Positions 1 to 64,000 of a stretch of 64,000 bases of DNA are shown here, piece by piece. The position numbers were made by a program, and so were the translations under genes. Below the pieces are notes generated by a model. That model was not told where the DNA came from. It made no database searches and worked only from the letters and a program-made list of their open reading frames with translations. Source of the DNA: an uncultured Flavobacteriaceae bacterium (lineage in GTDB: Bacteria > Bacteroidota > Bacteroidia > Flavobacteriales > Flavobacteriaceae); assembly GCA_947486785.1 (NCBI GenBank), contig CANKUU010000015.1:1-64000 (forward strand), given 5' to 3'. Positions within the stretch are counted from its first letter, which is position 1; every line of letters begins with the position of its first letter.

Positions 1-864
1 CTTCAATCAAATTTGAAACAACAAATACCACGCAGTTAACTCTTTTTTACTAATTCCTTATGTCGAACTCAGGTTAAAAAAAATAATACTACTAAAAACT
101 GCTTCATATTTTAGGTTTTGGTTCGTCTATTGATCAGCAAATTAGATAATCAAATTTTTAGCTAACTTTAGATTTGTTAAAATTAGGCTTTGTTTTTAGT
201 GAATAATATGATAAAAATCGGCTTTTACGATTATGTTAAAATAGTTTTCCCGACAATACTAAAATCAGCATTTATTTTATCGTGCTAACCGGCACATCAT
301 CAACAAGAAGGTCTTTAAATATTCAAATTAAGTTAAACGATGTGAAGAGCGAACAAGTAAGTTATCGAAGTAAAATTTTCTTTAAGGATAAAGCTTTTTC
401 AACAACAAATGAAATCATTTGCTGCCCCAGACTAGTTTTAAACAGATTTCTTGTTTGATATTAAACTGGAGTAGTTTTAATTTAAAGAATGATTTTAGTT
501 GTAATAAATTTTAATTTTTTTTTAGGCAATAACGTTGTTAATTCTGCTACCAAAGAGTAAAAGCATTAATTTTTTTGATTCGCATTATCTACTTTTCTGA
601 TTAAAATTTTAACACTCTAAAATACATGTATTAGAAGGCAGTAGGAAAAACCAAATTTGAAACATCTTATAGCGCTTTTAAAAGCACTATTGATGTTTTA
701 AAAACTAGAGTAAAGTTACATGCTGAATTACAAAAAAATGTAGCAAAATTCTTAAAATAAAAATTTAGCATTAAAAATGCTACTAACTTTGAAATACCTA
801 CCAAATATCTTGTAAGTATTTTGTGACTTAAAAGACCAAATGAATAATTTTTTTTTAAAATCAT
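1..864. other. Gene-poor leader region
   Basis: I see no convincing intact gene here. Minus-strand open frames in this stretch are A/T-biased and resemble no family I know. A short plus-strand frame at 635-760 (41 codons, no start codon) reads like the C-terminal end of a helical protein and may be a remnant. A TAnnTTTG box at 784-791 probably serves the next gene. Confidence 0.5.
784..791 (+). promoter_or_regulatory. Candidate -7 promoter element (TAACTTTG)
   Basis: Matches the Bacteroidetes -7 consensus TAnnTTTG, about 73 nt before the ATG at 865. No TTG at the expected -33 spacing was found, so the assignment rests on one element. Confidence 0.35.
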
Positions 865-1728
865 ATGAAACATAAAAAAGGTAAGTTTTTTTCACATTTA
901 ATAATTGTTGCGATACTATTAATTTTTCAAGAGAGCAAAGCGCAAAGTGCTTGGAGCCAAAAGAAAGGTGAAATTTATTCACATTTAAGCTATTCATTAA
1001 TTTCAAATTATAGTGATATTTATAGCAAAACAGCCTATTCAACTACCCGAAAAATAAGTGATAACACCCTACAACTATACGGAGAATATGGTTTAAGTGA
1101 TAAACTTACTCTTATTGTTAGCCTTCCCCTAAAATCAATAAGCACGGGGACTGAAGTAGCTGCTTCAATGCTACCACTTTCAATTGACAAAGGCTCAAAA
1201 ACAGCTTTGGGCAATGTTATCATTGGTATAAAGCATAAAATTTTTGACAGAAAATTTGTTTTATCCGGACAACTGAATATGGAAGCAAATACAGGTAGTT
1301 CAGATCTAGATTTAGGTATACGCACGGGTTTAAATGCTTGGACATTTACCCCTACCCTTAATTTTGGCAGAGGGTATAATAACTATTATGTTCAAGCTTT
1401 TTCTGGAATAGCATTAAGAACAAACAATTACAGCTCAAATTTTAAATTAGGAGGTGAATTTGGATGGACCTCTATAAAGAACATAACCCTTATCGGCTTT
1501 ATTGATATTGTTGCGTCTTTTAAAAATGGAACTGTAATGTTACCCAATAGCACTTTTGAAACAGCTCTTTATCTAAACAATCAAGAATATACTGCTGTTG
1601 GACTAAAAGCAGTCTACCATTTTACTGATAATTTTGGCTTTACAATGGGTCTCGGCGGAGCCTTATCTGCCAATAATGTACCTAAGCAATTGGCTTTAAG
1701 CGGCGGGTTATTTTACCAATTGAAATAA
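865..1728 (+). CDS. Predicted outer-membrane beta-barrel protein of unknown function
   Basis: A 287-aa protein with a clear N-terminal signal peptide (basic MKHKKGK, hydrophobic stretch, cleavage probably after SKA-QS near residue 27). The rest consists of alternating hydrophobic and polar strands with many Gly, Tyr and Asn residues and ends in a strand closing on YQLK, as in small Bacteroidetes outer-membrane barrels of the transporter/MetA-degradation type. No catalytic motif is visible. It stands alone: 220 bp separate it from the kinase gene downstream. The barrel prediction is inference from composition and strand pattern; the substrate or role cannot be read from the sequence. Confidence 0.7.
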   Translation: MKHKKGKFFSHLIIVAILLIFQESKAQSAWSQKKGEIYSHLSYSLISNYSDIYSKTAYSTTRKISDNTLQLYGEYGLSDKLTLIVSLPLKSISTGTEVAASMLPLSIDKGSKTALGNVIIGIKHKIFDRKFVLSGQLNMEANTGSSDLDLGIRTGLNAWTFTPTLNFGRGYNNYYVQAFSGIALRTNNYSSNFKLGGEFGWTSIKNITLIGFIDIVASFKNGTVMLPNSTFETALYLNNQEYTAVGLKAVYHFTDNFGFTMGLGGALSANNVPKQLALSGGLFYQLK

Positions 1729-1948
1729 AAATCTTGCGTTAGAAATACGCTTCCTTGTATCATAATATAGCTTTAATTGCTTAAGTTGCTCGTTGTATTT
1801 GAAAAAATAGCATTTTGTAAGGTTTTCCTTACGAATATAAATGCCTTAAATAATATTTTTCAAAAACGATTAAATTTTCATTCCAATTACACCCATAATT
1901 TTTTCTTTTTACTTTATCTTTAGTAAGTAATCTAAAAGCTACCCTTAA

Positions 1949-4900
1949 ATGACTACACCCTTTAGTGCCTCAAAAAAAGAACAGCAACACCCAAAGCCAG
2001 TTGTTCCAGACGATATTGAACATCGTATTGTGGCTATTGGTGCAAGCGCTGGCGGGCTTGAGGCATTAAAAGAATTTTTTAGCAATGTTCCGATAGACTG
2101 CTACCATAGTTTTGTGGTTATTCAGCACTTAAGTCCAGACTACAAGTCACTCATGGCAGACTTACTTTCTAAGAGCACTAATTTACCCATTTATGAGGTG
2201 AAAAATAATATGAAGGTAGAACCCGCCTCGGTATACTTAATTCCACCAAAAAAGAATATGACAATTATCGATGGCATTTTGCATCTAGTAAATAAGCCCA
2301 AAGGTAATAGCCTGAATTTGCCAATCGATATTTTCTTCAATTCTTTGGCGCACGAATACAATGAAAAAGCAATTTGTGTAATTCTTAGTGGAACAGGTAG
2401 TGATGGTACTAGTGGTGCCCGAACCATCAAAGAAGTAGGTGGAATGGTAATGGTTCAAGACCCGGATCAGGCAAAATTCGATGGAATGCCAAGAAGCGCT
2501 ATTCAAACTGGTTTAGTAGATTATACCTTGCCTGTTGAATCTATGGCAAGTGAACTATTACACTACATAGAGCATCCTACTACAAGAGGCGAGTCAGTGC
2601 TGCTTATAGAAGAAGATGAAGATACTATCAAAAGTATTTTAAAGATTGTTAGAGAAGAAACTGGATTAGATTTTCAGCAATATAAAAGACCTACTCTAGT
2701 ACGGCGGATTGCAAGAAGAATTAGTGTGAATACTTTACACAACCAAAAAGAGTATTTAGATTTTATACGTCAAAACAGAATAGAATCTGACATTCTTGCG
2801 CGTGAATTTCTGATTGGGGTTACTAATTTTTTTAGAGATAATCAAGTTTGGAAAAGTTTAGAAACTTCTGTAATTCCTGACTTAGTTTCTTCAAAAAAAA
2901 ATGGCGATGTTTTTAAGGTTTGGTGTGTAGGCTCAAGCACCGGTGAAGAAGCCTACAGTATGGCGATGATAATCGATGAAGAAATTGAACGCCAAAATAA
3001 AGATTTAAAAGTAAAAATTTTTGCTACCGACTTAGCTAGCAATCATGTAAATATTGGTAGTAGAGGAATTTATCCCGAAAGTATAATTGCGAATGTTTCA
3101 CCTGCTAGGTTAAAGAAATTTTTTACCAAAATTGATGATTCCTATCAGGTAAGTTCCAAATTGCGTAAAACGGTAATTTTTAGTCAGCACAATGTTTTGA
3201 CAGACCCACCATTTAATAAAATGGATATTTCCGTTTGTAGAAACTTACTAATATATATGCAACAAGCTGCGCAGCGTAAAATCATTGGCTTATTGCATTA
3301 TTCTTTAAACCTAAACGGTATTTTATTACTCGGCAGTAGTGAATCTTTAGGAGATTACACAAGCGTATTCGAAGTATTTAACCGTAACGCAAAGATTTAC
3401 AAAAACATTAAACAGGCAAAGTCTATTGGTTTTGAACCTTTAAAATACCCTGATTCAAGTAAGTTTGCTAAAAATATCATCAATAATAGAGCGGTTGTCA
3501 ACAATGAAATAAGAATGGCAAACATCATGAACGAGATGATTGCTGATGAACTTGGTTTGGCAGGGGTTTACATAGATGAAGGTTTTAATATTTTACACGC
3601 AGTTGGTGAGTTTAAGAAGTTTGTTCAGTTACCAGAAAAGGGTTTTAGTATAAATCTTTTAAACATGGTGCCACCGAACGTATCTATAACCTTAGCTGCA
3701 ACAGTGCGAAAAGCATTTACAAAACAAGAAAGAATTTTATACAAGTCTTTATCGATTACGAATGAACAAGGCACAATTCCTTTCGATATTTTAGTAAATC
3801 CTTTTGAAATAAATTTTGTAAATCATGCCCGTGGTTGCCTTCTGCTTTTTATTCCCAGAAAAGAACAGAAAGGTTCTGCAACCGTTTTAAAAGATACTTC
3901 AGATTTATCAAATTTTAGAATTTTAGAACTTGAAGAGGAATTAAAAAACGCAAAAGAAAATCTAAATAATGTTGTTGAAGAAGTAGAAACCAGTAATGAA
4001 GAATTACAGGCCACTAATGAAGAACTACTTGCTTCAAACGAAGAATTACAAAGTACAAACGAAGAACTACAAAGTGTTAATGAAGAACTACATACTGTAA
4101 ATGCTGAACTGCATCAAAAAATGGAAGACCTTTCTGCGCTTAATAGCGATATGGATAATTTATTAACCAGTACAGATATCGGCACCATTTTTATTGACAC
4201 AGAAATGCGAATTCGTAAGTTTACACCGGCTATTAGAGACCATTTTAGTTTAAGAGAAACTGATATAAATAGACCCATAAGTCACTTTGCTAATAATTTT
4301 GACACAAAATCTTCTGATTTTTTAGAAAGAGTTAAAGAGGTTTTGGTAGGAGGCAAAATGGTTCAAAGAGAACTGCACACAAGCAATGGAAAATGGTTTT
4401 TAAAACGAGTAGCACCTTATTTTGACAATGATAAAAAAATTAAAGGTGTGGTCATTAGTTTTGTAGATATTGACGATATTAAAAAATCTGAAGAAAAAAT
4501 AAAAAAGAGTGAACAAGAATTTCGCCTTTTGTATGAAAATGCACCAGAAATGTTTGCTAGCTTCGACAAAAACGGCAAATTAATAAATTGTAATAGGCGT
4601 TTAGTTGAAAATCTTGGTTACAAAAATAAAGCTGAGCTTCTTAAAAAACATTTTCAAGACTTTTATTACAATTCTTCAGAAGCCACAAAAAAACATTTTA
4701 AAGAGTTTAAGCGCTCGGGCAAAATGAATAATGTAAAGGTCATTTTTGCAAAAAAAGATGGCTCACCCATTAATATTAGAATTAATGCACAGGTGCTCTA
4801 TGATACTGAGGGTAATGAAATTTACTCTTTAGCATCTTTTCATGATATTTCAGATTTAACAAAAATTGAACAAGAATTAATTGATAAAAATAAAGCGTTT

Positions 4901-5950
4901 GAACAATTATTAGAAGGAACAACTGCAGGCTATTGGGATTTAAGGGTTAAAGAAGGAAAGCAGTATTTAAGTCCGAGTTATAAAGCAATGTTCGGTTATG
5001 AAGATCATGAAATAGATAACAGCCCTGAACTATGGAAAACCTTGGTGCATCCTGAAGATCTTCAAATTGTTTTAGACACCTATGATAAACATATTCAATC
5101 TAAGGGTGAAATTCCTTTTTCATATCAAGTGCGCTATTTTCATAAAGACGGTAGCATTGTATGGATTTATAGTTTGGCAAAAGTAATAGAATGGGACACA
5201 AATTGGCAACCTTTAAGAATTATAGGAAGTCATATCGATATTACTCCACTTAAAACAATTGAAGAAGAGCTATATAGAAGCAACAGAGAATTAGAACAGT
5301 TTGCTTACGTAGCAAGTCACGATTTACAAGAACCTTTAAATACGATTACCGATTTTGTTAAACTTCTAGAGGAAGAATATCATGAAAAACTAGAAGGAGA
5401 TGCACAAAAATATATTGAATTTATTTTAGAGGCAGCAAATCGAATGAGTAGCTTAGTAAAAAGTGTTTTAAGCTATTCTAAGATTGGTAAAAATTTAGAA
5501 AAAAAGGCTGTTGACTGTAATCACATTTTAAAAGATCTAAAACAAGATCTAAAACATAAAATATTAGAAACCAAGACTACCATAACTCATAAAAAACTAC
5601 CCGTAATACACGGTTATGAAATTGAACTACATTCACTGTTCTTTAATCTTATTTCTAATTCGATTAAATTTAGAAGAGAAAATCATCCTCCTAAAATATC
5701 GATTAAGGCAGAGGAGTTAGAATCTCATTGGAAATTTTGTTTTGAAGATAATGGTATTGGTGTATCAAAAAATAATCAAAAAAAGGTTTTCAATATATTT
5801 CAGAGACTAAATAATATGGACAGCTTTGAAGGCACCGGCATAGGGCTAGCTCAATGTAAAAAAATAACGGAACTACATGGAGGTAAAATTTGGATCGATA
5901 GCTCATCAAAATCAGGTACAAAATTTTGCTTTACGATTAAAAAACTTTAA
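1949..5950 (+). CDS. CheB-CheR-PAS hybrid sensor histidine kinase
   Basis: A 1333-aa fusion. Residues about 25-205 are a CheB methylesterase domain (GASAGG with catalytic Ser33, a QH pair, and SGTGSDG near 160). Residues about 215-480 are a CheR methyltransferase domain (SAM motif [10 protein letters not shown]). Then come a linker, a long coiled coil of repeated NEELQ/SNEEL heptads (about 660-730), three PAS/PAC segments (about 745-1125), and a HisKA/HATPase unit with phospho-acceptor His1124 in ASHDLQEP, N-box LISNSIKF and G-boxes DNGIGV and GTGIGLA. There is no CheB receiver domain and no transmembrane segment, so it is probably cytosolic. The response regulator gene starts 6 nt downstream, suggesting a cognate pair. 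The signal sensed is unknown, and no chemoreceptor or flagellar gene lies nearby. Confidence 0.95.
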
Positions 5951-5956
5951 AAAAAT

Positions 5957-6358
5957 ATGCAAAAAAAACTTAAATCAATACTCTTACTAGACGACAATCT
6001 TGCCACAAATTTTATACATAAAAAATTTTTACAAAAAGCAAATTGCGCAGAACAAATAATCGATTTTAGAAGCGGTATCAATGCTTTAAAATACTTGACA
6101 CAACAGGGTATTCGACAACCAGATATGATTATGGTTGATATTAATATGCCGATTATGAGTGCTTGGGAATTTCTTGAGCTATATGAAAACTCAAGACAAA
6201 TTACAAAAACAGACACCACAATTGTTCTTTTATCTACATCATTAAGTCCTGCCGATAAAGAAAAAGCTGATAATACTCCCGTAATAAAAGAAGTATTACT
6301 AAAACCATTATCTGTAGAATCAATACAACAGACTATTGATAAACATTTTAACAAATAG
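5957..6358 (+). CDS. Single-domain response regulator
   Basis: A 133-aa stand-alone receiver domain. The acidic pocket is D12/D13, the phospho-acceptor is Asp61 (in MVDINMP), a Ser/Thr switch lies in LLSTS, and the conserved Lys is in LLKPLS. There is no output domain, so it must act by phosphorelay or protein contact, like CheY or Spo0F. It starts 6 nt after the CheB-CheR kinase stop and is very probably co-transcribed with it and phosphorylated by it. The kinase at 6501 is a second possible partner. Confidence 0.95.
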   Translation: MQKKLKSILLLDDNLATNFIHKKFLQKANCAEQIIDFRSGINALKYLTQQGIRQPDMIMVDINMPIMSAWEFLELYENSRQITKTDTTIVLLSTSLSPADKEKADNTPVIKEVLLKPLSVESIQQTIDKHFNK

Positions 6359-6500
6359 TTTCGATAAACGGCTTTTTAAATTAGTTTAAACCACAAAAAA
6401 ATAAATTAACACCACTATTTAAAAAGGTTTCACAACAAAATAAAATTTATTCTTAATTAAAATTAGAACTTTACGTAAGTCTAAAAATACCCTTGTCAAT

Positions 6501-8366
6501 ATGAAAATGGTCACAAAATCTGTAAGTAATCCAGCATTATCTGAAAATACCTTTTGGATTAAAGATTTATCTACCTCTACAGCATTACTAGATATAAACT
6601 TTAAATTTGTTGATGCATCTTACCAACTAAAACGTAAATTTTATTTGGAAGACGCCGACATACTCGGTAAAACCATTTTCGAAATTTTTCCTTCATTCTC
6701 AAGAGACTGGAAAGAGAAAATGCGGTTTGCAATGGAGGGCTTGAAGGATATTCAAGTGATGGTTAAAATTGACATGTTAAATGGCAGTTCCAAAAAAGTT
6801 TTATGGCGTTTAAATGCGTGGAGAAATAAAGAGGGTAGCACCATCGGATTAGTAATTAACGCCGAAGATGTTACCAAGGTAAAAGATTTGGAGCGCGAAT
6901 TATTAAAATTAAAAAACCGTCTCTCGGAAAAGGGAGAGTTAGCCAAGATTGGAAGTTGGGAATTTTTAGTAGAACAAGAGCAAATACTTATTTCACAAAA
7001 CGCTCAAAAAATTTTTGATCTAAACAATTGTTCTCAATTCTCTTTAGGTCTACTTCAAAAATTATTAGGAGAAAATAATAAAGAGTTAATTCAGCAAACT
7101 CTTTTTGAAGCAATCCAAAACGGTATTCCATGGAACAAATCTTTAAAAGTATGCTTAAAAAATGGTGATGAGATACTCATGAATACCATTGGGCGACCTA
7201 AATTTAAGAATGGCAAATGCCACCGAATTGTTGGTACTGTTCAAATTGTCAACATCAAAACGGAGAGCGCTTCAAACCAAACCAATAAAATTAATGCATT
7301 AAACGCTTCAAAGAAAGTTGAAGATTATTTTAGTAATTCGCCTTCAGCAATGGTATTACTAGATGTTTCAAATAGAAAAATTTTAAGGGTAAACGAAGAG
7401 CTTTTAAAAATTGTTAATCTGAAACAACAGCATTTGCAATTTAAAAATTATTCTGAATTTCTTAAAAATGAAAACAAGTCAACCCTGCTGCTGATCAGAA
7501 AACAACTCAGAGATTTTGGAAAGTTTGAAAAAATAGATATTCCATTTATTAGTGAATCAAATGAGCAAAAAACACTAAGTGTTTCAGGTAAACTTGTAAA
7601 CTTTGAAGAAAATTTACTCTGCGAAATTAAAGATGTTACCGAAGATAGAAAAAGAGAAAAAGACCTTGCGAATAATCTAAAAAAGAGCAACAACCACATT
7701 AAAAAATTAGTGAATTATACGCACATAATTACTCATAATTTAAAAGGTCATGCCACAAATTTTTCTTTAATGGTAGATTTACTAAAAGAGACTAGCTCGC
7801 AAAAAGAGTATAATCAAATATTAAATGTTTTAAAATATAGTACAGAGAATTTAAGCGAAACCATTGGCGATTTAAGAAGTATGGTTGCTATTAAAGAAAA
7901 TTACACTTCAAAAAAATCAAGCCTGCTCCTTAACGATTTTGTTTATAAGGCACTTCAAAATTTGTCTGGCGAAATTCGTAAAGTAGATGCAAAAGTTATA
8001 AATGAAATCACGAATAGCCAAAAAATAGTAGCTTTTCCATTTTACTTAGAAAATATTTTAACCAACTGTATCTCAAATGCGGTTAAATTTAGAAAACTTA
8101 CCAAAACTCCAATTATAAGTATAAGTGCAACTACAACGAAGGAGTACACTATTTTATCAATTGAAGATAATGGTGTTGGTATGAATTTATCTGAAAGAGG
8201 TGATAAACTTTTTAAAATAGGAAGTTCACTAGGTAACCTTAGTGACTCAAAAGGAATGGGGTTGTATCTTACAAACTATCAAGTTGAAATTATGAACGGT
8301 AAAATTGAAGTAGAAAGCACTCCTAATGAGGGTTCTATTTTCAAAATATTCTTTCCAAATAATTAA
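6501..8366 (+). CDS. PAS-domain sensor histidine kinase
   Basis: A 621-aa soluble kinase. Residues about 15-130 form a PAS domain with a PAC-like end (VINAEDVTK), followed by two more PAS-like segments (about 150-255 and 275-390). The dimerisation helix carries the probable phospho-acceptor His412 in ITHNLKGH, a variant seen in Bacteroidetes kinases in place of SHDLR. The ATPase domain has N-box ISNAVKF, G1 EDNGVGM and G2 SKGMGLY. No membrane segment or signal peptide is visible. It follows the response regulator by 142 bp on the same strand, so it may feed the same receiver. Its ligand is unknown. Confidence 0.93.
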   Translation: MKMVTKSVSNPALSENTFWIKDLSTSTALLDINFKFVDASYQLKRKFYLEDADILGKTIFEIFPSFSRDWKEKMRFAMEGLKDIQVMVKIDMLNGSSKKVLWRLNAWRNKEGSTIGLVINAEDVTKVKDLERELLKLKNRLSEKGELAKIGSWEFLVEQEQILISQNAQKIFDLNNCSQFSLGLLQKLLGENNKELIQQTLFEAIQNGIPWNKSLKVCLKNGDEILMNTIGRPKFKNGKCHRIVGTVQIVNIKTESASNQTNKINALNASKKVEDYFSNSPSAMVLLDVSNRKILRVNEELLKIVNLKQQHLQFKNYSEFLKNENKSTLLLIRKQLRDFGKFEKIDIPFISESNEQKTLSVSGKLVNFEENLLCEIKDVTEDRKREKDLANNLKKSNNHIKKLVNYTHIITHNLKGHATNFSLMVDLLKETSSQKEYNQILNVLKYSTENLSETIGDLRSMVAIKENYTSKKSSLLLNDFVYKALQNLSGEIRKVDAKVINEITNSQKIVAFPFYLENILTNCISNAVKFRKLTKTPIISISATTTKEYTILSIEDNGVGMNLSERGDKLFKIGSSLGNLSDSKGMGLYLTNYQVEIMNGKIEVESTPNEGSIFKIFFPNN

Positions 8367-8769
8367 ACAAAATATAGGTAAGTGTAAATTTTAAAGGCAA
8401 AGGGTTACTCAATTGTTCCCGTTTGCCTTTTCTACATAACTACACAAAGTTGTTTTTAGTTCTTCGGTCTTAAAAGCGGTAATTGAAATTTAATACCGCT
8501 AAAGAGTCATATGAAACAAACGATACAAGTTTCACTATCAAAACCTATGCAATATCATTATTTTAAATTTTTATTAAAAGTTAACTCCTAAGATTTTTTT
8601 GAATATTTTAAGTCTATACACCGCCGTTAAGCGTATGGGTGTAGGGCTACCAAATTTGTTAAAATTTATTTTGTTTAACTTTTATTAAAATTAGATAAAC
8701 ATTTTGTAACTTTAAACCAAACTAAGGTAGTTTAGAAAATCGGCTACTTGTGATAACTTAAACTTTGGT
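8367..8769. other. Intergenic region between kinase cluster and photolyase operon
   Basis: Holds the hairpin at 8393-8432 and otherwise nothing I can assign. A 26-codon frame at 8511-8591 has no support. Just before the next gene, TAACTTTA (about 8706-8713) is a one-mismatch -7 box. Confidence 0.5.
8393..8432 (+). terminator. Rho-independent terminator-like hairpin
   Basis: AAAGGCAAAGGG pairs with CCC-G-TTTGCCTTT (one bulged G), followed by a short T-run. It lies 27 nt after the PAS kinase stop. Confidence 0.7.
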
Positions 8770-8934
8770 ATGTTCAACATTTTTAAATCAAAATCAGAAA
8801 TAGAAAAATTACAAATCAAGTATAAAAGCTTGCTAAAAGAGGCACATGCACTATCTACCATTGATAGAAAAAAAAGTGATAAAAAAGTCTTTGAAGCAAA
8901 TGAAATTTTAATAAAAATGGAAAAGTTGAGCTAG
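8770..8934 (+). CDS. Lacal_2735 family small protein
   Basis: A 54-aa protein found by hand translation, beginning MFNIFKSKSEIEKL and ending IKMEKLS. The pattern (MFxxFKxKSE, then KLLKEAH.LST.DRK.SD, then a closing Lys-rich helix) is that of the small, highly charged Lacal_2735 family known from Flavobacteriaceae, whose function is unknown. It is predicted to be all-helical and cytosolic. It is probably the first gene of the photolyase operon, with 13 nt to the DUF2452 gene, and so may be part of the same stress or light response. Confidence 0.85.
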   Translation: MFNIFKSKSEIEKLQIKYKSLLKEAHALSTIDRKKSDKKVFEANEILIKMEKLS

Positions 8935-8947
8935 TTAATAGAAATTA

Positions 8948-9346
8948 ATGAAAATAAAAAAACCAGATTATGTAGTTTTTAATAGTGCAACACAAAAATA
9001 TGATGCATTTGTAATGCCATACCCCTCATCTGTTAGTGCGCCGGTAATTAAAAATACAAATACAACAGCTTGGAAGAACCGTAGCATCAACAAAGTTAAT
9101 AGTAAGGTAGCCACAAAGCTTTTAGAACTTAAAGAGCAATATGATTCTATTTTAAAAGAGTTTGAATATAATAAGCTCATTTTTAATGCTAAAATTAGCT
9201 TTGAGCCTGTTATTGGGCAAACCTATCATTTGTATCAACGAGATAATGGAGAAACATTTATGTCTTTATTATCACCAGATCAATTTAACCTGATGCATTT
9301 AGGTAGTTTTTATTTAAATGCCGAAATGATTTGGCAAAAAATATAG
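8948..9346 (+). CDS. DUF2452 domain-containing protein
   Basis: A 132-aa protein matching the DUF2452 family by its layout: MKIKKPDYVVFN start, a conserved PYPSSVSAPVI segment, a central helix (ELKEQYDSILKEFEYN), then the Tyr/Trp-rich GQTYHLYQRDNGE..LSLLSP end. The function is not known. There is no signal peptide or membrane segment. It lies 13 nt after Lacal_2735 and 6 nt before the TIGR03643 gene, so it belongs to the operon. Its repeated company with photolyase-type genes suggests a supporting role, which is inference only. Confidence 0.85.
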   Translation: MKIKKPDYVVFNSATQKYDAFVMPYPSSVSAPVIKNTNTTAWKNRSINKVNSKVATKLLELKEQYDSILKEFEYNKLIFNAKISFEPVIGQTYHLYQRDNGETFMSLLSPDQFNLMHLGSFYLNAEMIWQKI

Positions 9347-9352
9347 TCCTTT

Positions 9353-9640
9353 ATGAATAATACTGAGCCCATTACAGAAAGAAATTTAGACCGTATTATT
9401 GAAATGGCTTGGGAAGATCGTACGCCTTTCGAGGCCATAAAGTTTCAATTTAATTTAGCAGAAAAAGAAGTAATAAAATTAATGCGAAGAAACTTAAAAG
9501 TTTCTAGCTTTAAACGCTGGCGCAAACGTGTAAATAGTGGTGTAAGTCAAAAGCATCTCAAAAAAAGAAATCCTGAGATTACGCGATTCAAATGTTCGAG
9601 ACAAAAAGCTATTTCTGGTAATAAAATATCTAAACGGTAA
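9353..9640 (+). CDS. TIGR03643 family protein
   Basis: A 95-aa basic protein. Residues about 8-65 carry the TIGR03643 signature (IIEMAWEDRTPFEAI, then EVIKLMRRNLK, then FKRWRKRV), which looks like a helix-turn-helix-type fold. The tail is Lys/Arg-rich. The stop codon is immediately followed by the ATG of the photolyase-like gene (no gap), so translation is probably coupled. Members are typically found beside photolyase/cryptochrome genes. A nucleic-acid-binding role would fit the charge and fold but has not been shown here. Confidence 0.85.
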   Translation: MNNTEPITERNLDRIIEMAWEDRTPFEAIKFQFNLAEKEVIKLMRRNLKVSSFKRWRKRVNSGVSQKHLKKRNPEITRFKCSRQKAISGNKISKR

Positions 9641-10759
9641 ATGGAAGAATTTGAACTTAAAATCTCCAAATTTCCTACCAAGTATACTGAAATTTTGCAT
9701 CGATTACATGGTATTGATCCAAAAAAATATGGATCAACACGCAACTATATTAACGGTGCTGTTACTTATTTATCACCTTATATTTCTAGAGGCGTAATTT
9801 CTACCAAGTTTATTTTTGAATACGTTTTAGAACAAGGTTACGACCCCAAACAAATTAAAAAATTCATTCAAGAATTGGCCTGGAGAGACTATTGGCAGCA
9901 AGTCTGGTTGTCAAAAGGAGAAGCCATAAATGAAGATTTAAAACATAAACAATCGCCAATTACTAATTTTTCAATTTCTAAAGCCCTCATTGAAGGGGCA
10001 ACCGGAGTTTTTGCAATTGACAAGGGAATAAGCGAATTATATGAAACTGGTTATTTACACAATCATCTTAGAATGTACATCGCATCTATCGCTTGTAATA
10101 TGGCTCAAAGTCATTGGCTAAAACCTGCTCAATGGATGTATTATCACCTCTTAGATGCCGATTGGGCGAGTAACGCTTTAAGTTGGCAATGGGTTGCGGG
10201 TTCTAATTCTAATAAAAAATATGTGGCAAATCAAGAGAATATTAATACCTACTGCTATACTAGTCAAAAAAATACATTTTTAGATGTACCTTATGATACA
10301 TTTAAAAATATGAGCATTCCTGAAGAATTAAAAGAAACTACTCCCCTAGTTTTAAAAACAGTTTTACCTGAAGAAAAGAATATTAGTTTAAATGAGATGG
10401 TACCTACTCTTGTCTATAATATGTACAACATAGATCCTCTATGGAAAAAAAACATTTCAGCAAATAGAGTATTATTATTAGAACCTTCGCATTTTAGCAA
10501 TTATCCTATCTCTCAAAAATCTTTAAATTTTATAATTAAACTGGCAACGGATAATATTAAAGACATCGTTATTTGTGTTGGAGAGTTTAAAGCCATTTTT
10601 AATAATTATAAATATTCATCAATCTACTACAAAGAGCACCCTCTAAATAGACATTACATGGGTATTGAAGAACCTAGAGATTGGATGTTTGATGTTCGGG
10701 GATACTACCCTTCTTTTTTTGCTTTTTGGAAAAGATGTGAAAAAAAAATTAACTATTGA
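9641..10759 (+). CDS. Photolyase/cryptochrome-like protein with reversed domain order
   Basis: A 372-aa protein. Residues about 30-210 are the photolyase FAD-binding helical domain: [10 protein letters not shown] (43-51), ELAWRDYW (78-85), [10 protein letters not shown] (136-145) and [14 protein letters not shown] (171-184). D172, D174, N178, W182 and W184 align exactly with E. coli PhrB D372, D374, N378, W382 and W384, so the flavin pocket signature is intact. The N-terminal alpha/beta antenna domain of photolyases is missing. Instead, an alpha/beta-looking segment sits at the C-terminus (about 275-368, starting [11 protein letters not shown]), as if the protein were circularly permuted. It overlaps the next gene by 4 nt (TTGA). 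Whether it repairs DNA or senses light cannot be decided from sequence. Confidence 0.85.
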
Positions 10760-12213
10760 ATAAAGAAACTTTAAATATTGTTTGGTTAAAACGAGATATT
10801 CGTTCGCAAGATCACGAACCCTTGTTCTTGGCCGAACAAGCACGTGTGCCTTATTTGGTGATATATATCTTTGAACCAAACCTTTTAGAGTATCCAGATA
10901 CTAGCCCGAGACATCTACAATTTATATATCATTCTATCTTAGCTCTTAATAAGACCCTAAAACCGTTTCAACGACAGGTTGAAGTTTTTTATGGTGATGC
11001 AACTAAAGTCTTCGATTTTTTAAATTCTATTTTTGAGATAAAAACACTTTTTAGCTATATGGAAAGTGGTATTCGAGTAACTTGGCAGCGTGATAAAAAA
11101 GTGAGCAAGTTTTGTAAATCTAATTTTATTACATGGCAAGAATCGCAACGAGATGGTATTTTACGTGGTATTAAAAACAGAACAAATTGGAATAAAAGTT
11201 GGCATACCACTATGCACAAACCCGTTATTTACAATCGTTATAGTACAGGGCAACTAAAACCATTAAAACACCCTTTTAAAATACCTGCTAATTTAAATAA
11301 AACATTTGCCAATTACCCAAAACAGTATCAACCTGCAGGAGAGCAAAAGGCATGGCTTTACTTAAAATCATTTGCAGAAAAGCGGGGTTTTAACTACCAA
11401 AAACACATTTCAAAACCTAGCGAAAGTAGAACTGCATGCAGCAGGTTATCACCCTATTTGGCATGGGGTAATATTAGTATTAAACAAGTTTTTCAATTTA
11501 TAGGAACCCACCCAAACGGCACTAATAATAACAGAGCATTTTCGGCAATGCTTACGAGATTACATTGGCATTGTCATTTTATTCAAAAATTTGAGGTGGC
11601 TTGTTCTTACGAAACGCATTGTATCAATTCTGGTTACGAAATACTAGCGCACTCAAAAAATGATACCTTTATAAAAGCATGGAAAACGGGTACAACTGGT
11701 ATTCCTTTAATTGACGCTTGCATGAGAGCAGTTGTTGCGACTGGATGGATTAATTTTAGAATGCGTGCTATGCTAGTTTCTTTTTTTACTTTAAACTTAG
11801 ATCAAGATTGGCGTGATGGTGCCTATCATTTAGCACGTCAGTTTTTAGATTATGAGCCCGGTATTCACTACCCACAATTTCAAATGCAAGCAGGTACAAC
11901 GGGTATTAACACGGTTCGCTTATACAACCCTGTAAAAAACTCGGTAGCGCATGATCCAAAGGGAAATTTTATAAAAAAATGGGTTCCTGAACTAGCAAAT
12001 GTTCCAATAGCCTACATCCACGAGCCCTGGACCATGACTCCAATGGAGCAAACTTTTTGTGGTGTTTTTATAGGAGATGATTACCCCTTACCAATAGTAA
12101 ATCTGCAAGAAAGTGCTAGGCAAGCAAGAACTAAAATTTGGAATCATAAAAAACATCCTGCCGTACAAAAAGAGAAAAAACGTTTACTTGAAACTCACGT
12201 AAATATGTCTTAA
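10756..12213 (+). CDS. Cryptochrome/photolyase family protein with variant flavin pocket
   Basis: A 485-aa protein in normal photolyase order: N-terminal Rossmann-like antenna domain ([14 protein letters not shown], 7-20) and C-terminal FAD domain ([12 protein letters not shown] 230-241, [12 protein letters not shown] 314-325, [15 protein letters not shown] 363-377). The start is TTG at 10756. The frame is closed upstream by TAA at 10750 and the first internal ATG lies past residue 100, so TTG is the only possible start. Compared with E. coli PhrB, the N5-facing Asn378 is His371, proximal electron-transfer Trp382 is Phe375 and Trp384 is Met377. This is therefore a divergent subfamily, and activity cannot be assumed. 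It lies 1 nt before the flavin reductase gene. Confidence 0.9.
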
Positions 12214-12214
12214 A

Positions 12215-12847
12215 ATGAAATATAGCAAAGATGATATTTTAGCATTAGATCGAATTGATAAATTAAAATTAATAAATTCAGTTACTGGTATTAAACCCGC
12301 AAATCTTATCGGTACAATAAATAGTAAAGGACAAACCAATCTCGCAATTTTTACTTCTGTTGTACATTTAGGTAGTGATCCTGCTCTCTTGGGTTTTATT
12401 GCCAGACCACGAACTTCAGAAGTTGGTCATACGTTTAAAAACATACAAGAAATTAAACAGTATACCATCAATCATATACCTGAAGCGTTTGTAGAGAACG
12501 CTCACTATACTTCAGCAAAATTTAAAGCAAATGTTTCAGAATTTGAAGCATGTAATCTAACGGAAGAATATCTTGAAGGTTACAATGCTCCTTTTGTAAA
12601 AGAAAGTAATTTTAAAATGGCAATGTGTTTTAAAGAAGCAATTGATATCAAAAGAAATAATACAATGCTAGTCATTGGCGAAATTGAACATATTATATTA
12701 CCAGATACTGCATTGGTAGCTTCAGATATTAACTTAGAAGCCACAAATAGTATTGGAATTTCAGGATTAAATACCTACTATTCTCTAAAAAAAATCGCTA
12801 ATTTTCCACATGCAAGAGTTAGCGAGGTGCCTTCATTTAAAATATGA
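12215..12847 (+). CDS. Flavin reductase family protein (FMN-binding split barrel)
   Basis: A 210-aa protein of the flavin reductase-like split-barrel family: the [30 protein letters not shown] stretch (about 24-58) forms the FMN-binding strands, and GFIARP and HTFKNI follow. Such enzymes reduce free or bound FMN/FAD with NAD(P)H, or bind FMN as oxidoreductases. Inside an operon with three FAD photoproteins and an FAD oxidoreductase, supplying reduced flavin is an attractive but unproven role. It overlaps the DUF2256 gene by 4 nt (ATGA). Confidence 0.88.
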
Positions 12848-12972
12848 AAAAAGAACATCTTCCTCAAAAAAATTGTCTTGTTTGTAAGCGACCATTTAGC
12901 TGGCGTAAAAAATGGGAAAAAAATTGGAATAGTGTAAAATATTGTAGTCAACGATGCCGAATAAACAAATAA
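12844..12972 (+). CDS. DUF2256 domain-containing zinc-ribbon-like protein
   Basis: A 42-aa protein found by hand translation. It has the DUF2256 pattern: PQKNCLVC with a CxxC (C11, C14), [13 protein letters not shown] in the middle and KYCSQRCR at the end (C34, C38), so four cysteines probably bind zinc. The ATG overlaps the flavin reductase stop by 4 nt, and its 3' end overlaps the next photolyase-like gene by 19 nt. DUF2256 genes commonly accompany cryptochrome/photolyase genes. The function is unknown. Confidence 0.9.
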
Positions 12973-14456
12973 AAAGTACCAGTCTTATATTTCCTCATCA
13001 ACTTTTTAAACAATCGCCGCTTTTTTCAACTAAGTCAACGATATACTTAATAGAAGAATATTTGTTTTTTAAACAATATCCTTTTCATAAACAAAAGATA
13101 GCTTTTCATAGAGCTACTATGAAACGTTATGCGCATTTTTTAGAAAAAGAGAAGCTACTTAAAGTTATATATATTGAGGCAAGTGAAGATGTTTCAGATA
13201 TTCGACTACTTATACCTAAATTAAAAAATGATGGCATTAATCATATCAATTACATAGACCCTACTGATAATTGGTTGCAAAAAAGACTAACTAGAGGCTT
13301 TAAAGAAAATGATATTTCTTCAACCCAATATAAATCACCATTGTTTTTAAATTCTAAAGAAGAACTAACTGCTTTCTTTCGACCAGATAAAAAGAAATAC
13401 CATCAAACTACCTTTTATAAAGAGCAGCGAAAAAAGAGAGGTATTCTTTTAACAACCGATGGAAAACCGCAAGGCGGCAAATGGACTTTTGATGTAGAAA
13501 ACAGAAAAAAATATCCTTCAAAGAAAGTAGCGCCCTCTATTCAATTTCCTGATGTAGATATTTACTTTAAAGAGGCTAGCGAGTACGTTGTTGAAAATTT
13601 TTCAAATCACTTAGGTAGTTTAACAGCACATTCATTATACCCTACAGATTTTAAAACCACGCAGGTTTGGCTTAATCAATTTTTTGAACATCGTTTTAAT
13701 GAATTTGGAACCTATGAAGATGCAATAGTTGCTGAAAATTCTATCTTACACCATAGTGTTCTTAGCCCTATGCTGAATATTGGACTCATCACACCACAAG
13801 AAATTATTGAAGCCTGCTTACTGTATGCCAAAAAGCATCAGATTTCTATTAACTCTGTAGAAGGCTTTGTACGTCAAATTATAGGATGGAGAGAGTTTAT
13901 ACGTGGCGTATATGAATCTCGTAGTAGCGAAGAAAGAACAACTAATTTCTGGAAATTTAAAAGAAAAATACCACCGTCTTTTTATGATGGCACTACGGGT
14001 ATTGCACCCTTAGATCAAACTATAAAAAAAGTATTACAAACCGGTTATTGCAATCATATAGAGCGTTTGATGATACTAGGTAATTTTATGATGTTATGCG
14101 AATTTGATCCTGATGAGGTTTACCGATGGTTTATGGAGCTTTTTATAGATGCTTATGACTGGGTGATGGTGACAAATATATACGGAATGAGTCAGTTTGC
14201 AGATGGTGGTCTAATGGCTACTAAGCCTTACATTAGCGGAAGTAATTATATCATAAAAATGAGTAATTATAAAAAAGGAGAATGGCAAGCTACTTGGGAT
14301 GGTTTATTCTGGCGATTTATGCACACGCACCGCGATTTCTTTTTATCCAATCCGAGGTTGGGCATGCTTGTGAAAATGTTCGATAAAATGCCCACAGAAA
14401 AACAACAATTGCACTTAGATAATGGTGCTGCCTATTTAGCAAAGTTACCGTCATAA
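12954..14456 (+). CDS. FeS-BCP-type photolyase homologue lacking the Fe-S cysteines
   Basis: A 500-aa member of the prokaryotic (6-4) photolyase-related family (FeS-BCP/CryB group): N-terminal alpha/beta domain (SLIFPHQLF, 10-18), then [17 protein letters not shown] (302-318), [16 protein letters not shown] (363-378) and MSQFADGG (412-419). Family members bind a [4Fe-4S] cluster through cysteines that include a CxxC just after an MSxY motif near the C-terminus. Here that place reads MSNYKKGEW (436-444) with no cysteine. The whole protein has only three Cys (288, 366, 382). The flavin-binding parts look intact. It starts inside the DUF2256 gene and is followed by the FAD oxidoreductase after 14 nt. 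A (6-4) repair or photoreceptor role is inferred from the family. Confidence 0.88.
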
Positions 14457-14470
14457 TTTGATATTATAAA

Positions 14471-15760
14471 TTGATGAAAAAGCAAGATTACAAAATACAT
14501 ATTATAGGTGCTGGTATCAGCGGATTAATTACCGCTAAAGTTTTAGAGGATAATGGTTTTCATCCCATTATACTAGAATCCACCGATCGTGTTGGTGGAA
14601 GAGTAAAGACAGATATTGTAGATGGTTATCAATTAGATCACGGATTTCAAGTGCTACTTAGTGCGTATCCTGCAGCCAATAAATATTTAAACTTTGAAGC
14701 CTTAGACTTGCAAAAAATTTTACCTGGTGCCTCAATTTTCAAAAATACTAAACAACACATCATAGGCGATCCATTAAGGGATACATCTTTATTAATTTCT
14801 TCTCTATTTTCAGGTATTGGTGTATTTGCTGATAAATTAAAAATATTAAAGCTCAACCGTAGATTGAAAAAAAATAGCTTAGAAACTATTTTTGCTAAAA
14901 AAGAGCAATCAACCCTAAGTTATCTAAAAGATTTAGACTTTTCTCAAGCAATTATTTCAGATTTTTTTATTCCTTTTTTTAGTGGAATTTTTCTTGAAAA
15001 CCATCTTCACACCTCAAGCAGAATGTTTGAGTTTGTCTACAAAATGTTTGGAGAAGGATACGCAGCTATTCCAAAATCTGGTATGGAAGCCATTCCTAAA
15101 CAACTTAAAAAAAACTTGAAGCATACGAGCTTCAAATTTAATTCGGAAGTAAGTAGAATTAATGATAAAGAAATACATCTTACTTCTGGCACCTGTATTG
15201 AAAGTCATTTTACGATTGTTACGGCTAACGCAAGTAGCTTAATTTCAAATTTAAAAAATCAAATCACAGCATGGAAAACTTGCGACACCTTGTATTTTGA
15301 AACTGATAGCAGAAATATTACGAAGCCTCTGATTGGCTTAATACCTGAGCCAAATACTTTAATAAACAATATTTTTTATCATACCAGTTTAGAAACCCAA
15401 ATAAAGCCCAATAAAGAATTACTTTCCGTCAGTATTATTGACCGACAACAATTATCTGACGAAGCTCTTATTGCGCAAGTAAAAACAGAACTTGAGCTTT
15501 ATTGTAATATTAGTTCGGCTCGCTTTATTAAGCACTACAACATACCGATGGCCTTACCAGATTTAAACAATCTGCAGTATGAAATGCTACCCTCAGAAAC
15601 GCGACTTACAACAGGTATTTTTTTAGCGGGTGACACACAACTTAACGGATCATTAAATGCAGCTATGATTGCTGGTGAGCGAGCTGCACTTGGTGTTTTA
15701 GAAGCTCTTTCGGGTGGCATACCCGTAGAAAGTATAACTTCTGAATACACCGAAAATTAA
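14471..15760 (+). CDS. FAD-dependent oxidoreductase (amine oxidase/phytoene desaturase-like)
   Basis: A 429-aa flavoprotein. The dinucleotide-binding motif is at the N-terminus (IIGAGISGLITAKVLE, with E in LEST), followed by the DRVGGRVKTD motif of the amine oxidase superfamily and DHGFQVLL. The C-terminal FAD motif is GIFLAGDTQLNGSLNAAMIAGERAA. The substrate is not evident: members oxidise amines, desaturate carotenoids or act on protoporphyrinogen. It is the last gene of the photolyase operon (14 nt gap). A role in making a flavin-linked cofactor or photoprotective pigment would fit but is speculation. A 114-bp gap then separates it from the glycosyltransferase. Confidence 0.85.
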   Translation: MMKKQDYKIHIIGAGISGLITAKVLEDNGFHPIILESTDRVGGRVKTDIVDGYQLDHGFQVLLSAYPAANKYLNFEALDLQKILPGASIFKNTKQHIIGDPLRDTSLLISSLFSGIGVFADKLKILKLNRRLKKNSLETIFAKKEQSTLSYLKDLDFSQAIISDFFIPFFSGIFLENHLHTSSRMFEFVYKMFGEGYAAIPKSGMEAIPKQLKKNLKHTSFKFNSEVSRINDKEIHLTSGTCIESHFTIVTANASSLISNLKNQITAWKTCDTLYFETDSRNITKPLIGLIPEPNTLINNIFYHTSLETQIKPNKELLSVSIIDRQQLSDEALIAQVKTELELYCNISSARFIKHYNIPMALPDLNNLQYEMLPSETRLTTGIFLAGDTQLNGSLNAAMIAGERAALGVLEALSGGIPVESITSEYTEN

Positions 15761-15874
15761 AGCTCATTTGACTTAAAGTGTTTCTACAGTTTATAAAACC
15801 TTAATGTACTTTATTAAACACAATCCTATTTACTACTTTTACCCCAATACGCATAATTTTATTTCTTTAAACAC

Positions 15875-16882
15875 ATGCAGCAACCCTTAGTGAGCATTTT
15901 AATACCGGTTAAGAATACCGAAAAGTTCTTACATGAGTGCTTGCAATCTACTATTAACCAAACGTATACAAATTGGGAGGTTTTAGCTGTAAATGATCAT
16001 TCTACAGATAAAAGCGAAAACGTTTTACAATGCTACGCTAAAAAGGACTCAAGAATTAAAATATTTAACCAAAAAGAACAGGGTATTCTACCCGCCCTAC
16101 AAAAAGCATATCACCATAGTAAAGGCCATTTGATTACTCGAATGGATTCTGATGATATTATGAAGCCAGATAAACTGCATATACTGGTGCAAAAACTTCT
16201 TAAAAACGGTAAGGGACACTTGGCAGTTGGGCAAGTGAAATACTTCTCGGATCAAGGTATTTGTAATGGCTATGAAAGGTATGCGCGCTGGTTAAATATG
16301 CTTACACGCAAAGGAAATAACTACTCAGAAATTTATAAAGAATGTGTGATACCTTCGCCATGTTGGATGGTGTATCGTTCAGATTTAGAGCATTGTGGGG
16401 CTTTTAATACCCACCGATACCCAGAAGATTATGACCTCGCATTTCGGTTCTATGAAAATGGTTTAAACTGTATCGCATGTGCTGAAGTATTACATTTATG
16501 GCGCGATTATAATTCTAGAACTTCTAGAACACATGAACATTATGCTCAAAATTATTTTTTAGATATTAAACTTCATTATTTTTTAAAGCTACACTATAAT
16601 CCAAAACGTCCCTTAGTTATTTGGGGTGCCGGAAAGAAAGGCAAAACCCTAGCCAAAAAACTGATTGAAAAAAAAATTGATTTTTATTGGATATGTAATA
16701 ATACTAATAAAATAGGCAAAGAAATATATGGGAAGCAAATGCTTCATTTTAAACGAATATCACAACTAAATATGCCCAAAACAATAATTACTGTAGCAAA
16801 CAAAGAAGAACAAGAAGTAATTTGTAATTTTCTTTTAAAATTAAATCAAAAAAATATGGAAGACTATTATTTCTTTTGCTAA
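15875..16882 (+). CDS. Glycosyltransferase family 2 protein
   Basis: A 335-aa protein. Residues about 5-220 are a GT-A fold GT2 domain: VSILIPVKN start, VNDHSTD, and the metal-binding RMDSDD motif. Residues about 240-335 form a small Rossmann-like C-terminal domain (LVIWGAGKKGKTLAKKL) as found in some GT2 proteins of polysaccharide synthesis. There is no membrane helix, so it is a cytosolic enzyme working on nucleotide sugars. It is isolated from the photolyase operon by 114 bp, and the acceptor is unknown. Confidence 0.9.
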   Translation: MQQPLVSILIPVKNTEKFLHECLQSTINQTYTNWEVLAVNDHSTDKSENVLQCYAKKDSRIKIFNQKEQGILPALQKAYHHSKGHLITRMDSDDIMKPDKLHILVQKLLKNGKGHLAVGQVKYFSDQGICNGYERYARWLNMLTRKGNNYSEIYKECVIPSPCWMVYRSDLEHCGAFNTHRYPEDYDLAFRFYENGLNCIACAEVLHLWRDYNSRTSRTHEHYAQNYFLDIKLHYFLKLHYNPKRPLVIWGAGKKGKTLAKKLIEKKIDFYWICNNTNKIGKEIYGKQMLHFKRISQLNMPKTIITVANKEEQEVICNFLLKLNQKNMEDYYFFC

Positions 16883-16987
16883 ATCACCCATTAGCTATAC
16901 ATAACTTTTGTTTGCCGCAGTCAATAGCATTAAAAAGTATTACTACATTTATCTACTAACGCAATGGTCTTTTTGTCTTTTTTAAAT

Positions 16988-16995
16988 TATATTTG
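16988..16995 (+). promoter_or_regulatory. Candidate -7 promoter element (TATATTTG)
   Basis: Exact match to TAnnTTTG, 17 nt before the ATG of the BatA-type gene. No TTG at standard -33 spacing. Confidence 0.5.
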
Positions 16996-17012
16996 TAAAA
17001 TCAAAAACGGGA

Positions 17013-18932
17013 ATGCAGTTTAAACATCCAGAACTTCTTTGGGCCCTTCTTCTTCTACTAATTCCTATTTTCATACATCTTTTTCAACTACGTAGATTTA
17101 AAAAAACACCGTTTACAAACGTAAAGTTTTTAAAAAAAGTAGTTTCTGAATCTAGAAGAAGTAGCACCTTAAAAAAATGGCTTTTACTTGGTACAAGATT
17201 ACTTTTATTTACAGCCCTAATTCTTGCTTTTGCGCAGCCTTTTTTTGCTAAAAAATCTGCTCTAAAAATAAAACAGACGGTCATTTACTTAGATGATTCG
17301 TTTAGTATGCAGGCGAAAAAAAATTCTGTAACTCTTTTAGAAACAGCGGTTCAAGAGTTATTAAAATCAGTGCCAGAAGATCAAAAAATCAGTCTTTTTA
17401 CGAATCAATTGGTTTTCGAAAATACAAGTATAAAAACTATTCGAAATAATTTATTGTCGATACAACCAACGGCTAAACAATTGAACTTAGATGAAATTTA
17501 TCTAAAAGCGAACACGCTTTTCAACTACGACAAGGATAGTATTAAAGACCTTATTGTTATTTCTGACTTTCAACAGCGAATGGCCTCAAAAAATGATAAC
17601 ACCTTAACGCGATTCTCAAAACACTTTATCTTCGAAAAAGCAGAAAACATTAAAAATATTAGTATTGACTCGGTTTTTATTAATAACCAAAGCGGAGGTA
17701 ATATAGAACTTACCGCTCTTATGTCTGCCAACACACCGATAGAAAGTACACCGGTTTCTCTTTTTAACAACAACAAATTAATTGCTAAAACCGCGGCTAT
17801 CTTTTCGAAAAATAAAAAAGCAAAAGTAAATTTTACCCTTTCAAATACCGAGGTTATAAAAGGTAAAATAGCGCTTTCAGATACGGGCTTACCCTACGAC
17901 AATGAATTTTACTTTAATATCGATGCTAAAGAAAAAATAAAAGTTTTAGCTATTGGTAAGGCTCCTAGCGCCTATTTAGAACGCATATTTACCCAGAATG
18001 AATTTGATTTTACAAGTGTTACTTTAAAAGCTTTAAATTATAGTTTAATTCAAGATCAAAACTTAATTATTTTAAATGAATTAAAGCATATACCCAAAGC
18101 CCTAAGCACCAATTTAAGATCCTTTTCGGAGAATGATGGAAGTCTTTTAATTATACCAAATACCGAAATTAATTTTAATTCATACAATCAATTCCTTGTT
18201 AGATACAGTAAAACAAGCTTAAAACAAAAAATAAAATCAGATCGTAACATTACCGATATCAGCTTTGAACATCCTTTGTATTACGATGTTTTTGAAAAAA
18301 ATGTTAATACTTTTCAATATCCAAAAGTATCGCAATTTTACCAGATAAATACACAAGAACCAAGTATACTTTCTTTTCAAAATAAAGAGCCGTTTTTAAT
18401 AGGCTTAGACAGGTTCTTCTTATTTACAGCCGCTTTAAATACAGCAAATTCTAATTTTAAAAAATCTCCATTAATCGTTCCTACTTTGTATAAAATAGGA
18501 GTTAATAGCCTAAAAATACCTGATTTATATTACCCTTTAAAAAGAAATATAAAGGTAGACATACCTGTACAGCTTGAAAAAGATCATGTTATAAAATTAA
18601 AAAAAGATCAGTTAGCGTTTATACCTCAACAAAAATCATTTGCAAAGAAGGTCTCTTTATTATTTTCTGAGCATCCGAAAACAGACGGAATTTTTAGTGT
18701 TTTAAGTGATAAGAAAATACTTAAAAATCTAAGTTTTAATTTTACACGGGACGAAAGCGAACTTAAATATCTTGAGCAGAAAACAATGAAGGCGAATACA
18801 GTAAATGAATCTTTAACATCGCTTTTCGAAAAGATGAAGAATGACAATATCATAAATACCCTTTGGAAATGGTTTGTTATTTTAGCCTTACTATTTATGC
18901 TGGTAGAAGTGTTAATTCAAAAATATCTCTAA
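17013..18932 (+). CDS. BatA/aerotolerance-type membrane protein with VWA-like domain
   Basis: A 639-aa protein. It starts with the BatA N-terminal domain: FKHPELLWALLLLLIPIFIHL is a membrane helix, a basic stretch (LRRFKKTPFTNVKFL) follows, then a second helix about residues 55-72. Residues about 85-230 resemble a von Willebrand A domain with a MIDAS-like DDSFSM motif. A long periplasmic beta-rich region follows, and a final helix lies at about 617-636. The family is common in Bacteroidetes near MoxR/Bat genes, but none are here. The stop overlaps the next ATG by 1 nt (TAATG), so it is translationally coupled to the dihydroorotase-like gene, an arrangement I cannot explain functionally. Confidence 0.85.
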   Translation: MQFKHPELLWALLLLLIPIFIHLFQLRRFKKTPFTNVKFLKKVVSESRRSSTLKKWLLLGTRLLLFTALILAFAQPFFAKKSALKIKQTVIYLDDSFSMQAKKNSVTLLETAVQELLKSVPEDQKISLFTNQLVFENTSIKTIRNNLLSIQPTAKQLNLDEIYLKANTLFNYDKDSIKDLIVISDFQQRMASKNDNTLTRFSKHFIFEKAENIKNISIDSVFINNQSGGNIELTALMSANTPIESTPVSLFNNNKLIAKTAAIFSKNKKAKVNFTLSNTEVIKGKIALSDTGLPYDNEFYFNIDAKEKIKVLAIGKAPSAYLERIFTQNEFDFTSVTLKALNYSLIQDQNLIILNELKHIPKALSTNLRSFSENDGSLLIIPNTEINFNSYNQFLVRYSKTSLKQKIKSDRNITDISFEHPLYYDVFEKNVNTFQYPKVSQFYQINTQEPSILSFQNKEPFLIGLDRFFLFTAALNTANSNFKKSPLIVPTLYKIGVNSLKIPDLYYPLKRNIKVDIPVQLEKDHVIKLKKDQLAFIPQQKSFAKKVSLLFSEHPKTDGIFSVLSDKKILKNLSFNFTRDESELKYLEQKTMKANTVNESLTSLFEKMKNDNIINTLWKWFVILALLFMLVEVLIQKYL

Positions 18933-20188
18933 TGAACATACTCGTAAAAAATGCAGTAATTGTTGCTGCGGATCAAACAGCTATACACCTTAAGAAAAGA
19001 GATATTCTTATTAAAAATGGTATTATAGCCTCAATCAAATCAAAAATAGAAGCACCCGCCAAAACAAAAATAATTAATTATGACAACCTACATGTATCCC
19101 TAGGTTGGTTTGATAGTAGCGTAAGCTTTGGAGAACCAGGCTATGAAGAGCGAGAAACAATTACCAATGGCTTACTTACTGCCGGAAAAAGCGGATTTAC
19201 AGATGTTGTACTCAACCCAAATGCTTTACCTGTACCCGATAGCAGTGCCGATATAGTATTTTTGAAAAACGCTGCCAAAAATTCAGTTACAAATTTACAT
19301 CCCTTAGGAACCCTCACCGTAAACGCAGAAGGTAAAGATTTAGCCGAACTCTATGACATGAAAAATGCTGGCGCGGTTGGGTTTTATGATTTTAAACACG
19401 CTATTGAAAATTCGAATCTTTTAAAAATAGCTTTACAATATGCACAGAATTGTGATGGATTAGTTTTCTCTTTTCCAATGGACGTGAAAATTGCAGGAAA
19501 AGGAGTTGCGCATGAAGGTGAGGTATCTACAAAAAATGGTCTCAAAGGTATACCTGCCCTCGCAGAAGAATTACAAATTATAAGAGATCTTTTTATTTTA
19601 GAATATACAGGAGGTAAATTACATATACCAACAATTTCTACCGCTAATTCGGTTAAACTTATTGCTAGTGCAAAGAAAAAAGGGTTAAATGTAAGTTGTA
19701 GTGTTGCCATTCATAATCTTTGTTTGACCGACGAATCGCTCTTAGAATTTGATGCAAACTATAAAGTAATGCCCCCCTTAAGAACGCAAAAAGATGTAAA
19801 AGCCCTTCAAAAAGGCTTAAAAGATGGTGTTATTGATTTTGTAAGCTCGGATCATACCCCTATAAATATTGAAGAAAAAAGAGTTGAATTTGATAATGCC
19901 GCTTTTGGAACTACAGGACTAGAAAGTGCTTTTGGAATTTTAAATCAGATTTATGGGCTCGAACAAACTATAGCCATTTTAACACGCGGGCGTGAAAGAT
20001 TTCAATTAAATAACAGCACAATAGCAGAAGGGTCAAAAGCTTGCCTTTCTCTTTTTGATGCTGACACCTCCTATAAATTTAGCCAAAATAATATATATTC
20101 AACCTCCAAAAACAGCTTGTTCATCAACAAAAAAGTAAAGGGAAAAGTTTACGGAATTATCAATGGTAGTAACACTATTTTAATATAA
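18932..20188 (+). CDS. Dihydroorotase-like protein, probably catalytically inactive
   Basis: A 418-aa amidohydrolase-fold protein. I chose the ATG at 18932, which overlaps the upstream stop (TAATG); the frame is open further upstream, but the family homology begins at NILVKNAVIV. The fold is that of type I dihydroorotase: conserved YKVMPPLRT, GVIDFVSSDHTP and AAFGTTGLE. However, the metal-binding HxH in DxHxHxREPG is replaced by DSSVSFGEPG (61-70), and the ligand His in HICHVST is replaced in LHIPTIST. With these ligands gone it should not hydrolyse dihydroorotate. In other bacteria, inactive dihydroorotases act as structural partners of aspartate transcarbamoylase, which would be the best guess here. 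Confidence 0.88.
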   Translation: MNILVKNAVIVAADQTAIHLKKRDILIKNGIIASIKSKIEAPAKTKIINYDNLHVSLGWFDSSVSFGEPGYEERETITNGLLTAGKSGFTDVVLNPNALPVPDSSADIVFLKNAAKNSVTNLHPLGTLTVNAEGKDLAELYDMKNAGAVGFYDFKHAIENSNLLKIALQYAQNCDGLVFSFPMDVKIAGKGVAHEGEVSTKNGLKGIPALAEELQIIRDLFILEYTGGKLHIPTISTANSVKLIASAKKKGLNVSCSVAIHNLCLTDESLLEFDANYKVMPPLRTQKDVKALQKGLKDGVIDFVSSDHTPINIEEKRVEFDNAAFGTTGLESAFGILNQIYGLEQTIAILTRGRERFQLNNSTIAEGSKACLSLFDADTSYKFSQNNIYSTSKNSLFINKKVKGKVYGIINGSNTILI

Positions 20189-20217
20189 CTTTTACTTTAC
20201 ACAAAAAATAATCAATT

Positions 20218-20634
20218 ATGATTCATGGAGTTTTTCTTATCATTTTAGGAATCTTAGCTGCCCCCTCTTTGCTTTTGTCAAGAAAACCGGAAGCTAAAGA
20301 ATTTTTAAACAAAATTACACCCTACCAAGAGTGGATAGGTCTTGTATTTTGTATTTGGGGTATTTGGGGTGTAATTAGCATCTTGCTAAATCTAAAAACA
20401 TTATCAATTTTACCAAATATATGGGTGCTTTCTTTAGCGGTAAGGGTTGTGGCAGCAGTATTAGGTTTTTTATTGAGCTACACACTGATGAATAATGTTC
20501 TACTATCAAAAAATGAGGACGTAAAAGAAAAAGCGGCTGCTTTAAGAGTACAATTAATGCCATTACAAGGTAAATTTGGAATGGCGGCAATATTCATTGG
20601 TGCATTTTATATTTTAGTTCGCATTTTAAACTAA
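20218..20634 (+). CDS. Conserved small membrane protein
   Basis: A 138-aa protein with about four hydrophobic helices (approximately 3-20, 38-58, 67-90, 117-137) and a charged loop NEDVKEKAAALRVQL near 100. No family with a known function is recognised. It follows the dihydroorotase-like gene by 29 nt and precedes another small membrane protein gene by 72 nt, so the set may be one transcript. It is an inner-membrane protein by prediction only. Confidence 0.75.
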   Translation: MIHGVFLIILGILAAPSLLLSRKPEAKEFLNKITPYQEWIGLVFCIWGIWGVISILLNLKTLSILPNIWVLSLAVRVVAAVLGFLLSYTLMNNVLLSKNEDVKEKAAALRVQLMPLQGKFGMAAIFIGAFYILVRILN

Positions 20635-20706
20635 GAATTAAGTTAAAATAAAAAAACAGATTCTTGAACAGCTTTCTTTTGAAAGTACAAAATAATTAAT
20701 TAAAAA

Positions 20707-21030
20707 ATGGAAGAAATACAAGCAGGAAAAACTACCGCTATAGTGGCATATTTTACCATCGTAGGTTCATTAATAGCGATTTTCATGAATTTGGAACCCA
20801 AAAATAGTTTTGCCCGTTTTCATACGCGTCAGGCTTTCGGGTTACACATCATGTTTTTAGGTTTCGCGCTTTTCTTAAGCTACGCTTTTAATAAATATGC
20901 ATGGTACGGTTTATACATATTATATATCGTATTATGGGGATATGGCTTTGTTGGAGCAATTACAGATAAAAGACAATCGGTTCCTGTTTTGGGGCCATAC
21001 TTTCAAAAATGGTTCACCTTTATTCAATAA
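20707..21030 (+). CDS. DUF4870-like small membrane protein
   Basis: A 107-aa protein with three hydrophobic segments. It has the DUF4870/Tic20-like arrangement: a first helix TAIVAYFTIVGSLIAIF, then the SFARFHTRQAFGLHI motif (FH.RQA.GLH), then two helices and a short amphipathic end VPVLGPYFQKW. The molecular function is unknown. The downstream hydrolase gene begins 5 nt after its stop, so the two are probably co-translated. Confidence 0.8.
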   Translation: MEEIQAGKTTAIVAYFTIVGSLIAIFMNLEPKNSFARFHTRQAFGLHIMFLGFALFLSYAFNKYAWYGLYILYIVLWGYGFVGAITDKRQSVPVLGPYFQKWFTFIQ

Positions 21031-21035
21031 AAAGT

Positions 21036-21695
21036 ATGACTACAGCCCCTTTAACTTTAGAACATTTAATTCGCCCCTCTAACATAAAGACCGGAAAACA
21101 ACCTGTAATTTTTATGTTTCATGGCTACGGAAGCAATGAAGAAGACCTTTTTTCTTTTGCTCCTCTATTACAAGCAGAATTCTGCATTATCTCGGTGCGT
21201 GCCCCCTACGCCATTGAATCTTTTGGCAATGCTTGGTATGCCATTAATTTTGACGCGGCAAATGGCAAATGGAGCGATGATGAACAAGCAAAAATTTCTC
21301 GCGAAAAAATAGTGCATTTTATTGATGAAGCTTGTAGAACTTATCATTTAGATGATAAAAATATTACATTACTCGGTTTTAGTCAAGGTGCTATACTAAG
21401 TTATGCTGTAGCCTTATCATACCCCGAAAAAATAAAAAATGTAGTTGCCTTAAGCGGCTACATTAACGAGCAAATTTTGATTGAAAATTATTCAGAAAAA
21501 TCACATCAAAATTTAAACATATATGCATCACATGGTCAAGTAGATCAGGTTATACCTATAGAATGGGCACAACAAATACCTCCATTTTTAAAACGTTTAA
21601 ATATTAATCATATTTATGAAGAGTTTCCTATGGGGCATGGAGTTTCTCCTCAAAATATGGATGCTTTTAAAAAGTGGTTAGATGATAAACTTTAA
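21036..21695 (+). CDS. Alpha/beta hydrolase, phospholipase/carboxylesterase family
   Basis: A 219-aa serine hydrolase of the carboxylesterase/acyl-protein-thioesterase type. The nucleophile is Ser116 in GFSQGA, the oxyanion region is FHGYGSNEEDL (29-39), the likely Asp is in SHGQVDQVIP and the His is in PMGHGVS. There is no signal peptide, so it is cytosolic. I start it at ATG 21036; an in-frame ATG at 21009 would overlap the upstream gene and add nine residues without family support. Substrates are probably short-chain esters. It meets the minus-strand gene tail-to-tail with a 4-nt overlap. Confidence 0.9.
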   Translation: MTTAPLTLEHLIRPSNIKTGKQPVIFMFHGYGSNEEDLFSFAPLLQAEFCIISVRAPYAIESFGNAWYAINFDAANGKWSDDEQAKISREKIVHFIDEACRTYHLDDKNITLLGFSQGAILSYAVALSYPEKIKNVVALSGYINEQILIENYSEKSHQNLNIYASHGQVDQVIPIEWAQQIPPFLKRLNINHIYEEFPMGHGVSPQNMDAFKKWLDDKL

Positions 21696-22186
21696 AAAGT
21701 ACTGGTGTACAACAAATGGCTAGTTAGCGTAAAATCAATACCCAAATCATCTTTTAAATCATAAGTCAAAATCATTTCACCCCAATGTTTACCATCAGTA
21801 AACTCCGCTAAAATCCATTTATGATTGAGTACTTTAATTTTATTTATTTTAAAAACACCTTGCATACCTTCATAAGGTACCAAAGGGTTATCACCCTTAG
21901 TTTCATTAGTCTCTAATAATTTATCTGCAATATATCTCTCGGGGTTATCTAAATTTAAGCTCGCATAATTTTCTAAGGCATAATCGTTATTTTCTAAAGA
22001 AAAATGTTGAACGTCAAGAATTTTAATATTTAATTCTTGAATAGAATCTTTTAAGCTAACATTTTCTTGGCGTAATTTTTCTATGGATATTTCCTTAGCT
22101 TTAACCATGGTGCCACTACTCACGTATAAATAAAGTGCAATTAAAGACGCAAATAGAAAGAGGTATAAAAAAATTTTATTTTTCAT
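21692..22186 (-). CDS. Conserved membrane-anchored protein of unknown function
   Basis: A 164-aa protein with one N-terminal membrane anchor (KIFLYLFLFASLIALYLYV, about 4-22), a short coiled-coil (ISIEKLRQENVSLKDSIQEL) and a C-terminal mixed domain ending in strands (FKINKIKVLNHKWILAEFTDG). The layout suggests an inner-membrane anchor with the domain in the periplasm. I do not recognise a family with known activity. It lies 48 bp downstream of the metallo-hydrolase gene on the same strand, so it is probably its operon partner. Confidence 0.75.
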   Translation of the reverse strand: MKNKIFLYLFLFASLIALYLYVSSGTMVKAKEISIEKLRQENVSLKDSIQELNIKILDVQHFSLENNDYALENYASLNLDNPERYIADKLLETNETKGDNPLVPYEGMQGVFKINKIKVLNHKWILAEFTDGKHWGEMILTYDLKDDLGIDFTLTSHLLYTSTF

Positions 22187-22234
22187 CTGATGTATATATT
22201 AATCAATTTTAAGTATCAACAAAAGTCTTTAGGT

Positions 22235-23011
22235 TTAAACGTAAATCACCAGATTATCGTACGCTAAATGTACGTTTTCAGGCAATTGCTTTTCAACATC
22301 ATCATGAAAGCCTAATAAATGGCTTATATGGGTAAAATAAGCTGTTTTAGGCTGTACTTCAGCAACTAAAGCCAAGGCCTCTGATAAACTAAAATGCGAG
22401 TGATGCTCTTCTTGCCTTAAAGCGTTTACAACTAACACTTTAGATCCTTTTATTTTATCTATTTCTGCTTTGCTAATGCGTTTAACATCTGTTAAATAGG
22501 TAAAATTTTTAATTCTAAATCCAAAAACCTGCAATCCATTATGGTCTGCTTCAATAGGAATTACGGGTGTATCACCAAGTATAAAAGAGTGATTATTTTT
22601 AATTTTATGAATTTCAACTGCTGGCGCACCTGGGTACCTATTCTTTTTGGTGAAAATATAATCAAATCTTTGTTTTAACGAATGAATAACGCGTTTATGG
22701 GCATAAATTGGAATATCTCCTTGTTTAAAATAAAAAGGTCTTATATCATCAATACCCGAGGTATGATCAGCATGCTCATGTGTAAATAAAATACCGTCTA
22801 ATTTTGATATAGGATGATTAAGCATTTGACTTCTAAAATCAGGCCCACAATCAATAACATAATTATAATTATTCCAAGAAAGCAGTACCGAAACTCGCAT
22901 TCTTTTGTCTTTTTTATTAGTACTTAAACATACCGGATGCGTGCTACCTATTACCGGAACACCTTGCGATGTACCTGTACCTAAAAATGTAACTTTTAAG
23001 CTTTCTTTCAT
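22235..23011 (-). CDS. MBL-fold metallo-hydrolase (PhnP-like)
   Basis: A 258-aa metallo-beta-lactamase-fold protein with the binuclear motif THEHADH (H78, H80, D82, H83), a GTGTSQGVPV start typical of the PhnP/RNase Z-like subgroup, a YVIDCGPDFR strand, and further ligand histidines toward the C-terminus (HSHFSLSEA, FTHISHLLGFHDD). It is probably a cytosolic phosphodiesterase; the substrate is unknown, since PhnP itself acts on cyclic ribose phosphate but no phn genes are nearby. TAnnTTTG boxes on the minus strand lie at 23017-23024 and 23069-23076. Confidence 0.9.
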   Translation of the reverse strand: MKESLKVTFLGTGTSQGVPVIGSTHPVCLSTNKKDKRMRVSVLLSWNNYNYVIDCGPDFRSQMLNHPISKLDGILFTHEHADHTSGIDDIRPFYFKQGDIPIYAHKRVIHSLKQRFDYIFTKKNRYPGAPAVEIHKIKNNHSFILGDTPVIPIEADHNGLQVFGFRIKNFTYLTDVKRISKAEIDKIKGSKVLVVNALRQEEHHSHFSLSEALALVAEVQPKTAYFTHISHLLGFHDDVEKQLPENVHLAYDNLVIYV

Positions 23012-23068
23012 TAGCTCAAAATTAGAATTAATTTATTAAAATTCTGGTATGAAATAGCATCATTTTAC

Positions 23069-23076
23069 CAAAACTA
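23069..23076 (-). promoter_or_regulatory. Candidate -7 promoter element (TAGTTTTG)
   Basis: Exact TAnnTTTG match on the minus strand, 57 nt upstream of the metallo-hydrolase start. A second exact match (TAATTTTG, 23017-23024) is so close to the ATG that it would give an almost leaderless transcript. Confidence 0.35.
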
Positions 23077-23822
23077 AAACTCATTTAAAAGAATATCTAC
23101 ACTCAATCTGATGCTATCCTTAGCAAGAAATTTATTCAAATAAACATTAAAAAAGACTTCTCAATTAAATTTATCAATCCAAAATATTTTAGTCAAAGCT
23201 TTTTCATGGCACCGTTTTCACTACCAGTTACAAATAGGTGCACACAACGAAATTAAATAAAGAATTTTTGATACTAAGTAATTCTCTTGAAGGTTTAAAA
23301 AACCGCACCTAAAATAGGTAACAGTGTTACGTTGCTGTTTTTTGTAATTAAATGATTTTTATGCAAATATTTAGCGCAAAAATTAACCTTAAACCTGAGT
23401 GAACTGTTAAAATTAAAAGACTGCATCAATCCTATTGATACATCTAAGAAAAACACTTATTAAAATTTAAAAAAAGTAAATACAACCAAAAAGATCTTAC
23501 ATTTTAGGTTACCCCCTAAAATAAAAGATGAAAAAGTAAAATTTGTATACCTTTTAATAATTTAAGGCAATTAAATAAGATGAAATTAGAAATGATGCAT
23601 TCCCGTTTTAAACTAATGATTATCAACCATTACTACTAAAAACATAAGAATACTAGGTAAAAAAAGTAGTTAGTAAACTAAAAACAACTCAAAAATTGAA
23701 CTTATCTATAATTAGAACTTCTTTTATTCATAAAAAAAGCTAAATATGAATCAATAATTACATAATCAAAAAATAATTAATAAAAATTTGAATCGTTTTA
23801 TATTTTGGTAGGTTGAACTTCT

Positions 23823-23830
23823 TACTTTTG
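23823..23830 (+). promoter_or_regulatory. Candidate -7 promoter element (TACTTTTG)
   Basis: Exact TAnnTTTG match, 20 nt before the ATG at 23851. A TTG at 23805-23807 is slightly too close (15 nt) for the usual -33 spacing. Confidence 0.5.
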
Positions 23831-23850
23831 TTACATCTAAAACACAAAAA

Positions 23851-25299
23851 ATGGCTTCTGTTTTAAAAAGAGATACAGCATTTGAAAACATTCCTTCAAT
23901 AAAAGCGAAAACACTTAGAATAAATTTAAATCCAGATATTTATGGCACTTTTGCCGAAATTGGCGCTGGGCAAGAAACCGCACGTCATTTTTTTAGATCT
24001 GGAGGAGCTTCTGGTACAATTGCAAAAGCGATGAGCGCTTATGACAAGCAATTTAGTGATGCTATTTATGGTGTTGAAAAAGATGGCAGATATGTGACCC
24101 AACCGCGTTTAAAAACGATGTTGAATCATGAAATGCGTTTGATGGAAGAACGTATAAGCAGAGAAAGTCATCCTGATCGCTTATTTTTCTCTTACGCAAA
24201 CACAGTTGCCACCATCGATTTTTCAAAACGGTATAAAGGCCACGGTTGGATTGGTATTCGCTATCAATTAGACCCTACGCAGAAAGAGCTAGATGAAATT
24301 ATTTTACACGTACGCTTTAAACAAAATGAAGCACGACTACAGCAAGAAACTTTAGGTATTTTGGGGGTTAACCTAATTTATGGTGCTTTTTACAAGTATC
24401 ATAAACCTAAAAAAATGTTGAAATATTTATATGATCATATTGATAAAGACACTATTGAAATTGATATGATTAATTTTAATGGTCCTAATTTTAAAGATGT
24501 TGATAATAGATTAATGAGTCTTCAGCTTATCAAAAATGATATGACTGATGCTGTTATGTTTGGCCCTGATGGTAATAATCTTTTGCCCGCAGCAGTACTC
24601 TACAAAAAAAATATATTAGCCCTTCGCGGTAGCTTTCGACCGGTAACGAAAGTAAATCTTGACATGTATAAAAAATCTTATGATATATTTATACGAGACG
24701 CTGCCGTAGATGAAGAAAAAACGATTGTTATTTTTGAAATAACCTTATCAAACTTAAAAGCATCTGGTGAAATTGATGAACAAGATTTTATGGATAGAGC
24801 AGAGTTATTGTGCTCTATGGGACAGCATGTAATGATCTCAAAATTTCAAGAATATTATAAACTTGTAGAATATTTTAATAATTATACAAAACAACGAATT
24901 GGGCTTACCATGGGTGTAAACAATTTGATTGATGTTTTTGATGAAAAATATTATCGACATTTAAGTGGCGGAATACTAGAAGCTTTTGGTAAATTATTCT
25001 TCAAAGATTTACAGGTCTACTTGTACCCCATGAAAAACGCTGAAACTGGCCAGATTATGACAAGTAACAACGTTAAAGTACACCCAAGAATGAAAGAATT
25101 ATATAAATTCTTTAAGTACAATGGTAAGGTGATGGACATTATTGATTATGACCCTGAAATTATGGATATTTTCTCAAGAAATGTGCTCAAAAAAATTATG
25201 AGTGGTGAAGCAGGTTGGGAAGAGCAACTACCCGAGGGTATTGCTGAAATAATTAAAAGCAAAAAATTGTTTACTAAAAAAATGACTGAAACGAAGTAA
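23851..25299 (+). CDS. Conserved protein of unknown function (about 480 aa)
   Basis: A 482-aa soluble protein with no signal peptide or membrane segment. Recognisable conserved stretches are RDTAFENIPSIKAKTLRINL at the N-terminus, GTFAEIGAGQETARHFFR (about 33-50) and SGGASGTIAKAMSAYDK. A Rossmann-like region is possible around IGAGQE. I recall very similar full-length proteins in Bacteroidetes and some Proteobacteria under inconsistent names (for example nicotinate-nucleotide adenylyltransferase or TonB receptor), none of which fits: there is no HxGH nucleotidyltransferase motif, plug or barrel. It is a monocistronic gene with its own promoter box and a shared terminator downstream. Strong conservation suggests a housekeeping task, not identified. 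Confidence 0.85.
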   Translation: MASVLKRDTAFENIPSIKAKTLRINLNPDIYGTFAEIGAGQETARHFFRSGGASGTIAKAMSAYDKQFSDAIYGVEKDGRYVTQPRLKTMLNHEMRLMEERISRESHPDRLFFSYANTVATIDFSKRYKGHGWIGIRYQLDPTQKELDEIILHVRFKQNEARLQQETLGILGVNLIYGAFYKYHKPKKMLKYLYDHIDKDTIEIDMINFNGPNFKDVDNRLMSLQLIKNDMTDAVMFGPDGNNLLPAAVLYKKNILALRGSFRPVTKVNLDMYKKSYDIFIRDAAVDEEKTIVIFEITLSNLKASGEIDEQDFMDRAELLCSMGQHVMISKFQEYYKLVEYFNNYTKQRIGLTMGVNNLIDVFDEKYYRHLSGGILEAFGKLFFKDLQVYLYPMKNAETGQIMTSNNVKVHPRMKELYKFFKYNGKVMDIIDYDPEIMDIFSRNVLKKIMSGEAGWEEQLPEGIAEIIKSKKLFTKKMTETK

Positions 25300-25316
25300 C
25301 GTATTAATTCCTTTTT

Positions 25317-25360
25317 ATTAAGCCCCTATTTTTTTTAAAAAAATAGGGGCTTAATATTTT
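25317..25360. terminator. Bidirectional terminator between convergent genes
   Basis: ATTAAGCCCCTAT (25317-25329) pairs with ATAGGGGCTTAAT (25343-25355), and T-rich/A-rich tracts in the loop region continue the pairing. It sits between the stops at 25299 (+) and 25372 (-). Confidence 0.85.
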
Positions 25361-25371
25361 AATATATTCTT

Positions 25372-25827
25372 TTAATTTTCAAGTATTTGATTAGCATGAT
25401 CCTTTGTTTTAACTTTTTCAATAACTTTTGAAATAATTCCATTTTCATCAATAACAAAAGTCATTCTATGAATACCGTCATAAACTTTTCCCATAAATTT
25501 CTTGGTTCCCCAAACACCAAAAGTATTAATAACCGTATGATCTTCGTCTGCCAATAGAGGAAAAGGAAATTTGTACTTATTTCTAAAATTTGATTGTCTT
25601 TTTTCTGAATCTGCACTTACACCAAGTAGCTCATACCCCTGTAATTGTAATTCAGCATAATTATCTCTTAAATTACAAGCCTCCACAGTACAACCTGGTG
25701 TACTTGCCTTAGGATAGAAAAAAACAATTAATTTTTTTCCTTTGTAATCAGATAAATGTATAGTATTGCCATCTTGGTCTTTGGCTGAAAATTCAGGCAC
25801 AGCATCTCCTATTTTTAAAGTATTCAT
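25372..25827 (-). CDS. bcp: Thioredoxin-dependent peroxiredoxin (BCP/PrxQ)
   Basis: A 151-aa peroxiredoxin of the BCP/PrxQ class. The peroxidatic Cys46 is in STPGCTVEAC, with the resolving Cys51 five residues later, the hallmark of this subgroup. Conserved FYPKASTPG and the active-site Arg of the C-terminal half (HRMTFVID) are present. It is cytosolic and reduces H2O2 and organic hydroperoxides with electrons from thioredoxin. It is divergent from the endonuclease III gene, with 55 bp between starts. Confidence 0.95.
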   Translation of the reverse strand: MNTLKIGDAVPEFSAKDQDGNTIHLSDYKGKKLIVFFYPKASTPGCTVEACNLRDNYAELQLQGYELLGVSADSEKRQSNFRNKYKFPFPLLADEDHTVINTFGVWGTKKFMGKVYDGIHRMTFVIDENGIISKVIEKVKTKDHANQILEN

Positions 25828-25882
25828 TGCTAAATTTAAAGTAATTAATAGTTGTACAGTTTACGATAAAATTAACTCAAAA

Positions 25883-26545
25883 ATGACAAAAAGCGAAAAA
25901 ATAAATTTTACGATTAATACACTTCAAAAGTTATACCCTACAATCCCTGTTCCATTAGATCATAAAGACCCATATACTTTATTAATAGCCGTTTTAATGT
26001 CTGCACAAAGTACTGACGTTCGTGTAAATAAAATTACACCTTTGTTGTTTGCAAAAGCCGACAACCCGTACGATATGATAAAGTTATCTGTTGAAGAAAT
26101 TAGAGAGATTATAAAACCGGTAGGGCTATCACCCATGAAAGCTAAAGGTATTTATGGCTTATCTAAGGCTATAGTTGAGAAATATGACGGTAAAGTACCT
26201 CAAAAATTGGAACAGTTAGAGGAATTTCCTGCAGTAGGCCATAAAACAGCAAGTGTTGTAGTGTCTCAAGCTTTTGGCATACCTGCTTTTCCTGTAGATA
26301 CCCATATACATCGATTGATGTATCGATGGGGATTTTCAAACGGCAAAAACGTAAATCAAACTGAAAAAGATGCTAAAAGACTGTTTCCTAAAGAATTATG
26401 GAACGATCTTCACCTACAAATTATATGGTATGGTCGTGAATATTCTCCAGCCAGAGGATGGAATTTGGATAAAGATGTTATTACCAAAACCATTGGAAGA
26501 AAAAAAGTTATTCACGACTATTATCGAACTAAAAATACCCGCTAA
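25883..26545 (+). CDS. nth: Endonuclease III homologue without the Fe-S cluster cysteines
   Basis: A 220-aa HhH-GPD DNA glycosylase/AP lyase for oxidised pyrimidines. The helix-hairpin-helix is EEFPAVGHKTASVV with catalytic Lys121, and the catalytic Asp139 is in PVDTHIHR. I start it at ATG 25883, where family homology begins; the longer open frame runs into the divergent bcp gene. The C-terminal region that normally holds Cys-x6-Cys-x2-Cys-x5-Cys reads GREYSPARGWNLDKD, and the whole protein contains no cysteine, so no [4Fe-4S] cluster can form. Catalytic residues are intact, so activity is likely. The stop codon lies within a small terminator hairpin. Confidence 0.9.
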   Translation: MTKSEKINFTINTLQKLYPTIPVPLDHKDPYTLLIAVLMSAQSTDVRVNKITPLLFAKADNPYDMIKLSVEEIREIIKPVGLSPMKAKGIYGLSKAIVEKYDGKVPQKLEQLEEFPAVGHKTASVVVSQAFGIPAFPVDTHIHRLMYRWGFSNGKNVNQTEKDAKRLFPKELWNDLHLQIIWYGREYSPARGWNLDKDVITKTIGRKKVIHDYYRTKNTR

Positions 26546-26553
26546 ACGCAGGT
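26531..26553 (-). terminator. Terminator hairpin for the 47-aa gene (26559-26702)
   Basis: On the minus strand ACCTGC-GTTTA-GCGGGT (one G-T pair) is followed by ATTTTT. It lies 6 nt after the stop of the small minus-strand gene and overlaps the end of nth. Confidence 0.65.
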
Positions 26554-26558
26554 ACATT

Positions 26559-26702
26559 TTAGTTTAAAATACTTTCAAATTTTAAATCTTGGTATTCTAC
26601 CACTCGTAATGACTTTGAAAAAGATAACAAAAAACGAACTGTATCTTTGCTTGATTTTATAAGTTTTGTTTCTTTTTGGTGTTCTGTGTAAATTCTATCC
26701 AT
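26559..26702 (-). CDS. 47-aa conserved microprotein linked to ECF sigma factor (copy 1)
   Basis: Found by hand translation: 47 aa starting MDRIYTEHQ, with a central helix VRFLLSFSKSLRV and ending FESILN. It is the same length as the product of 27770-27913 and aligns with it without gaps at 17 of 47 positions (MxxIYT, TxxFLLxxSKSLxV, ESxxN). Each of the two genes lies 73-74 nt downstream of one of two paralogous sigma-factor genes, which makes both highly credible. There is no signal or membrane segment. A role as a sigma-associated regulator is inferred only from position. Confidence 0.8.
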   Translation of the reverse strand: MDRIYTEHQKETKLIKSSKDTVRFLLSFSKSLRVVEYQDLKFESILN

Positions 26703-26775
26703 GTCAATAAGGCTTGTTATGCTAGAATAACGCAGCAAATATGGATATATTGTTTACACCTTAAGAAACGAAATA

Positions 26776-27417
26776 TTAATTTGTCAAAACTATGTTGTTT
26801 TTTTCAATAATCTTTCTAAGGTTAATTAAGGCATATCGCATTCTACCTAAAGCAGTATTTATGCTTACCCCAGTATTTTCGGAAATTTCTTTAAAGCTCA
26901 TATCCTTATAAATACGCATTAAAAGTACTTCTCGTTGATCATCTGGAAGCTCTTCAATTAAATCTCTTAAATCAGAATCAATTTGATCTTTTATAATTTG
27001 TTTCTCTGCATTTAACTTATCATCACCAATAACTGAGAATATATTGAAGTCATCGCTACCTTCAAACTTCGGCATTCTCTTATTTTTTCTAAAATGGTCA
27101 ATAATCAAATTGTGAGCAATTCTCATTACCCATGGTAAAAATTTACCTTCTTCGCTATAAGAACCTTTCTTAAGAGTCTTAATTACTTTAATGAAGGTAT
27201 CTTGAAAAATATCTTCAGTAATATCTCTGTCTAATACTTTTGAATAAATAAAACTAGTTACACGTTGATTATGACGGTTAATTAAAATTTCTAGAGATTT
27301 TTCATCACCACTTATATAATCTCTTACTAGTATTGAGTCTTCTATTTGATATTCCATGCGAGTAGGTCTTTTGTTTATTGTTTGGGCGTTTGTTTTAATT
27401 GTTTTTTGGTTAGCCAT
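26776..27417 (-). CDS. ECF-type RNA polymerase sigma factor (copy 1)
   Basis: A 213-aa sigma-70 family factor of group 4. Region 2 is NRHNQRVTSFIYSKV..ITEDIFQDTFIKVIKTL with the PWVMRIAHNLIIDHFRK core-binding part; region 4 is LPDDQREVLLMRIYKDMSFKEISENTGVSINTALGRMRYA-type helix-turn-helix. From Met21 it is 77% identical (149 of 193 by hand) to the product of 27988-28569. The first 20 residues (MANQKTIKT...) are an extension absent from the paralogue; a start at 27357 (MEYQIEDS) is a real alternative. No anti-sigma gene is adjacent, only the 47-aa gene downstream. Confidence 0.93.
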   Translation of the reverse strand: MANQKTIKTNAQTINKRPTRMEYQIEDSILVRDYISGDEKSLEILINRHNQRVTSFIYSKVLDRDITEDIFQDTFIKVIKTLKKGSYSEEGKFLPWVMRIAHNLIIDHFRKNKRMPKFEGSDDFNIFSVIGDDKLNAEKQIIKDQIDSDLRDLIEELPDDQREVLLMRIYKDMSFKEISENTGVSINTALGRMRYALINLRKIIEKNNIVLTN

Positions 27418-27481
27418 GGTAGATTTTTTTTTGAGTTTGGTTATTATCGCTGCAATTGAGCTTTGATGTTTAACTATGACC

Positions 27482-27489
27482 CAAAACTA
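27482..27489 (-). promoter_or_regulatory. Candidate -7 promoter element (TAGTTTTG)
   Basis: Exact TAnnTTTG match on the minus strand, 64 nt before the sigma-factor start at 27417. No well-spaced TTG was found. Confidence 0.35.
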
Positions 27490-27706
27490 TGTATTAAGGG
27501 GCTAGAGAAAAAAAACTTGTTGTCAAACCCCTAGTTTTTGATGTGAAAACGCACTTTTCTATTCTTCTGTAAAATAAAGTACTCTTAGGTGCGTTACTTC
27601 AACAACTCTTGATAAAGCACTTTCATCGTATTTTCTGAACTTTTATATCTTATGTATATAGGTGAGTACTATATAGGAATGAATTATATACTGATATTCT
27701 TAAACT

Positions 27707-27760
27707 CTAAAGCAAAAAAAAGCCCCAACATTATAATGTTGGGGCTTTTTTTTGCTTTAG
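27707..27760. terminator. Perfect 54-nt palindrome, bidirectional terminator
   Basis: CTAAAGCAAAAAAAAGCCCC on the left is mirrored exactly by GGGGCTTTTTTTTGCTTTAG on the right, meeting at ACATTA/TAATGT: 27 nt each side with no mismatch. The GC-rich core flanked by A8/T8 fits intrinsic termination on both strands. It lies 9 nt after the stop of the 47-aa gene at 27770-27913 and isolates it from the downstream sigma gene. Confidence 0.9.
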
Positions 27761-27769
27761 AATAAAATA

Positions 27770-27913
27770 CTAATTCATATTCGATTCATATTGTACACCT
27801 TTAATGGTAGCTACATTTAAAGATTTTGAATAGTTCAATAAAAATTCAATGGTTTCAGGTTTTGCTTGAACTAGATTGACTTTGTTGTTGTTTTTTGTAT
27901 AAATTTTTCCCAT
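27770..27913 (-). CDS. 47-aa conserved microprotein linked to ECF sigma factor (copy 2)
   Basis: Found by hand translation: 47 aa starting MGKIYTKNNN, with a central helix IEFLLNYSKSLNV and ending YESNMN. It is an ungapped homologue of the 26559-26702 product and, like it, follows its sigma-factor gene (74-nt gap). A strong terminator lies immediately downstream, so sigma factor and microprotein probably form a two-gene transcript. It is basic at the N-terminus, with an amphipathic helix in the middle. The function is unknown: it could modulate the sigma factor, but direct evidence is absent. Confidence 0.82.
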   Translation of the reverse strand: MGKIYTKNNNKVNLVQAKPETIEFLLNYSKSLNVATIKGVQYESNMN

Positions 27914-27987
27914 ATCTAGTTTTCAATTGTTTGATATTTAAACGAAAACAAAACTAAATATAGTAAAATCGAACGACAAATACCGTA

Positions 27988-28569
27988 TTAATTCGTTAAA
28001 GCAATATTATTTTCACTAACGATCTTTCTAAGGTTAATTAACGCATAACGCATTCTGCCTAAGGCTGTATTTATACTAACACCTGTATTTTCCGAAATTT
28101 CTTTAAAGCTCATATCCTTATAAATACGCATTATCAAAACTTCTCGCTGGTCTTCTGGCAATTCTTCAACCAAAAGTCTAAGATCACTATCTATTTGATC
28201 TTTTATAATTTGACTTTCTATATCTAATTTATCGTCGCCCATAAGAGAAAGCATATTATAGGCATCGCCACCTTGATACATAGGCATTCTATTATTCTTT
28301 CTAAAATGATCTATAATAAGGTTATGAGCTATTCGCATGATCCAAGGTAAAAATTTACCTTCTTCATTATATGTTCCTCTTTTTAAGGTTCGAATTACCT
28401 TTATAAAAGCTTCTTGAAAAATATCTTCAGTAATTCCCCTATCATTTACTTTAGAGTAAATAAAACTACTTATTCGCCTATTGTGCCGCTCAATAAGCGT
28501 CTCTAAGGCTCTTTCATCTCCAGAAATATATTTTTGAATTAAAATGGAATCGTCAATTTGCACTTTCAT
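27988..28569 (-). CDS. ECF-type RNA polymerase sigma factor (copy 2)
   Basis: A 193-aa group 4 sigma factor, paralogue of the 26776-27417 product. Region 2 (ERHNRRISSFIYSKV..ITEDIFQEAFIKVI; PWIMRIAHNLIIDHFRK) and region 4 (LPEDQREVLIMRIYKDMSF.., SINTALGRMRYA) are complete. I start it at ATG 28569 (MKVQIDDS), because eleven extra upstream codons have no counterpart in the paralogue. The two proteins differ mostly in the segment between regions 2 and 4, while region 4 is nearly identical, so they probably recognise very similar -35 elements. It is divergent from uvrA. Confidence 0.93.
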   Translation of the reverse strand: MKVQIDDSILIQKYISGDERALETLIERHNRRISSFIYSKVNDRGITEDIFQEAFIKVIRTLKRGTYNEEGKFLPWIMRIAHNLIIDHFRKNNRMPMYQGGDAYNMLSLMGDDKLDIESQIIKDQIDSDLRLLVEELPEDQREVLIMRIYKDMSFKEISENTGVSINTALGRMRYALINLRKIVSENNIALTN

Positions 28570-28789
28570 AACTATTACTTTTAATGGTGTATACATAAGC
28601 ACAATCAGAATGATTATGACATGATGTTAATAATCCAGTTTTTAAAAAGTAATTTTACGTTATAGGCTTTCGACTTTTTGGAATGCCCAAAGATATATAA
28701 AAAAATTATACTTCAAAAAAATTATATAATGTGGAGATAAATTAATTAGTCTAACATGTACATTTATAGAGAATAAAAAGTTGATATTG

Positions 28790-28797
28790 TATCTTTG
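28790..28797 (+). promoter_or_regulatory. uvrA -7 promoter element (TATCTTTG)
   Basis: Exact TAnnTTTG match whose end is only 7 nt before the ATG at 28805, so the uvrA transcript would have an extremely short leader or none. No TTG at -33. Confidence 0.5.
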
Positions 28798-28804
28798 CAA
28801 GCTT

Positions 28805-31597
28805 ATGACAAAGATGCCTAATTTACTTGACGTTAACCCAAAAGACAATATCATTATAAAAGGTGCACGACTGCACAACTTAAAAAATATTGATGTTGTA
28901 ATACCTAGAAACAAATTTGTAGTAATAACCGGTTTATCTGGCTCTGGAAAATCTAGCTTGGCATTTGACACACTTTATGCTGAAGGGCAAAGACGTTATG
29001 TTGAAAGTCTCTCTTCATATGCACGGCAATTTTTAGGTAAATTAGACAAACCAAAAGTTGATTATATAAAAGGTATAGCGCCTGCAATTGCAATAGAACA
29101 AAAGGTAAACTCAACAAATCCGAGATCTACAGTTGGAACAACTACGGAAATTTATGACTACTTAAAATTACTTTTCGCAAGAATTGGAAAAACAATTTCA
29201 CCAATTTCTGGTGAAGAGGTTAAAAAGAATACGGTAACCGACGTTGTTTCGCATATTAAAAAATACGACTTAGGCACAAAACTACTTTTATTAGCACCCA
29301 TAACTATACCTAAAAATAGAGACTCTTTAAAATCGCTTGAGCTATTTTCAAAACAAGGCTATGCAAGAATACAATATAAGGGAGAAGTATTGCGAATTGA
29401 TGATGCACCTAAAAATATTGGCAAAAAATTCTACTTAGTTGTTGATAGAATTATCACCAAAGATGATGAAGACTTTTATAATCGTTTAGCCAATGCTATT
29501 GACACTGCCTATTTTGAAGGAAAAGGAGAGTGCATCATTGAAGAGTTAACAAATAAAAAACAAGTGCATTTTAGTAATAAATTTGATTTAGATGGTATGT
29601 CTTTCTTAGAGCCTAATGTGCACTTATTTAGTTTTAATAATCCGTATGGGGCTTGTCCTGAGTGTGAAGGTTATGGTGATGTTATTGGCATTGACGAAGA
29701 TCTTGTTATACCCAATACCTCATTATCAGTCTATGAGAATGCTATTTTTGCTTGGCGTGGAGAAAGCATGAGTTGGTACCGAGATCAATTGGTGAATGCA
29801 GCTTATAAATTTGACTTTCCTATTCACAAACCTTGGTTTCAATTAACAGAAGCACAAAAGAAACTTGTTTGGGATGGTAATGATTTCTTTATCGGTCTTC
29901 ATAAATTTTTTAAACAACTCGAAGAAAAAAGTTATAAAATTCAAAATCGAGTAATGCTATCTAGATATCGCGGAAAAACTACTTGTAAAGTATGCAATGG
30001 AAGACGCCTACGCTTAGAAACAGATTATGTAAAGATTGCAGATAAATCTATCTCTGATTTAGTAGATCTACCGATAGAAAAATTAATAGATTTTTTTAAA
30101 ACTATACCACTAAATGCTCATGATACTCAAATTGCAAATAGACTACTCAAAGAAATAAATGCACGACTAGGTTTTCTATTTAAAGTTGGGTTAGGATATT
30201 TAACCTTAAATCGAAAATCTAATAGCCTATCTGGTGGAGAAAGTCAGCGTATTAATTTAGCAACCTCTTTGGGTAGTAGTTTAGTAGGTTCTATGTATAT
30301 TTTAGATGAACCTAGCATAGGATTACATCCAAAAGATACCGAAAATTTAATTGATGTTTTAAAATCTTTACGCGATTTAGGTAATACGGTTATTGTAGTA
30401 GAGCACGATGAAGATATAATGAAAGCCGCCGATCAAGTTATAGATATTGGTCCGCTAGCAGGCACTCAAGGAGGAGAAGTTGTTGCTAACGGTACTTTAA
30501 AAGATATTTTAAAATCCACGTCGCTTACGGCAAGCTATTTAAATGGTAAAGAAGAAATCAAAATTCCTAATAAAAGAAGAACTTCAAAGAGTTTTATTAA
30601 AATCACTGGGGCTAGAGCAAATAATTTAAAAAATATTGATGTCACTTTTCCCCTAAATATGTTAACCGTTGTGACTGGTGTTTCTGGCAGCGGTAAAAGC
30701 ACCTTAGTGAAGAATATTTTATATCCAATTATTTTAAAAGAAGTTGGTGGTTTCGGACAAAAAGCAGGTCAGTACACATCTTTTGAAGGTGAATTTAAAG
30801 CTATTAAACATGTCGAATTTGTAGATCAGAACCCTATTGGTAGGTCATCAAGGTCTAACCCAGTAACCTATATAAAGGCCTACGATGATATTCGTAATTT
30901 ATTCGCTTCTCAAAAGTTAAGCAAAATTAGAGCCTACCAAGCAAAGCACTTTTCCTTTAATGTCGACGGAGGTCGTTGTGAAAAATGTAAAGGAGAAGGT
31001 GAAATTACAGTAGAAATGCAGTTTATGGCAGATGTGCACCTAACATGTGATGTTTGTGACGGAAAGCGTTTTAAGAAAGAAGTACTTGAAGTTAAATTTG
31101 AGAACCTTAGCATTGACGACATTTTAAATATGACCATTGATAATGCTTTAGATTTTTTTGAAAAGCATCAACAAACTAAACTCTTTAGTAAATTAAAACC
31201 TTTACATGATGTAGGTTTAGGGTATGTAAAATTAGGCCAATCCTCATCTACCCTATCAGGTGGCGAAGCACAACGAATTAAGCTCGCTTCTTTTTTAGTG
31301 AAAGGAAGGTCTAAAGAGAAAGCACTTTTTATTTTTGATGAACCAACAACTGGGCTTCATTTTCACGACATTAAAAAATTACTAAAATCATTCACTGCCC
31401 TCATTGATAAAGGTCATTCTATTGTTGTTATTGAGCATAATATTGAGCTAATAAAATCTGCTGATTACATTATAGATTTGGGACCTGAAGGGGGAGTAAA
31501 CGGTGGTCAGTTATTAGCGACGGGGACCCCCGAAGAACTAGTAAAAAGCAAAAATTCTCATACCGCGAAATATCTTAAAGAGAAGTTACTACCATAA
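28805..31597 (+). CDS. uvrA: Excinuclease ABC subunit A
   Basis: A 930-aa UvrA, the damage-recognition ATPase of nucleotide excision repair. It has two ABC modules: Walker A GLSGSGKSSL (43-52) and GVSGSGKSTL; signature motifs SGGESQRI and SGGEAQRI; Walker B YILDEPSIGLH and FIFDEPTTGLH. Zinc modules are CPECEGYG..CKVCNGRR and CEKCKGEG..CDVCDGKR. I chose ATG 28805; a TTG at 28781 would be upstream of the -7 box. MTKMPNLL also offers an ATG three codons later. It is monocistronic, and its length is normal for the family. Confidence 0.97.
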   Translation: MTKMPNLLDVNPKDNIIIKGARLHNLKNIDVVIPRNKFVVITGLSGSGKSSLAFDTLYAEGQRRYVESLSSYARQFLGKLDKPKVDYIKGIAPAIAIEQKVNSTNPRSTVGTTTEIYDYLKLLFARIGKTISPISGEEVKKNTVTDVVSHIKKYDLGTKLLLLAPITIPKNRDSLKSLELFSKQGYARIQYKGEVLRIDDAPKNIGKKFYLVVDRIITKDDEDFYNRLANAIDTAYFEGKGECIIEELTNKKQVHFSNKFDLDGMSFLEPNVHLFSFNNPYGACPECEGYGDVIGIDEDLVIPNTSLSVYENAIFAWRGESMSWYRDQLVNAAYKFDFPIHKPWFQLTEAQKKLVWDGNDFFIGLHKFFKQLEEKSYKIQNRVMLSRYRGKTTCKVCNGRRLRLETDYVKIADKSISDLVDLPIEKLIDFFKTIPLNAHDTQIANRLLKEINARLGFLFKVGLGYLTLNRKSNSLSGGESQRINLATSLGSSLVGSMYILDEPSIGLHPKDTENLIDVLKSLRDLGNTVIVVEHDEDIMKAADQVIDIGPLAGTQGGEVVANGTLKDILKSTSLTASYLNGKEEIKIPNKRRTSKSFIKITGARANNLKNIDVTFPLNMLTVVTGVSGSGKSTLVKNILYPIILKEVGGFGQKAGQYTSFEGEFKAIKHVEFVDQNPIGRSSRSNPVTYIKAYDDIRNLFASQKLSKIRAYQAKHFSFNVDGGRCEKCKGEGEITVEMQFMADVHLTCDVCDGKRFKKEVLEVKFENLSIDDILNMTIDNALDFFEKHQQTKLFSKLKPLHDVGLGYVKLGQSSSTLSGGEAQRIKLASFLVKGRSKEKALFIFDEPTTGLHFHDIKKLLKSFTALIDKGHSIVVIEHNIELIKSADYIIDLGPEGGVNGGQLLATGTPEELVKSKNSHTAKYLKEKLLP

Positions 31598-32252
31598 GTT
31601 ATCCCGCTTAGGTTGATAGAATTTAGAGGTGTCATTTTAAAATATGAATAATAATTAAGCCCATACCCTCATTAAACATGTAGGTATAAAGGTGTAAAAG
31701 AATACTCTAAATAGTAGTGGCAAAAAACTATTCATTCTTAAAAACTTAAATGTAACAATTTTACCCTGCCCCTATTTTTTTTCTAGTGCTTATTAAGGTA
31801 TATCTATTGATAGATTTCAAAATCAAGAAAAAATCTCAAAAGAGAACTAAAAACATCGCCTTAACAAAATATATCTTTTAGGTAATGCTAAAAACTATTG
31901 AGACCTTATCCTTTTAATTTCATCCTGTAGTATTAGATAATTAAGATTCACTTCTTCTTGATGATCGCAATTGCAGTATTTAAATACAAGTTATTTTTTT
32001 AAAAAAGCTCATCAAATTTATATTTTTAAGAACCTCAATTTTTAAATAAACCAAATACATATATTATTTTTTGAAGGTATCAAAACCTGGCTAAAAAATC
32101 TTAATAAAAAATAATTTAAATTTTAACTTGTTTATTTACAATCACTTATGATATTATTATTTTTATGGCATGCTCTTTGATACAGTATGTTCGAATGTGA
32201 ATATTTCCATTCATAACGCACCTATCTTCGGGTAGATATAAAATTTTATATC
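31598..32252. other. Intergenic region upstream of the Arg/Ser-rich exported protein
   Basis: No gene is supported in these 655 bp. A perfect 18-nt palindrome ends at the start codon (listed separately). Otherwise it is A/T-rich sequence without recognisable signals. Confidence 0.5.
32235..32252. promoter_or_regulatory. 18-nt perfect palindrome abutting the start codon
   Basis: GATATAAAATTTTATATC lies directly before the ATG at 32253. It could be an operator or could fold in the mRNA leader over the ribosome site. In A/T-rich DNA it could also be chance. Confidence 0.3.
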
Positions 32253-33329
32253 ATGAGAAAATTTTTATTCCTTTTAACTTTACTTTTTGTTGGTACTACC
32301 AGCATCATTGCTGATTCAAATAATGTTAGTACTGCTGAACGCCATGCTTATCTTAATAACAGCTCACCTTTTATATTTATTGAAGACGGCATAACGTTTT
32401 CTGTCTTCCCCGATGGTGAGTTCGATTTTTATATTAACCATAGAATTGGTAATCGCAGAAGAAATATAAGCTTTAACTCGGGTTACGATTACAATGCTTT
32501 TGTGCAATATGATGATTACGGAGCTATAATTCAAGTTGAAAATGCACCCATTTATTATGATTATTACGGGCGTGTAGTTCAAATTGGTCTTGTAGAGATT
32601 ACTTATCACAACAGACGAGTTCACTCTATTGGCAACATGACTGTTTTCTATAATAATAGAGGATATTATGACTACCATACCGGTTATATAAACAGATACA
32701 ACCGACGTTATCAACACAGATCAACACGTAATTTTTTCGCGAGACCTGCAAATAATTTTTGTTTGGTATACAACAGGCCTTATCGAAGAAATTATAGACC
32801 AACTAGATATACCTATTATAACCCATATAGATATAATACAAGAAGAACATACGCAGAAATAGGTCGTGAACACCGATTCAACAATAATTGGAAACAGAGA
32901 TCATCGATTTACCGCAATGATAGAAGAGTTGCTATTAATTCAAACAGAAGAAGTAGTAGAAATGTTACTAGATCAAACAGCAGTAGAGCGAGACAAATTG
33001 TAACTGAAAATACAAACGAACCATCGTACACAAGGCAAACTAATAACAGAACAATCTATAGAAGTAGTGCTCCTAACCAAACAAGGTCAAAAAGAAGTCG
33101 ATCTAATATTGGTACAACTGAAGATAGGTCTAGAACTAGATCAAATAATAGAACTGAGTATAAAACGCAAAAAAGCTCAAGTTCAAGATCTTTAACTAAG
33201 ATACCTAATGGAAACCAAAGAAGTGTAACGCGTAGAAATAATACATCAAGATCATCACAAGCTGTACCTGCAAAGAGTGCAAAAAATATAAAAACTGTCG
33301 CAAATTATAGAAGTGCATCGCGACACTAG
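32253..33329 (+). CDS. Exported Arg/Ser/Tyr-rich protein of unknown function
   Basis: A 358-aa protein with a signal peptide (MRKFLFLLTLLFVGTTSIIA, cleavage about residue 20). Residues about 30-150 form a Tyr-rich beta-strand region with recurring YYDYYGRV, YNNRGYYDYH and YYNPYRYN patterns. Residues about 190-358 are a highly basic, low-complexity tail dominated by Arg, Ser, Asn and Thr, without stable fold signals. I know no family with a defined role. The tail charge would suit binding to polyanions such as surface polysaccharide or extracellular DNA, which is speculation. A strong terminator follows. Confidence 0.8.
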   Translation: MRKFLFLLTLLFVGTTSIIADSNNVSTAERHAYLNNSSPFIFIEDGITFSVFPDGEFDFYINHRIGNRRRNISFNSGYDYNAFVQYDDYGAIIQVENAPIYYDYYGRVVQIGLVEITYHNRRVHSIGNMTVFYNNRGYYDYHTGYINRYNRRYQHRSTRNFFARPANNFCLVYNRPYRRNYRPTRYTYYNPYRYNTRRTYAEIGREHRFNNNWKQRSSIYRNDRRVAINSNRRSSRNVTRSNSSRARQIVTENTNEPSYTRQTNNRTIYRSSAPNQTRSKRSRSNIGTTEDRSRTRSNNRTEYKTQKSSSSRSLTKIPNGNQRSVTRRNNTSRSSQAVPAKSAKNIKTVANYRSASRH

Positions 33330-33353
33330 AAATAGTTTTTTTGTTGGTTGTTA

Positions 33354-33391
33354 AGCCCTAAAGCAATACTAATTGCTTTAGGGCTATTTTT
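33354..33391. terminator. Terminator between convergent genes
   Basis: A 14-bp perfect stem (AGCCCTAAAGCAAT / ATTGCTTTAGGGCT, loop ACTA) followed by a T-run. It serves the gene ending at 33329 and overlaps the 3' end of the minus-strand flippase gene. Confidence 0.88.
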
Positions 33392-34859
33392 TAATAATAG
33401 CACAAACTTGAGAAATAAGCTTATTTACTAATTGATTGATATCTTCAGAAACATTGAATTTATATAGTAAGTAGCCATAAATTAAAATCATTAACACACT
33501 TTTTAAAACAATATTAAAAATAGGATGAAATGAGAAATTAATAAAATAAAAACCAGTTCCTAATAAAATTAAAAAACAGAGCACCTTTAGTGTTTCTTTT
33601 GAAAAAGGCAAGATTCCGAATTTAATTTTCACAAATCTTAGTTTAATCGTATTAAATATAAAAAAAGCAAGAAAACTAGCGATGGCAGCACCCTCTATTC
33701 CATATCGTGGTATTAGTAAGTAATTAAAAAATATAGTTAATATAGCTAACAATAAACCCATTAAAAGGACGGCACGATAATAATTTGAATTATATAAAAT
33801 GGCATTATTTATACCCAATAACGCATCATAAACCTTAATTAATCCAATAATACTTATTATGGTTATACCTCCGCTATATGCTTCAGGAATTAAAAGATAT
33901 AAATCAGAAACATTTAATAAAATTAGCAAAAACAAAATACCTGAAATTATAAAAAGTGTCAATGAACTTTTGTGATATAAGGTTTTTAAACCAGTTCTAT
34001 CATCTTCGTTCATTAACTTTGCCGTTAAGGGTGAGGTAATTTGTTGCATACTTCTAGAAGGAACACCAATAACCACAGCAATGTAAACTGCAACACCATA
34101 ATATGCAACATTTTCAATGGCTTTAAATTGATTTAGCATTACCTTATCTACTTCTAAAAGAACAACCGAAGCAGAGGCACCAATAATAATTAAGACGGTA
34201 TATTTTATGATATTTCTGGCGTTTTTCGGCCAGTTAAAGTTAAGTTTAGGTGCTCTTTGCCGATACGCATAAAACTTCATAATTAGCATTCTAAAAATGT
34301 ACAAGCCCACCAGTGCTTTAAAAAAAAATGCTATTGTAATCGTATTCCAATAAATTAGTAACAATAAAACCGTTGTGCCCATTCTAACAAAAACTTCTTT
34401 CATCAAATTTCCAAAAACTGACTTCATATGTACTTTCGCCCAAGCATAAAAAATTTCAAAATAGGCCATGGCGACACCTATAATAAATATATACCAAACA
34501 TAGTTTTTTACTATTCCATTTCGTTTAGATAGAAGGTCTCCCACAAAATCATCAGAAAAATATAAAAATGCAGTTAACGGTATAAGTATTAAAAGAGGTA
34601 AGAGTAACATTAGTGTTAAAAAACTATCTGTTTCTTCATTTTTTAAAAATGAACTAAAAAACTTTACCATGGTGATTGGAACTCCAAAAGCAATAATAGG
34701 CATTAAGATATTTGACACTGCCAAAACTACGGTGACCAATCCAAAATAATCAGCACTTAAAAATGTAGTAAATAAAAAAAGATGATTTAATGCGCCAATA
34801 GCGAAACCAACATAGGTTATTATTGTGTTATTTAGCGATTGTTTAAGTACGATGCCCAT
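33384..34859 (-). CDS. Polysaccharide flippase (Wzx/MVF-like)
   Basis: A 491-aa integral membrane protein with about 12-14 helices, starting MGIVLKQSLNNTIITYVGFAIGALN. It matches the oligosaccharide flippase/PST family by length, helix pattern and the N-terminal KQS..N..Y.G..IG motif. Such proteins move lipid-linked oligosaccharide units across the inner membrane. Its ATG overlaps the stop of the glycosyltransferase gene by 1 nt (TAATG), so they are translationally coupled. It is the last gene of the DUF4834-YfhO-GT4-flippase operon. Confidence 0.9.
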   Translation of the reverse strand: MGIVLKQSLNNTIITYVGFAIGALNHLFLFTTFLSADYFGLVTVVLAVSNILMPIIAFGVPITMVKFFSSFLKNEETDSFLTLMLLLPLLILIPLTAFLYFSDDFVGDLLSKRNGIVKNYVWYIFIIGVAMAYFEIFYAWAKVHMKSVFGNLMKEVFVRMGTTVLLLLIYWNTITIAFFFKALVGLYIFRMLIMKFYAYRQRAPKLNFNWPKNARNIIKYTVLIIIGASASVVLLEVDKVMLNQFKAIENVAYYGVAVYIAVVIGVPSRSMQQITSPLTAKLMNEDDRTGLKTLYHKSSLTLFIISGILFLLILLNVSDLYLLIPEAYSGGITIISIIGLIKVYDALLGINNAILYNSNYYRAVLLMGLLLAILTIFFNYLLIPRYGIEGAAIASFLAFFIFNTIKLRFVKIKFGILPFSKETLKVLCFLILLGTGFYFINFSFHPIFNIVLKSVLMILIYGYLLYKFNVSEDINQLVNKLISQVCAIIKK

Positions 34860-36130
34860 TACAAAAGTTTGGTTAGCTTTCGCGTAAGTTCTCTCCTACT
34901 ATATTTTTCAACATTTATACTTTCAACTCTAAGATCATTATGCTGAAAGCGACTAAACCATTCTAAAATTAAAGCTTTAAGCGCTAAGCGTGCCTCATAA
35001 TCAAAAACTTGACCTGATTTGGTGTCTGCTATGATTTGTCCAACTTCCCAGTTTTTTGGGCCAACCCCTAAAATTGGCCTTTTAGCAGCCATATATTCGA
35101 ATAATTTACCAGGAATAATCCCCTCTGTTTCGGGTGAGTTAATCTCAATAAGAAGTAATACTTGCGATTGCTGTTGAAATTTTATTGCATCACTATGAGA
35201 TAAATAATCGAGCTGATTCAAATATGGCTGTAAACCATAAGCATAAATATTGTCAATTACATCTTCGCTTACTACACCTATTAATTGAAGCTCAAAAGCT
35301 TCACGAAACTCACTATTTTCTTTTAGTATTTCAGCTAATACGCCCCATAAATTACTAGGGTTTCTTCCTGAAAGCAAAGAGCCAATATGAGCTAAAGTAA
35401 ACTTTTGGTTTAATTGTACATCTCCTGTATATGTTATATCATAACCGTTTGTAATTACAGAAATTGGACCATTGCATAGGGCTTGAAACTCCTTTTTTGT
35501 TTTTTCACTTGTTACTGTAATGCTATCTGCATGGTTAAGAACCAAACTTTCTAGATGTTTATGCTTTGCTGCCGAACGTTTGGTTAACCTTAATTTTTTA
35601 TGATAGCCTATAGAGGTCCAAGGGTCTCTGAAATCAGCAATCCAACGCACCCCAATATTTTGTTTTAGTTGATGTCCAATTAAATGTACGCTATGCGGTG
35701 GACCTGTTGTAATTATAGTTTGTATGTTATGCTTTACTAGCATATCTGACAAAAAAGTAACAGATGGTTTTACCCAAAATTTTCGCGCATCGGGTATAAA
35801 CAAATTACCTCTTACCCAAAGTAGCATCTTTTCTAAAAAAGACTGATTTTTATTTTTAATAATTCCTAAACTTATACGTTTTGTTTTTTTTGTAGATAAA
35901 TAAGCTGCCCATGCATAAGGCTCATAAATTGGATGTTTAAGTATCGTAATACCTTCAGGTATATCTTCAGCTAAACTTGCATCGAGCATAGGATATGTTG
36001 GATTTTCTGGTATATAAACCAAAGGCTCAATACCAAAATCACGTAAATATTTTACAAATTTCAGCCATCGTTGAACACCTGGTCCTCCTGCTGGAGGCCA
36101 ATAATAGGTGATAACCAGCACGTTTCGCAT
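34859..36130 (-). CDS. Glycosyltransferase family 4 protein
   Basis: A 423-aa GT-B fold enzyme: N-terminal VLVITYYWPPAGGPGVQRWLKF with the Gly-rich donor-side loop, TTGPPHSVHLIG and WIADFRDPW in the N-domain, VITNGYD at the hinge, and a C-terminal domain with EGIIPGKLFEYMAAKRPILG, containing the conserved Glu and the KLFEY motif of sugar-nucleotide binding. It is peripheral to the inner membrane by family habit. It lies 5 nt downstream of YfhO and overlaps the flippase start, so it probably builds the glycan that the flippase exports. Confidence 0.92.
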   Translation of the reverse strand: MRNVLVITYYWPPAGGPGVQRWLKFVKYLRDFGIEPLVYIPENPTYPMLDASLAEDIPEGITILKHPIYEPYAWAAYLSTKKTKRISLGIIKNKNQSFLEKMLLWVRGNLFIPDARKFWVKPSVTFLSDMLVKHNIQTIITTGPPHSVHLIGHQLKQNIGVRWIADFRDPWTSIGYHKKLRLTKRSAAKHKHLESLVLNHADSITVTSEKTKKEFQALCNGPISVITNGYDITYTGDVQLNQKFTLAHIGSLLSGRNPSNLWGVLAEILKENSEFREAFELQLIGVVSEDVIDNIYAYGLQPYLNQLDYLSHSDAIKFQQQSQVLLLIEINSPETEGIIPGKLFEYMAAKRPILGVGPKNWEVGQIIADTKSGQVFDYEARLALKALILEWFSRFQHNDLRVESINVEKYSRRELTRKLTKLL

Positions 36131-36135
36131 TTGAC

Positions 36136-38574
36136 TTATGATTTTTCTTTTTTCTTAGATTTCCAGAATGAAAATCCTATTGCACCAACAACAATTAAGG
36201 CTAACAAAATAGAGCTCGCTAAAGTTATTTTGCTGCCAAGTTTAACTACTTCAGGTTCAAACTTAAACTCTATCGTGTGTTTACCTTCGGGCACCCTTAA
36301 GGCTCTTAGCACATAATTAACCCTAAAATGATCTGTTAATTTTCCATCAATATATGCATTCCAACCATGGGCGTAGTACATCTCAGAAAATACGGCAATT
36401 CCTGAAAAAGAATTATTCGATTGATAGGTAAGATGATTAGGTTTATAATTAGTTAAAACCACAGATGAAGTAGAATCTACTCTAAAAGCAAAACGGTTTA
36501 TATTTGAAAAATCTGATGTATTCACCAAAGCTTCCCTTTTGGTGTTTAAATCTTCTAATTGCTTAATTTCTTCATCAGCCGAACTCACCTTTTTAAGTTT
36601 TTCAATGAACCAGGCATTACCATTAGCTTCAGGATTTCTAGCCGGGTACTTTTCACCCTCTTTACTTTGTTGAATAACGTATTTTACATTCAACATGTTC
36701 AAAATTTCGCCATTACCTTTCGCCAGTTGATAGTTAAATAGATCTTGTATTCCTGCAGGTTTTGCAGCATGATAACCACTTATCGATTGATGAAAATAAG
36801 CTGTTCTTGCTCCACTTAAACCTTCTGACTGGTCAAAAACGCGATATACTCCTTTGTCCTTTTTTATTTCTTTATCGAAAGGTCTTATAGAAAACGGTTC
36901 TTTCATACTCGACTTTGACACAAAATTATCTTTGTTTACATACCTTAGGTCTACCCCTACTAAGTCAAAAACAATCAAAATACCCAAGCTTATAATAACT
37001 ACATTTTGCTTTAGTTTATCTTTTAAATAAAACCATAATACTCCAATAGTAAATAAAACAAAAAGTATCGATCGAAAAAGGTCGTTATTGTAAACCATTT
37101 TCCGATCAGCTTTCACCATAGCTGGAAGTTCCTCCATACCGGTAACTCTAAAATTTCGATCACCTGGTGCAGAAAAATCGAACACGCCTTGAAAAACAAA
37201 TAATAGCACGCCTAAACCTAAGGTTATCCCTGCTGCAATGGCTAGTGACCTCAATTTTTCTTTCTTTTCAATGGCTTTATCAAAAACAGCAACTAAAGCT
37301 AAAATAGCAAGTACAGGAGCACACATTTCTAAGATTACCTGAATGGATGAAACCGCCCTAAATTTATCGTAAAGTGGAAAGTAATCAATCATAAAGTCGG
37401 TTAAGAGACTAAAATTCTTTCCCCAAGACAAAAATAAAGACATGACAACACCTCCTACAAGCCACCATTTAGACTTATCTCGTACAAGGAATAAACCTAA
37501 AATAAATAAAAAGAAGATTATTGCCCCAATATATGCAGGACCAGAAGTACTGGGCTGTCCACCCCAATATAAGGGCAAACCACTTGTAAAATCTTCTGCT
37601 CTACTTCGAGGTAGACCTTTCTCTACCAAATAATCGTATGTTTTAGAATCTTTTCCTAAATTTTCTTGAGACCCACCGCCAAATAGTCGAGGTACAAAAA
37701 GATTTAACGATTCAGTAATACCATAACTCCAAAATGTAATATAGTCTTTATCAAGTCCGGTAGATTTTTCTTTAAAACTACCATCTGGGTTTATGGTCAA
37801 TTTAGAAGGTCCTCTTGTACTCCAATCTGCATATTCTTTTGTCGCTAGTAAACCCGTAGCGTTGGCAGTAATACCAATTGTTACAGCGACTAACAATATT
37901 CCTACTGATGCAAAAAAATGCTTTAAATATTTTTTACGAATAGCATCAATTAAATAAACGACCCCTAAGATTAAGACCAAAAGCATAAAATAATAGGTCA
38001 TTTGATAATGGTTTGCTCTTATTTCGAGGGCCATTGCTACTCCAGTCAAAATAAACCCCCAAAGATATTTTTTTCTAAAAACCAAAATAATACCCCCCAA
38101 AACCATAGGTAAATAACCCATTGCGTGCGCTTTTGCATTATGCCCAGCTCCAAAAATTATAATTAAATAAGTAGAAAAGCCAAAAGCTAGAGCCCCAATT
38201 ATGGCGAGCCGAAAATCTACTTTCATGCAACATAACAAGATATAAAACCCTAAAAAATATAGAAATAAATAATCTGCGGGTCGGGGTAAGAAACGAATTA
38301 GTGAATCTAATTTTTTAACATAATCATGCGGATAATAGGCCCCCAATTGATAGGTAGGCATTCCGCCAAAAGCACTATTTGTCCAGTAAGGCTCTTGATC
38401 ATTATTGTTTTTTCGAAATTCATTTTGCTCTTTAGCCATGCCAACAAATTGCTTGATATCATGTTGGCTAATAACTTTATTTTGTAAAACTGGACTAAAG
38501 TAGGCCAAGGAAGCAATTACAAAAAATACAGCTACAAAAAAGTGAATAAAAAAAGCTTTTAATCCTGTACGCAT
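36136..38574 (-). CDS. YfhO family membrane protein
   Basis: An 812-aa polytopic protein of the YfhO family (GT-C-like fold). About 12-13 helices fill residues 10-550, with a charged first periplasmic loop (VISQHDIKQF, EPYWTNSAFGGMPTYQ), and a C-terminal periplasmic domain (about 560-780) includes YHAAKPAGIQDLF and YYAHGWNAYIDG. YfhO proteins are linked to glycosylation of lipoteichoic acid or surface lipids in Firmicutes; in Bacteroidetes they occur with surface-polysaccharide genes, as here. It is co-oriented with the GT4 gene (5-nt gap). Confidence 0.92.
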   Translation of the reverse strand: MRTGLKAFFIHFFVAVFFVIASLAYFSPVLQNKVISQHDIKQFVGMAKEQNEFRKNNNDQEPYWTNSAFGGMPTYQLGAYYPHDYVKKLDSLIRFLPRPADYLFLYFLGFYILLCCMKVDFRLAIIGALAFGFSTYLIIIFGAGHNAKAHAMGYLPMVLGGIILVFRKKYLWGFILTGVAMALEIRANHYQMTYYFMLLVLILGVVYLIDAIRKKYLKHFFASVGILLVAVTIGITANATGLLATKEYADWSTRGPSKLTINPDGSFKEKSTGLDKDYITFWSYGITESLNLFVPRLFGGGSQENLGKDSKTYDYLVEKGLPRSRAEDFTSGLPLYWGGQPSTSGPAYIGAIIFFLFILGLFLVRDKSKWWLVGGVVMSLFLSWGKNFSLLTDFMIDYFPLYDKFRAVSSIQVILEMCAPVLAILALVAVFDKAIEKKEKLRSLAIAAGITLGLGVLLFVFQGVFDFSAPGDRNFRVTGMEELPAMVKADRKMVYNNDLFRSILFVLFTIGVLWFYLKDKLKQNVVIISLGILIVFDLVGVDLRYVNKDNFVSKSSMKEPFSIRPFDKEIKKDKGVYRVFDQSEGLSGARTAYFHQSISGYHAAKPAGIQDLFNYQLAKGNGEILNMLNVKYVIQQSKEGEKYPARNPEANGNAWFIEKLKKVSSADEEIKQLEDLNTKREALVNTSDFSNINRFAFRVDSTSSVVLTNYKPNHLTYQSNNSFSGIAVFSEMYYAHGWNAYIDGKLTDHFRVNYVLRALRVPEGKHTIEFKFEPEVVKLGSKITLASSILLALIVVGAIGFSFWKSKKKEKS

Positions 38575-38764
38575 AAGTGTTTTTACTGGTTGATACTGCT
38601 AAAATAATGAATGAAGTCTTTTAAACTTTTCTTTTGACAGCAATTTTTATTTAATGACAAAAATTAAAACGATATGATGGAAAATTAAAGGCAACTTAAC
38701 ATCGTATTAAACCCATCTAATGATTAAAATATATCATCGATTTTAGAAAACTGTTGATTTAGTT

Positions 38765-39031
38765 TTAATCAATCTCTTCAAAATCAATATAATCCCCTAC
38801 TGGTTTAGAGGCATCTGATTTATTTGCTGGTTTCTTTTCCACAATAATATCACCAACTCTCTGTTCTGTGGTGTTGTTACCAGGTTGCGCATAACCGCCA
38901 AATTTCTCTTTAAAATGAGCTTCTGTTTTTTTTGCAGCGTAGTTAATTATTTTAGGTGCAAAGAGTTTAGCTAGCAGTTTTACTAAGTAGTAAACTAGAA
39001 TTAATACTAGAATTGTCTTTAATAACGGCAT
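38765..39031 (-). CDS. DUF4834 family protein
   Basis: An 88-aa protein with one N-terminal membrane helix (LLKTILVLILVYYLVKLLAKLF) followed by a charged cytoplasmic or periplasmic tail ending VGDYIDFEEID. The layout and closing DYIDFEE motif are those of DUF4834, a family confined to Bacteroidetes with unknown function. It precedes YfhO by 190 bp and probably starts that transcript, given a promoter box 20 nt upstream. Confidence 0.88.
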   Translation of the reverse strand: MPLLKTILVLILVYYLVKLLAKLFAPKIINYAAKKTEAHFKEKFGGYAQPGNNTTEQRVGDIIVEKKPANKSDASKPVGDYIDFEEID

Positions 39032-39051
39032 AATAATTTTTATTTACATAT

Positions 39052-39059
39052 CAAAAATA
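39052..39059 (-). promoter_or_regulatory. Candidate -7 promoter element (TATTTTTG)
   Basis: Exact TAnnTTTG match on the minus strand, 20 nt before the DUF4834 start at 39031. It probably drives the DUF4834-YfhO-GT4-flippase set. Confidence 0.5.
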
Positions 39060-39144
39060 CAATTCTAACGTTGTTATAGATAGATGAAAGTCTTAAAATA
39101 TTAATAAAGTAAGTCTTCGCGACTTCTATTTTGAAGCAATTTAA

Positions 39145-40212
39145 ATGAAACAGATCTTTTTTCTTCTACTGAGTGCCCTTCCTTTGTACGGGTTTTCGCA
39201 ATATACTGATGTCATTAACTCAAACCGCCCTGGGCTCTCGGTAAGCGCTTATGCTGTAGGTAAAAATGTGCTTCAAGTAGAGGCCGGTTTAAGATATGAG
39301 CAAAGTGATCACTTTTTATTAAATTCTCAATCGAACCTCTGGGGCACCGATATATCATTACGTTACGGTTTGCTTTTTGAACAATTAGAGATTAACTACG
39401 AAGGCACTTTTCAGCATAACAAGACTGTTTATACAAATTCTGGTTTAGAAGATTCTTTTTTCAATTTTACCAGAAATCGACTAGGTTTAAAATTCCTTGT
39501 CTATGACCGATATAAAAGCCCTGAAAGAAATAAGCCCAATATTCATAGCTGGCGTGCAAATAATGTGTTTCAACTAAAAAACTTAATTCCCTCTATTTCG
39601 CTCTATGGTGGGGCTACTTTTAACTTAGGTGAAAACCCTTTTTACATTGGTGATCCTACTGTGTCTTATAGAGCTATGATTGCCACCCAAAGTAAATTAA
39701 CACCGCGTTTTGTATTAATTTCAAATATAGCATATGACCGTATATCTTCCGATTTTCCAGAGCTAAGTTACCTCGTATCATTATCTTATGCATTTCGTAA
39801 TCCGAAATGGAGCACTTTTGTTGAAAACCAAGGTATAAAAAGTGACCGATATTCAGATGTTTTAATTCGTTCAGGTGTTGCGTATTTGCTTAAAGAAAAT
39901 ATGCAGGTAGATCTTAATTTAGGCGCGAGTTTTAAAAACACACCCTCACGTATTTTTATAACTGCAGGCATGTCATATCGATTTGATATGCATAAGGATA
40001 AAGAGATTCCTATAGAAGATCAAAAGGCTGGAGAAAATGGAGGCCCCATTAAAAAGAACTCCATGAAAAAGAAAAAGAAGGATAAAAATAAGATGCAAGG
40101 TTCCGGCGCAGAGGATATTGATTTATCTCCTTCTAAAAAACAACTTCGCAAACTAAAAAAAGAGAAAAAAAGAAAAAACAAGAAAAAAGATAACGGTGTG
40201 ATTGAATTCTAA
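39145..40212 (+). CDS. Predicted outer-membrane transporter-like protein with Lys-rich tail
   Basis: A 355-aa protein with a signal peptide (MKQIFFLLLSALPLYGFSQ, about 19 residues). Residues 20-290 show the repeated strand pattern of the MetA-pathway/transporter barrel family: INSNRPGLSVSAYAVGKNVLQVEAGL at the start, RYGLLFEQLEINYEG, and a closing FITAGMSYRFDM. An unusual tail of about 65 residues follows, mostly Lys and Arg (SMKKKKKDKNK, KKQLRKLKKEKKRKNKKK), which would lie in the periplasm or at the inner membrane face. The substrate is unknown. It is divergent from DUF4834. Confidence 0.8.
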   Translation: MKQIFFLLLSALPLYGFSQYTDVINSNRPGLSVSAYAVGKNVLQVEAGLRYEQSDHFLLNSQSNLWGTDISLRYGLLFEQLEINYEGTFQHNKTVYTNSGLEDSFFNFTRNRLGLKFLVYDRYKSPERNKPNIHSWRANNVFQLKNLIPSISLYGGATFNLGENPFYIGDPTVSYRAMIATQSKLTPRFVLISNIAYDRISSDFPELSYLVSLSYAFRNPKWSTFVENQGIKSDRYSDVLIRSGVAYLLKENMQVDLNLGASFKNTPSRIFITAGMSYRFDMHKDKEIPIEDQKAGENGGPIKKNSMKKKKKDKNKMQGSGAEDIDLSPSKKQLRKLKKEKKRKNKKKDNGVIEF

Positions 40213-40809
40213 TTTGAGGTGCAAATTAACTCGGATTTTAGTTTTGCTTTTCAAATGTTCGGCACCCTTAACAATAAAAGCGTCTTTCTAAGCTTTTTCA
40301 TAAAACTTGTATTAAAGTTGAAGTTATAGTTATTCATTGTCTAAACCATTTGATTACAACAAACATCATAAAACTCGTCTGTTTTTTTTAGCAAAAGATA
40401 TAAACCTGTTTACTATTGGGTGTAATCTAGGAGGGTATATTTTACAAGACATAAGAATATTGCAAAAAGCCTCAATTATTAGCTAAAGCGCCCGGTTCCT
40501 TTAAATTGTTTAAACGGAAGATACCCACTAGCCCTAATTTGGTTGCAAAACTTTTTAGGTTAAAATGCAAAAATAGGAATAGGCTCTCTTATTTAAACCT
40601 TAGCAAGTATAGCGGACTATCTCAAAAATAAACAACTCTGGCATCGGCTTTTTAAGCTTGAATTAAGGGTATGCTTATTACTATTATAGCCCGTTTTAAT
40701 TAAAAATAAACTCACCTAACCAAAACAAAAAAGACCGTCTAAATATTTTTAGACGGTCTCATTTTTACTTAAAATTTAAAATGTTGTTTTTAACTTATAT
40801 CCGTCAATT
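40213..40809. other. Intergenic region between convergent genes
   Basis: Nothing gene-like is visible apart from the terminator at 40732-40765. Both flanking genes end here, so the length (about 600 bp) is unusual. Confidence 0.5.
40732..40765. terminator. Terminator hairpin, mainly for the T9SS protein gene
   Basis: AGACCGTCTAAA pairs with TTTAGACGGTCT (12 bp, loop TATT). An A-run on the left gives a T-run on the minus strand; CATTTTTAC follows on the plus strand. It is 45 nt after the minus-strand stop at 40810. Confidence 0.85.
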
Positions 40810-43800
40810 TTATTTCTTAACTATCTTAAAGGTTTGGTCTACTCCGTTCTGAAAAACCCTTACAATATAAACGCCCTTCGTGCAACTCGAAAGATCTAAT
40901 TCTGCTTCTTCAGCATCTGTTTGCATGTTAATTAGCAAACGACCTCCAAAATCAGATACCAAGATCTGTTTATTTCCACGCGCCAGATTAGACACTTTAA
41001 AAGTACCTGTTGTTGGACTTGGATAAACGAATCCAATTTTTGCTTTAGCAATAGACGCTGATAAATCTACGGCTTTAAAGATTTCGATACCATTTATTAT
41101 CGGGTGTCGCTCTCCGTTTACAACTTCATTTGAATCAAAATCTATGTTTAATTCACCACCTGTAACGCGTACGGTATGGGTTTTCACAAGCATCGCCTGA
41201 GCACCTACTTCTTTAAATACATCTAAATCATCTTCTGCTAACTCACCTTCAATACGTACATCAAAAACACGTTTACCTACCCCTCCGGCTCCTCCTCCAT
41301 TTGCACCAAACCAAAGCTCGGCAAAGTACAAATTAACTGTATATTCACCATCTGGTACCGGAATATCGTAACTCATCTGTTTTGATCTACTAAAACGAAA
41401 AGTCTTAAAAGGATCTGCAAGCCCTGTTTGAGGTCTATCTAATGCCGTACCTGAACTAAAGTAGTCATCTGCAATAAAGGTTTTACCCCTATACTGAATT
41501 TCATCGCCTCCCGTATTAATGCGTAACGCAAAGTTATTTGTACTAGGCTCAGTTACATTAATAGCTATGGTTGTCGTTGCTGTTAGCCCTTCTGCATCAG
41601 ATACCACAAGACTTACATCATACGTACCTGGTTGCGTAAAGGTATGTAAAGGATTCTCTTGTGTAGCAGTAGCACCATCTTTAAAGTTCCAGCTATAAGA
41701 TGTAACTGCCTTATCATCTGTAGAGCTACTAGCATCAAAACCGATCGCTAAGGGTGCTTCACCTGAAACTACGTTTGCGCTTGCTATCGCTACTGGAGCT
41801 TGATTAGCTTCCGTATCTCTTATAACCCGCACATTTTTAAACTTAGCAGAAGTCAACATACCAATATTTTTGGAGGTTGCTGCCAAGCCTACATAAATAG
41901 TTTCGTTCATTGCTATTGTTGTTGCACCAACTTCATTCCAGTTTCCAGCCGTTTGCGAAACATACCCTGTAAAAGTCTCACCAGACCTAACTAAACGTAG
42001 GTAATAAGGAAAACCATCGGGTATTAATACAGGACGGGTAAAATCGCTTGACCCCATAGTTTGGCCTTTAGATTCTCTTTTTTGAAAGCTATAACCAGGT
42101 CCTCCTATCCTACTTGGATTAGGAGAAACGGACATCATTGCAAGTGCCGAGTTAGCCTCTAAATCGTTTCGCATCATCACAGCAGCTTTTGTCCATACAT
42201 TTGCCTGTTCAAGGCTTGTTATCTGTGCAATAATTTCGCCATCGCCTGTTAAGCTTTGATATACAAAATGAAATTCATCAGAATTCCCCCAAATGTCTGT
42301 ACCGCCAGCGCTAAGATTAAATTCACCATTTTCATAGCAAATAGCACCTTCCTTAGCTACATTCCCGATATCGCCATTGAGCCATGGTGCGGGTAAAGCA
42401 CATTCTTCAGTTGCATTTAAAATCTCAATAGCCGATACTTTAGGTTGATCTACAGCATCTGTACCAACAGCGTTAAAATGGATATCAAGTACCCCGTCAT
42501 TAACCACTACATCAAAGGCCTTTTCAAACTCGTTCTGTGCTCCCGCATCTGCATTTATATCAAAATTATCTAGAACTAGATTGCCTTCAATCAACACATC
42601 AAAAATACGTTTTCCTGATCCACCAGTTCCACCTCCTTCGGCGCCCCAAAATATATCAGCGAAATGCAAGATCACCGAATAGGATCCGTTTTCTATCGGA
42701 ACATTATAATCAAAAGCTGATCTAGCCGTACGCTCTGTTTGAAACAGTTTTGCAACTTTGGCTTTTTTATTTTCAAAAGAATAACCGCCTTTAAAATTCT
42801 GATCTGCAACATACATTAGGCCATTATGCACTAATTGAGGGCCACCAGCATTTATACGAAGCGGTAAAGCGGTACTCAAGCCACAATTAAGACTGGCATG
42901 GTCTCCTATAGATCGAACATAATCTATTGTTCTAATACGATACGCCCAGTTTTTTGATCGATCGTTGTTGGGTAATGCGGGTGGTCTTAGTTCACCATTA
43001 GAGGTAGTTGTAATATTACCGGTGCAAATCCAACGGCCATTTGAAATATCCCACCATTCAAAAAGATACGTTTGAGATGGTTTTAAATTTTTTAAGAAAG
43101 GGAGTGCAATTGGATTTCGTCTTGCATCTGCCGTAAAAAAACCTAAAGCAAATGATTGATTATCATCATTAGATATAGCCAATGTATGCAAATCATTCCT
43201 ACTATTACTAAGATTAGTATGCGCCGCTGGTTCTAGTTTTTCATAGTCATGTCCCGGGTCTAAAATAAAATTTTTCAAATGTCCCATAGCCTGTGAATTA
43301 AACGCAGTAAGCGCATCCACTTGTGGGCTATTTAGTGGCACAACTGTTCCCCCATTCTCAGGAGTTCTTCCTGTCGCTGTTGCCGCTCCTGCATACCATG
43401 CATCACCCCAGGCATGCCCTGCCAAGCCTCCACTTAAGACAGAACCATACATTTGCATTTGTGCCATGGTAACATCATTTAAACCTGCATTAATATCATT
43501 ACTAGAATGCGCGCCCCAACCCGCATAATAAGGTTCTAAATTTAGAGCGGGTTTTGCTGGGGTGGCCGCAAAAATATTTCGAAGCCACAAATGCATAGTT
43601 TCGTCTCTTTCGGCGTTACTTACATTTTGCACATCTAATGCAGTAGGTAAATCTTTATTCCAATTATTTTGTGATGTATTAAAAGACATTGCAGTTCTAG
43701 GTTGCCCATAAGGCATTCTATTACCCAGTTGCAAGCTCAACTTTCTATGAGCGTGTTCAACTAAAGCTCTCCACTTTGGGTAAACCGCCGCATCATAATC

Positions 43801-44727
43801 ATGATGCTCCCAACTAAAAATCATATTGTAGCAACCATAACGAGCCCACAGATATCTAATGTAATTATAAAAAGCATTTTTTTCATCCTGTGCACGAAAA
43901 GGCCAATTCTCAGATCGCCTAACAGATTCAAATAAAGTAACAAAGCCTTCGTCTGCTAAAAACTGCATTCTTTCGTCTACCGCTTGCCAATATTCGGGCA
44001 CAATTTTTTTGTAATTAACCACCCCACCTACAGACTTCATTTCAAATGGCGTCTCGCCATTGGGACCTACTTTTTTACCCCAAGTTTTTCTTGACCATAA
44101 ACTCGTGTACGTATCATCAGGAAAACTTGCAATTACATTTATACCATTAAAGCCTTGCTTTTTTCTTTCTCTAACATAATTCTTAAAAGATATTCCAGAT
44201 ATATCATTAGCACGATTAAAATCAAATACTGAGGTAAGTATAGACCAAGAGGTGTCTGCCGTGTAAAAGAAAGGAGTACCATCTGCATACTGCAAAGTGC
44301 GTTTCGTATTCGGATTTACCTTTATAAAACCCCGATTATTAGGATTACTGCTTACATCCGCCGCAGCAGCTCTAAATGATCCACGTCTATTTAAAAAACC
44401 TCGATCCGAATTATTGACCGTAGCGTTAATAACTTTCCAACGCCAATTTCCTGGAGAAGTAGCAACCAAACGAGCTTTAAAAACATTTCCACCGTCCCAG
44501 AATATTGGAATACGATAGGTTTCTCGCTCCGATCCCGCTTTTTGTAATTCAACCCAAACGTCTACATCTAAATAGGGGTTACTGTAAGTTCTTTGACTAT
44601 TGAAAGTAACTTCAACAACTTCCATTGTCGCATAAGTTCTACCTTGGGCGCTTACATAATTGTGAGTAAAACCTAAAAATAGTAGTACTAAAAATAGATT
44701 GTAAATAGGGTAATTTTCTTTTTTCAT
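40810..44727 (-). CDS. Type IX-secreted DUF4038 glycoside hydrolase-like protein with malectin and PKD domains
   Basis: A 1305-aa secreted protein. In order: signal peptide (to about 27, SAQ); DUF5060 (about 30-110, ending GNWRWKV); DUF4038 TIM-barrel (about 135-480, with YTADTSWSIL and candidate acids in FSWEHHD and LNLEPYY); putative collagen-binding C-domain (about 490-600, DPGHDYEKLEPAAH); malectin-like (about 620-770, LRINAGG); DUF1349/concanavalin-like (about 775-970); PKD (about 980-1065, SSSTDDKAVTSYSWNFKDG); a second malectin-like (about 1070-1215); and a type IX sorting domain (about 1225-1305, YPSPTTGTFKVSN, ending FKIVKK). DUF4038 relatives include apiosidases of family GH140, so plant or algal polysaccharide cleavage is likely, but the substrate is unknown. 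No SusCD pair lies nearby. Confidence 0.92.
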   Translation of the reverse strand: MKKENYPIYNLFLVLLFLGFTHNYVSAQGRTYATMEVVEVTFNSQRTYSNPYLDVDVWVELQKAGSERETYRIPIFWDGGNVFKARLVATSPGNWRWKVINATVNNSDRGFLNRRGSFRAAAADVSSNPNNRGFIKVNPNTKRTLQYADGTPFFYTADTSWSILTSVFDFNRANDISGISFKNYVRERKKQGFNGINVIASFPDDTYTSLWSRKTWGKKVGPNGETPFEMKSVGGVVNYKKIVPEYWQAVDERMQFLADEGFVTLFESVRRSENWPFRAQDEKNAFYNYIRYLWARYGCYNMIFSWEHHDYDAAVYPKWRALVEHAHRKLSLQLGNRMPYGQPRTAMSFNTSQNNWNKDLPTALDVQNVSNAERDETMHLWLRNIFAATPAKPALNLEPYYAGWGAHSSNDINAGLNDVTMAQMQMYGSVLSGGLAGHAWGDAWYAGAATATGRTPENGGTVVPLNSPQVDALTAFNSQAMGHLKNFILDPGHDYEKLEPAAHTNLSNSRNDLHTLAISNDDNQSFALGFFTADARRNPIALPFLKNLKPSQTYLFEWWDISNGRWICTGNITTTSNGELRPPALPNNDRSKNWAYRIRTIDYVRSIGDHASLNCGLSTALPLRINAGGPQLVHNGLMYVADQNFKGGYSFENKKAKVAKLFQTERTARSAFDYNVPIENGSYSVILHFADIFWGAEGGGTGGSGKRIFDVLIEGNLVLDNFDINADAGAQNEFEKAFDVVVNDGVLDIHFNAVGTDAVDQPKVSAIEILNATEECALPAPWLNGDIGNVAKEGAICYENGEFNLSAGGTDIWGNSDEFHFVYQSLTGDGEIIAQITSLEQANVWTKAAVMMRNDLEANSALAMMSVSPNPSRIGGPGYSFQKRESKGQTMGSSDFTRPVLIPDGFPYYLRLVRSGETFTGYVSQTAGNWNEVGATTIAMNETIYVGLAATSKNIGMLTSAKFKNVRVIRDTEANQAPVAIASANVVSGEAPLAIGFDASSSTDDKAVTSYSWNFKDGATATQENPLHTFTQPGTYDVSLVVSDAEGLTATTTIAINVTEPSTNNFALRINTGGDEIQYRGKTFIADDYFSSGTALDRPQTGLADPFKTFRFSRSKQMSYDIPVPDGEYTVNLYFAELWFGANGGGAGGVGKRVFDVRIEGELAEDDLDVFKEVGAQAMLVKTHTVRVTGGELNIDFDSNEVVNGERHPIINGIEIFKAVDLSASIAKAKIGFVYPSPTTGTFKVSNLARGNKQILVSDFGGRLLINMQTDAEEAELDLSSCTKGVYIVRVFQNGVDQTFKIVKK

Positions 44728-45403
44728 AAATGTAAATTAGTTCGTTTTTATTTATCTGGGGATTTACTTAAAGGTACTACTAGCTACTAAAAATAATCTT
44801 AAACGTTTCTATTATTTAAAAAAGCTAGGCAATTTGTTCTATGTTGTCAAGCAGCAGTTTAAAGCCTATTATTTAAAATCTCTAATGCAATAATTTTTTT
44901 AAGACTTTAATTTAAGATAGGGCTTTAGTTTACATTAGCGCTACATTTTAAATGTCTTTAAAGCTTTAATCTTCATTTGGGATCTTTTTTTTAAAATGTC
45001 TTTAGTTAATTTGTTTCCATTTAACTAGAAGTTTAAACTACTTGCCTTCATCGCTGCTGTTTCTACAAAACAAGCGCTATAACCTGAGCTACAAAACTAA
45101 CTGTTATTTTATGGAGAATCAAGAAAAAATTAGTTTATAAACTCAATATTTCTGCAAAAAAGTAAGTTTTAGATGAAATCTTTTAACAAATTTTTGTTCC
45201 AAAAAAATTATATCAGAAACCTCTAAATCAAATGTTTATATTTTCTCACATAAACTATACGATATCAATCACATAAGATACAGTAAATTTAAAAATCCAG
45301 TAGTTAATTTTCGCCAAATATACTTGATTGACTATTTTTTTTTGATAAAATCTTTTTGCGCATCATTAATATTCCTAATATTGATCTTATTAATAGGTAA
45401 CCA
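44728..45403. other. Divergent promoter region
   Basis: A 676-bp region between divergent genes, with no gene supported. TACCTTTA on the minus strand (one mismatch to TAnnTTTG), about 50 nt before 44727, is the best promoter candidate for the T9SS protein. Confidence 0.45.
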
Positions 45404-46525
45404 ATGATAATCATCAAAGAAGCAGTAACAAAATCGAAATTAAAAGACTTTGTTAAATTTCCTTTTTTACTTTACAAGAATTCTCCATATTGGGTGCCTC
45501 CAATCGTAAAAGATGAGTTAGATACCTTTGATAAAACCATAAATCCCGCTTTTAAAAATGCAGATGCTTGGTTTTTTTTAGCATACAAAAATGAGATGGT
45601 TGTGGGTCGCATCGCCGTAATTATAAACAAGATTGAAGTAGACGACCAAGGCCTTAAAAAAATCCGCTTTGGATGGTTCGATTTTGTTGATGATGTGGCT
45701 GTATCAGAAGCACTACTAAAAAAAGTAGCCGAAATAGGAAAACAACATCAGCTTGAATATATGGAGGGGCCTGTTGGCTTTTCTAATCTAGATAAAGTTG
45801 GAGTTTTAACTGAAGGTTTTGATCACATAGGAAGCATGATTACTTGGTACAATCACGCGTACTATAAAGAACATTATGAAAGACTAGGTTTTGTAAAAGA
45901 GAAAGAATACATGGAAAATAAATTTCCAGCCAAAAATGCAGATCCTGCACTTTTTACAAAATTGAATGATTTGATTAAAAGGCGCTATGGACTTAAAGAA
46001 ATCAATTTTAAAAAGACAAAAGAGGTGATGCCAATGGCAGACCAAATGTTTGATTTGTTTAACGAAACCTATTCAAAACTTTCCTCTTTTGTTCCCATAA
46101 CTGAGGTACAAAAAGCATATTTCAAAAAAAAATACATTAGCTTTATAAATCCGGAGTATATCAAATTTATAGTTGATAAAGATGAAAAATTAATTGCATT
46201 TTCTGTGGTAATGCCATCTTTTTCAAAAGCGCTTCAAAAGGCTAATGGAAAATTATTTCCTTTTGGGATATATCATCTATTAAAAGCAAAAAAAGAAAGT
46301 AAGGATGTTTATTTTTATTTGATAGGTATTCACCCTGACTACCAAAACAAAGGAGTTACTGCAATCGTTTTTAATGAATACTATAAAACTTTTACCGAAA
46401 AGGGTATTGATATGTGCTATAGAACCCCTGAGTTGGAGGAAAACGTTGCTATTAAACAAATGTGGAAACATTTTAATCCGGTGGTTTATAAAAGACGTCG
46501 AACGTATAGCAAACAAATAGATTAA
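45404..46525 (+). CDS. GNAT-like acyltransferase family protein
   Basis: A 373-aa soluble protein. The N-terminal half has KFPFLLYKNSPYWVPPI and VGRIAVIIN (GNAT strand pattern); EGPVGFSNLDKVGVL is a conserved block. The C-terminal half has a second GNAT-like module with the acetyl-CoA motif HPDYQNKGVTAIVF. The arrangement, two GNAT-like folds in tandem, matches a conserved Bacteroidetes family that is often given unrelated names. The acceptor substrate is unknown. It is monocistronic, with a strong terminator downstream. Confidence 0.8.
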   Translation: MIIIKEAVTKSKLKDFVKFPFLLYKNSPYWVPPIVKDELDTFDKTINPAFKNADAWFFLAYKNEMVVGRIAVIINKIEVDDQGLKKIRFGWFDFVDDVAVSEALLKKVAEIGKQHQLEYMEGPVGFSNLDKVGVLTEGFDHIGSMITWYNHAYYKEHYERLGFVKEKEYMENKFPAKNADPALFTKLNDLIKRRYGLKEINFKKTKEVMPMADQMFDLFNETYSKLSSFVPITEVQKAYFKKKYISFINPEYIKFIVDKDEKLIAFSVVMPSFSKALQKANGKLFPFGIYHLLKAKKESKDVYFYLIGIHPDYQNKGVTAIVFNEYYKTFTEKGIDMCYRTPELEENVAIKQMWKHFNPVVYKRRRTYSKQID

Positions 46526-46544
46526 AACTACGCTTACCATAAAA

Positions 46545-46585
46545 AAAACCAAATTGTAGTTTATTACACTACAATTTGGTTTTTA
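46545..46585. terminator. Bidirectional terminator between convergent genes
   Basis: A 16-bp perfect stem (AAAACCAAATTGTAGT / ACTACAATTTGGTTTT, 7-nt loop), A-rich before and T-rich after, between the stops at 46525 (+) and 46633 (-). Confidence 0.9.
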
Positions 46586-46632
46586 AAATCTTTAACTACC
46601 TTGGTTATTGATTATAACACAACATATTTTGA

Positions 46633-47895
46633 TTACTCTCCCATGGCTGCCGCTACCGCAGCTGAAAGCCTTTTGTAGGTGCCATTTTGTAAACGCTCAC
46701 GAATAGCAGAAAAGGCATCTAAAGTAATCGCAATATCTTCTTTCGTATGGGTTGCAGTAGGAATCATACGTAATAATATAAGCCCTTTAGGAATTACCGG
46801 ATACACCACGATAGAACAAAATATTCCGTAATTTTCACGTAAATCTTTTACCAAGGCCATCGCCTCTGGTATACTTCCATTTAAATAAACAGGTGTAACA
46901 CAGCTTGTAGTTGTGCCTATATCAAAGCCTCTTTCTTTTAAACCGTTTTGAAGTGAATTTACGTTCTCCCAGAGCTTTTCTTTTAGTTCTGGCATAGTTC
47001 TAAGCATGTCTAAACGTTTTAAGGCTCCTTTTACGTACGTCATGGGCAATGACTTTGCAAACATTTGAGAACGAAGATTATACTTTAAAAAATCAATAAT
47101 CTCTTTATCTGCCGCTAAAAATGCACCTATACTAGCCATTGACTTTGCGAAAGTTGCAAAATAAACATCTATATCGGCCTGTACACCTTGCTCCTCACCA
47201 GCCCCAGCACCTGTTTTACCAAGTGTACCAAAACCGTGAGCATCATCAACTAATAATCTAAAATTATATTTTTTCTTTAGTGCTACAATTTCTTTAAGCT
47301 TACCTTGTTGCCCTCGCATTCCAAAAACACCCTCAGAAATAACTAAGATACCACCCCCAGTTTGCTCTGCCATTTTAGTGGCTCTATCTAAATTTACTTC
47401 TAAGCTTTCGATATCATTATGCTTAAAAGTAAAACGTTTTCCCATATGCAAACGAACGCCATCAATTATACAAGCATGGCAGTCTACATCATAAACAATA
47501 ATATCGTCTTTATTGACTAAAGCATCAATAGCAGACATAATACCTTGGTAACCAAAATTTAATAAATACGCAGCTTCTTTATCAACAAAAGCAGCACATT
47601 CTTGCTCTAATTGTTCATGAAAATCAGTATGACCACTCATCATTCGCGCACCCATTGGATAGGCAGCACCATATTCCGCAGCTGTATCACCATCAATCTT
47701 TTTAATCTCTGGACGGTTTGCTAACCCCAAGTAATCGTTAATACTCCAAGTAATAACCTCTTTACCTTGAAATTTCATTCGGTTAGATATTGGTCCTTCT
47801 AACTTTGGAAAAACAAAGTATCCCTCTGCTTGCGAAGCCCATTTTCCTAACGGCCCCTTGTTCTCTCTAATTCTATCAAAAATATCTCTCATCAA
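46633..47895 (-). CDS. Alpha-oxoamine synthase family PLP enzyme, candidate cysteate acyltransferase
   Basis: A 420-aa fold-type I PLP enzyme of the alpha-oxoamine synthase family (KBL, BioF, serine palmitoyltransferase). PLP-binding Lys251 is in FAKSMASIG; VDDAHGFGTLG carries the cofactor Asp and His; the N-terminus is MRDIFDRIRENKGPLGKWASQ. These enzymes condense an amino acid with an acyl-CoA or acyl-ACP. In Bacteroidetes a close relative makes the sulfonolipid base capnine from cysteate and a fatty acyl thioester, and the next upstream gene is a cysteine-synthase-like enzyme, so a capnine role is a good hypothesis. Serine palmitoyltransferase is the main alternative. It has its own promoter box. 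Confidence 0.88.
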   Translation of the reverse strand: MMRDIFDRIRENKGPLGKWASQAEGYFVFPKLEGPISNRMKFQGKEVITWSINDYLGLANRPEIKKIDGDTAAEYGAAYPMGARMMSGHTDFHEQLEQECAAFVDKEAAYLLNFGYQGIMSAIDALVNKDDIIVYDVDCHACIIDGVRLHMGKRFTFKHNDIESLEVNLDRATKMAEQTGGGILVISEGVFGMRGQQGKLKEIVALKKKYNFRLLVDDAHGFGTLGKTGAGAGEEQGVQADIDVYFATFAKSMASIGAFLAADKEIIDFLKYNLRSQMFAKSLPMTYVKGALKRLDMLRTMPELKEKLWENVNSLQNGLKERGFDIGTTTSCVTPVYLNGSIPEAMALVKDLRENYGIFCSIVVYPVIPKGLILLRMIPTATHTKEDIAITLDAFSAIRERLQNGTYKRLSAAVAAAMGE

Positions 47896-47932
47896 AATTG
47901 GTTGATTTGTAGCACATTACTTAAACTAAATG

Positions 47933-47940
47933 CAAAAATA
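47933..47940 (-). promoter_or_regulatory. Candidate -7 promoter element (TATTTTTG)
   Basis: Exact TAnnTTTG match on the minus strand, 37 nt before the ATG at 47895 and downstream of the terminator at 47963-47988. It implies separate transcription from the cysteine synthase-like gene. Confidence 0.5.
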
Positions 47941-47951
47941 TGGTTTTTAGC

Positions 47952-47988
47952 TTATAAAAAAAGGCTAAGACAAAATTATGTCCTAGCC
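47952..47988 (-). terminator. Terminator of the cysteine synthase-like gene
   Basis: On the minus strand GGCTAGGACA-TAATTT-TGTCTTAGCC (one mismatch) is followed by eight T. It lies 26 nt after the stop at 48015 and before the oxoamine synthase promoter. Confidence 0.8.
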
Positions 47989-48014
47989 ATTTAAAAATTT
48001 ATTAGCTAATTAGG

Positions 48015-49055
48015 TTAGCTTATTACCTGAATTTGCGCTGTTTCTTCAACAAGATTATTATTTAAAAACCCTTGATCTTCCATCCACTGGTCACTATATA
48101 TTTTACTCATGTAGCGCGCTCCATGGTCAGGGAAAATTAGTACCACCTTACTGTCTTTAGTAAACCTACCTGAGCTATTTAGCTGTTTTGCTGCTTGCAT
48201 TACAGCCCCACACGTATACCCTGCGAAGATTCCTTCTGTTTTAGAAATTTCTCTTGCTGTATGTGCGCTTTCTTCGTCGGTAACTTTGATATACTCATCA
48301 ATAACATTAAAATCTGTAGCTCCAGGAATTAAGTTTTTACCTAGGCCTTCAATTCTATAAGGATAAATTTCATTGGTATCTAGCTCTCCAGTTTCATGAT
48401 ATTTTTTTAATACCGAACCAAAAGCATCAACACCAATAATTTGAATATCAGCATTCTGTTCTTTTAAAAACCGCGCCGTACCCGAAATAGTACCGCCTGT
48501 ACCACTACATGCTAATAAATGAGTGATATTTCCATTGGTTTGCTTCCATATTTCAGGCCCTGTAGATTTATAATGAGCTTCCATGTTTAACTCATTAAAA
48601 TACTGGTTAATGTAAATAGATCCTTTGGTCTCTTTATGTAGTCTTTTTGCAACTTCATAATACGACCTTGGATCATCGGCACTTACATGTGCCGGGCATA
48701 CATACACTTTGGCTCCCATAGAGCGAAGCATATCTATTTTATCTTTCGACGATTTTGAACTAACAGCAAGAATACAATCGTAGCCTTTAATGATACTAAC
48801 CATAGCAATACTAAAACCAGTATTACCCGAAGTTGTTTCTATAATTGTATTTCCTTTTGTTAAAATGCCCTTTCGTTCTGCCTCTTCAATGATATGAATA
48901 GCTATTCGATCTTTTGAAGAATGACCCGGATTGAAGGCTTCTACTTTAGCATAAAAATCACCACTAAAATTTTGGGTTATTTTATTTAGTTTGATAAGAG
49001 GCGTATTGCCTATTAACTCTAAAATGTTATTGTAAGCATCTATTTTATCTTTCAT
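48015..49055 (-). CDS. Cysteine synthase family PLP enzyme, candidate cysteate synthase
   Basis: A 346-aa fold-type II PLP enzyme of the CysK/CBS group. PLP Lys48 is in NPGHSSKDR, the substrate loop is ETTSGNTG, and the phosphate-binding loop is SGTGGTISG. It could be an O-acetylserine sulfhydrylase, but its neighbour at 46633 is an oxoamine synthase of the kind that uses cysteate for sulfonolipid synthesis, and a CysK-like enzyme making cysteate from phosphoserine and sulfite is known in that pathway. The longer C-terminus (about 30 residues after [11 protein letters not shown]) is compatible with a specialised role. The specificity assignment is inference. Confidence 0.87.
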
Positions 49056-49108
49056 AAAAACCTAAAGTTTGTATATCTTAATAACTTAAAAAATATACAA
49101 TTCGTTTG

Positions 49109-49116
49109 CAAAATTA
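49109..49116 (-). promoter_or_regulatory. Candidate -7 promoter element (TAATTTTG)
   Basis: Exact TAnnTTTG match on the minus strand, 53 nt before the cysteine synthase-like start, within the 75-bp gap behind the S9 peptidase gene. Confidence 0.4.
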
Positions 49117-49130
49117 GTGATTTTTTTAAA

Positions 49131-51263
49131 CTAGTCTATTTTACCCTCTAAATCAATCAAAAAAGTATATTCTTTTGCTACTTCTTTTAATGATTCAAAC
49201 CGTCCTGAAGAACCTCCATGGCCTGCATCCATATTAATATCAAAGAGCAATAAATTAGTGTCTGTCTTAAGTTCGCGCAACTTTGCAACCCACTTAGCTG
49301 GTTCAAAATACTGCACCTGAGAATCATGCAATCCGGTTGTTACCAATAAATTAGGATACGATTTTGCACTTACCTGATCATAAGGCGAATATGATTTCAT
49401 ATAATCATAGTACTTCTTTTCGTTTGGGTTTCCCCATTCATCATACTCCCCTGTTGTTAAAGGAATAGAATCATCTAACATCGTTGTAACAACATCAACA
49501 AAAGGTACTGAGGCCACAACTCCCTTATACAACTCCGGTGCCATGTTTATAATCGCACCCATTAAAAGTCCTCCAGCAGAACCTCCCATAGCGTATAAGT
49601 GCTCTGAACTTGTGTAGTTTTCTGCGATTAAAAATTTAGAGCAATCTATAAAGTCGGTAAACGTATTTTTCTTTTTCAATAATTTACCATCTTCATACCA
49701 AGGCCTGCCTAAATATTGTCCTCCCCGAATATGTGCAATAACATAAACAAAACCCCTATCTAATAAACTTAATCGGGTTGTAGAAAAATAAGGATCGATG
49801 GTTGCACCGTATGATCCATAGGCATATTGCAATAATGGCGTATTCGCATTTAGCTTTGTGTCTTTATGGTACACCATAGACATGGGTATTTTATTTCCAT
49901 CTCGAGCCGTTGCCCAAACGCGTTTTTCTATGTAATTTTCTTTAGCAAACTTACCACCCTGAACTTCTTGTTCTTTTTTAACCTCCTTCTCCTTTGTTTT
50001 CATATTAAAATCAATCACCGAATTGGGTGTTGTCATAGAATTATATGAATATCTTAATATTTCGGTATCAAAGTCGGGGTTTCCACCAATACTTGCCGTA
50101 TAGGTCTCATTATCAAAAGGTAGGTAGTAGCTATCTGAACCGTCCCAGCGAACTATTTTTATTTGATTAAGACCGTTTCTACGCTCGGCAAGAACATAAA
50201 ACTCGTTAAAAATCTCCATTCCTTCGAGTAAAACATCGGGCCTATGAGGAATAAATTCTTTCCAATTTTCAAAAGAAGTATTCCCTTCTTTTACCTTCAT
50301 TAATTTAAAATTGTTGGCATTATCCTTATTTGTCAATACATAAAAATGATCATCGTAATGAGAAATATCATATTCTAAACCTCTTGTTCTTGGTGAAAAA
50401 ATCTTAAACTCACCATCTGGATTATTAGCTTCTAAGGTTCTAAATTCCGAGGTAAGCGTACTATACGAACCTATGATGATATATTTTTTAGATTTTGATT
50501 TGTAAACGTAGGTACCAAAAGTTTCATCTTTTTCATGATACACTAGCATGTCTTCATCAGAAGATGTGCCTAATTTATGTTTAAATATTTTATCAGATCG
50601 CAAGGTTAAATCATCTTGTTTACTGTAAAAAATAGTTTTGTTGTCATCTGCCCAAACAGAATTTCCTGCAGTATTCTCAACTTTATCTTTACGTATTTCA
50701 CCTGTTTTTAAATCTTTTATTTGAAGGGTGTACTTTCTTCTTGAAACAGTATCTACAGAAAATGCCGCTAGTGTATTATCTTGACTTATTGAAAAGCTGG
50801 ATAAATTGAAAAATTCATGCCCTTTTGCCAGCTCATTGCAATCAAAAAGAATTTCTTCCTCGGCATCTAAGCGCTCTTTTTTTCTTGCGTATATAGGGTA
50901 TTCTTTACCAATTTCGAATCTCGTAATATACCAATAGCCATTGTACTTGTAAGGTACTGAGTTATCATTTTCTTTAATTCTAGATTTCATTTCTTGAAAG
51001 AGAGAATTCTGAAAATTTTTGGTATGCGCCATCATTTTTTCAAAATATGTATTCTCTTTTTCTAAGTGTTCAATTACCTCTTGGTCGTCTCTATCTTTCA
51101 TCCAATAGTAATCATCAACTCTAATATCATTGTGAATACTAAGTTCTTTTGCTACTTTTTTGGCAGTAGGTGCTTTCACTTTCGTCATATTCATTTGTGG
51201 GTTTTGGCAAGAAAATGCAAAAGTAATACAAACTAAAAGAAACATTTTTATTTTTATTCTCAC
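49131..51263 (-). CDS. S9 family prolyl oligopeptidase/oligopeptidase B-like lipoprotein
   Basis: A 710-aa serine peptidase. The N-terminus is a lipoprotein signal (MRIKIKMFLLVCITFAFSC, lipobox Cys19), so it is probably anchored in the envelope. Residues about 70-430 form the beta-propeller (DDYYWMKDRDDQEV near the start); residues 440-700 are the alpha/beta hydrolase with Ser562 in GGSAGG, the Asp in HDSQVQYFEP and the His in DAGHGG. It closely resembles oligopeptidase B, which cuts after basic residues in short peptides. It is divergent from ybaB. Confidence 0.93.
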   Translation of the reverse strand: MRIKIKMFLLVCITFAFSCQNPQMNMTKVKAPTAKKVAKELSIHNDIRVDDYYWMKDRDDQEVIEHLEKENTYFEKMMAHTKNFQNSLFQEMKSRIKENDNSVPYKYNGYWYITRFEIGKEYPIYARKKERLDAEEEILFDCNELAKGHEFFNLSSFSISQDNTLAAFSVDTVSRRKYTLQIKDLKTGEIRKDKVENTAGNSVWADDNKTIFYSKQDDLTLRSDKIFKHKLGTSSDEDMLVYHEKDETFGTYVYKSKSKKYIIIGSYSTLTSEFRTLEANNPDGEFKIFSPRTRGLEYDISHYDDHFYVLTNKDNANNFKLMKVKEGNTSFENWKEFIPHRPDVLLEGMEIFNEFYVLAERRNGLNQIKIVRWDGSDSYYLPFDNETYTASIGGNPDFDTEILRYSYNSMTTPNSVIDFNMKTKEKEVKKEQEVQGGKFAKENYIEKRVWATARDGNKIPMSMVYHKDTKLNANTPLLQYAYGSYGATIDPYFSTTRLSLLDRGFVYVIAHIRGGQYLGRPWYEDGKLLKKKNTFTDFIDCSKFLIAENYTSSEHLYAMGGSAGGLLMGAIINMAPELYKGVVASVPFVDVVTTMLDDSIPLTTGEYDEWGNPNEKKYYDYMKSYSPYDQVSAKSYPNLLVTTGLHDSQVQYFEPAKWVAKLRELKTDTNLLLFDINMDAGHGGSSGRFESLKEVAKEYTFLIDLEGKID

Positions 51264-51325
51264 GCTAATTTTTTATCAATATTCAACGAATTTATTAAAT
51301 TTATACCCTTAAAAGAAATTAAACT

Positions 51326-51652
51326 ATGTTTGGAGATATGATGGGCATGATGGGTAAATTAAAAGAAACCCAGCAAAAGGTTGAAGAAACTAAAAAACGA
51401 TTAGATACGGTAACTTTAGAGGAGCATTCACCCGAAAGCCTAGTTAAAGTAGTAATTACGGCAAACCGCTCTATTAAAGAGATAAATATTGATGATTCAC
51501 TATTGTCTGACAAAGACCAATTAGAAGATTATCTTATTCTTGCCATAAACAAAGCAATAGAAAAAGCGACTCAAGTAAATGAGAATGAATTGGCAGCAGT
51601 TGCAAAAGATGGTATGCCCAATATACCTGGTCTTGATGGGCTTTTTAAATAA
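51326..51652 (+). CDS. YbaB/EbfC family nucleoid-associated protein
   Basis: A 108-aa protein with the YbaB fold: an N-terminal helix [21 protein letters not shown], the strand region [21 protein letters not shown] and a C-terminal helix of the [11 protein letters not shown] type. YbaB proteins form tweezer-like dimers that bind DNA without strong sequence specificity. The usual neighbours dnaX and recR are absent here; it is next to the S9 peptidase instead. Length is normal. Confidence 0.92.
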
Positions 51653-51886
51653 AACCGATATCCTCTAAATTCGTTTTAGTTATTTTTCGAAAGAAATTTT
51701 ACACCTTTCATTTTTACCATACTTTCAGCGTTTAGCATTCGCCAAATATTAAAGCTTTGGTGGCAAAATCATTATTTTCTGTTAATTGATTTTAAATGTG
51801 CAGACTATGGAGGGTGATACCTAAAAATATGTTTTTAAAGTAAGCCTTTGTTTTATAAAAAAATGTAACTTGTAGAAACGAAGAAC

Positions 51887-52225
51887 ATGATTAAGATAAA
51901 ACAACACTCTAAAACACAATACAGCTTTGAGCTTAGCTCCAAAAGCGGTTTTACTTTACTAAAGAGCATTCCTTTTTCTAGTAAAAAAGAAGCCGAAAAA
52001 ATAGCAAAAAACTTAAAAAACTTAGTTAATAAGTCTAGCTGTGTTGAACGTAAAACCAACCATAAAGGGTCATTTCTCATTAATTTTAAAAATACAGAGG
52101 GTATGGTGCTATGTAGCAGCTTATCTTATGCTTCAGAAGCTGGAATGGAAAATGGAATAAAAAACATTAAAAATAGCATCAACCAAATAGGGATAGACGA
52201 ACCTACAGTAAGGTCTTTAAAATAG
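51887..52225 (+). CDS. DUF1508 (YegP-like) protein
   Basis: A 112-aa protein made of two copies of the DUF1508 unit: SKTQYSFELSSKSGFTLLKSIPFSSKKEAEK (about 8-40) and THHKG-like KGSFLINFKNTEGMVLCSSLSYASEAGMENGI (about 62-97). The unit is a small alpha/beta fold of unknown function, found in YegP. It is cytosolic. Its 3' end overlaps the convergent threonine aldolase gene by 23 nt. Confidence 0.85.
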   Translation: MIKIKQHSKTQYSFELSSKSGFTLLKSIPFSSKKEAEKIAKNLKNLVNKSSCVERKTNHKGSFLINFKNTEGMVLCSSLSYASEAGMENGIKNIKNSINQIGIDEPTVRSLK

Positions 52226-53249
52226 TTAAAAATTTATCGTGCATCTCTTGAGTATAATCCAAATGGGTTACAATTCGTAATTTTCCTTGCCCCATACCTA
52301 TAAGGTGAACCTTTTTGGCCTTTAATTTCTCTATAAAAAAAGCTTCACTACACACCTTTTCATCTATTTCAAAAATGATAATATTAGTTTCGATTGGTGC
52401 TACTTTTTTAATAAAAGGCAAGCTATTTAGCACTACTCCTATTTCTTTTGCTTTCGTATGATCTTCAGCTAAACGCTTTATTTGATGATCTAATGCGTAA
52501 CAAGCCGCAGCAGCTATAAAACCAGATTGGCGCATACCACCTCCTAATATTTTTCGAATTCGTAATGCTTTTTGCATCGCTTTAGCACTACCTACCAAAA
52601 CGGAACCAATGGGGCAACCTAAGCCTTTACTAAAACATACGCTAATGGTATCAAAAAGGTTTCCATACTGCTCTGCATTTTCATTTTTTGCGACCAGCGC
52701 ATTCCACAATCGAGCTCCGTCTAAATGATAGGCTAAATTATGCGTTTTACAAACGGTTTTTATTTTTTGTAGTTCGTTAAAATCCCAGCAGGCACCACCG
52801 CCTTTATTAGTTGTATTTTCTATACAAACTAGTGAAGTTAATGGGCTGTGATAAAAATCTGGTGGATTAATTTCCGCCGCTACCTCTTGGGCAGTCATCA
52901 TCCCCCTTTTACCATTTACTAACTTACAAGAAACACCACTATTAAAACTAACTCCACCCCCTTCATAATTGTAAACATGGGCATATTTATCACAAATTAA
53001 CTGATCTCCCGGGTTAGTATGTAGCTTAATAGCTGTTTGATTTGCCATGGTACCAGAAGGAAAAAACAAGGCTGCTTCTTTATTAAATAATTGGGCTACT
53101 CTTTCTTCTAAAGCATTTACAGTAGGGTCTGTTTTAAAAACATCATCACCCACTTTAGCCGACATCATTGCATCAAGCATGCCTGGTGTTGGCCTAGTTA
53201 CGGTATCGCTTATTAAATTTATTTTCAACGCAAGTTTTTTTAAAGTCAA
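52203..53249 (-). CDS. Low-specificity L-threonine aldolase (GntG-type PLP aldolase)
   Basis: A 348-aa fold-type I PLP enzyme: LISDTVTRPTPGMLDAM at the N-terminus, GDDVF..DPTVNALE, FFPSGTMANQ, HLDGARLWNA with the cofactor Asp, and the PLP Lys208 in CFSKGLGCP. It splits L-threonine or L-allo-threonine to glycine and acetaldehyde in the cytosol. The start codon follows directly on the stop codon of the metalloprotease gene (no gap), so the two are probably translationally coupled although functionally unrelated. Confidence 0.95.
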   Translation of the reverse strand: MTLKKLALKINLISDTVTRPTPGMLDAMMSAKVGDDVFKTDPTVNALEERVAQLFNKEAALFFPSGTMANQTAIKLHTNPGDQLICDKYAHVYNYEGGGVSFNSGVSCKLVNGKRGMMTAQEVAAEINPPDFYHSPLTSLVCIENTTNKGGGACWDFNELQKIKTVCKTHNLAYHLDGARLWNALVAKNENAEQYGNLFDTISVCFSKGLGCPIGSVLVGSAKAMQKALRIRKILGGGMRQSGFIAAAACYALDHQIKRLAEDHTKAKEIGVVLNSLPFIKKVAPIETNIIIFEIDEKVCSEAFFIEKLKAKKVHLIGMGQGKLRIVTHLDYTQEMHDKFLTILKTLL

Positions 53250-55652
53250 TTAATGAAAACAATCTAACCCTATGGGTGATCCGTCTGGTAATTTTGGTGC
53301 TGGCAGCACTTCAAATGTTTCTGGATGCTGTTTAAATGCATCAATTCGTCTAATTATTTCATCTTCATATGCAGCTCTTTTCGAGGATAATAATTGCGTT
53401 TTTAAATCCGCTAAGGTTTTATGTGCTATAGCATTTACTTGGGGGTGCACATGGGTATCAGCTGCTAAATTCATCACATGAAACAAGACTCTAAAATTGA
53501 TAGAATTTTGTACTTCTGCCAAATATGAATCTTTGTGTGTACTTAGAAGGGTAGCTTTCAAAATCGCCTTTAGTACATTTTCTAATCCTAAATTATCAGC
53601 ATCTAAGGCTTTTTGTTGAATTAACCGAGATGCCCGCTCTGGATGTAAAACAAGACCTAAAGTCATATCGGCAGCGGTTTCGGCGGCTGATAAGGCATCA
53701 AAAGAAACTCCTGTTTTCCCTTTCAAAGATTCTCTTGTTCTAGGATACCCAAAAGATCGAGGAGGAAATAGATGCAATTTCTCCTTTGGAATTGCAATTA
53801 TAGCGGCGTTTAATGTTTTCAGAATACTCATCAATGCTTTTTCTTGCATCGATTTGTTTGCCACTTCTACCGTTTTTTGTCCGTCTCCCTTTACCGCATA
53901 GTTATACATTAAGCCCCCAATAATTTTGGCAGCAGCTTCTGTTTGATATCGATGGTAAAAATAAAGGGGCACAAAAACATCTTCTAAAACCGAAAAAGGT
54001 TCTCCCTTTCTTATGTTATCGACAGAAAAATTATGAATTGCAGTTTCTCTCACTTTTAACATGGCATCTAATTCGGCACTAATATCCGAACCATTATCCC
54101 ATAAATGCGCCAAAACATGAGCGCTACCCCTCGGACGTGCATCTTGATCGGTAATAAATTTCAATCCCTCTAATTTGGCTTTATCTAAGATTTTATTTAA
54201 AGCTTCTTTTTCATTAATTTCAGATGAAAAATTCGAATACGAATAAGCAACAGCAACCTTGTCCCAAGCCCCAATGCCAGTAGCATAGGCATTAGAAAAA
54301 TCAATTTCACCATTTTTAACAGAAAACTGCGGGTGCGGATAATCCATTACAGAGGCTCTATTGTTGGTACTTGCAGCATAATTATGTGCAAAACCCAAAG
54401 TGTGCCCTATTTCATGAGCCGAAAGCTGTCGAATTCTGGCTATGGCCATATCTAGCATTGGTTTATGATTGTCATCGCGCTCAGAAAAGGGTTTATTCAT
54501 CAGCGCTTGGGCAATTAAATAATCTTGCCGAATACGTAAACTACCTAAACTTACATGTCCTTTTAAAATTTCGCCTGTTCTTGGATCATCAATACTGCTA
54601 CCATAACTCCAACCTCTTGTAGATCGATGCACCCATTGAATTACATTATAGCGAACGTCTAAAGGATCGGCATCATCGGGCAACATTTTAACTTGAAATG
54701 CATCTTTATACCCTATTGCCTCAAAAGCTTGGTTCCACCATCTACCTCCTTCTAATAGCGCAGAACGCACAGGTTCGGGCGTGCCGTTGTCTAAATAATA
54801 AACAATAGGCTCCACAGCTTCGCTGATAGCTGCTTTAGGGTCTTTCTTTTCTAAGCGATGCCTTCTTATAAAACGTTTTAAGATTGAATTTTCAACCGGG
54901 GTTGCATAATCATAATACGAAAAAGAACCCGCACCAGAGCGCGGATCAAATTCACGTTTTTTATACTTTGTATCTGGTAATTCGATAAAAGAATGATGCT
55001 GAGTAACAGTAATCAAATTACTATTGGGTGTAACCGAGCGAATGTTATAGCCCTCGGCTTTTCCTTTAAAAGTTAATTCTACATCAAACTCTATGTTTTT
55101 AGGAAAAGCTTTGGTGCGTTCTAGTGCAAATGCACTTTTAGTTTTATCAAGCTTAAAAGAGCCTTGGCCAGCTTGTTTTAACCTCGCTGCAACCCCATGG
55201 GTGTCTTGCATTAAAAAATCGGTTATATCTATAATGTACTTACCTTTAGCTTCATGTTCAATTTTAAATCCGAAAAGGATTGATTTTGCAAAAGCTTGCG
55301 CTACCGATTTCTTTTCTAAAGCGTTATCGGTTAGCGCTCTAAATTTCTGATTGGGTTGTACCAAAAGTAATTTACCCCCTGCCTTTTTAAAATAGACTAC
55401 TTGCGTACCGCCAAGTTGACCCCTATCTAAACCAATATCATTACTACCTATACCGCTGCTTAAAGCGTATACGTAAAGAAACTCTTTATTTAACTCGTTT
55501 ACTTCGAGGTATATTTTATCTAATTTGGCATCATATTGAAAATTAAATAGCCCATTAAATTTTTTAAAATCTTTACTCTTCTCGGCAAACTGGGCTTGTA
55601 CCAGGGTACCGGTAAAAATTAACAAAAGTGTAGTTTTAAGATAGCGTATCAT
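53250..55652 (-). CDS. Exported zinc metalloprotease (DUF5117/DUF4953 family)
   Basis: An 800-aa protein with a signal peptide (MIRYLKTTLLLIFTGTLVQA). A DUF5117-type N-terminal domain (about 30-290, FNFQYDAKLDKIYLEV) is followed by the metzincin-like zinc motif HEIGHTLGFAH (first His 413) with a VMDYPHPQ Met-turn-like segment, and DUF4953-type C-terminal helices. It is probably periplasmic or outer-membrane associated. Substrates are unknown. It is divergent from prfB and coupled to the threonine aldolase gene. Confidence 0.9.
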   Translation of the reverse strand: MIRYLKTTLLLIFTGTLVQAQFAEKSKDFKKFNGLFNFQYDAKLDKIYLEVNELNKEFLYVYALSSGIGSNDIGLDRGQLGGTQVVYFKKAGGKLLLVQPNQKFRALTDNALEKKSVAQAFAKSILFGFKIEHEAKGKYIIDITDFLMQDTHGVAARLKQAGQGSFKLDKTKSAFALERTKAFPKNIEFDVELTFKGKAEGYNIRSVTPNSNLITVTQHHSFIELPDTKYKKREFDPRSGAGSFSYYDYATPVENSILKRFIRRHRLEKKDPKAAISEAVEPIVYYLDNGTPEPVRSALLEGGRWWNQAFEAIGYKDAFQVKMLPDDADPLDVRYNVIQWVHRSTRGWSYGSSIDDPRTGEILKGHVSLGSLRIRQDYLIAQALMNKPFSERDDNHKPMLDMAIARIRQLSAHEIGHTLGFAHNYAASTNNRASVMDYPHPQFSVKNGEIDFSNAYATGIGAWDKVAVAYSYSNFSSEINEKEALNKILDKAKLEGLKFITDQDARPRGSAHVLAHLWDNGSDISAELDAMLKVRETAIHNFSVDNIRKGEPFSVLEDVFVPLYFYHRYQTEAAAKIIGGLMYNYAVKGDGQKTVEVANKSMQEKALMSILKTLNAAIIAIPKEKLHLFPPRSFGYPRTRESLKGKTGVSFDALSAAETAADMTLGLVLHPERASRLIQQKALDADNLGLENVLKAILKATLLSTHKDSYLAEVQNSINFRVLFHVMNLAADTHVHPQVNAIAHKTLADLKTQLLSSKRAAYEDEIIRRIDAFKQHPETFEVLPAPKLPDGSPIGLDCFH

Positions 55653-55702
55653 AAGATCAAGGTAGATTTAAAATTAGACCGACTAAATTTAACCAAATTT
55701 GA

Positions 55703-55732
55703 TTGTCTAACAACAGTTATGTGCTATTTTTG
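55703..55732 (+). promoter_or_regulatory. prfB promoter (TTG, 19 nt, TATTTTTG)
   Basis: The most complete Bacteroidetes promoter in the window: TTG at 55703-55705, 19-nt spacer, TATTTTTG at 55725-55732, and the ATG 17 nt further on at 55750. Confidence 0.7.
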
Positions 55733-55749
55733 CTCAAAACATCTACCCC

Positions 55750-56854
55750 ATGACAATTACTATAGACCATTACAAAGGTCTTCTAGAGCGCCTTGGTGCG
55801 TTAAGGAGGTATCTTTGACGTTGATGCCAAACGCATTGAAATTGAGAATGAGCAAGAAAAAACCTTAGCTCCTGGCTTTTGGGATAATTCGCAAGAGGCA
55901 CAAGCGCATATGAAGTTTATACAATCTAAAAAACAATGGGTTGATGACTACAATAGTGCAAAAACCTTAGTAGGTGAACTTGAGGTTTTGTTAGAATTTC
56001 AGCAAGAAGGTGAAGTTACCGAGAAAGAACTCGAGACGCATTACTTGAAAACTCTAGATCATCTTGAGAAGTTAGAGTTTAAAAATATGCTCTCTGAGGA
56101 GGGTGATGAGTTGTCGGCAGTACTTCAAATAACTGCCGGTGCTGGGGGTACAGAAAGTTGTGATTGGACTGCCATGTTGATGCGAATGTACATGATGTGG
56201 AGCGAAAAAAGTGGCTACAAGGTTAAAGAACTTAATTATCAAGAAGGCGATGTTGCTGGGGTTAAAACCGTAACCCTAGAAATAGCAGGTGATTTTGCCT
56301 TCGGATGGCTAAAAGGTGAAAATGGAGTACACCGATTGGTACGAATATCACCCTTTGACAGTAACGCAAAACGACATACCTCTTTTGTATCTGTTTATGT
56401 GTATCCTTTAGTTGATGATAGTATTGAAATTGATATCAATCCTGCAGACATTACCATTACAACGGCAAGATCTAGTGGCGCTGGCGGACAAAATGTAAAT
56501 AAGGTTGAGACAAAAGTTCAGCTGGTACATCACCCAACAGGCATTCAAATTTCTTGTTCAGATTCTCGAAGTCAGCATGACAACAGAGCTACTGCAATGA
56601 AAATGTTGAAATCTCAGTTGTATGAAATTGAATTACGCAAAAAGATGGAGGCGCGGCAAGAAATTGAATCTTCAAAGATGAAAATTGAATGGGGTTCTCA
56701 AATTAGAAATTATGTTATGCATCCTTATAAATTAGTAAAAGATGTACGTACAGCTGAAGAAACTGGCAATGTAGATGCGGTAATGGATGGTGATATCGAT
56801 CGATTTTTAAAGGCTTACCTAATGGCAATGGGCCAAAAAAATGAAACCGAGTAA
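55750..56854 (+). CDS. prfB: Peptide chain release factor 2 with programmed +1 frameshift
   Basis: The coding frame starts at ATG 55750, reads 22 codons and meets an in-frame TGA at 55816-55818 within AGGAGG-TAT-CTT-TGA-C, the classic RF2 autoregulatory shift site. A +1 slip on CTT T continues the frame from 55817, giving a 367-aa protein (E. coli RF2 has 365). Domain landmarks fit RF2: the anticodon-like tripeptide SPF at 200-202 and GGQ at 245-247. RF2 releases peptides at UGA and UAA, so low RF2 promotes the frameshift and raises its own synthesis. An internal ATG at 55910 would give a truncated protein without domain 1 and should not be taken as the start. Confidence 0.97.
55804..55819 (+). 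promoter_or_regulatory. RF2 frameshift site with internal Shine-Dalgarno
   Basis: AAGGAGGTATCTTTGA: the AGGAGG pairs with 16S rRNA just before the slippery CTT-TGA, stimulating the +1 shift. It is the only strong Shine-Dalgarno-like sequence I noticed, in a genome that does not use them for initiation. Confidence 0.95.
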
Positions 56855-56958
56855 AATTTAAGCTTTTTTAGCAAAGCCAACTAAAACGTACAACAACATT
56901 TTGGCCGTTATTTTACACTAATTTTATACGGGTAAAAAGACCACACAATTTAAAAAAT

Positions 56959-57300
56959 ATGATAAAAATATACCATAACAATCGGTGTAAAAAATCGCGT
57001 GAAGCCCTTGCTTTACTTGAAGAGTCTAAAAAAGATTTCGAAATTATAAACTACTTAAAAGATACACCAACGAAAAGCGAACTAGAGCATATATTGCAGC
57101 TTTTAAGCCTTTCACCACTAGCTTTAATTCGAAAAAACGAGGCGGTTTGGAAAGAACATTATAAAAACAAATCTCTTTCTGATGATGACCTTATAGCGGC
57201 TATGGTACAGCACCCAAAACTAATAGAAAGACCTATTGTAATTGTCGATGATAAAGCGGTAATTGGGCGACCCCCTTCTTTGATAAAAAATATTATTTAA
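56959..57300 (+). CDS. ArsC/Spx family protein (arsenate reductase-like)
   Basis: A 113-aa thioredoxin-fold protein of the ArsC family: IKIYHNNRCKKSREALALLEE with catalytic Cys9 (CxxS, glutaredoxin-dependent type), and LIERPIVIVDDKAVIGRPP carrying the conserved ERP. No arsenic operon genes are nearby, so the physiological task may be another thiol-linked reduction. It is isolated between prfB and the Gly-rich gene. Confidence 0.88.
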   Translation: MIKIYHNNRCKKSREALALLEESKKDFEIINYLKDTPTKSELEHILQLLSLSPLALIRKNEAVWKEHYKNKSLSDDDLIAAMVQHPKLIERPIVIVDDKAVIGRPPSLIKNII

Positions 57301-57480
57301 ATTACATTGCGCTTAACAGCTAGTCTGTTCTATTTTTTAAAGCTTTGGTATATATCAGCAGCGCTACTAGTACCGATGCGCAAAAAAATTGGTACGTTTG
57401 TTGCTTATTTTTTAACAAATATTTTACCGCTTTAGATTAAACCTTTGGCCAATTATAAAATCTTACAAAAGAATACCATT

Positions 57481-58008
57481 ATGAAAATTTATAGTAAACA
57501 TTTAATAGTCCTTTTTATTTTTTTATTAGGAGCTGCAGAACTACAAGCGCAATATGGCTATGGTAACCGCGGTGGTTATGGTTATGGCGGAGGTTATGGC
57601 GGTAGAGGTGGTTATGGTGGTAGAGGTCGTTCGCCCATACCGCAAACAAATATTGAGCCCGAAAAACCTGACCCAAAAACAGCAGCAGAAATTGTTGATG
57701 AAGAAATGCCCAAAATTGCTGAAACTTTAGGCTTAGACGAGTTTGAGAAAGCCATTTTAAGTACCACCTTAAAAAAGTATGTGCAACAGCGTATTGAACT
57801 GCAAATTTTAAAACTAACGCCCGATAAAATGCGTGAGTCTTATCAGAAAATTACCCTCAAGCAAGATGAGGAACTCAAAGCGGCACTTCCGCTAGAGAAA
57901 TATGAAGCCTTTGTAAAAATGCAAAAAGATGGCGTAGCCAAAATGCAAAAAGAACAAAAAAAGGCTCAGAAAAAAAGAAAGAAAAATAAGAAAAAATCTA
58001 AAGGCTAA
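57481..58008 (+). CDS. Exported Gly/Tyr-rich protein with C-terminal helical region
   Basis: A 175-aa protein. I start it at ATG 57481, which opens a signal peptide (MKIYSKHLIVLFIFLLGAAELQA); the upstream TTG extension lacks support. Residues about 24-50 are repeats of GGYG/GRGG. Residues about 60-150 are helical and resemble the region following such signals in Spy/LTxxQ-like Bacteroidetes proteins (EKAILSTTLKKY, KLTPDKMRESY). The end is Lys-rich. It sits 1 nt before the outer-membrane barrel gene, so the pair is probably co-translated and works together at the outer membrane. Confidence 0.8.
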   Translation: MKIYSKHLIVLFIFLLGAAELQAQYGYGNRGGYGYGGGYGGRGGYGGRGRSPIPQTNIEPEKPDPKTAAEIVDEEMPKIAETLGLDEFEKAILSTTLKKYVQQRIELQILKLTPDKMRESYQKITLKQDEELKAALPLEKYEAFVKMQKDGVAKMQKEQKKAQKKRKKNKKKSKG

Positions 58009-58009
58009 C

Positions 58010-60526
58010 ATGAAAAAACTCCTCTACCTAATTGTATTTTTTATTACATTTTTAAATTACGCTCAAAGACCTCAAGGCAGAGGAGGCAAAACATTAAAAC
58101 CTATTTTAATTTCAGGTACGGTTGTCGAACAAGATACAAATGCCCCTTTGGCCTACGCTAGTATTGTACTGCAAAGTGTAAAAAAAACGGATAAAATATT
58201 TGGTGGCATCAGCGATGAAAACGGCAAATTTTCTGTGGAAGCTTCGCCCGGTAGATACCACATTACCATAGCGTACATAGGTTTTAAAAGCTTTAAACTT
58301 TTAGATCAACAAATTATATCATCAACCGATTTAGGAGAAGTAAAGCTTACGCTAGATGTAGAACAACTGGCCAGTGTTGAAGTAGTTGGCGAACGCACAA
58401 CCGTAGAAATGCGTTTAGATAAAAAAGTGTATCATGTGGGCCAAGATCTTACCGTAAAAGGGGGCTCTGTTACGGATGTTTTAGACAATGTACCCTCTGT
58501 TTCTGTTGATGTTGATGGTACTATTAGCTTACGAGGCAATGAAAGTGTTCGTATCTTAATTAACGGCAAACAATCTGCATTATCTGGTTTAAGCCCCGAG
58601 GCTTTGCAACAATTACCTGCAGAAGCTATTGAAAAGGTAGAGGTTATTACAAATCCCTCTGCGCGTTATGATGCCGAAGGTACTGCTGGTATTTTAAACA
58701 TTATTTTAAAACAAACTAAAACTGCTGGCCTAAACGGATCTTTACGCGTAAATGCTTCAAATCCTACGGGTTATGGTGCTGGAATGAATCTAAATCTTAG
58801 AAGAGACCTATTTAATATTTTTACCAATACTTCTTATCGCTATCGAAGTAGCCCAGGAAATGCCTTTTTTAATCAAGAAAATTTTAATCCCGATGGCACA
58901 ACCGCTAGTTTTCAAAATGAAACTAGAACCTATAAAAGGCAAAGCGATGGGTTTAACAGTACTATTGGTTTTGAATTTTTTGTAGATGCTACAAGTAGCA
59001 TTACCCATTCGTTAGTATATCGAAAATCAAAAGGCGACAATACCGTCGACATCGCATTTGAAAATTTTGATGCTGCAAGAAACCCAAGTATTCAAAGAAA
59101 ACGTTTTACCAACGAATTAGAAGATGAAGAACGGGTACAATATTCGGTTAATTATCAAAAAAAATTTAATGAGCAGGGGCACGAACTAAAAATAGACTAC
59201 CAGTATTCTTCGGGTAATGAGTTAGAAAATTCTATTATTAATGAAACCATATTAAACAATAACACCGCCCAAGATACCGAACAAACTATTACTGATGAAA
59301 CTCAAAAAAATCAGCTAGTACAACTAGATTATACCTTGCCCTTTGATAAAAACAACAGCTCGCAATTAGAGTTTGGCTATAGGGGTACTTTTAATCGGTT
59401 TACTACTGATTTTGATTTTGGTATTTTAAAAAACAAGATACTACAAAGCGACCCCAATTTTAGTAACGAACTCAACTACAAAGAATATGTAAATGCCTTT
59501 TACACACAATTAGGCAGTACGTTTGGTAAGCTAAATATTCTTGGTGGTTTACGTGTAGAAAACTCTAATATTGGTATTCTACTACTGCAAACAACTGCCG
59601 AAACCACTAAAAATTACACCAACTGGTTTCCTTCCTTGTTTTTAGGTTATAGGTTTTCAGATACAGCTCAAATTAGCATGAGCTATAGCAGAAGACTTCG
59701 AAGGCCTCGTTCGCGTTATATTAACCCTTTTCCTTCACGTGCTAGTAATACCAATTTGTTTCAAGGCAACCCCAATCTAGATCCAACTTTTACCCATGCC
59801 TTTGATTTGGGTTATTTAAAGCGTTATAATAAAATTACCATAAATAGTGCTGCCTATTTAAATAGGTCTACTGGGGTGTTTCAGTTTATTGTTCAAGAAA
59901 CCGGTGATTTTGTTACTATTGATAACCCGGATGACCCAGAAAAGCCGGTAACCGTACCTGTGCAAGTAAGAACGCCAATAAACTTGGCAACTGACACCCG
60001 CTTTGGTGGTGAATTTACTACTACGTACACCCCAAAAACAGGGTGGCGATTTACCATGAATGTTAACGTTTATCAACAAAAATTACGTGGCGATTATACC
60101 TACACCAATTTTCAAAACCAAGAAATTACGCAAGTATTTGATGCAGACAACTTTACTTGGTTTTCTAGATTAAGTGCTAAATTGCCCTTGCCTGGTAAAA
60201 TAGATTTTCAAGCAAATGCTTTTTATAGCGGACCAAGCAAAAATGCGCAAAGTAGTCGTAAGGGTCTATTAAGTGCTAATTTAGCGTTTAGCAAAGATAT
60301 CTTTAAAGATAAAGCTACACTTGCTTTAAATATTAACGATCTTTTTAACTCGCGTAAAAGAAGAAGTGAAACTAAAACCACAACAGTTTTGTCTTCAAGT
60401 GAATTTCAATGGAGACAACGCCAAGTAAATGTATCTTTTGTGTATCGTTTTAACCAAAAGAAAAATGAACGATTGGGCCAGAGCGAACGCCAAGGTAAGG
60501 GTGCTATTGAAGAAATAGAGGGCTAA
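58010..60526 (+). CDS. Outer-membrane beta-barrel family 3 protein (TonB-receptor-like)
   Basis: An 838-aa protein with a signal peptide (MKKLLYLIVFFITFLNYAQ). Residues about 32-115 are a carboxypeptidase-regulatory-like domain (ISGTVVEQDTNAPLAYASIV), about 125-230 a TonB plug (GGSVTDVLDNVPSVSVDVDG, NPSARYDAEGTAGILNII), and about 235-820 the OMP_b-brl_3 barrel. The N-terminus after cleavage is RPQGRGGK, echoing the Gly-rich neighbour. No SusD partner is present, so this is not a typical SusCD glycan importer. The substrate is unknown. It ends 5 bp from the convergent gene. Confidence 0.92.
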   Translation: MKKLLYLIVFFITFLNYAQRPQGRGGKTLKPILISGTVVEQDTNAPLAYASIVLQSVKKTDKIFGGISDENGKFSVEASPGRYHITIAYIGFKSFKLLDQQIISSTDLGEVKLTLDVEQLASVEVVGERTTVEMRLDKKVYHVGQDLTVKGGSVTDVLDNVPSVSVDVDGTISLRGNESVRILINGKQSALSGLSPEALQQLPAEAIEKVEVITNPSARYDAEGTAGILNIILKQTKTAGLNGSLRVNASNPTGYGAGMNLNLRRDLFNIFTNTSYRYRSSPGNAFFNQENFNPDGTTASFQNETRTYKRQSDGFNSTIGFEFFVDATSSITHSLVYRKSKGDNTVDIAFENFDAARNPSIQRKRFTNELEDEERVQYSVNYQKKFNEQGHELKIDYQYSSGNELENSIINETILNNNTAQDTEQTITDETQKNQLVQLDYTLPFDKNNSSQLEFGYRGTFNRFTTDFDFGILKNKILQSDPNFSNELNYKEYVNAFYTQLGSTFGKLNILGGLRVENSNIGILLLQTTAETTKNYTNWFPSLFLGYRFSDTAQISMSYSRRLRRPRSRYINPFPSRASNTNLFQGNPNLDPTFTHAFDLGYLKRYNKITINSAAYLNRSTGVFQFIVQETGDFVTIDNPDDPEKPVTVPVQVRTPINLATDTRFGGEFTTTYTPKTGWRFTMNVNVYQQKLRGDYTYTNFQNQEITQVFDADNFTWFSRLSAKLPLPGKIDFQANAFYSGPSKNAQSSRKGLLSANLAFSKDIFKDKATLALNINDLFNSRKRRSETKTTTVLSSSEFQWRQRQVNVSFVYRFNQKKNERLGQSERQGKGAIEEIEG

Positions 60527-60531
60527 AACAA

Positions 60532-61704
60532 CTAGTTAATTAAATATAAATATCCATTTTGAATAACATCAACATCGTATAATTTTAAGATATAAAAATA
60601 TACTCCAGAAGACAGCTTCTTATCTCTATCAACAACTAATTCAACATTAGCAGTACCATCAAAATCATTTTTATAATTCTCACTTTCATAAACTAAGGCA
60701 CCCCAACGATTAAATATTTGTAACGAATTGTTATCTGGTGATAGCGCAACAGTTTCTATTTCTAAAACATCGTTTGCATTATCATTATTAGGGGTTACCA
60801 AATAATGATACGCTTCTAAATCTAAGGCTTTTTTCGAAGCGCCAAAAGTAATAGCATCATATTCTTGCGGCTCAAAACTATCTGAGGTGATACTACCCCA
60901 CCCTAGGTTACCATCTTGCATGCTTGCACCCAAATCATGCCATTTATTTTCGCCAATATGCCAGCCCACTACCCGTAAATTCTTTAAATCATTTACAAAA
61001 CTTGCTAAGTTACTTTGTTCATTAAAAAACAAGCGAACCCGAGATTCAACGGAAGCTTCTAAACGCCAAAACTCAAAAGGGCTAATAGCACTTAAATCTT
61101 CGGCTCTATCGCCCAATGGGTACGACCCTGGTATGGTGTTGGGTTTGGTAGGGCTTTCATAAAAATAAACACATTTTGCACTTGGGTTTATATCGTCAGA
61201 CAGTAGCTGTAAAGGTTTCAGTTGATCGCCATCGCCTGTCGGAAATGTATAGTTTACCTTATTAGTTATCATTACATAACCGTCTATTTTTTCAGTATTA
61301 GATTGCCCGTTATAAAAGGCACTACTCACAAAATCTATATGGTTGTCAGACATTGTTTTGTCTGCTTTTATATCACCTACAATAAAGTTAAGATTATTGG
61401 TAACCCCTACCCCTACTTCTAAAAATAGACCCTCGTCCACCATCACTTGCATATCATTAAAAATAGGACGAAAAGCGCCCGAAATAGTTAAAGCGCTTTC
61501 TTCGTTAAAAAAACCAGCCAAACCAGAATTTTCATCAAAAGTACCATCATTAATAAGATCGCCATGAAAACCGATTTCTGCATTTTCTAACAGCTTTAGG
61601 TTGCCGAAATTTTTTAATGGTTCTTGAGCAAAACAAGAACTGCTAACTACGAAAAATAACACCCATAGGGTGTTAAAGTGTTGAAAAGTACTTTTATTTT
61701 TCAT
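60532..61704 (-). CDS. Secreted protein with gliding-motility type C-terminal domain (CHU_C)
   Basis: A 390-aa protein: signal peptide (about 1-26, SCFAQEP), a beta-rich body with NLKLLENAEIGFHGDLINDG and NKVNYTFPTGDG, and a C-terminal type B type IX sorting domain (about 300-390: VTPNNDNANDVLEIE, IFNRWGALVYES, GVYFYILKL). Type B signals direct secretion to the cell surface through the type IX system. The gene lies 29 nt behind the repeat-protein gene on the same strand, so both are probably one transcript. The role in adhesion or gliding is inferred. Confidence 0.85.
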   Translation of the reverse strand: MKNKSTFQHFNTLWVLFFVVSSSCFAQEPLKNFGNLKLLENAEIGFHGDLINDGTFDENSGLAGFFNEESALTISGAFRPIFNDMQVMVDEGLFLEVGVGVTNNLNFIVGDIKADKTMSDNHIDFVSSAFYNGQSNTEKIDGYVMITNKVNYTFPTGDGDQLKPLQLLSDDINPSAKCVYFYESPTKPNTIPGSYPLGDRAEDLSAISPFEFWRLEASVESRVRLFFNEQSNLASFVNDLKNLRVVGWHIGENKWHDLGASMQDGNLGWGSITSDSFEPQEYDAITFGASKKALDLEAYHYLVTPNNDNANDVLEIETVALSPDNNSLQIFNRWGALVYESENYKNDFDGTANVELVVDRDKKLSSGVYFYILKLYDVDVIQNGYLYLIN

Positions 61705-61733
61705 TATTTTATTATTTAAATCTCTTTTTCAAC

Positions 61734-63974
61734 CTATTTAAGAAGTAACTCTTCTAGTTTGGCCAAGCGCTTTTGTAGCTGTTTATGAGATTGCTTTAAG
61801 CTATTTAGCTCTGAAACCTGCTTTCTTAAACTATTTAGTTCTAAATTCTGCTTTTCTATGGTATGATGCTGTTCTATCGTATGTAAATACAATTCTTCTA
61901 CCTTTTCTAATGTTTGTAGGGCGGTTTGGGTTAAATTAACGCTATACCTACCATCTTTTTCTACCGCTAGCTCTTTGATACCTGTTACGCCGGGTAAATG
62001 CTTGTTCTTTTTTATAAAAGCATCTATTTCTTCTATCGATTTAAAGGTATACGATGAATTAATACTCTTTTCTTCTTTTACATAATGATCAAAAACATAA
62101 TCGGGGTAGGTACTTGTACTTGTAATAAAGGAGCCTGTTGTTTTGGTGTCTCCCACTACATGTAGCGCATGTGCTGGGATAGTTGTACCTATACCCACCC
62201 GGCCAGCGCCAGTCATAGACATTACCTGTTTACTGCCAACAGCAGCAGCAGCATCGCCCGTTTTCCAAAGATAAAAATCTATGGCATTACCATTATCAGC
62301 ATTATTATGATGTCTGGTTTTAATCGCATGTCTGTGGTTAGTACTACCATTAAAAGAAAATAAAAGCTGATTTTTTGTGAATTGATTAGCAAGATTTCCC
62401 TCGCGAAATACCCCAGTACCTACAACATCTAATTCAGCTGTTGGTAATTTGGTACCTATACCTACCCTACCTGCGCTAGTCATAGACATTACCTGTTTAC
62501 TACCAATATCAGCAACACCATCATCACCCGGTTTCCAAAGATAAAAGTCTATGGCACTTTCACTACTATTAGCACCATGATGTCTGGTTTTAAGGGCATG
62601 TTTGTAGTTAGTAGCGCCATTATAAGAAAATAATAGTTGGTTACTTGTGTAGGCATCTGCACCATTTCCCTTGCGAAATAAACCCGTGCCTTTTACATCT
62701 AATTCAGTTTCTGGTGCCGTGGCACCTATACCTACCCTACCTGCGCCAGTCATAGACATTACCTGTTTACTACCAACATTTAGAGAGCCATTACCTGGTT
62801 GCCAAAGATAAAAGTCCATAGCACTATTATTAGCAACAGAATTAGAATGTCTGGTTTTAATGGCATGTTGGTATGCAAGACCATAGTTATAAGAAAATAG
62901 AAGCTGATTTTTTGTAGTTCCAGTATTATTTCCTGCTCGAAATAAACCCGTGCCTTTTACATCTAATTCACTTTCTGGTAGGGTGGTACCAATACCTACC
63001 CTGCCCGCGCTAGTCATAGACATTACCTGTTTACTACCAATATCAGCAACACCATCATCACCCGGTTTCCAAAGATAAAAGTCTATGGCACTTTCACTAC
63101 TATTAGCACCATGATGTCTGGTTTTAAGGGCATGTTTGTAGTTAGTAGCGTAATTATAAGAAAATAATAGTTGGTTCCTTGTGTAGGCATCTGCACCATT
63201 TCCCTTGCGAAATAAACCCGTGCCTTTTACATCTAATTCAGATTCTGGCGCCGTGGTATTTATACCCACCCTGCCAGCGCCAGTCATAGACATTACGTGT
63301 TTACTACCAATAGCTTCGGGAGTATCACCATCTTTCCAAAGAAAAAAGTCTATGGCATTACCATCAAAGCCACCATATTGATGTCTAGTTTTAATGGCAT
63401 GTCTGTGCCGAGCAGTACCATTAAAAGAAAATAAAAGCTGATTTTTTGTGAACGAATTATAAGTATTTCCCTCGCGAAATAAACCAGTGCCTTTTACATC
63501 TAATGCAGCTGTTGGTTGGTTGCTACCAATACCTACTTTACCTTGTGTCCATATATGATTACTTATGGCATTTGGAATGTCAGATGTAGTGTCTGCTTTA
63601 TACCAATCATGATCCTTCGCCATACTAAATTTATCATCTACATAGGTCTTAACCGCCTTTTCAGTTGGAAATTTCGTATCAGTGTTATCCGATAGTGCTG
63701 TATTTGTTGATTTATTTGCCGAATCTTCTTTCTTATTTAGGGCATCAGCATTTATGGTAAGCCAAGTAGTACCATTGTAAATTTTAGTAAGCTCTGCCGT
63801 AGTATCAAACCAAACGTCGTTTTTTAGTGGGTTTGTAGGCGCTGTAGCCGAAGTACTTGTAATTGTATTTCTTACCTCTATTAAAGTTCCCTTTTTATCT
63901 ATGGCCATTTCTTTTTGTGCCCATATACTGGTTGGCAAACAAAGCATAAATAACAACATACCAAAATAACGCAT
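61734..63974 (-). CDS. Secreted tail-fibre-like repeat protein with C-terminal coiled coil
   Basis: A 746-aa protein. I start it at ATG 63974 (MRYFGMLLFMLC, signal peptide ending about IWA-QK); six more upstream codons lack signal character. Residues about 20-145 resemble phage-tail-fibre-type N-termini (WFDTTAELTKIYNGTTW, KFPTEKAVKTYVDDK). Residues 146-591 are five tandem units of 88-90 residues (VGIGTT.PESELDVKGTGLFR, KNQLLFSYN, HAIKTRH, AIDFYLWKPG, SKQVMSMTGAG). Residues about 600-680 resemble the intramolecular-chaperone region of tail spikes (PDYVFDHYV, LPGVTGIKEL), and 690-746 is a coiled coil. No type IX sorting domain is visible. A trimeric surface fibre is likely. Confidence 0.87.
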   Translation of the reverse strand: MRYFGMLLFMLCLPTSIWAQKEMAIDKKGTLIEVRNTITSTSATAPTNPLKNDVWFDTTAELTKIYNGTTWLTINADALNKKEDSANKSTNTALSDNTDTKFPTEKAVKTYVDDKFSMAKDHDWYKADTTSDIPNAISNHIWTQGKVGIGSNQPTAALDVKGTGLFREGNTYNSFTKNQLLFSFNGTARHRHAIKTRHQYGGFDGNAIDFFLWKDGDTPEAIGSKHVMSMTGAGRVGINTTAPESELDVKGTGLFRKGNGADAYTRNQLLFSYNYATNYKHALKTRHHGANSSESAIDFYLWKPGDDGVADIGSKQVMSMTSAGRVGIGTTLPESELDVKGTGLFRAGNNTGTTKNQLLFSYNYGLAYQHAIKTRHSNSVANNSAMDFYLWQPGNGSLNVGSKQVMSMTGAGRVGIGATAPETELDVKGTGLFRKGNGADAYTSNQLLFSYNGATNYKHALKTRHHGANSSESAIDFYLWKPGDDGVADIGSKQVMSMTSAGRVGIGTKLPTAELDVVGTGVFREGNLANQFTKNQLLFSFNGSTNHRHAIKTRHHNNADNGNAIDFYLWKTGDAAAAVGSKQVMSMTGAGRVGIGTTIPAHALHVVGDTKTTGSFITSTSTYPDYVFDHYVKEEKSINSSYTFKSIEEIDAFIKKNKHLPGVTGIKELAVEKDGRYSVNLTQTALQTLEKVEELYLHTIEQHHTIEKQNLELNSLRKQVSELNSLKQSHKQLQKRLAKLEELLLK
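62202..63539 (-). repeat. Five tandem repeats of 264-270 bp inside the tail-fibre-like gene
   Basis: Units in coding order: 63273-63539, 63003-63272, 62739-63002, 62469-62738, 62202-62468. Units 2 and 4 differ at only 5 of 90 residues while the others are more diverged, pointing to duplication of a two-unit block or gene conversion. Confidence 0.9.
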
Positions 63975-64000
63975 GTTTAGATGCAAGACCATAGCTCTGT

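Follow-up and report, generated by a model that had tools for sequence, protein, structure and literature searches.

A conserved 47-codon gene behind duplicated ECF sigma factor genes of a Flavobacteriaceae bacterium most likely encodes a minimal, self-regulated anti-sigma factor

The window, a stretch of 64,000 nucleotides of DNA from an uncultured Flavobacteriaceae bacterium, carries two ECF sigma factor genes, each followed on the same strand by a gene of 47 codons. These microgenes are real and conserved, and their product is most likely an anti-sigma factor, minimal in size and self-regulated; we infer this inhibitory role from longer homologous proteins and from a promoter-like element in front of the genes. 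The locus comprises the following features:

25372–25827, minus strand: Bcp/AhpC-type peroxiredoxin gene, a conserved neighbour
25883–26545, plus strand: nth-type gene (HhH-GPD base-excision repair protein), a conserved, convergent neighbour
26559–26702, minus strand: microgene 1 (P0001), 47 aa, ATG start; pairs with the conserved sigma copy P0003
26727–26752, minus strand: promoter-like element CAATA-N15-CGTT(AT), exact, ~25 nt 5' of the ATG of microgene 1
26776–27417, minus strand: ECF sigma factor, conserved copy (P0003), PF04542 + PF08281/PF04545
27706–27761, no strand given: long palindromic hairpin directly 3' of microgene 2, with A/U runs in the outer stem
27770–27913, minus strand: microgene 2 (P0002), 47 aa, ATG start; pairs with the faster-evolving sigma copy P0004
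27939–27965, minus strand: degenerate form of CAATA-N15-CGTT before microgene 2, with CGTT retained and the first half diverged, like the consensus of 54 copy-1 gaps
27988–28569, minus strand: ECF sigma factor, second copy (P0004), 193 aa, PF04542 + PF08281/PF04545
28811–31597, plus strand: uvrA, the neighbour on the side opposite nth

A sequence-only reading of this DNA had described two ECF sigma paralogues, 77% identical, each followed by a 47-codon gene after 73 and 74 nt. We obtained the same identity for P0003 and P0004, and the coordinates give stop-to-ATG distances of exactly 73 and 74 nt. Both proteins were of the ECF type, in that sigma regions 2 and 4 were matched and the region-3 family was absent from the matches. 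Their similarity begins at a methionine, codon 21 of P0003 (27357), and that protein may truly start there. P0003, the copy adjoining nth, was at most 97% identical to its relatives, and P0004 at most 85%. Among the matches listed for genomes of the class, the sigma factor was single-copy, the window's own genome excepted. A tree built from 55 sigma proteins (of the 134 described below) and eight outgroup rows left the duplication unplaced: of its 58 inner branches 28 were open, and the two copies needed 5 and 8 label changes. At the 3' ends of the units, the hairpin behind microgene 2 (−40.4 kcal/mol, z −10.4) is likely a transcription terminator, and it was absent from the sites returned by a simple terminator scan. 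A terminator-like site directly 3' of microgene 1 (26555–26535) was weak, with one site found against 1.0 in shuffles. A search of the window against Rfam gave 0 matches.

The two microproteins were 36% identical (17 of 47 residues, the count made in the sequence-only reading; E 3.1e-6 within their own genome). Both microgenes were present in 13 of 14 genomes of the genus, and the exception was a genome 57% complete. We then fetched 78 contigs of close relatives by the sigma protein only, from the best 80 of at least 523 sigma relatives (at least 594 matches in the pattern scan). All 132 sigma ORFs on these contigs had a micro ORF behind them, in a double unit in 54 of the 78 contigs and in a single unit in 24, which bears out the suggestion that sigma gene and microgene form a unit. 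Together with the window's two, these made 134 pairs, in which the microgene start was sought as a Met 43–51 codons before the stop, such that an ATG in 134/134 is so by construction. The microprotein was exactly 47 aa long in 123/134 pairs and ended in Leu-Asn in 124/134; the gap between sigma gene and microgene was 66 to 76 nt in 121/134, within a full range of 62 to 122. In 48 close, non-independent comparisons, the pooled dN/dS of the microgene was 0.10 and that of the sigma gene 0.023. Chance ORFs were ruled out by the presence in 13/14 genus genomes, the 132/132 pairing and the dN/dS of 0.10. We concluded that both microgenes are real, conserved genes, as had been claimed from the sequence; two of the three outcomes named at that time as grounds for giving them up, no homologues at the same position and a dN/dS near 1, are excluded by these same results. 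The greater divergence of the microproteins had been taken as the mark of a specific partner. They do evolve faster than the sigma factors, under purifying selection that is weaker yet clear; co-divergence in a partner swap was weak (r 0.16, against a swapped mean of 0.09 and a largest value of 0.17 among 500 swaps).

The 47-aa forms matched no family beyond chance level in Pfam, NCBIfam, PHROGs or PDB, with 0 matches to PDB sequences at E 10. One PHROG of unknown function appeared at E 0.056, and three Pfam families at E 0.024–0.12, each for 1 of 33 members, were taken as chance.

Longer proteins stand in the place of the microgene in other families, where the same sigma gene is followed by 77-aa proteins (L221, L236) or by proteins of ~155–180 aa (L213, L226, L227) with a membrane stretch judged by eye. 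In the family of genome G439, 10 of 13 genomes matched the membrane form, with the sigma gene directly before all 10; one of these loci (L249) has a shorter ORF. Family f48 has forms of 85–90 aa at the nth locus (L167, L177, L250–L252), in which a longer N-terminal part is joined to the C-terminus of the microprotein. The NCBIfam model NF052375, 'anti-sigma factor', matched two of the three membrane forms (E 5.4e-8 and 0.0029) and the soluble 89-aa form L167 (E 4.7e-4), and the 77-aa form had a weak match to a different anti-sigma model (E 0.022), all under the curated cut-offs. The third membrane form tested had no NCBIfam anti-sigma match, and against Pfam the longer forms gave nothing sensible.

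Profile comparisons with hhalign joined these forms step by step. The 47-aa profile matched the 50–70-aa profile at 98.2% (E 6e-14) and the 75–90-aa profile at 97.0% (E 1e-10); the 50–70-aa and 75–90-aa profiles matched each other at 98.8%, and the 75–90-aa profile matched that of the membrane form at 99.0% (E 3e-18). In controls with thirty column shuffles per target, the highest score was 14.0; the real profiles scored 61.2 and 50.8. Because the direct match of the 47-aa form to the membrane form was not significant (1.8%), homology between these two is by chain. Aligned with the longer homologues, the 47-aa form retains the opening residues (MxKxYS, beside MxKTFT) and the last helix (PxxTIxFLLNYSKSL), with the middle absent; those homologues have a helical N-terminal stretch, a Pro and a last helix. 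A predicted model of P0002 built on 51 sequences, of moderate pLDDT (71) and with a pTM of 0.37, has a helix at 19–30 and strands at 32–37 and 40–45.

The best reading of these alignments is that the microprotein would be the remnant of an anti-sigma domain that keeps the start and helix 4 and is without the three-helix bundle. The guess of an anti-sigma role made in the sequence-only reading fared well here, because the longer homologues in the microgene's position match an anti-sigma model; its statement that a classical anti-sigma gene is lacking should rather be that the microprotein is a remnant of one. With respect to class I anti-sigma factors (ASDI), the gene adjoins an ECF sigma gene (132/132, and 45/68 in the wider sample below), as ASDI genes do, and for the 47-aa form a single helix and a hairpin are predicted in place of a four-helix domain, the remainder of which the longer homologues have by alignment. 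We therefore regard the 47-aa form as a truncated ASDI descendant, not as a member.

Homologues of the microgene occur across the class Bacteroidia. The 47-aa profile matched 17 of 148 phylum genomes (E 0.001), all in the window's order. A wider profile (E 0.01) matched 206 of 296 genomes of the order and 77 of 197 genomes of the class; the sigma factor itself was found in 171 of 197 class genomes (E 1e-40). A third profile matched 53 of 296 phylum genomes (E 0.001). Two of its matches lay outside the class (G892, G968), inside ORFs of 714 and 676 aa, and we attribute them to chance.

To describe the surroundings of the gene, we took 69 class matches outside the two best-covered families (the window's and one other of its order). 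A micro ORF was present in 68, the exception being L276 of genome G455. The sigma gene stood directly upstream (within 900 nt) of 45 of the 68, and nth lay within 1.5 kb of 24; 13 had both neighbours and 12 had neither. At least one of these 12, L190, looks like a chance match; it was retained in the counts. Microgenes with no neighbouring sigma gene had been missed in the sequence-only reading, as had the conserved element described below. Eight of 15 such microgenes adjoin nth, and five of these eight show the gene order nth, Bcp-type peroxiredoxin and a third gene that we take from its sequence to be recA. Conversely, 40 sigma loci were picked for the absence of an adjoining micro match and inspected closely. 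Eleven had a micro match at E 0.5, one of them ~2.7 kb away, three had the membrane form, and several had no small gene whatsoever.

Alignment of the gaps between sigma gene and microgene revealed a conserved element, CAATATTTC...GCGTTAT, in copy-2 and single-unit gaps. Copy-1 gaps (consensus of 54) kept mainly the CGTT half, and the first half of the element was gone. We counted pairs of CAATA and CGTT for all spacers of 8 to 24, against shuffled gaps. Among 129 unique near gaps, spacer 15 occurred in 74 and no other spacer occurred (shuffle mean 0.07). In 44 gaps of the order sample, spacer 15 occurred in 20 and spacer 21 in one (shuffle mean 0.01), and in the remaining 55 gaps, which take in up to three loci of a Riemerella-like genus, spacer 15 occurred in 30, spacer 16 in 10 and spacer 21 in one (shuffle mean 0.04). 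The distance from element to ATG was 24–29 nt in 74/74 near cases. The element also preceded 17 of 23 microgenes without a sigma neighbour, at 17–28 nt in 11 of the 17. Upstream of the sigma genes themselves, it was present in 20 of 146 regions (shuffle mean 0.37), four of these being artefacts of cut loci and one lying far upstream, and in 0 of 134 regions in the near set.

The element thus has two boxes at fixed spacing, a CGT in the −10 box and a constant distance to the gene, the features of an ECF-type promoter by sequence. A −10 box with CGT is regarded as indicative of ECF promoters in a study that describes such a motif in F. psychrophilum (PMC9723704). The occurrence of one element 5' of paired microgenes, of orphan ones and of some sigma genes is what would be expected of an autoregulatory promoter of this sigma factor. 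A housekeeping promoter, TAnnTTTG, was not enriched in the gap (6/134 against 6.9 in shuffled gaps).

We also searched for the element genome-wide. In the genus, the exact element occurred 152 times against 171 in a reversed control, and in the window's own genome 5 times against 14. With no excess in either count, the exact element gave no sign of a regulon beyond this module. A stricter pattern with one mismatch gave an excess, 129 against 65. Twelve of those 129 sites are the microgene itself, and 21 come from two recurrent matches (in 13 and 8 genomes) within long ORFs; L301 and L311 were checked, and five of ten inspected sites lay in ORFs of at least 200 aa. Because CAATA-N15-CGTT is infrequent elsewhere in the genus genomes, it may be nearly private to the module of sigma gene and microgene.

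Taken together, we consider it rather probable that the microgene encodes a minimal anti-sigma factor, made from an element read by the sigma factor itself, in a negative-feedback loop. The ancestor of the microprotein would be an anti-sigma domain like that of class I, made up of a three-helix bundle and helix 4; of this, the microprotein would retain only the opening residues, helix 4 (PxxTIxFLLNYSKSL) and a hairpin-like C-terminal tail ending in Leu-Asn. In ASDI domains, the three-helix bundle binds sigma 4, and helix 4 binds sigma 2, where it sits at the docking site for core RNA polymerase (PMC7406223). Because helix 4 binds there, the peptide would most likely mask sigma 2 of its own sigma factor. 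Among the strongest couplings reported for ASDI proteins, 12 of 14 join helix 4 to sigma 2 (PMC7406223), so a helix-4-only peptide would be a sensible, if extreme, inhibitor by analogy. The microgene would be transcribed from the ECF-type element CAATA-N15-CGTT, and since the same sigma factor most likely reads this element, active sigma would make its own brake. That is, the loop we infer is one in which the microgene is translated and its product binds and inhibits the sigma factor that reads the element. Several results weigh against it: the non-significant direct match to the membrane form, the moderate confidence of the model, the loss of the first half of the element from the copy-1 consensus, its absence upstream of the near-set sigma genes (0/134), the 12/68 microgenes that have neither neighbour, the wider distribution of the sigma factor (171/197) than of the microgene (77/197), the sigma loci with no small gene and the weak co-divergence. 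The broader proposition, that the anti-sigma factor of an ancient sigma factor shrank stepwise across the class to a sigma-2-binding helix with a fixed tail and its own sigma-dependent promoter, CAATA-N15-CGTT, strikes us as evenly balanced. The steps of such a shrinkage would still be visible in the membrane-anchored form of ~170 aa, the soluble form of 75–90 aa and the forms of 50–70 and 44–50 aa.

Other roles for the microprotein were weighed against the same data. One helix without the bundle that binds sigma 4 may fail to inhibit, and after loss of that bundle the peptide could have become a positive partner, whether chaperone, stabiliser or holoenzyme factor. Only helix 4 and the tail remain, three lost helices would weaken inhibition, and a bare helix 4 leaves the Leu-Asn end in 124/134 unexplained. 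We nevertheless judge a positive role unlikely, because the longer forms that occupy this position match an anti-sigma model and a sigma-type element directly before the microgene suits feedback inhibition better. The conserved C-terminus is also what might be expected of a proteolysis adaptor, in which the peptide would bind the sigma factor and deliver it to a protease by means of this end; a C-terminal Asn, mostly as Leu-Asn, is common from the Flavobacteriaceae to other families of the class. This seems distinctly unlikely to us, as no adaptor or degron family was matched and the idea draws on parallels from other systems.

The frequent company of nth, within 1.5 kb of 24/68 microgenes and adjoining 8/15 of those that are sigma-less, could instead point to a regulator of some other process, for instance base-excision repair or defence against peroxide, whose link to the sigma factor would be no more than transcription with it or by it. 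We regard this as very unlikely, because orphan microgenes retain the element (17/23) and some of the longer homologues match an anti-sigma model. Lastly, a strongly conserved non-coding element does precede the microgene, and one might suppose that the ORF goes untranslated and is conserved as an RNA or DNA element. Selection at the codon level (dN/dS 0.10), the fixed length (47 aa in 123/134) and the empty Rfam search of the window make this barely credible.

As a minimal anti-sigma factor, the reading we prefer, the microprotein can be set beside known systems. Like the genes of the ASDI proteins RseA, RsiW, ChrR and RskA, its gene lies directly behind an ECF sigma gene, and a chain of profiles leads from it to an NCBIfam anti-sigma model; unlike those proteins, the 47-aa form has neither the three-helix bundle nor a membrane or sensor part, and carries a conserved tail after helix 4. 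CnrY, a class II anti-sigma factor, is similar by description in its very small sigma-binding part, with the last helix on sigma 2, but it binds with two helices (PMC7406223). EcfO-Reo of Bacteroidales likewise joins an ECF sigma factor to a downstream regulator, in the same phylum and in a stress setting (PMC13114119). Reo, however, is described as spanning all five compartments, whereas the proteins here are small peptides, and EcfO-Reo was ruled out as the same system on the ground of that multi-compartment protein (PMC13114119). SigP (PGN_0274) of Porphyromonas gingivalis is by description an ECF sigma factor of 193 aa, as is P0004, and has one homologue in F. johnsoniae; it differs in working with PorX (PMC4800418, PMC10951265). 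Among the matches listed in a literature search, judged by titles and the openings of abstracts and covering few subscription journals, such a peptide was undescribed.

The closest link to published biology is RA0C_1534 of Riemerella anatipestifer. We located this gene by its qRT primers (PMC6557517), the first of which was found in 3 of 320 genomes of the Riemerella family. Both primers lay inside the sigma ORF at two of the three loci (L238, L239), with a sigma factor at E 3e-52 to P0004. RA0C_1534 is thus an orthologous sigma gene, and at these loci a microgene of 44 aa follows the sigma ORF, as in the window. The mutant is reported to be peroxide-sensitive, and expression of the gene to rise with peroxide, under iron limitation and when Fur is lost (PMC6557517). 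The microgene goes unmentioned in the available text of that report. The downstream primer used for the deletion starts in the gap between sigma gene and microgene, as placed in L239 (PMC6557517), and because it does so the microgene was presumably left intact in the mutant. In view of its neighbours (nth, peroxiredoxin, and recA or uvrA), the module is likely to have its setting in the response to oxidative damage.

How Bacteroidota control their many ECF sigma factors is an open question, and an ASDI gene adjoins only 6% of the ECF factors of Bacteroidetes (PMC7406223). For one sigma factor, our results give a concrete, testable answer. They offer a candidate for the smallest case of an anti-sigma peptide, a candidate promoter of fixed spacing and a published phenotype of an orthologue, peroxide sensitivity. 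If the reading is true, then the regulator would be present, at least in part of the class, yet too small for recognition, and hidden peptides of this kind would help to explain the 6% rate of anti-sigma neighbours (PMC7406223).

Sites resembling the promoter-like element CAATA-N15-CGTT recurred elsewhere in genomes of the window's own genus. The CGTTATCGATAA stretch was found 3' of the stop codon of a pgk-like gene, and it was kept in eight genus genomes (loci L285, L287, L298 and L353-L359). The CAATA belonging to this stretch fell within the last codons of the pgk-like gene, that is, in coding sequence. In these genomes the stretch lay ~100 nt upstream of another gene, one for a lytic transglycosylase-like protein. 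CAATA-N15-CGTTA was observed 5' of an orthologous-looking gene for a membrane protein of ~225–238 aa in four genus genomes, including the window's own (L348, L349, L350, L352), and at these loci the CAATA was inside a terminator-like hairpin. CACTAT-N13-GCGTTAT was found repeatedly, in five genus genomes (L304 and four more matches); at the one locus checked, it was ~144 nt upstream of a gene for a TPR-like protein.

Within the window, a hairpin followed the second 47-codon microgene:

27706–27761: near-perfect palindrome with A/T runs, directly 3' of microgene 2; computed fold −40 kcal/mol

The 482-aa ORF at 23851–25299 had no Pfam match at 0.001.

The consensus of the copy-1 gaps between sigma stop codon and microgene ATG (loci L033-L110) contained a further conserved stretch upstream, AGGTCGA. 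Comparison of the consensus sequences showed that the single-unit gap retained part of it (TCGA), whereas the copy-2 gap did not keep it. Judged from sequence, copy 1 and copy 2 may possess different promoters.
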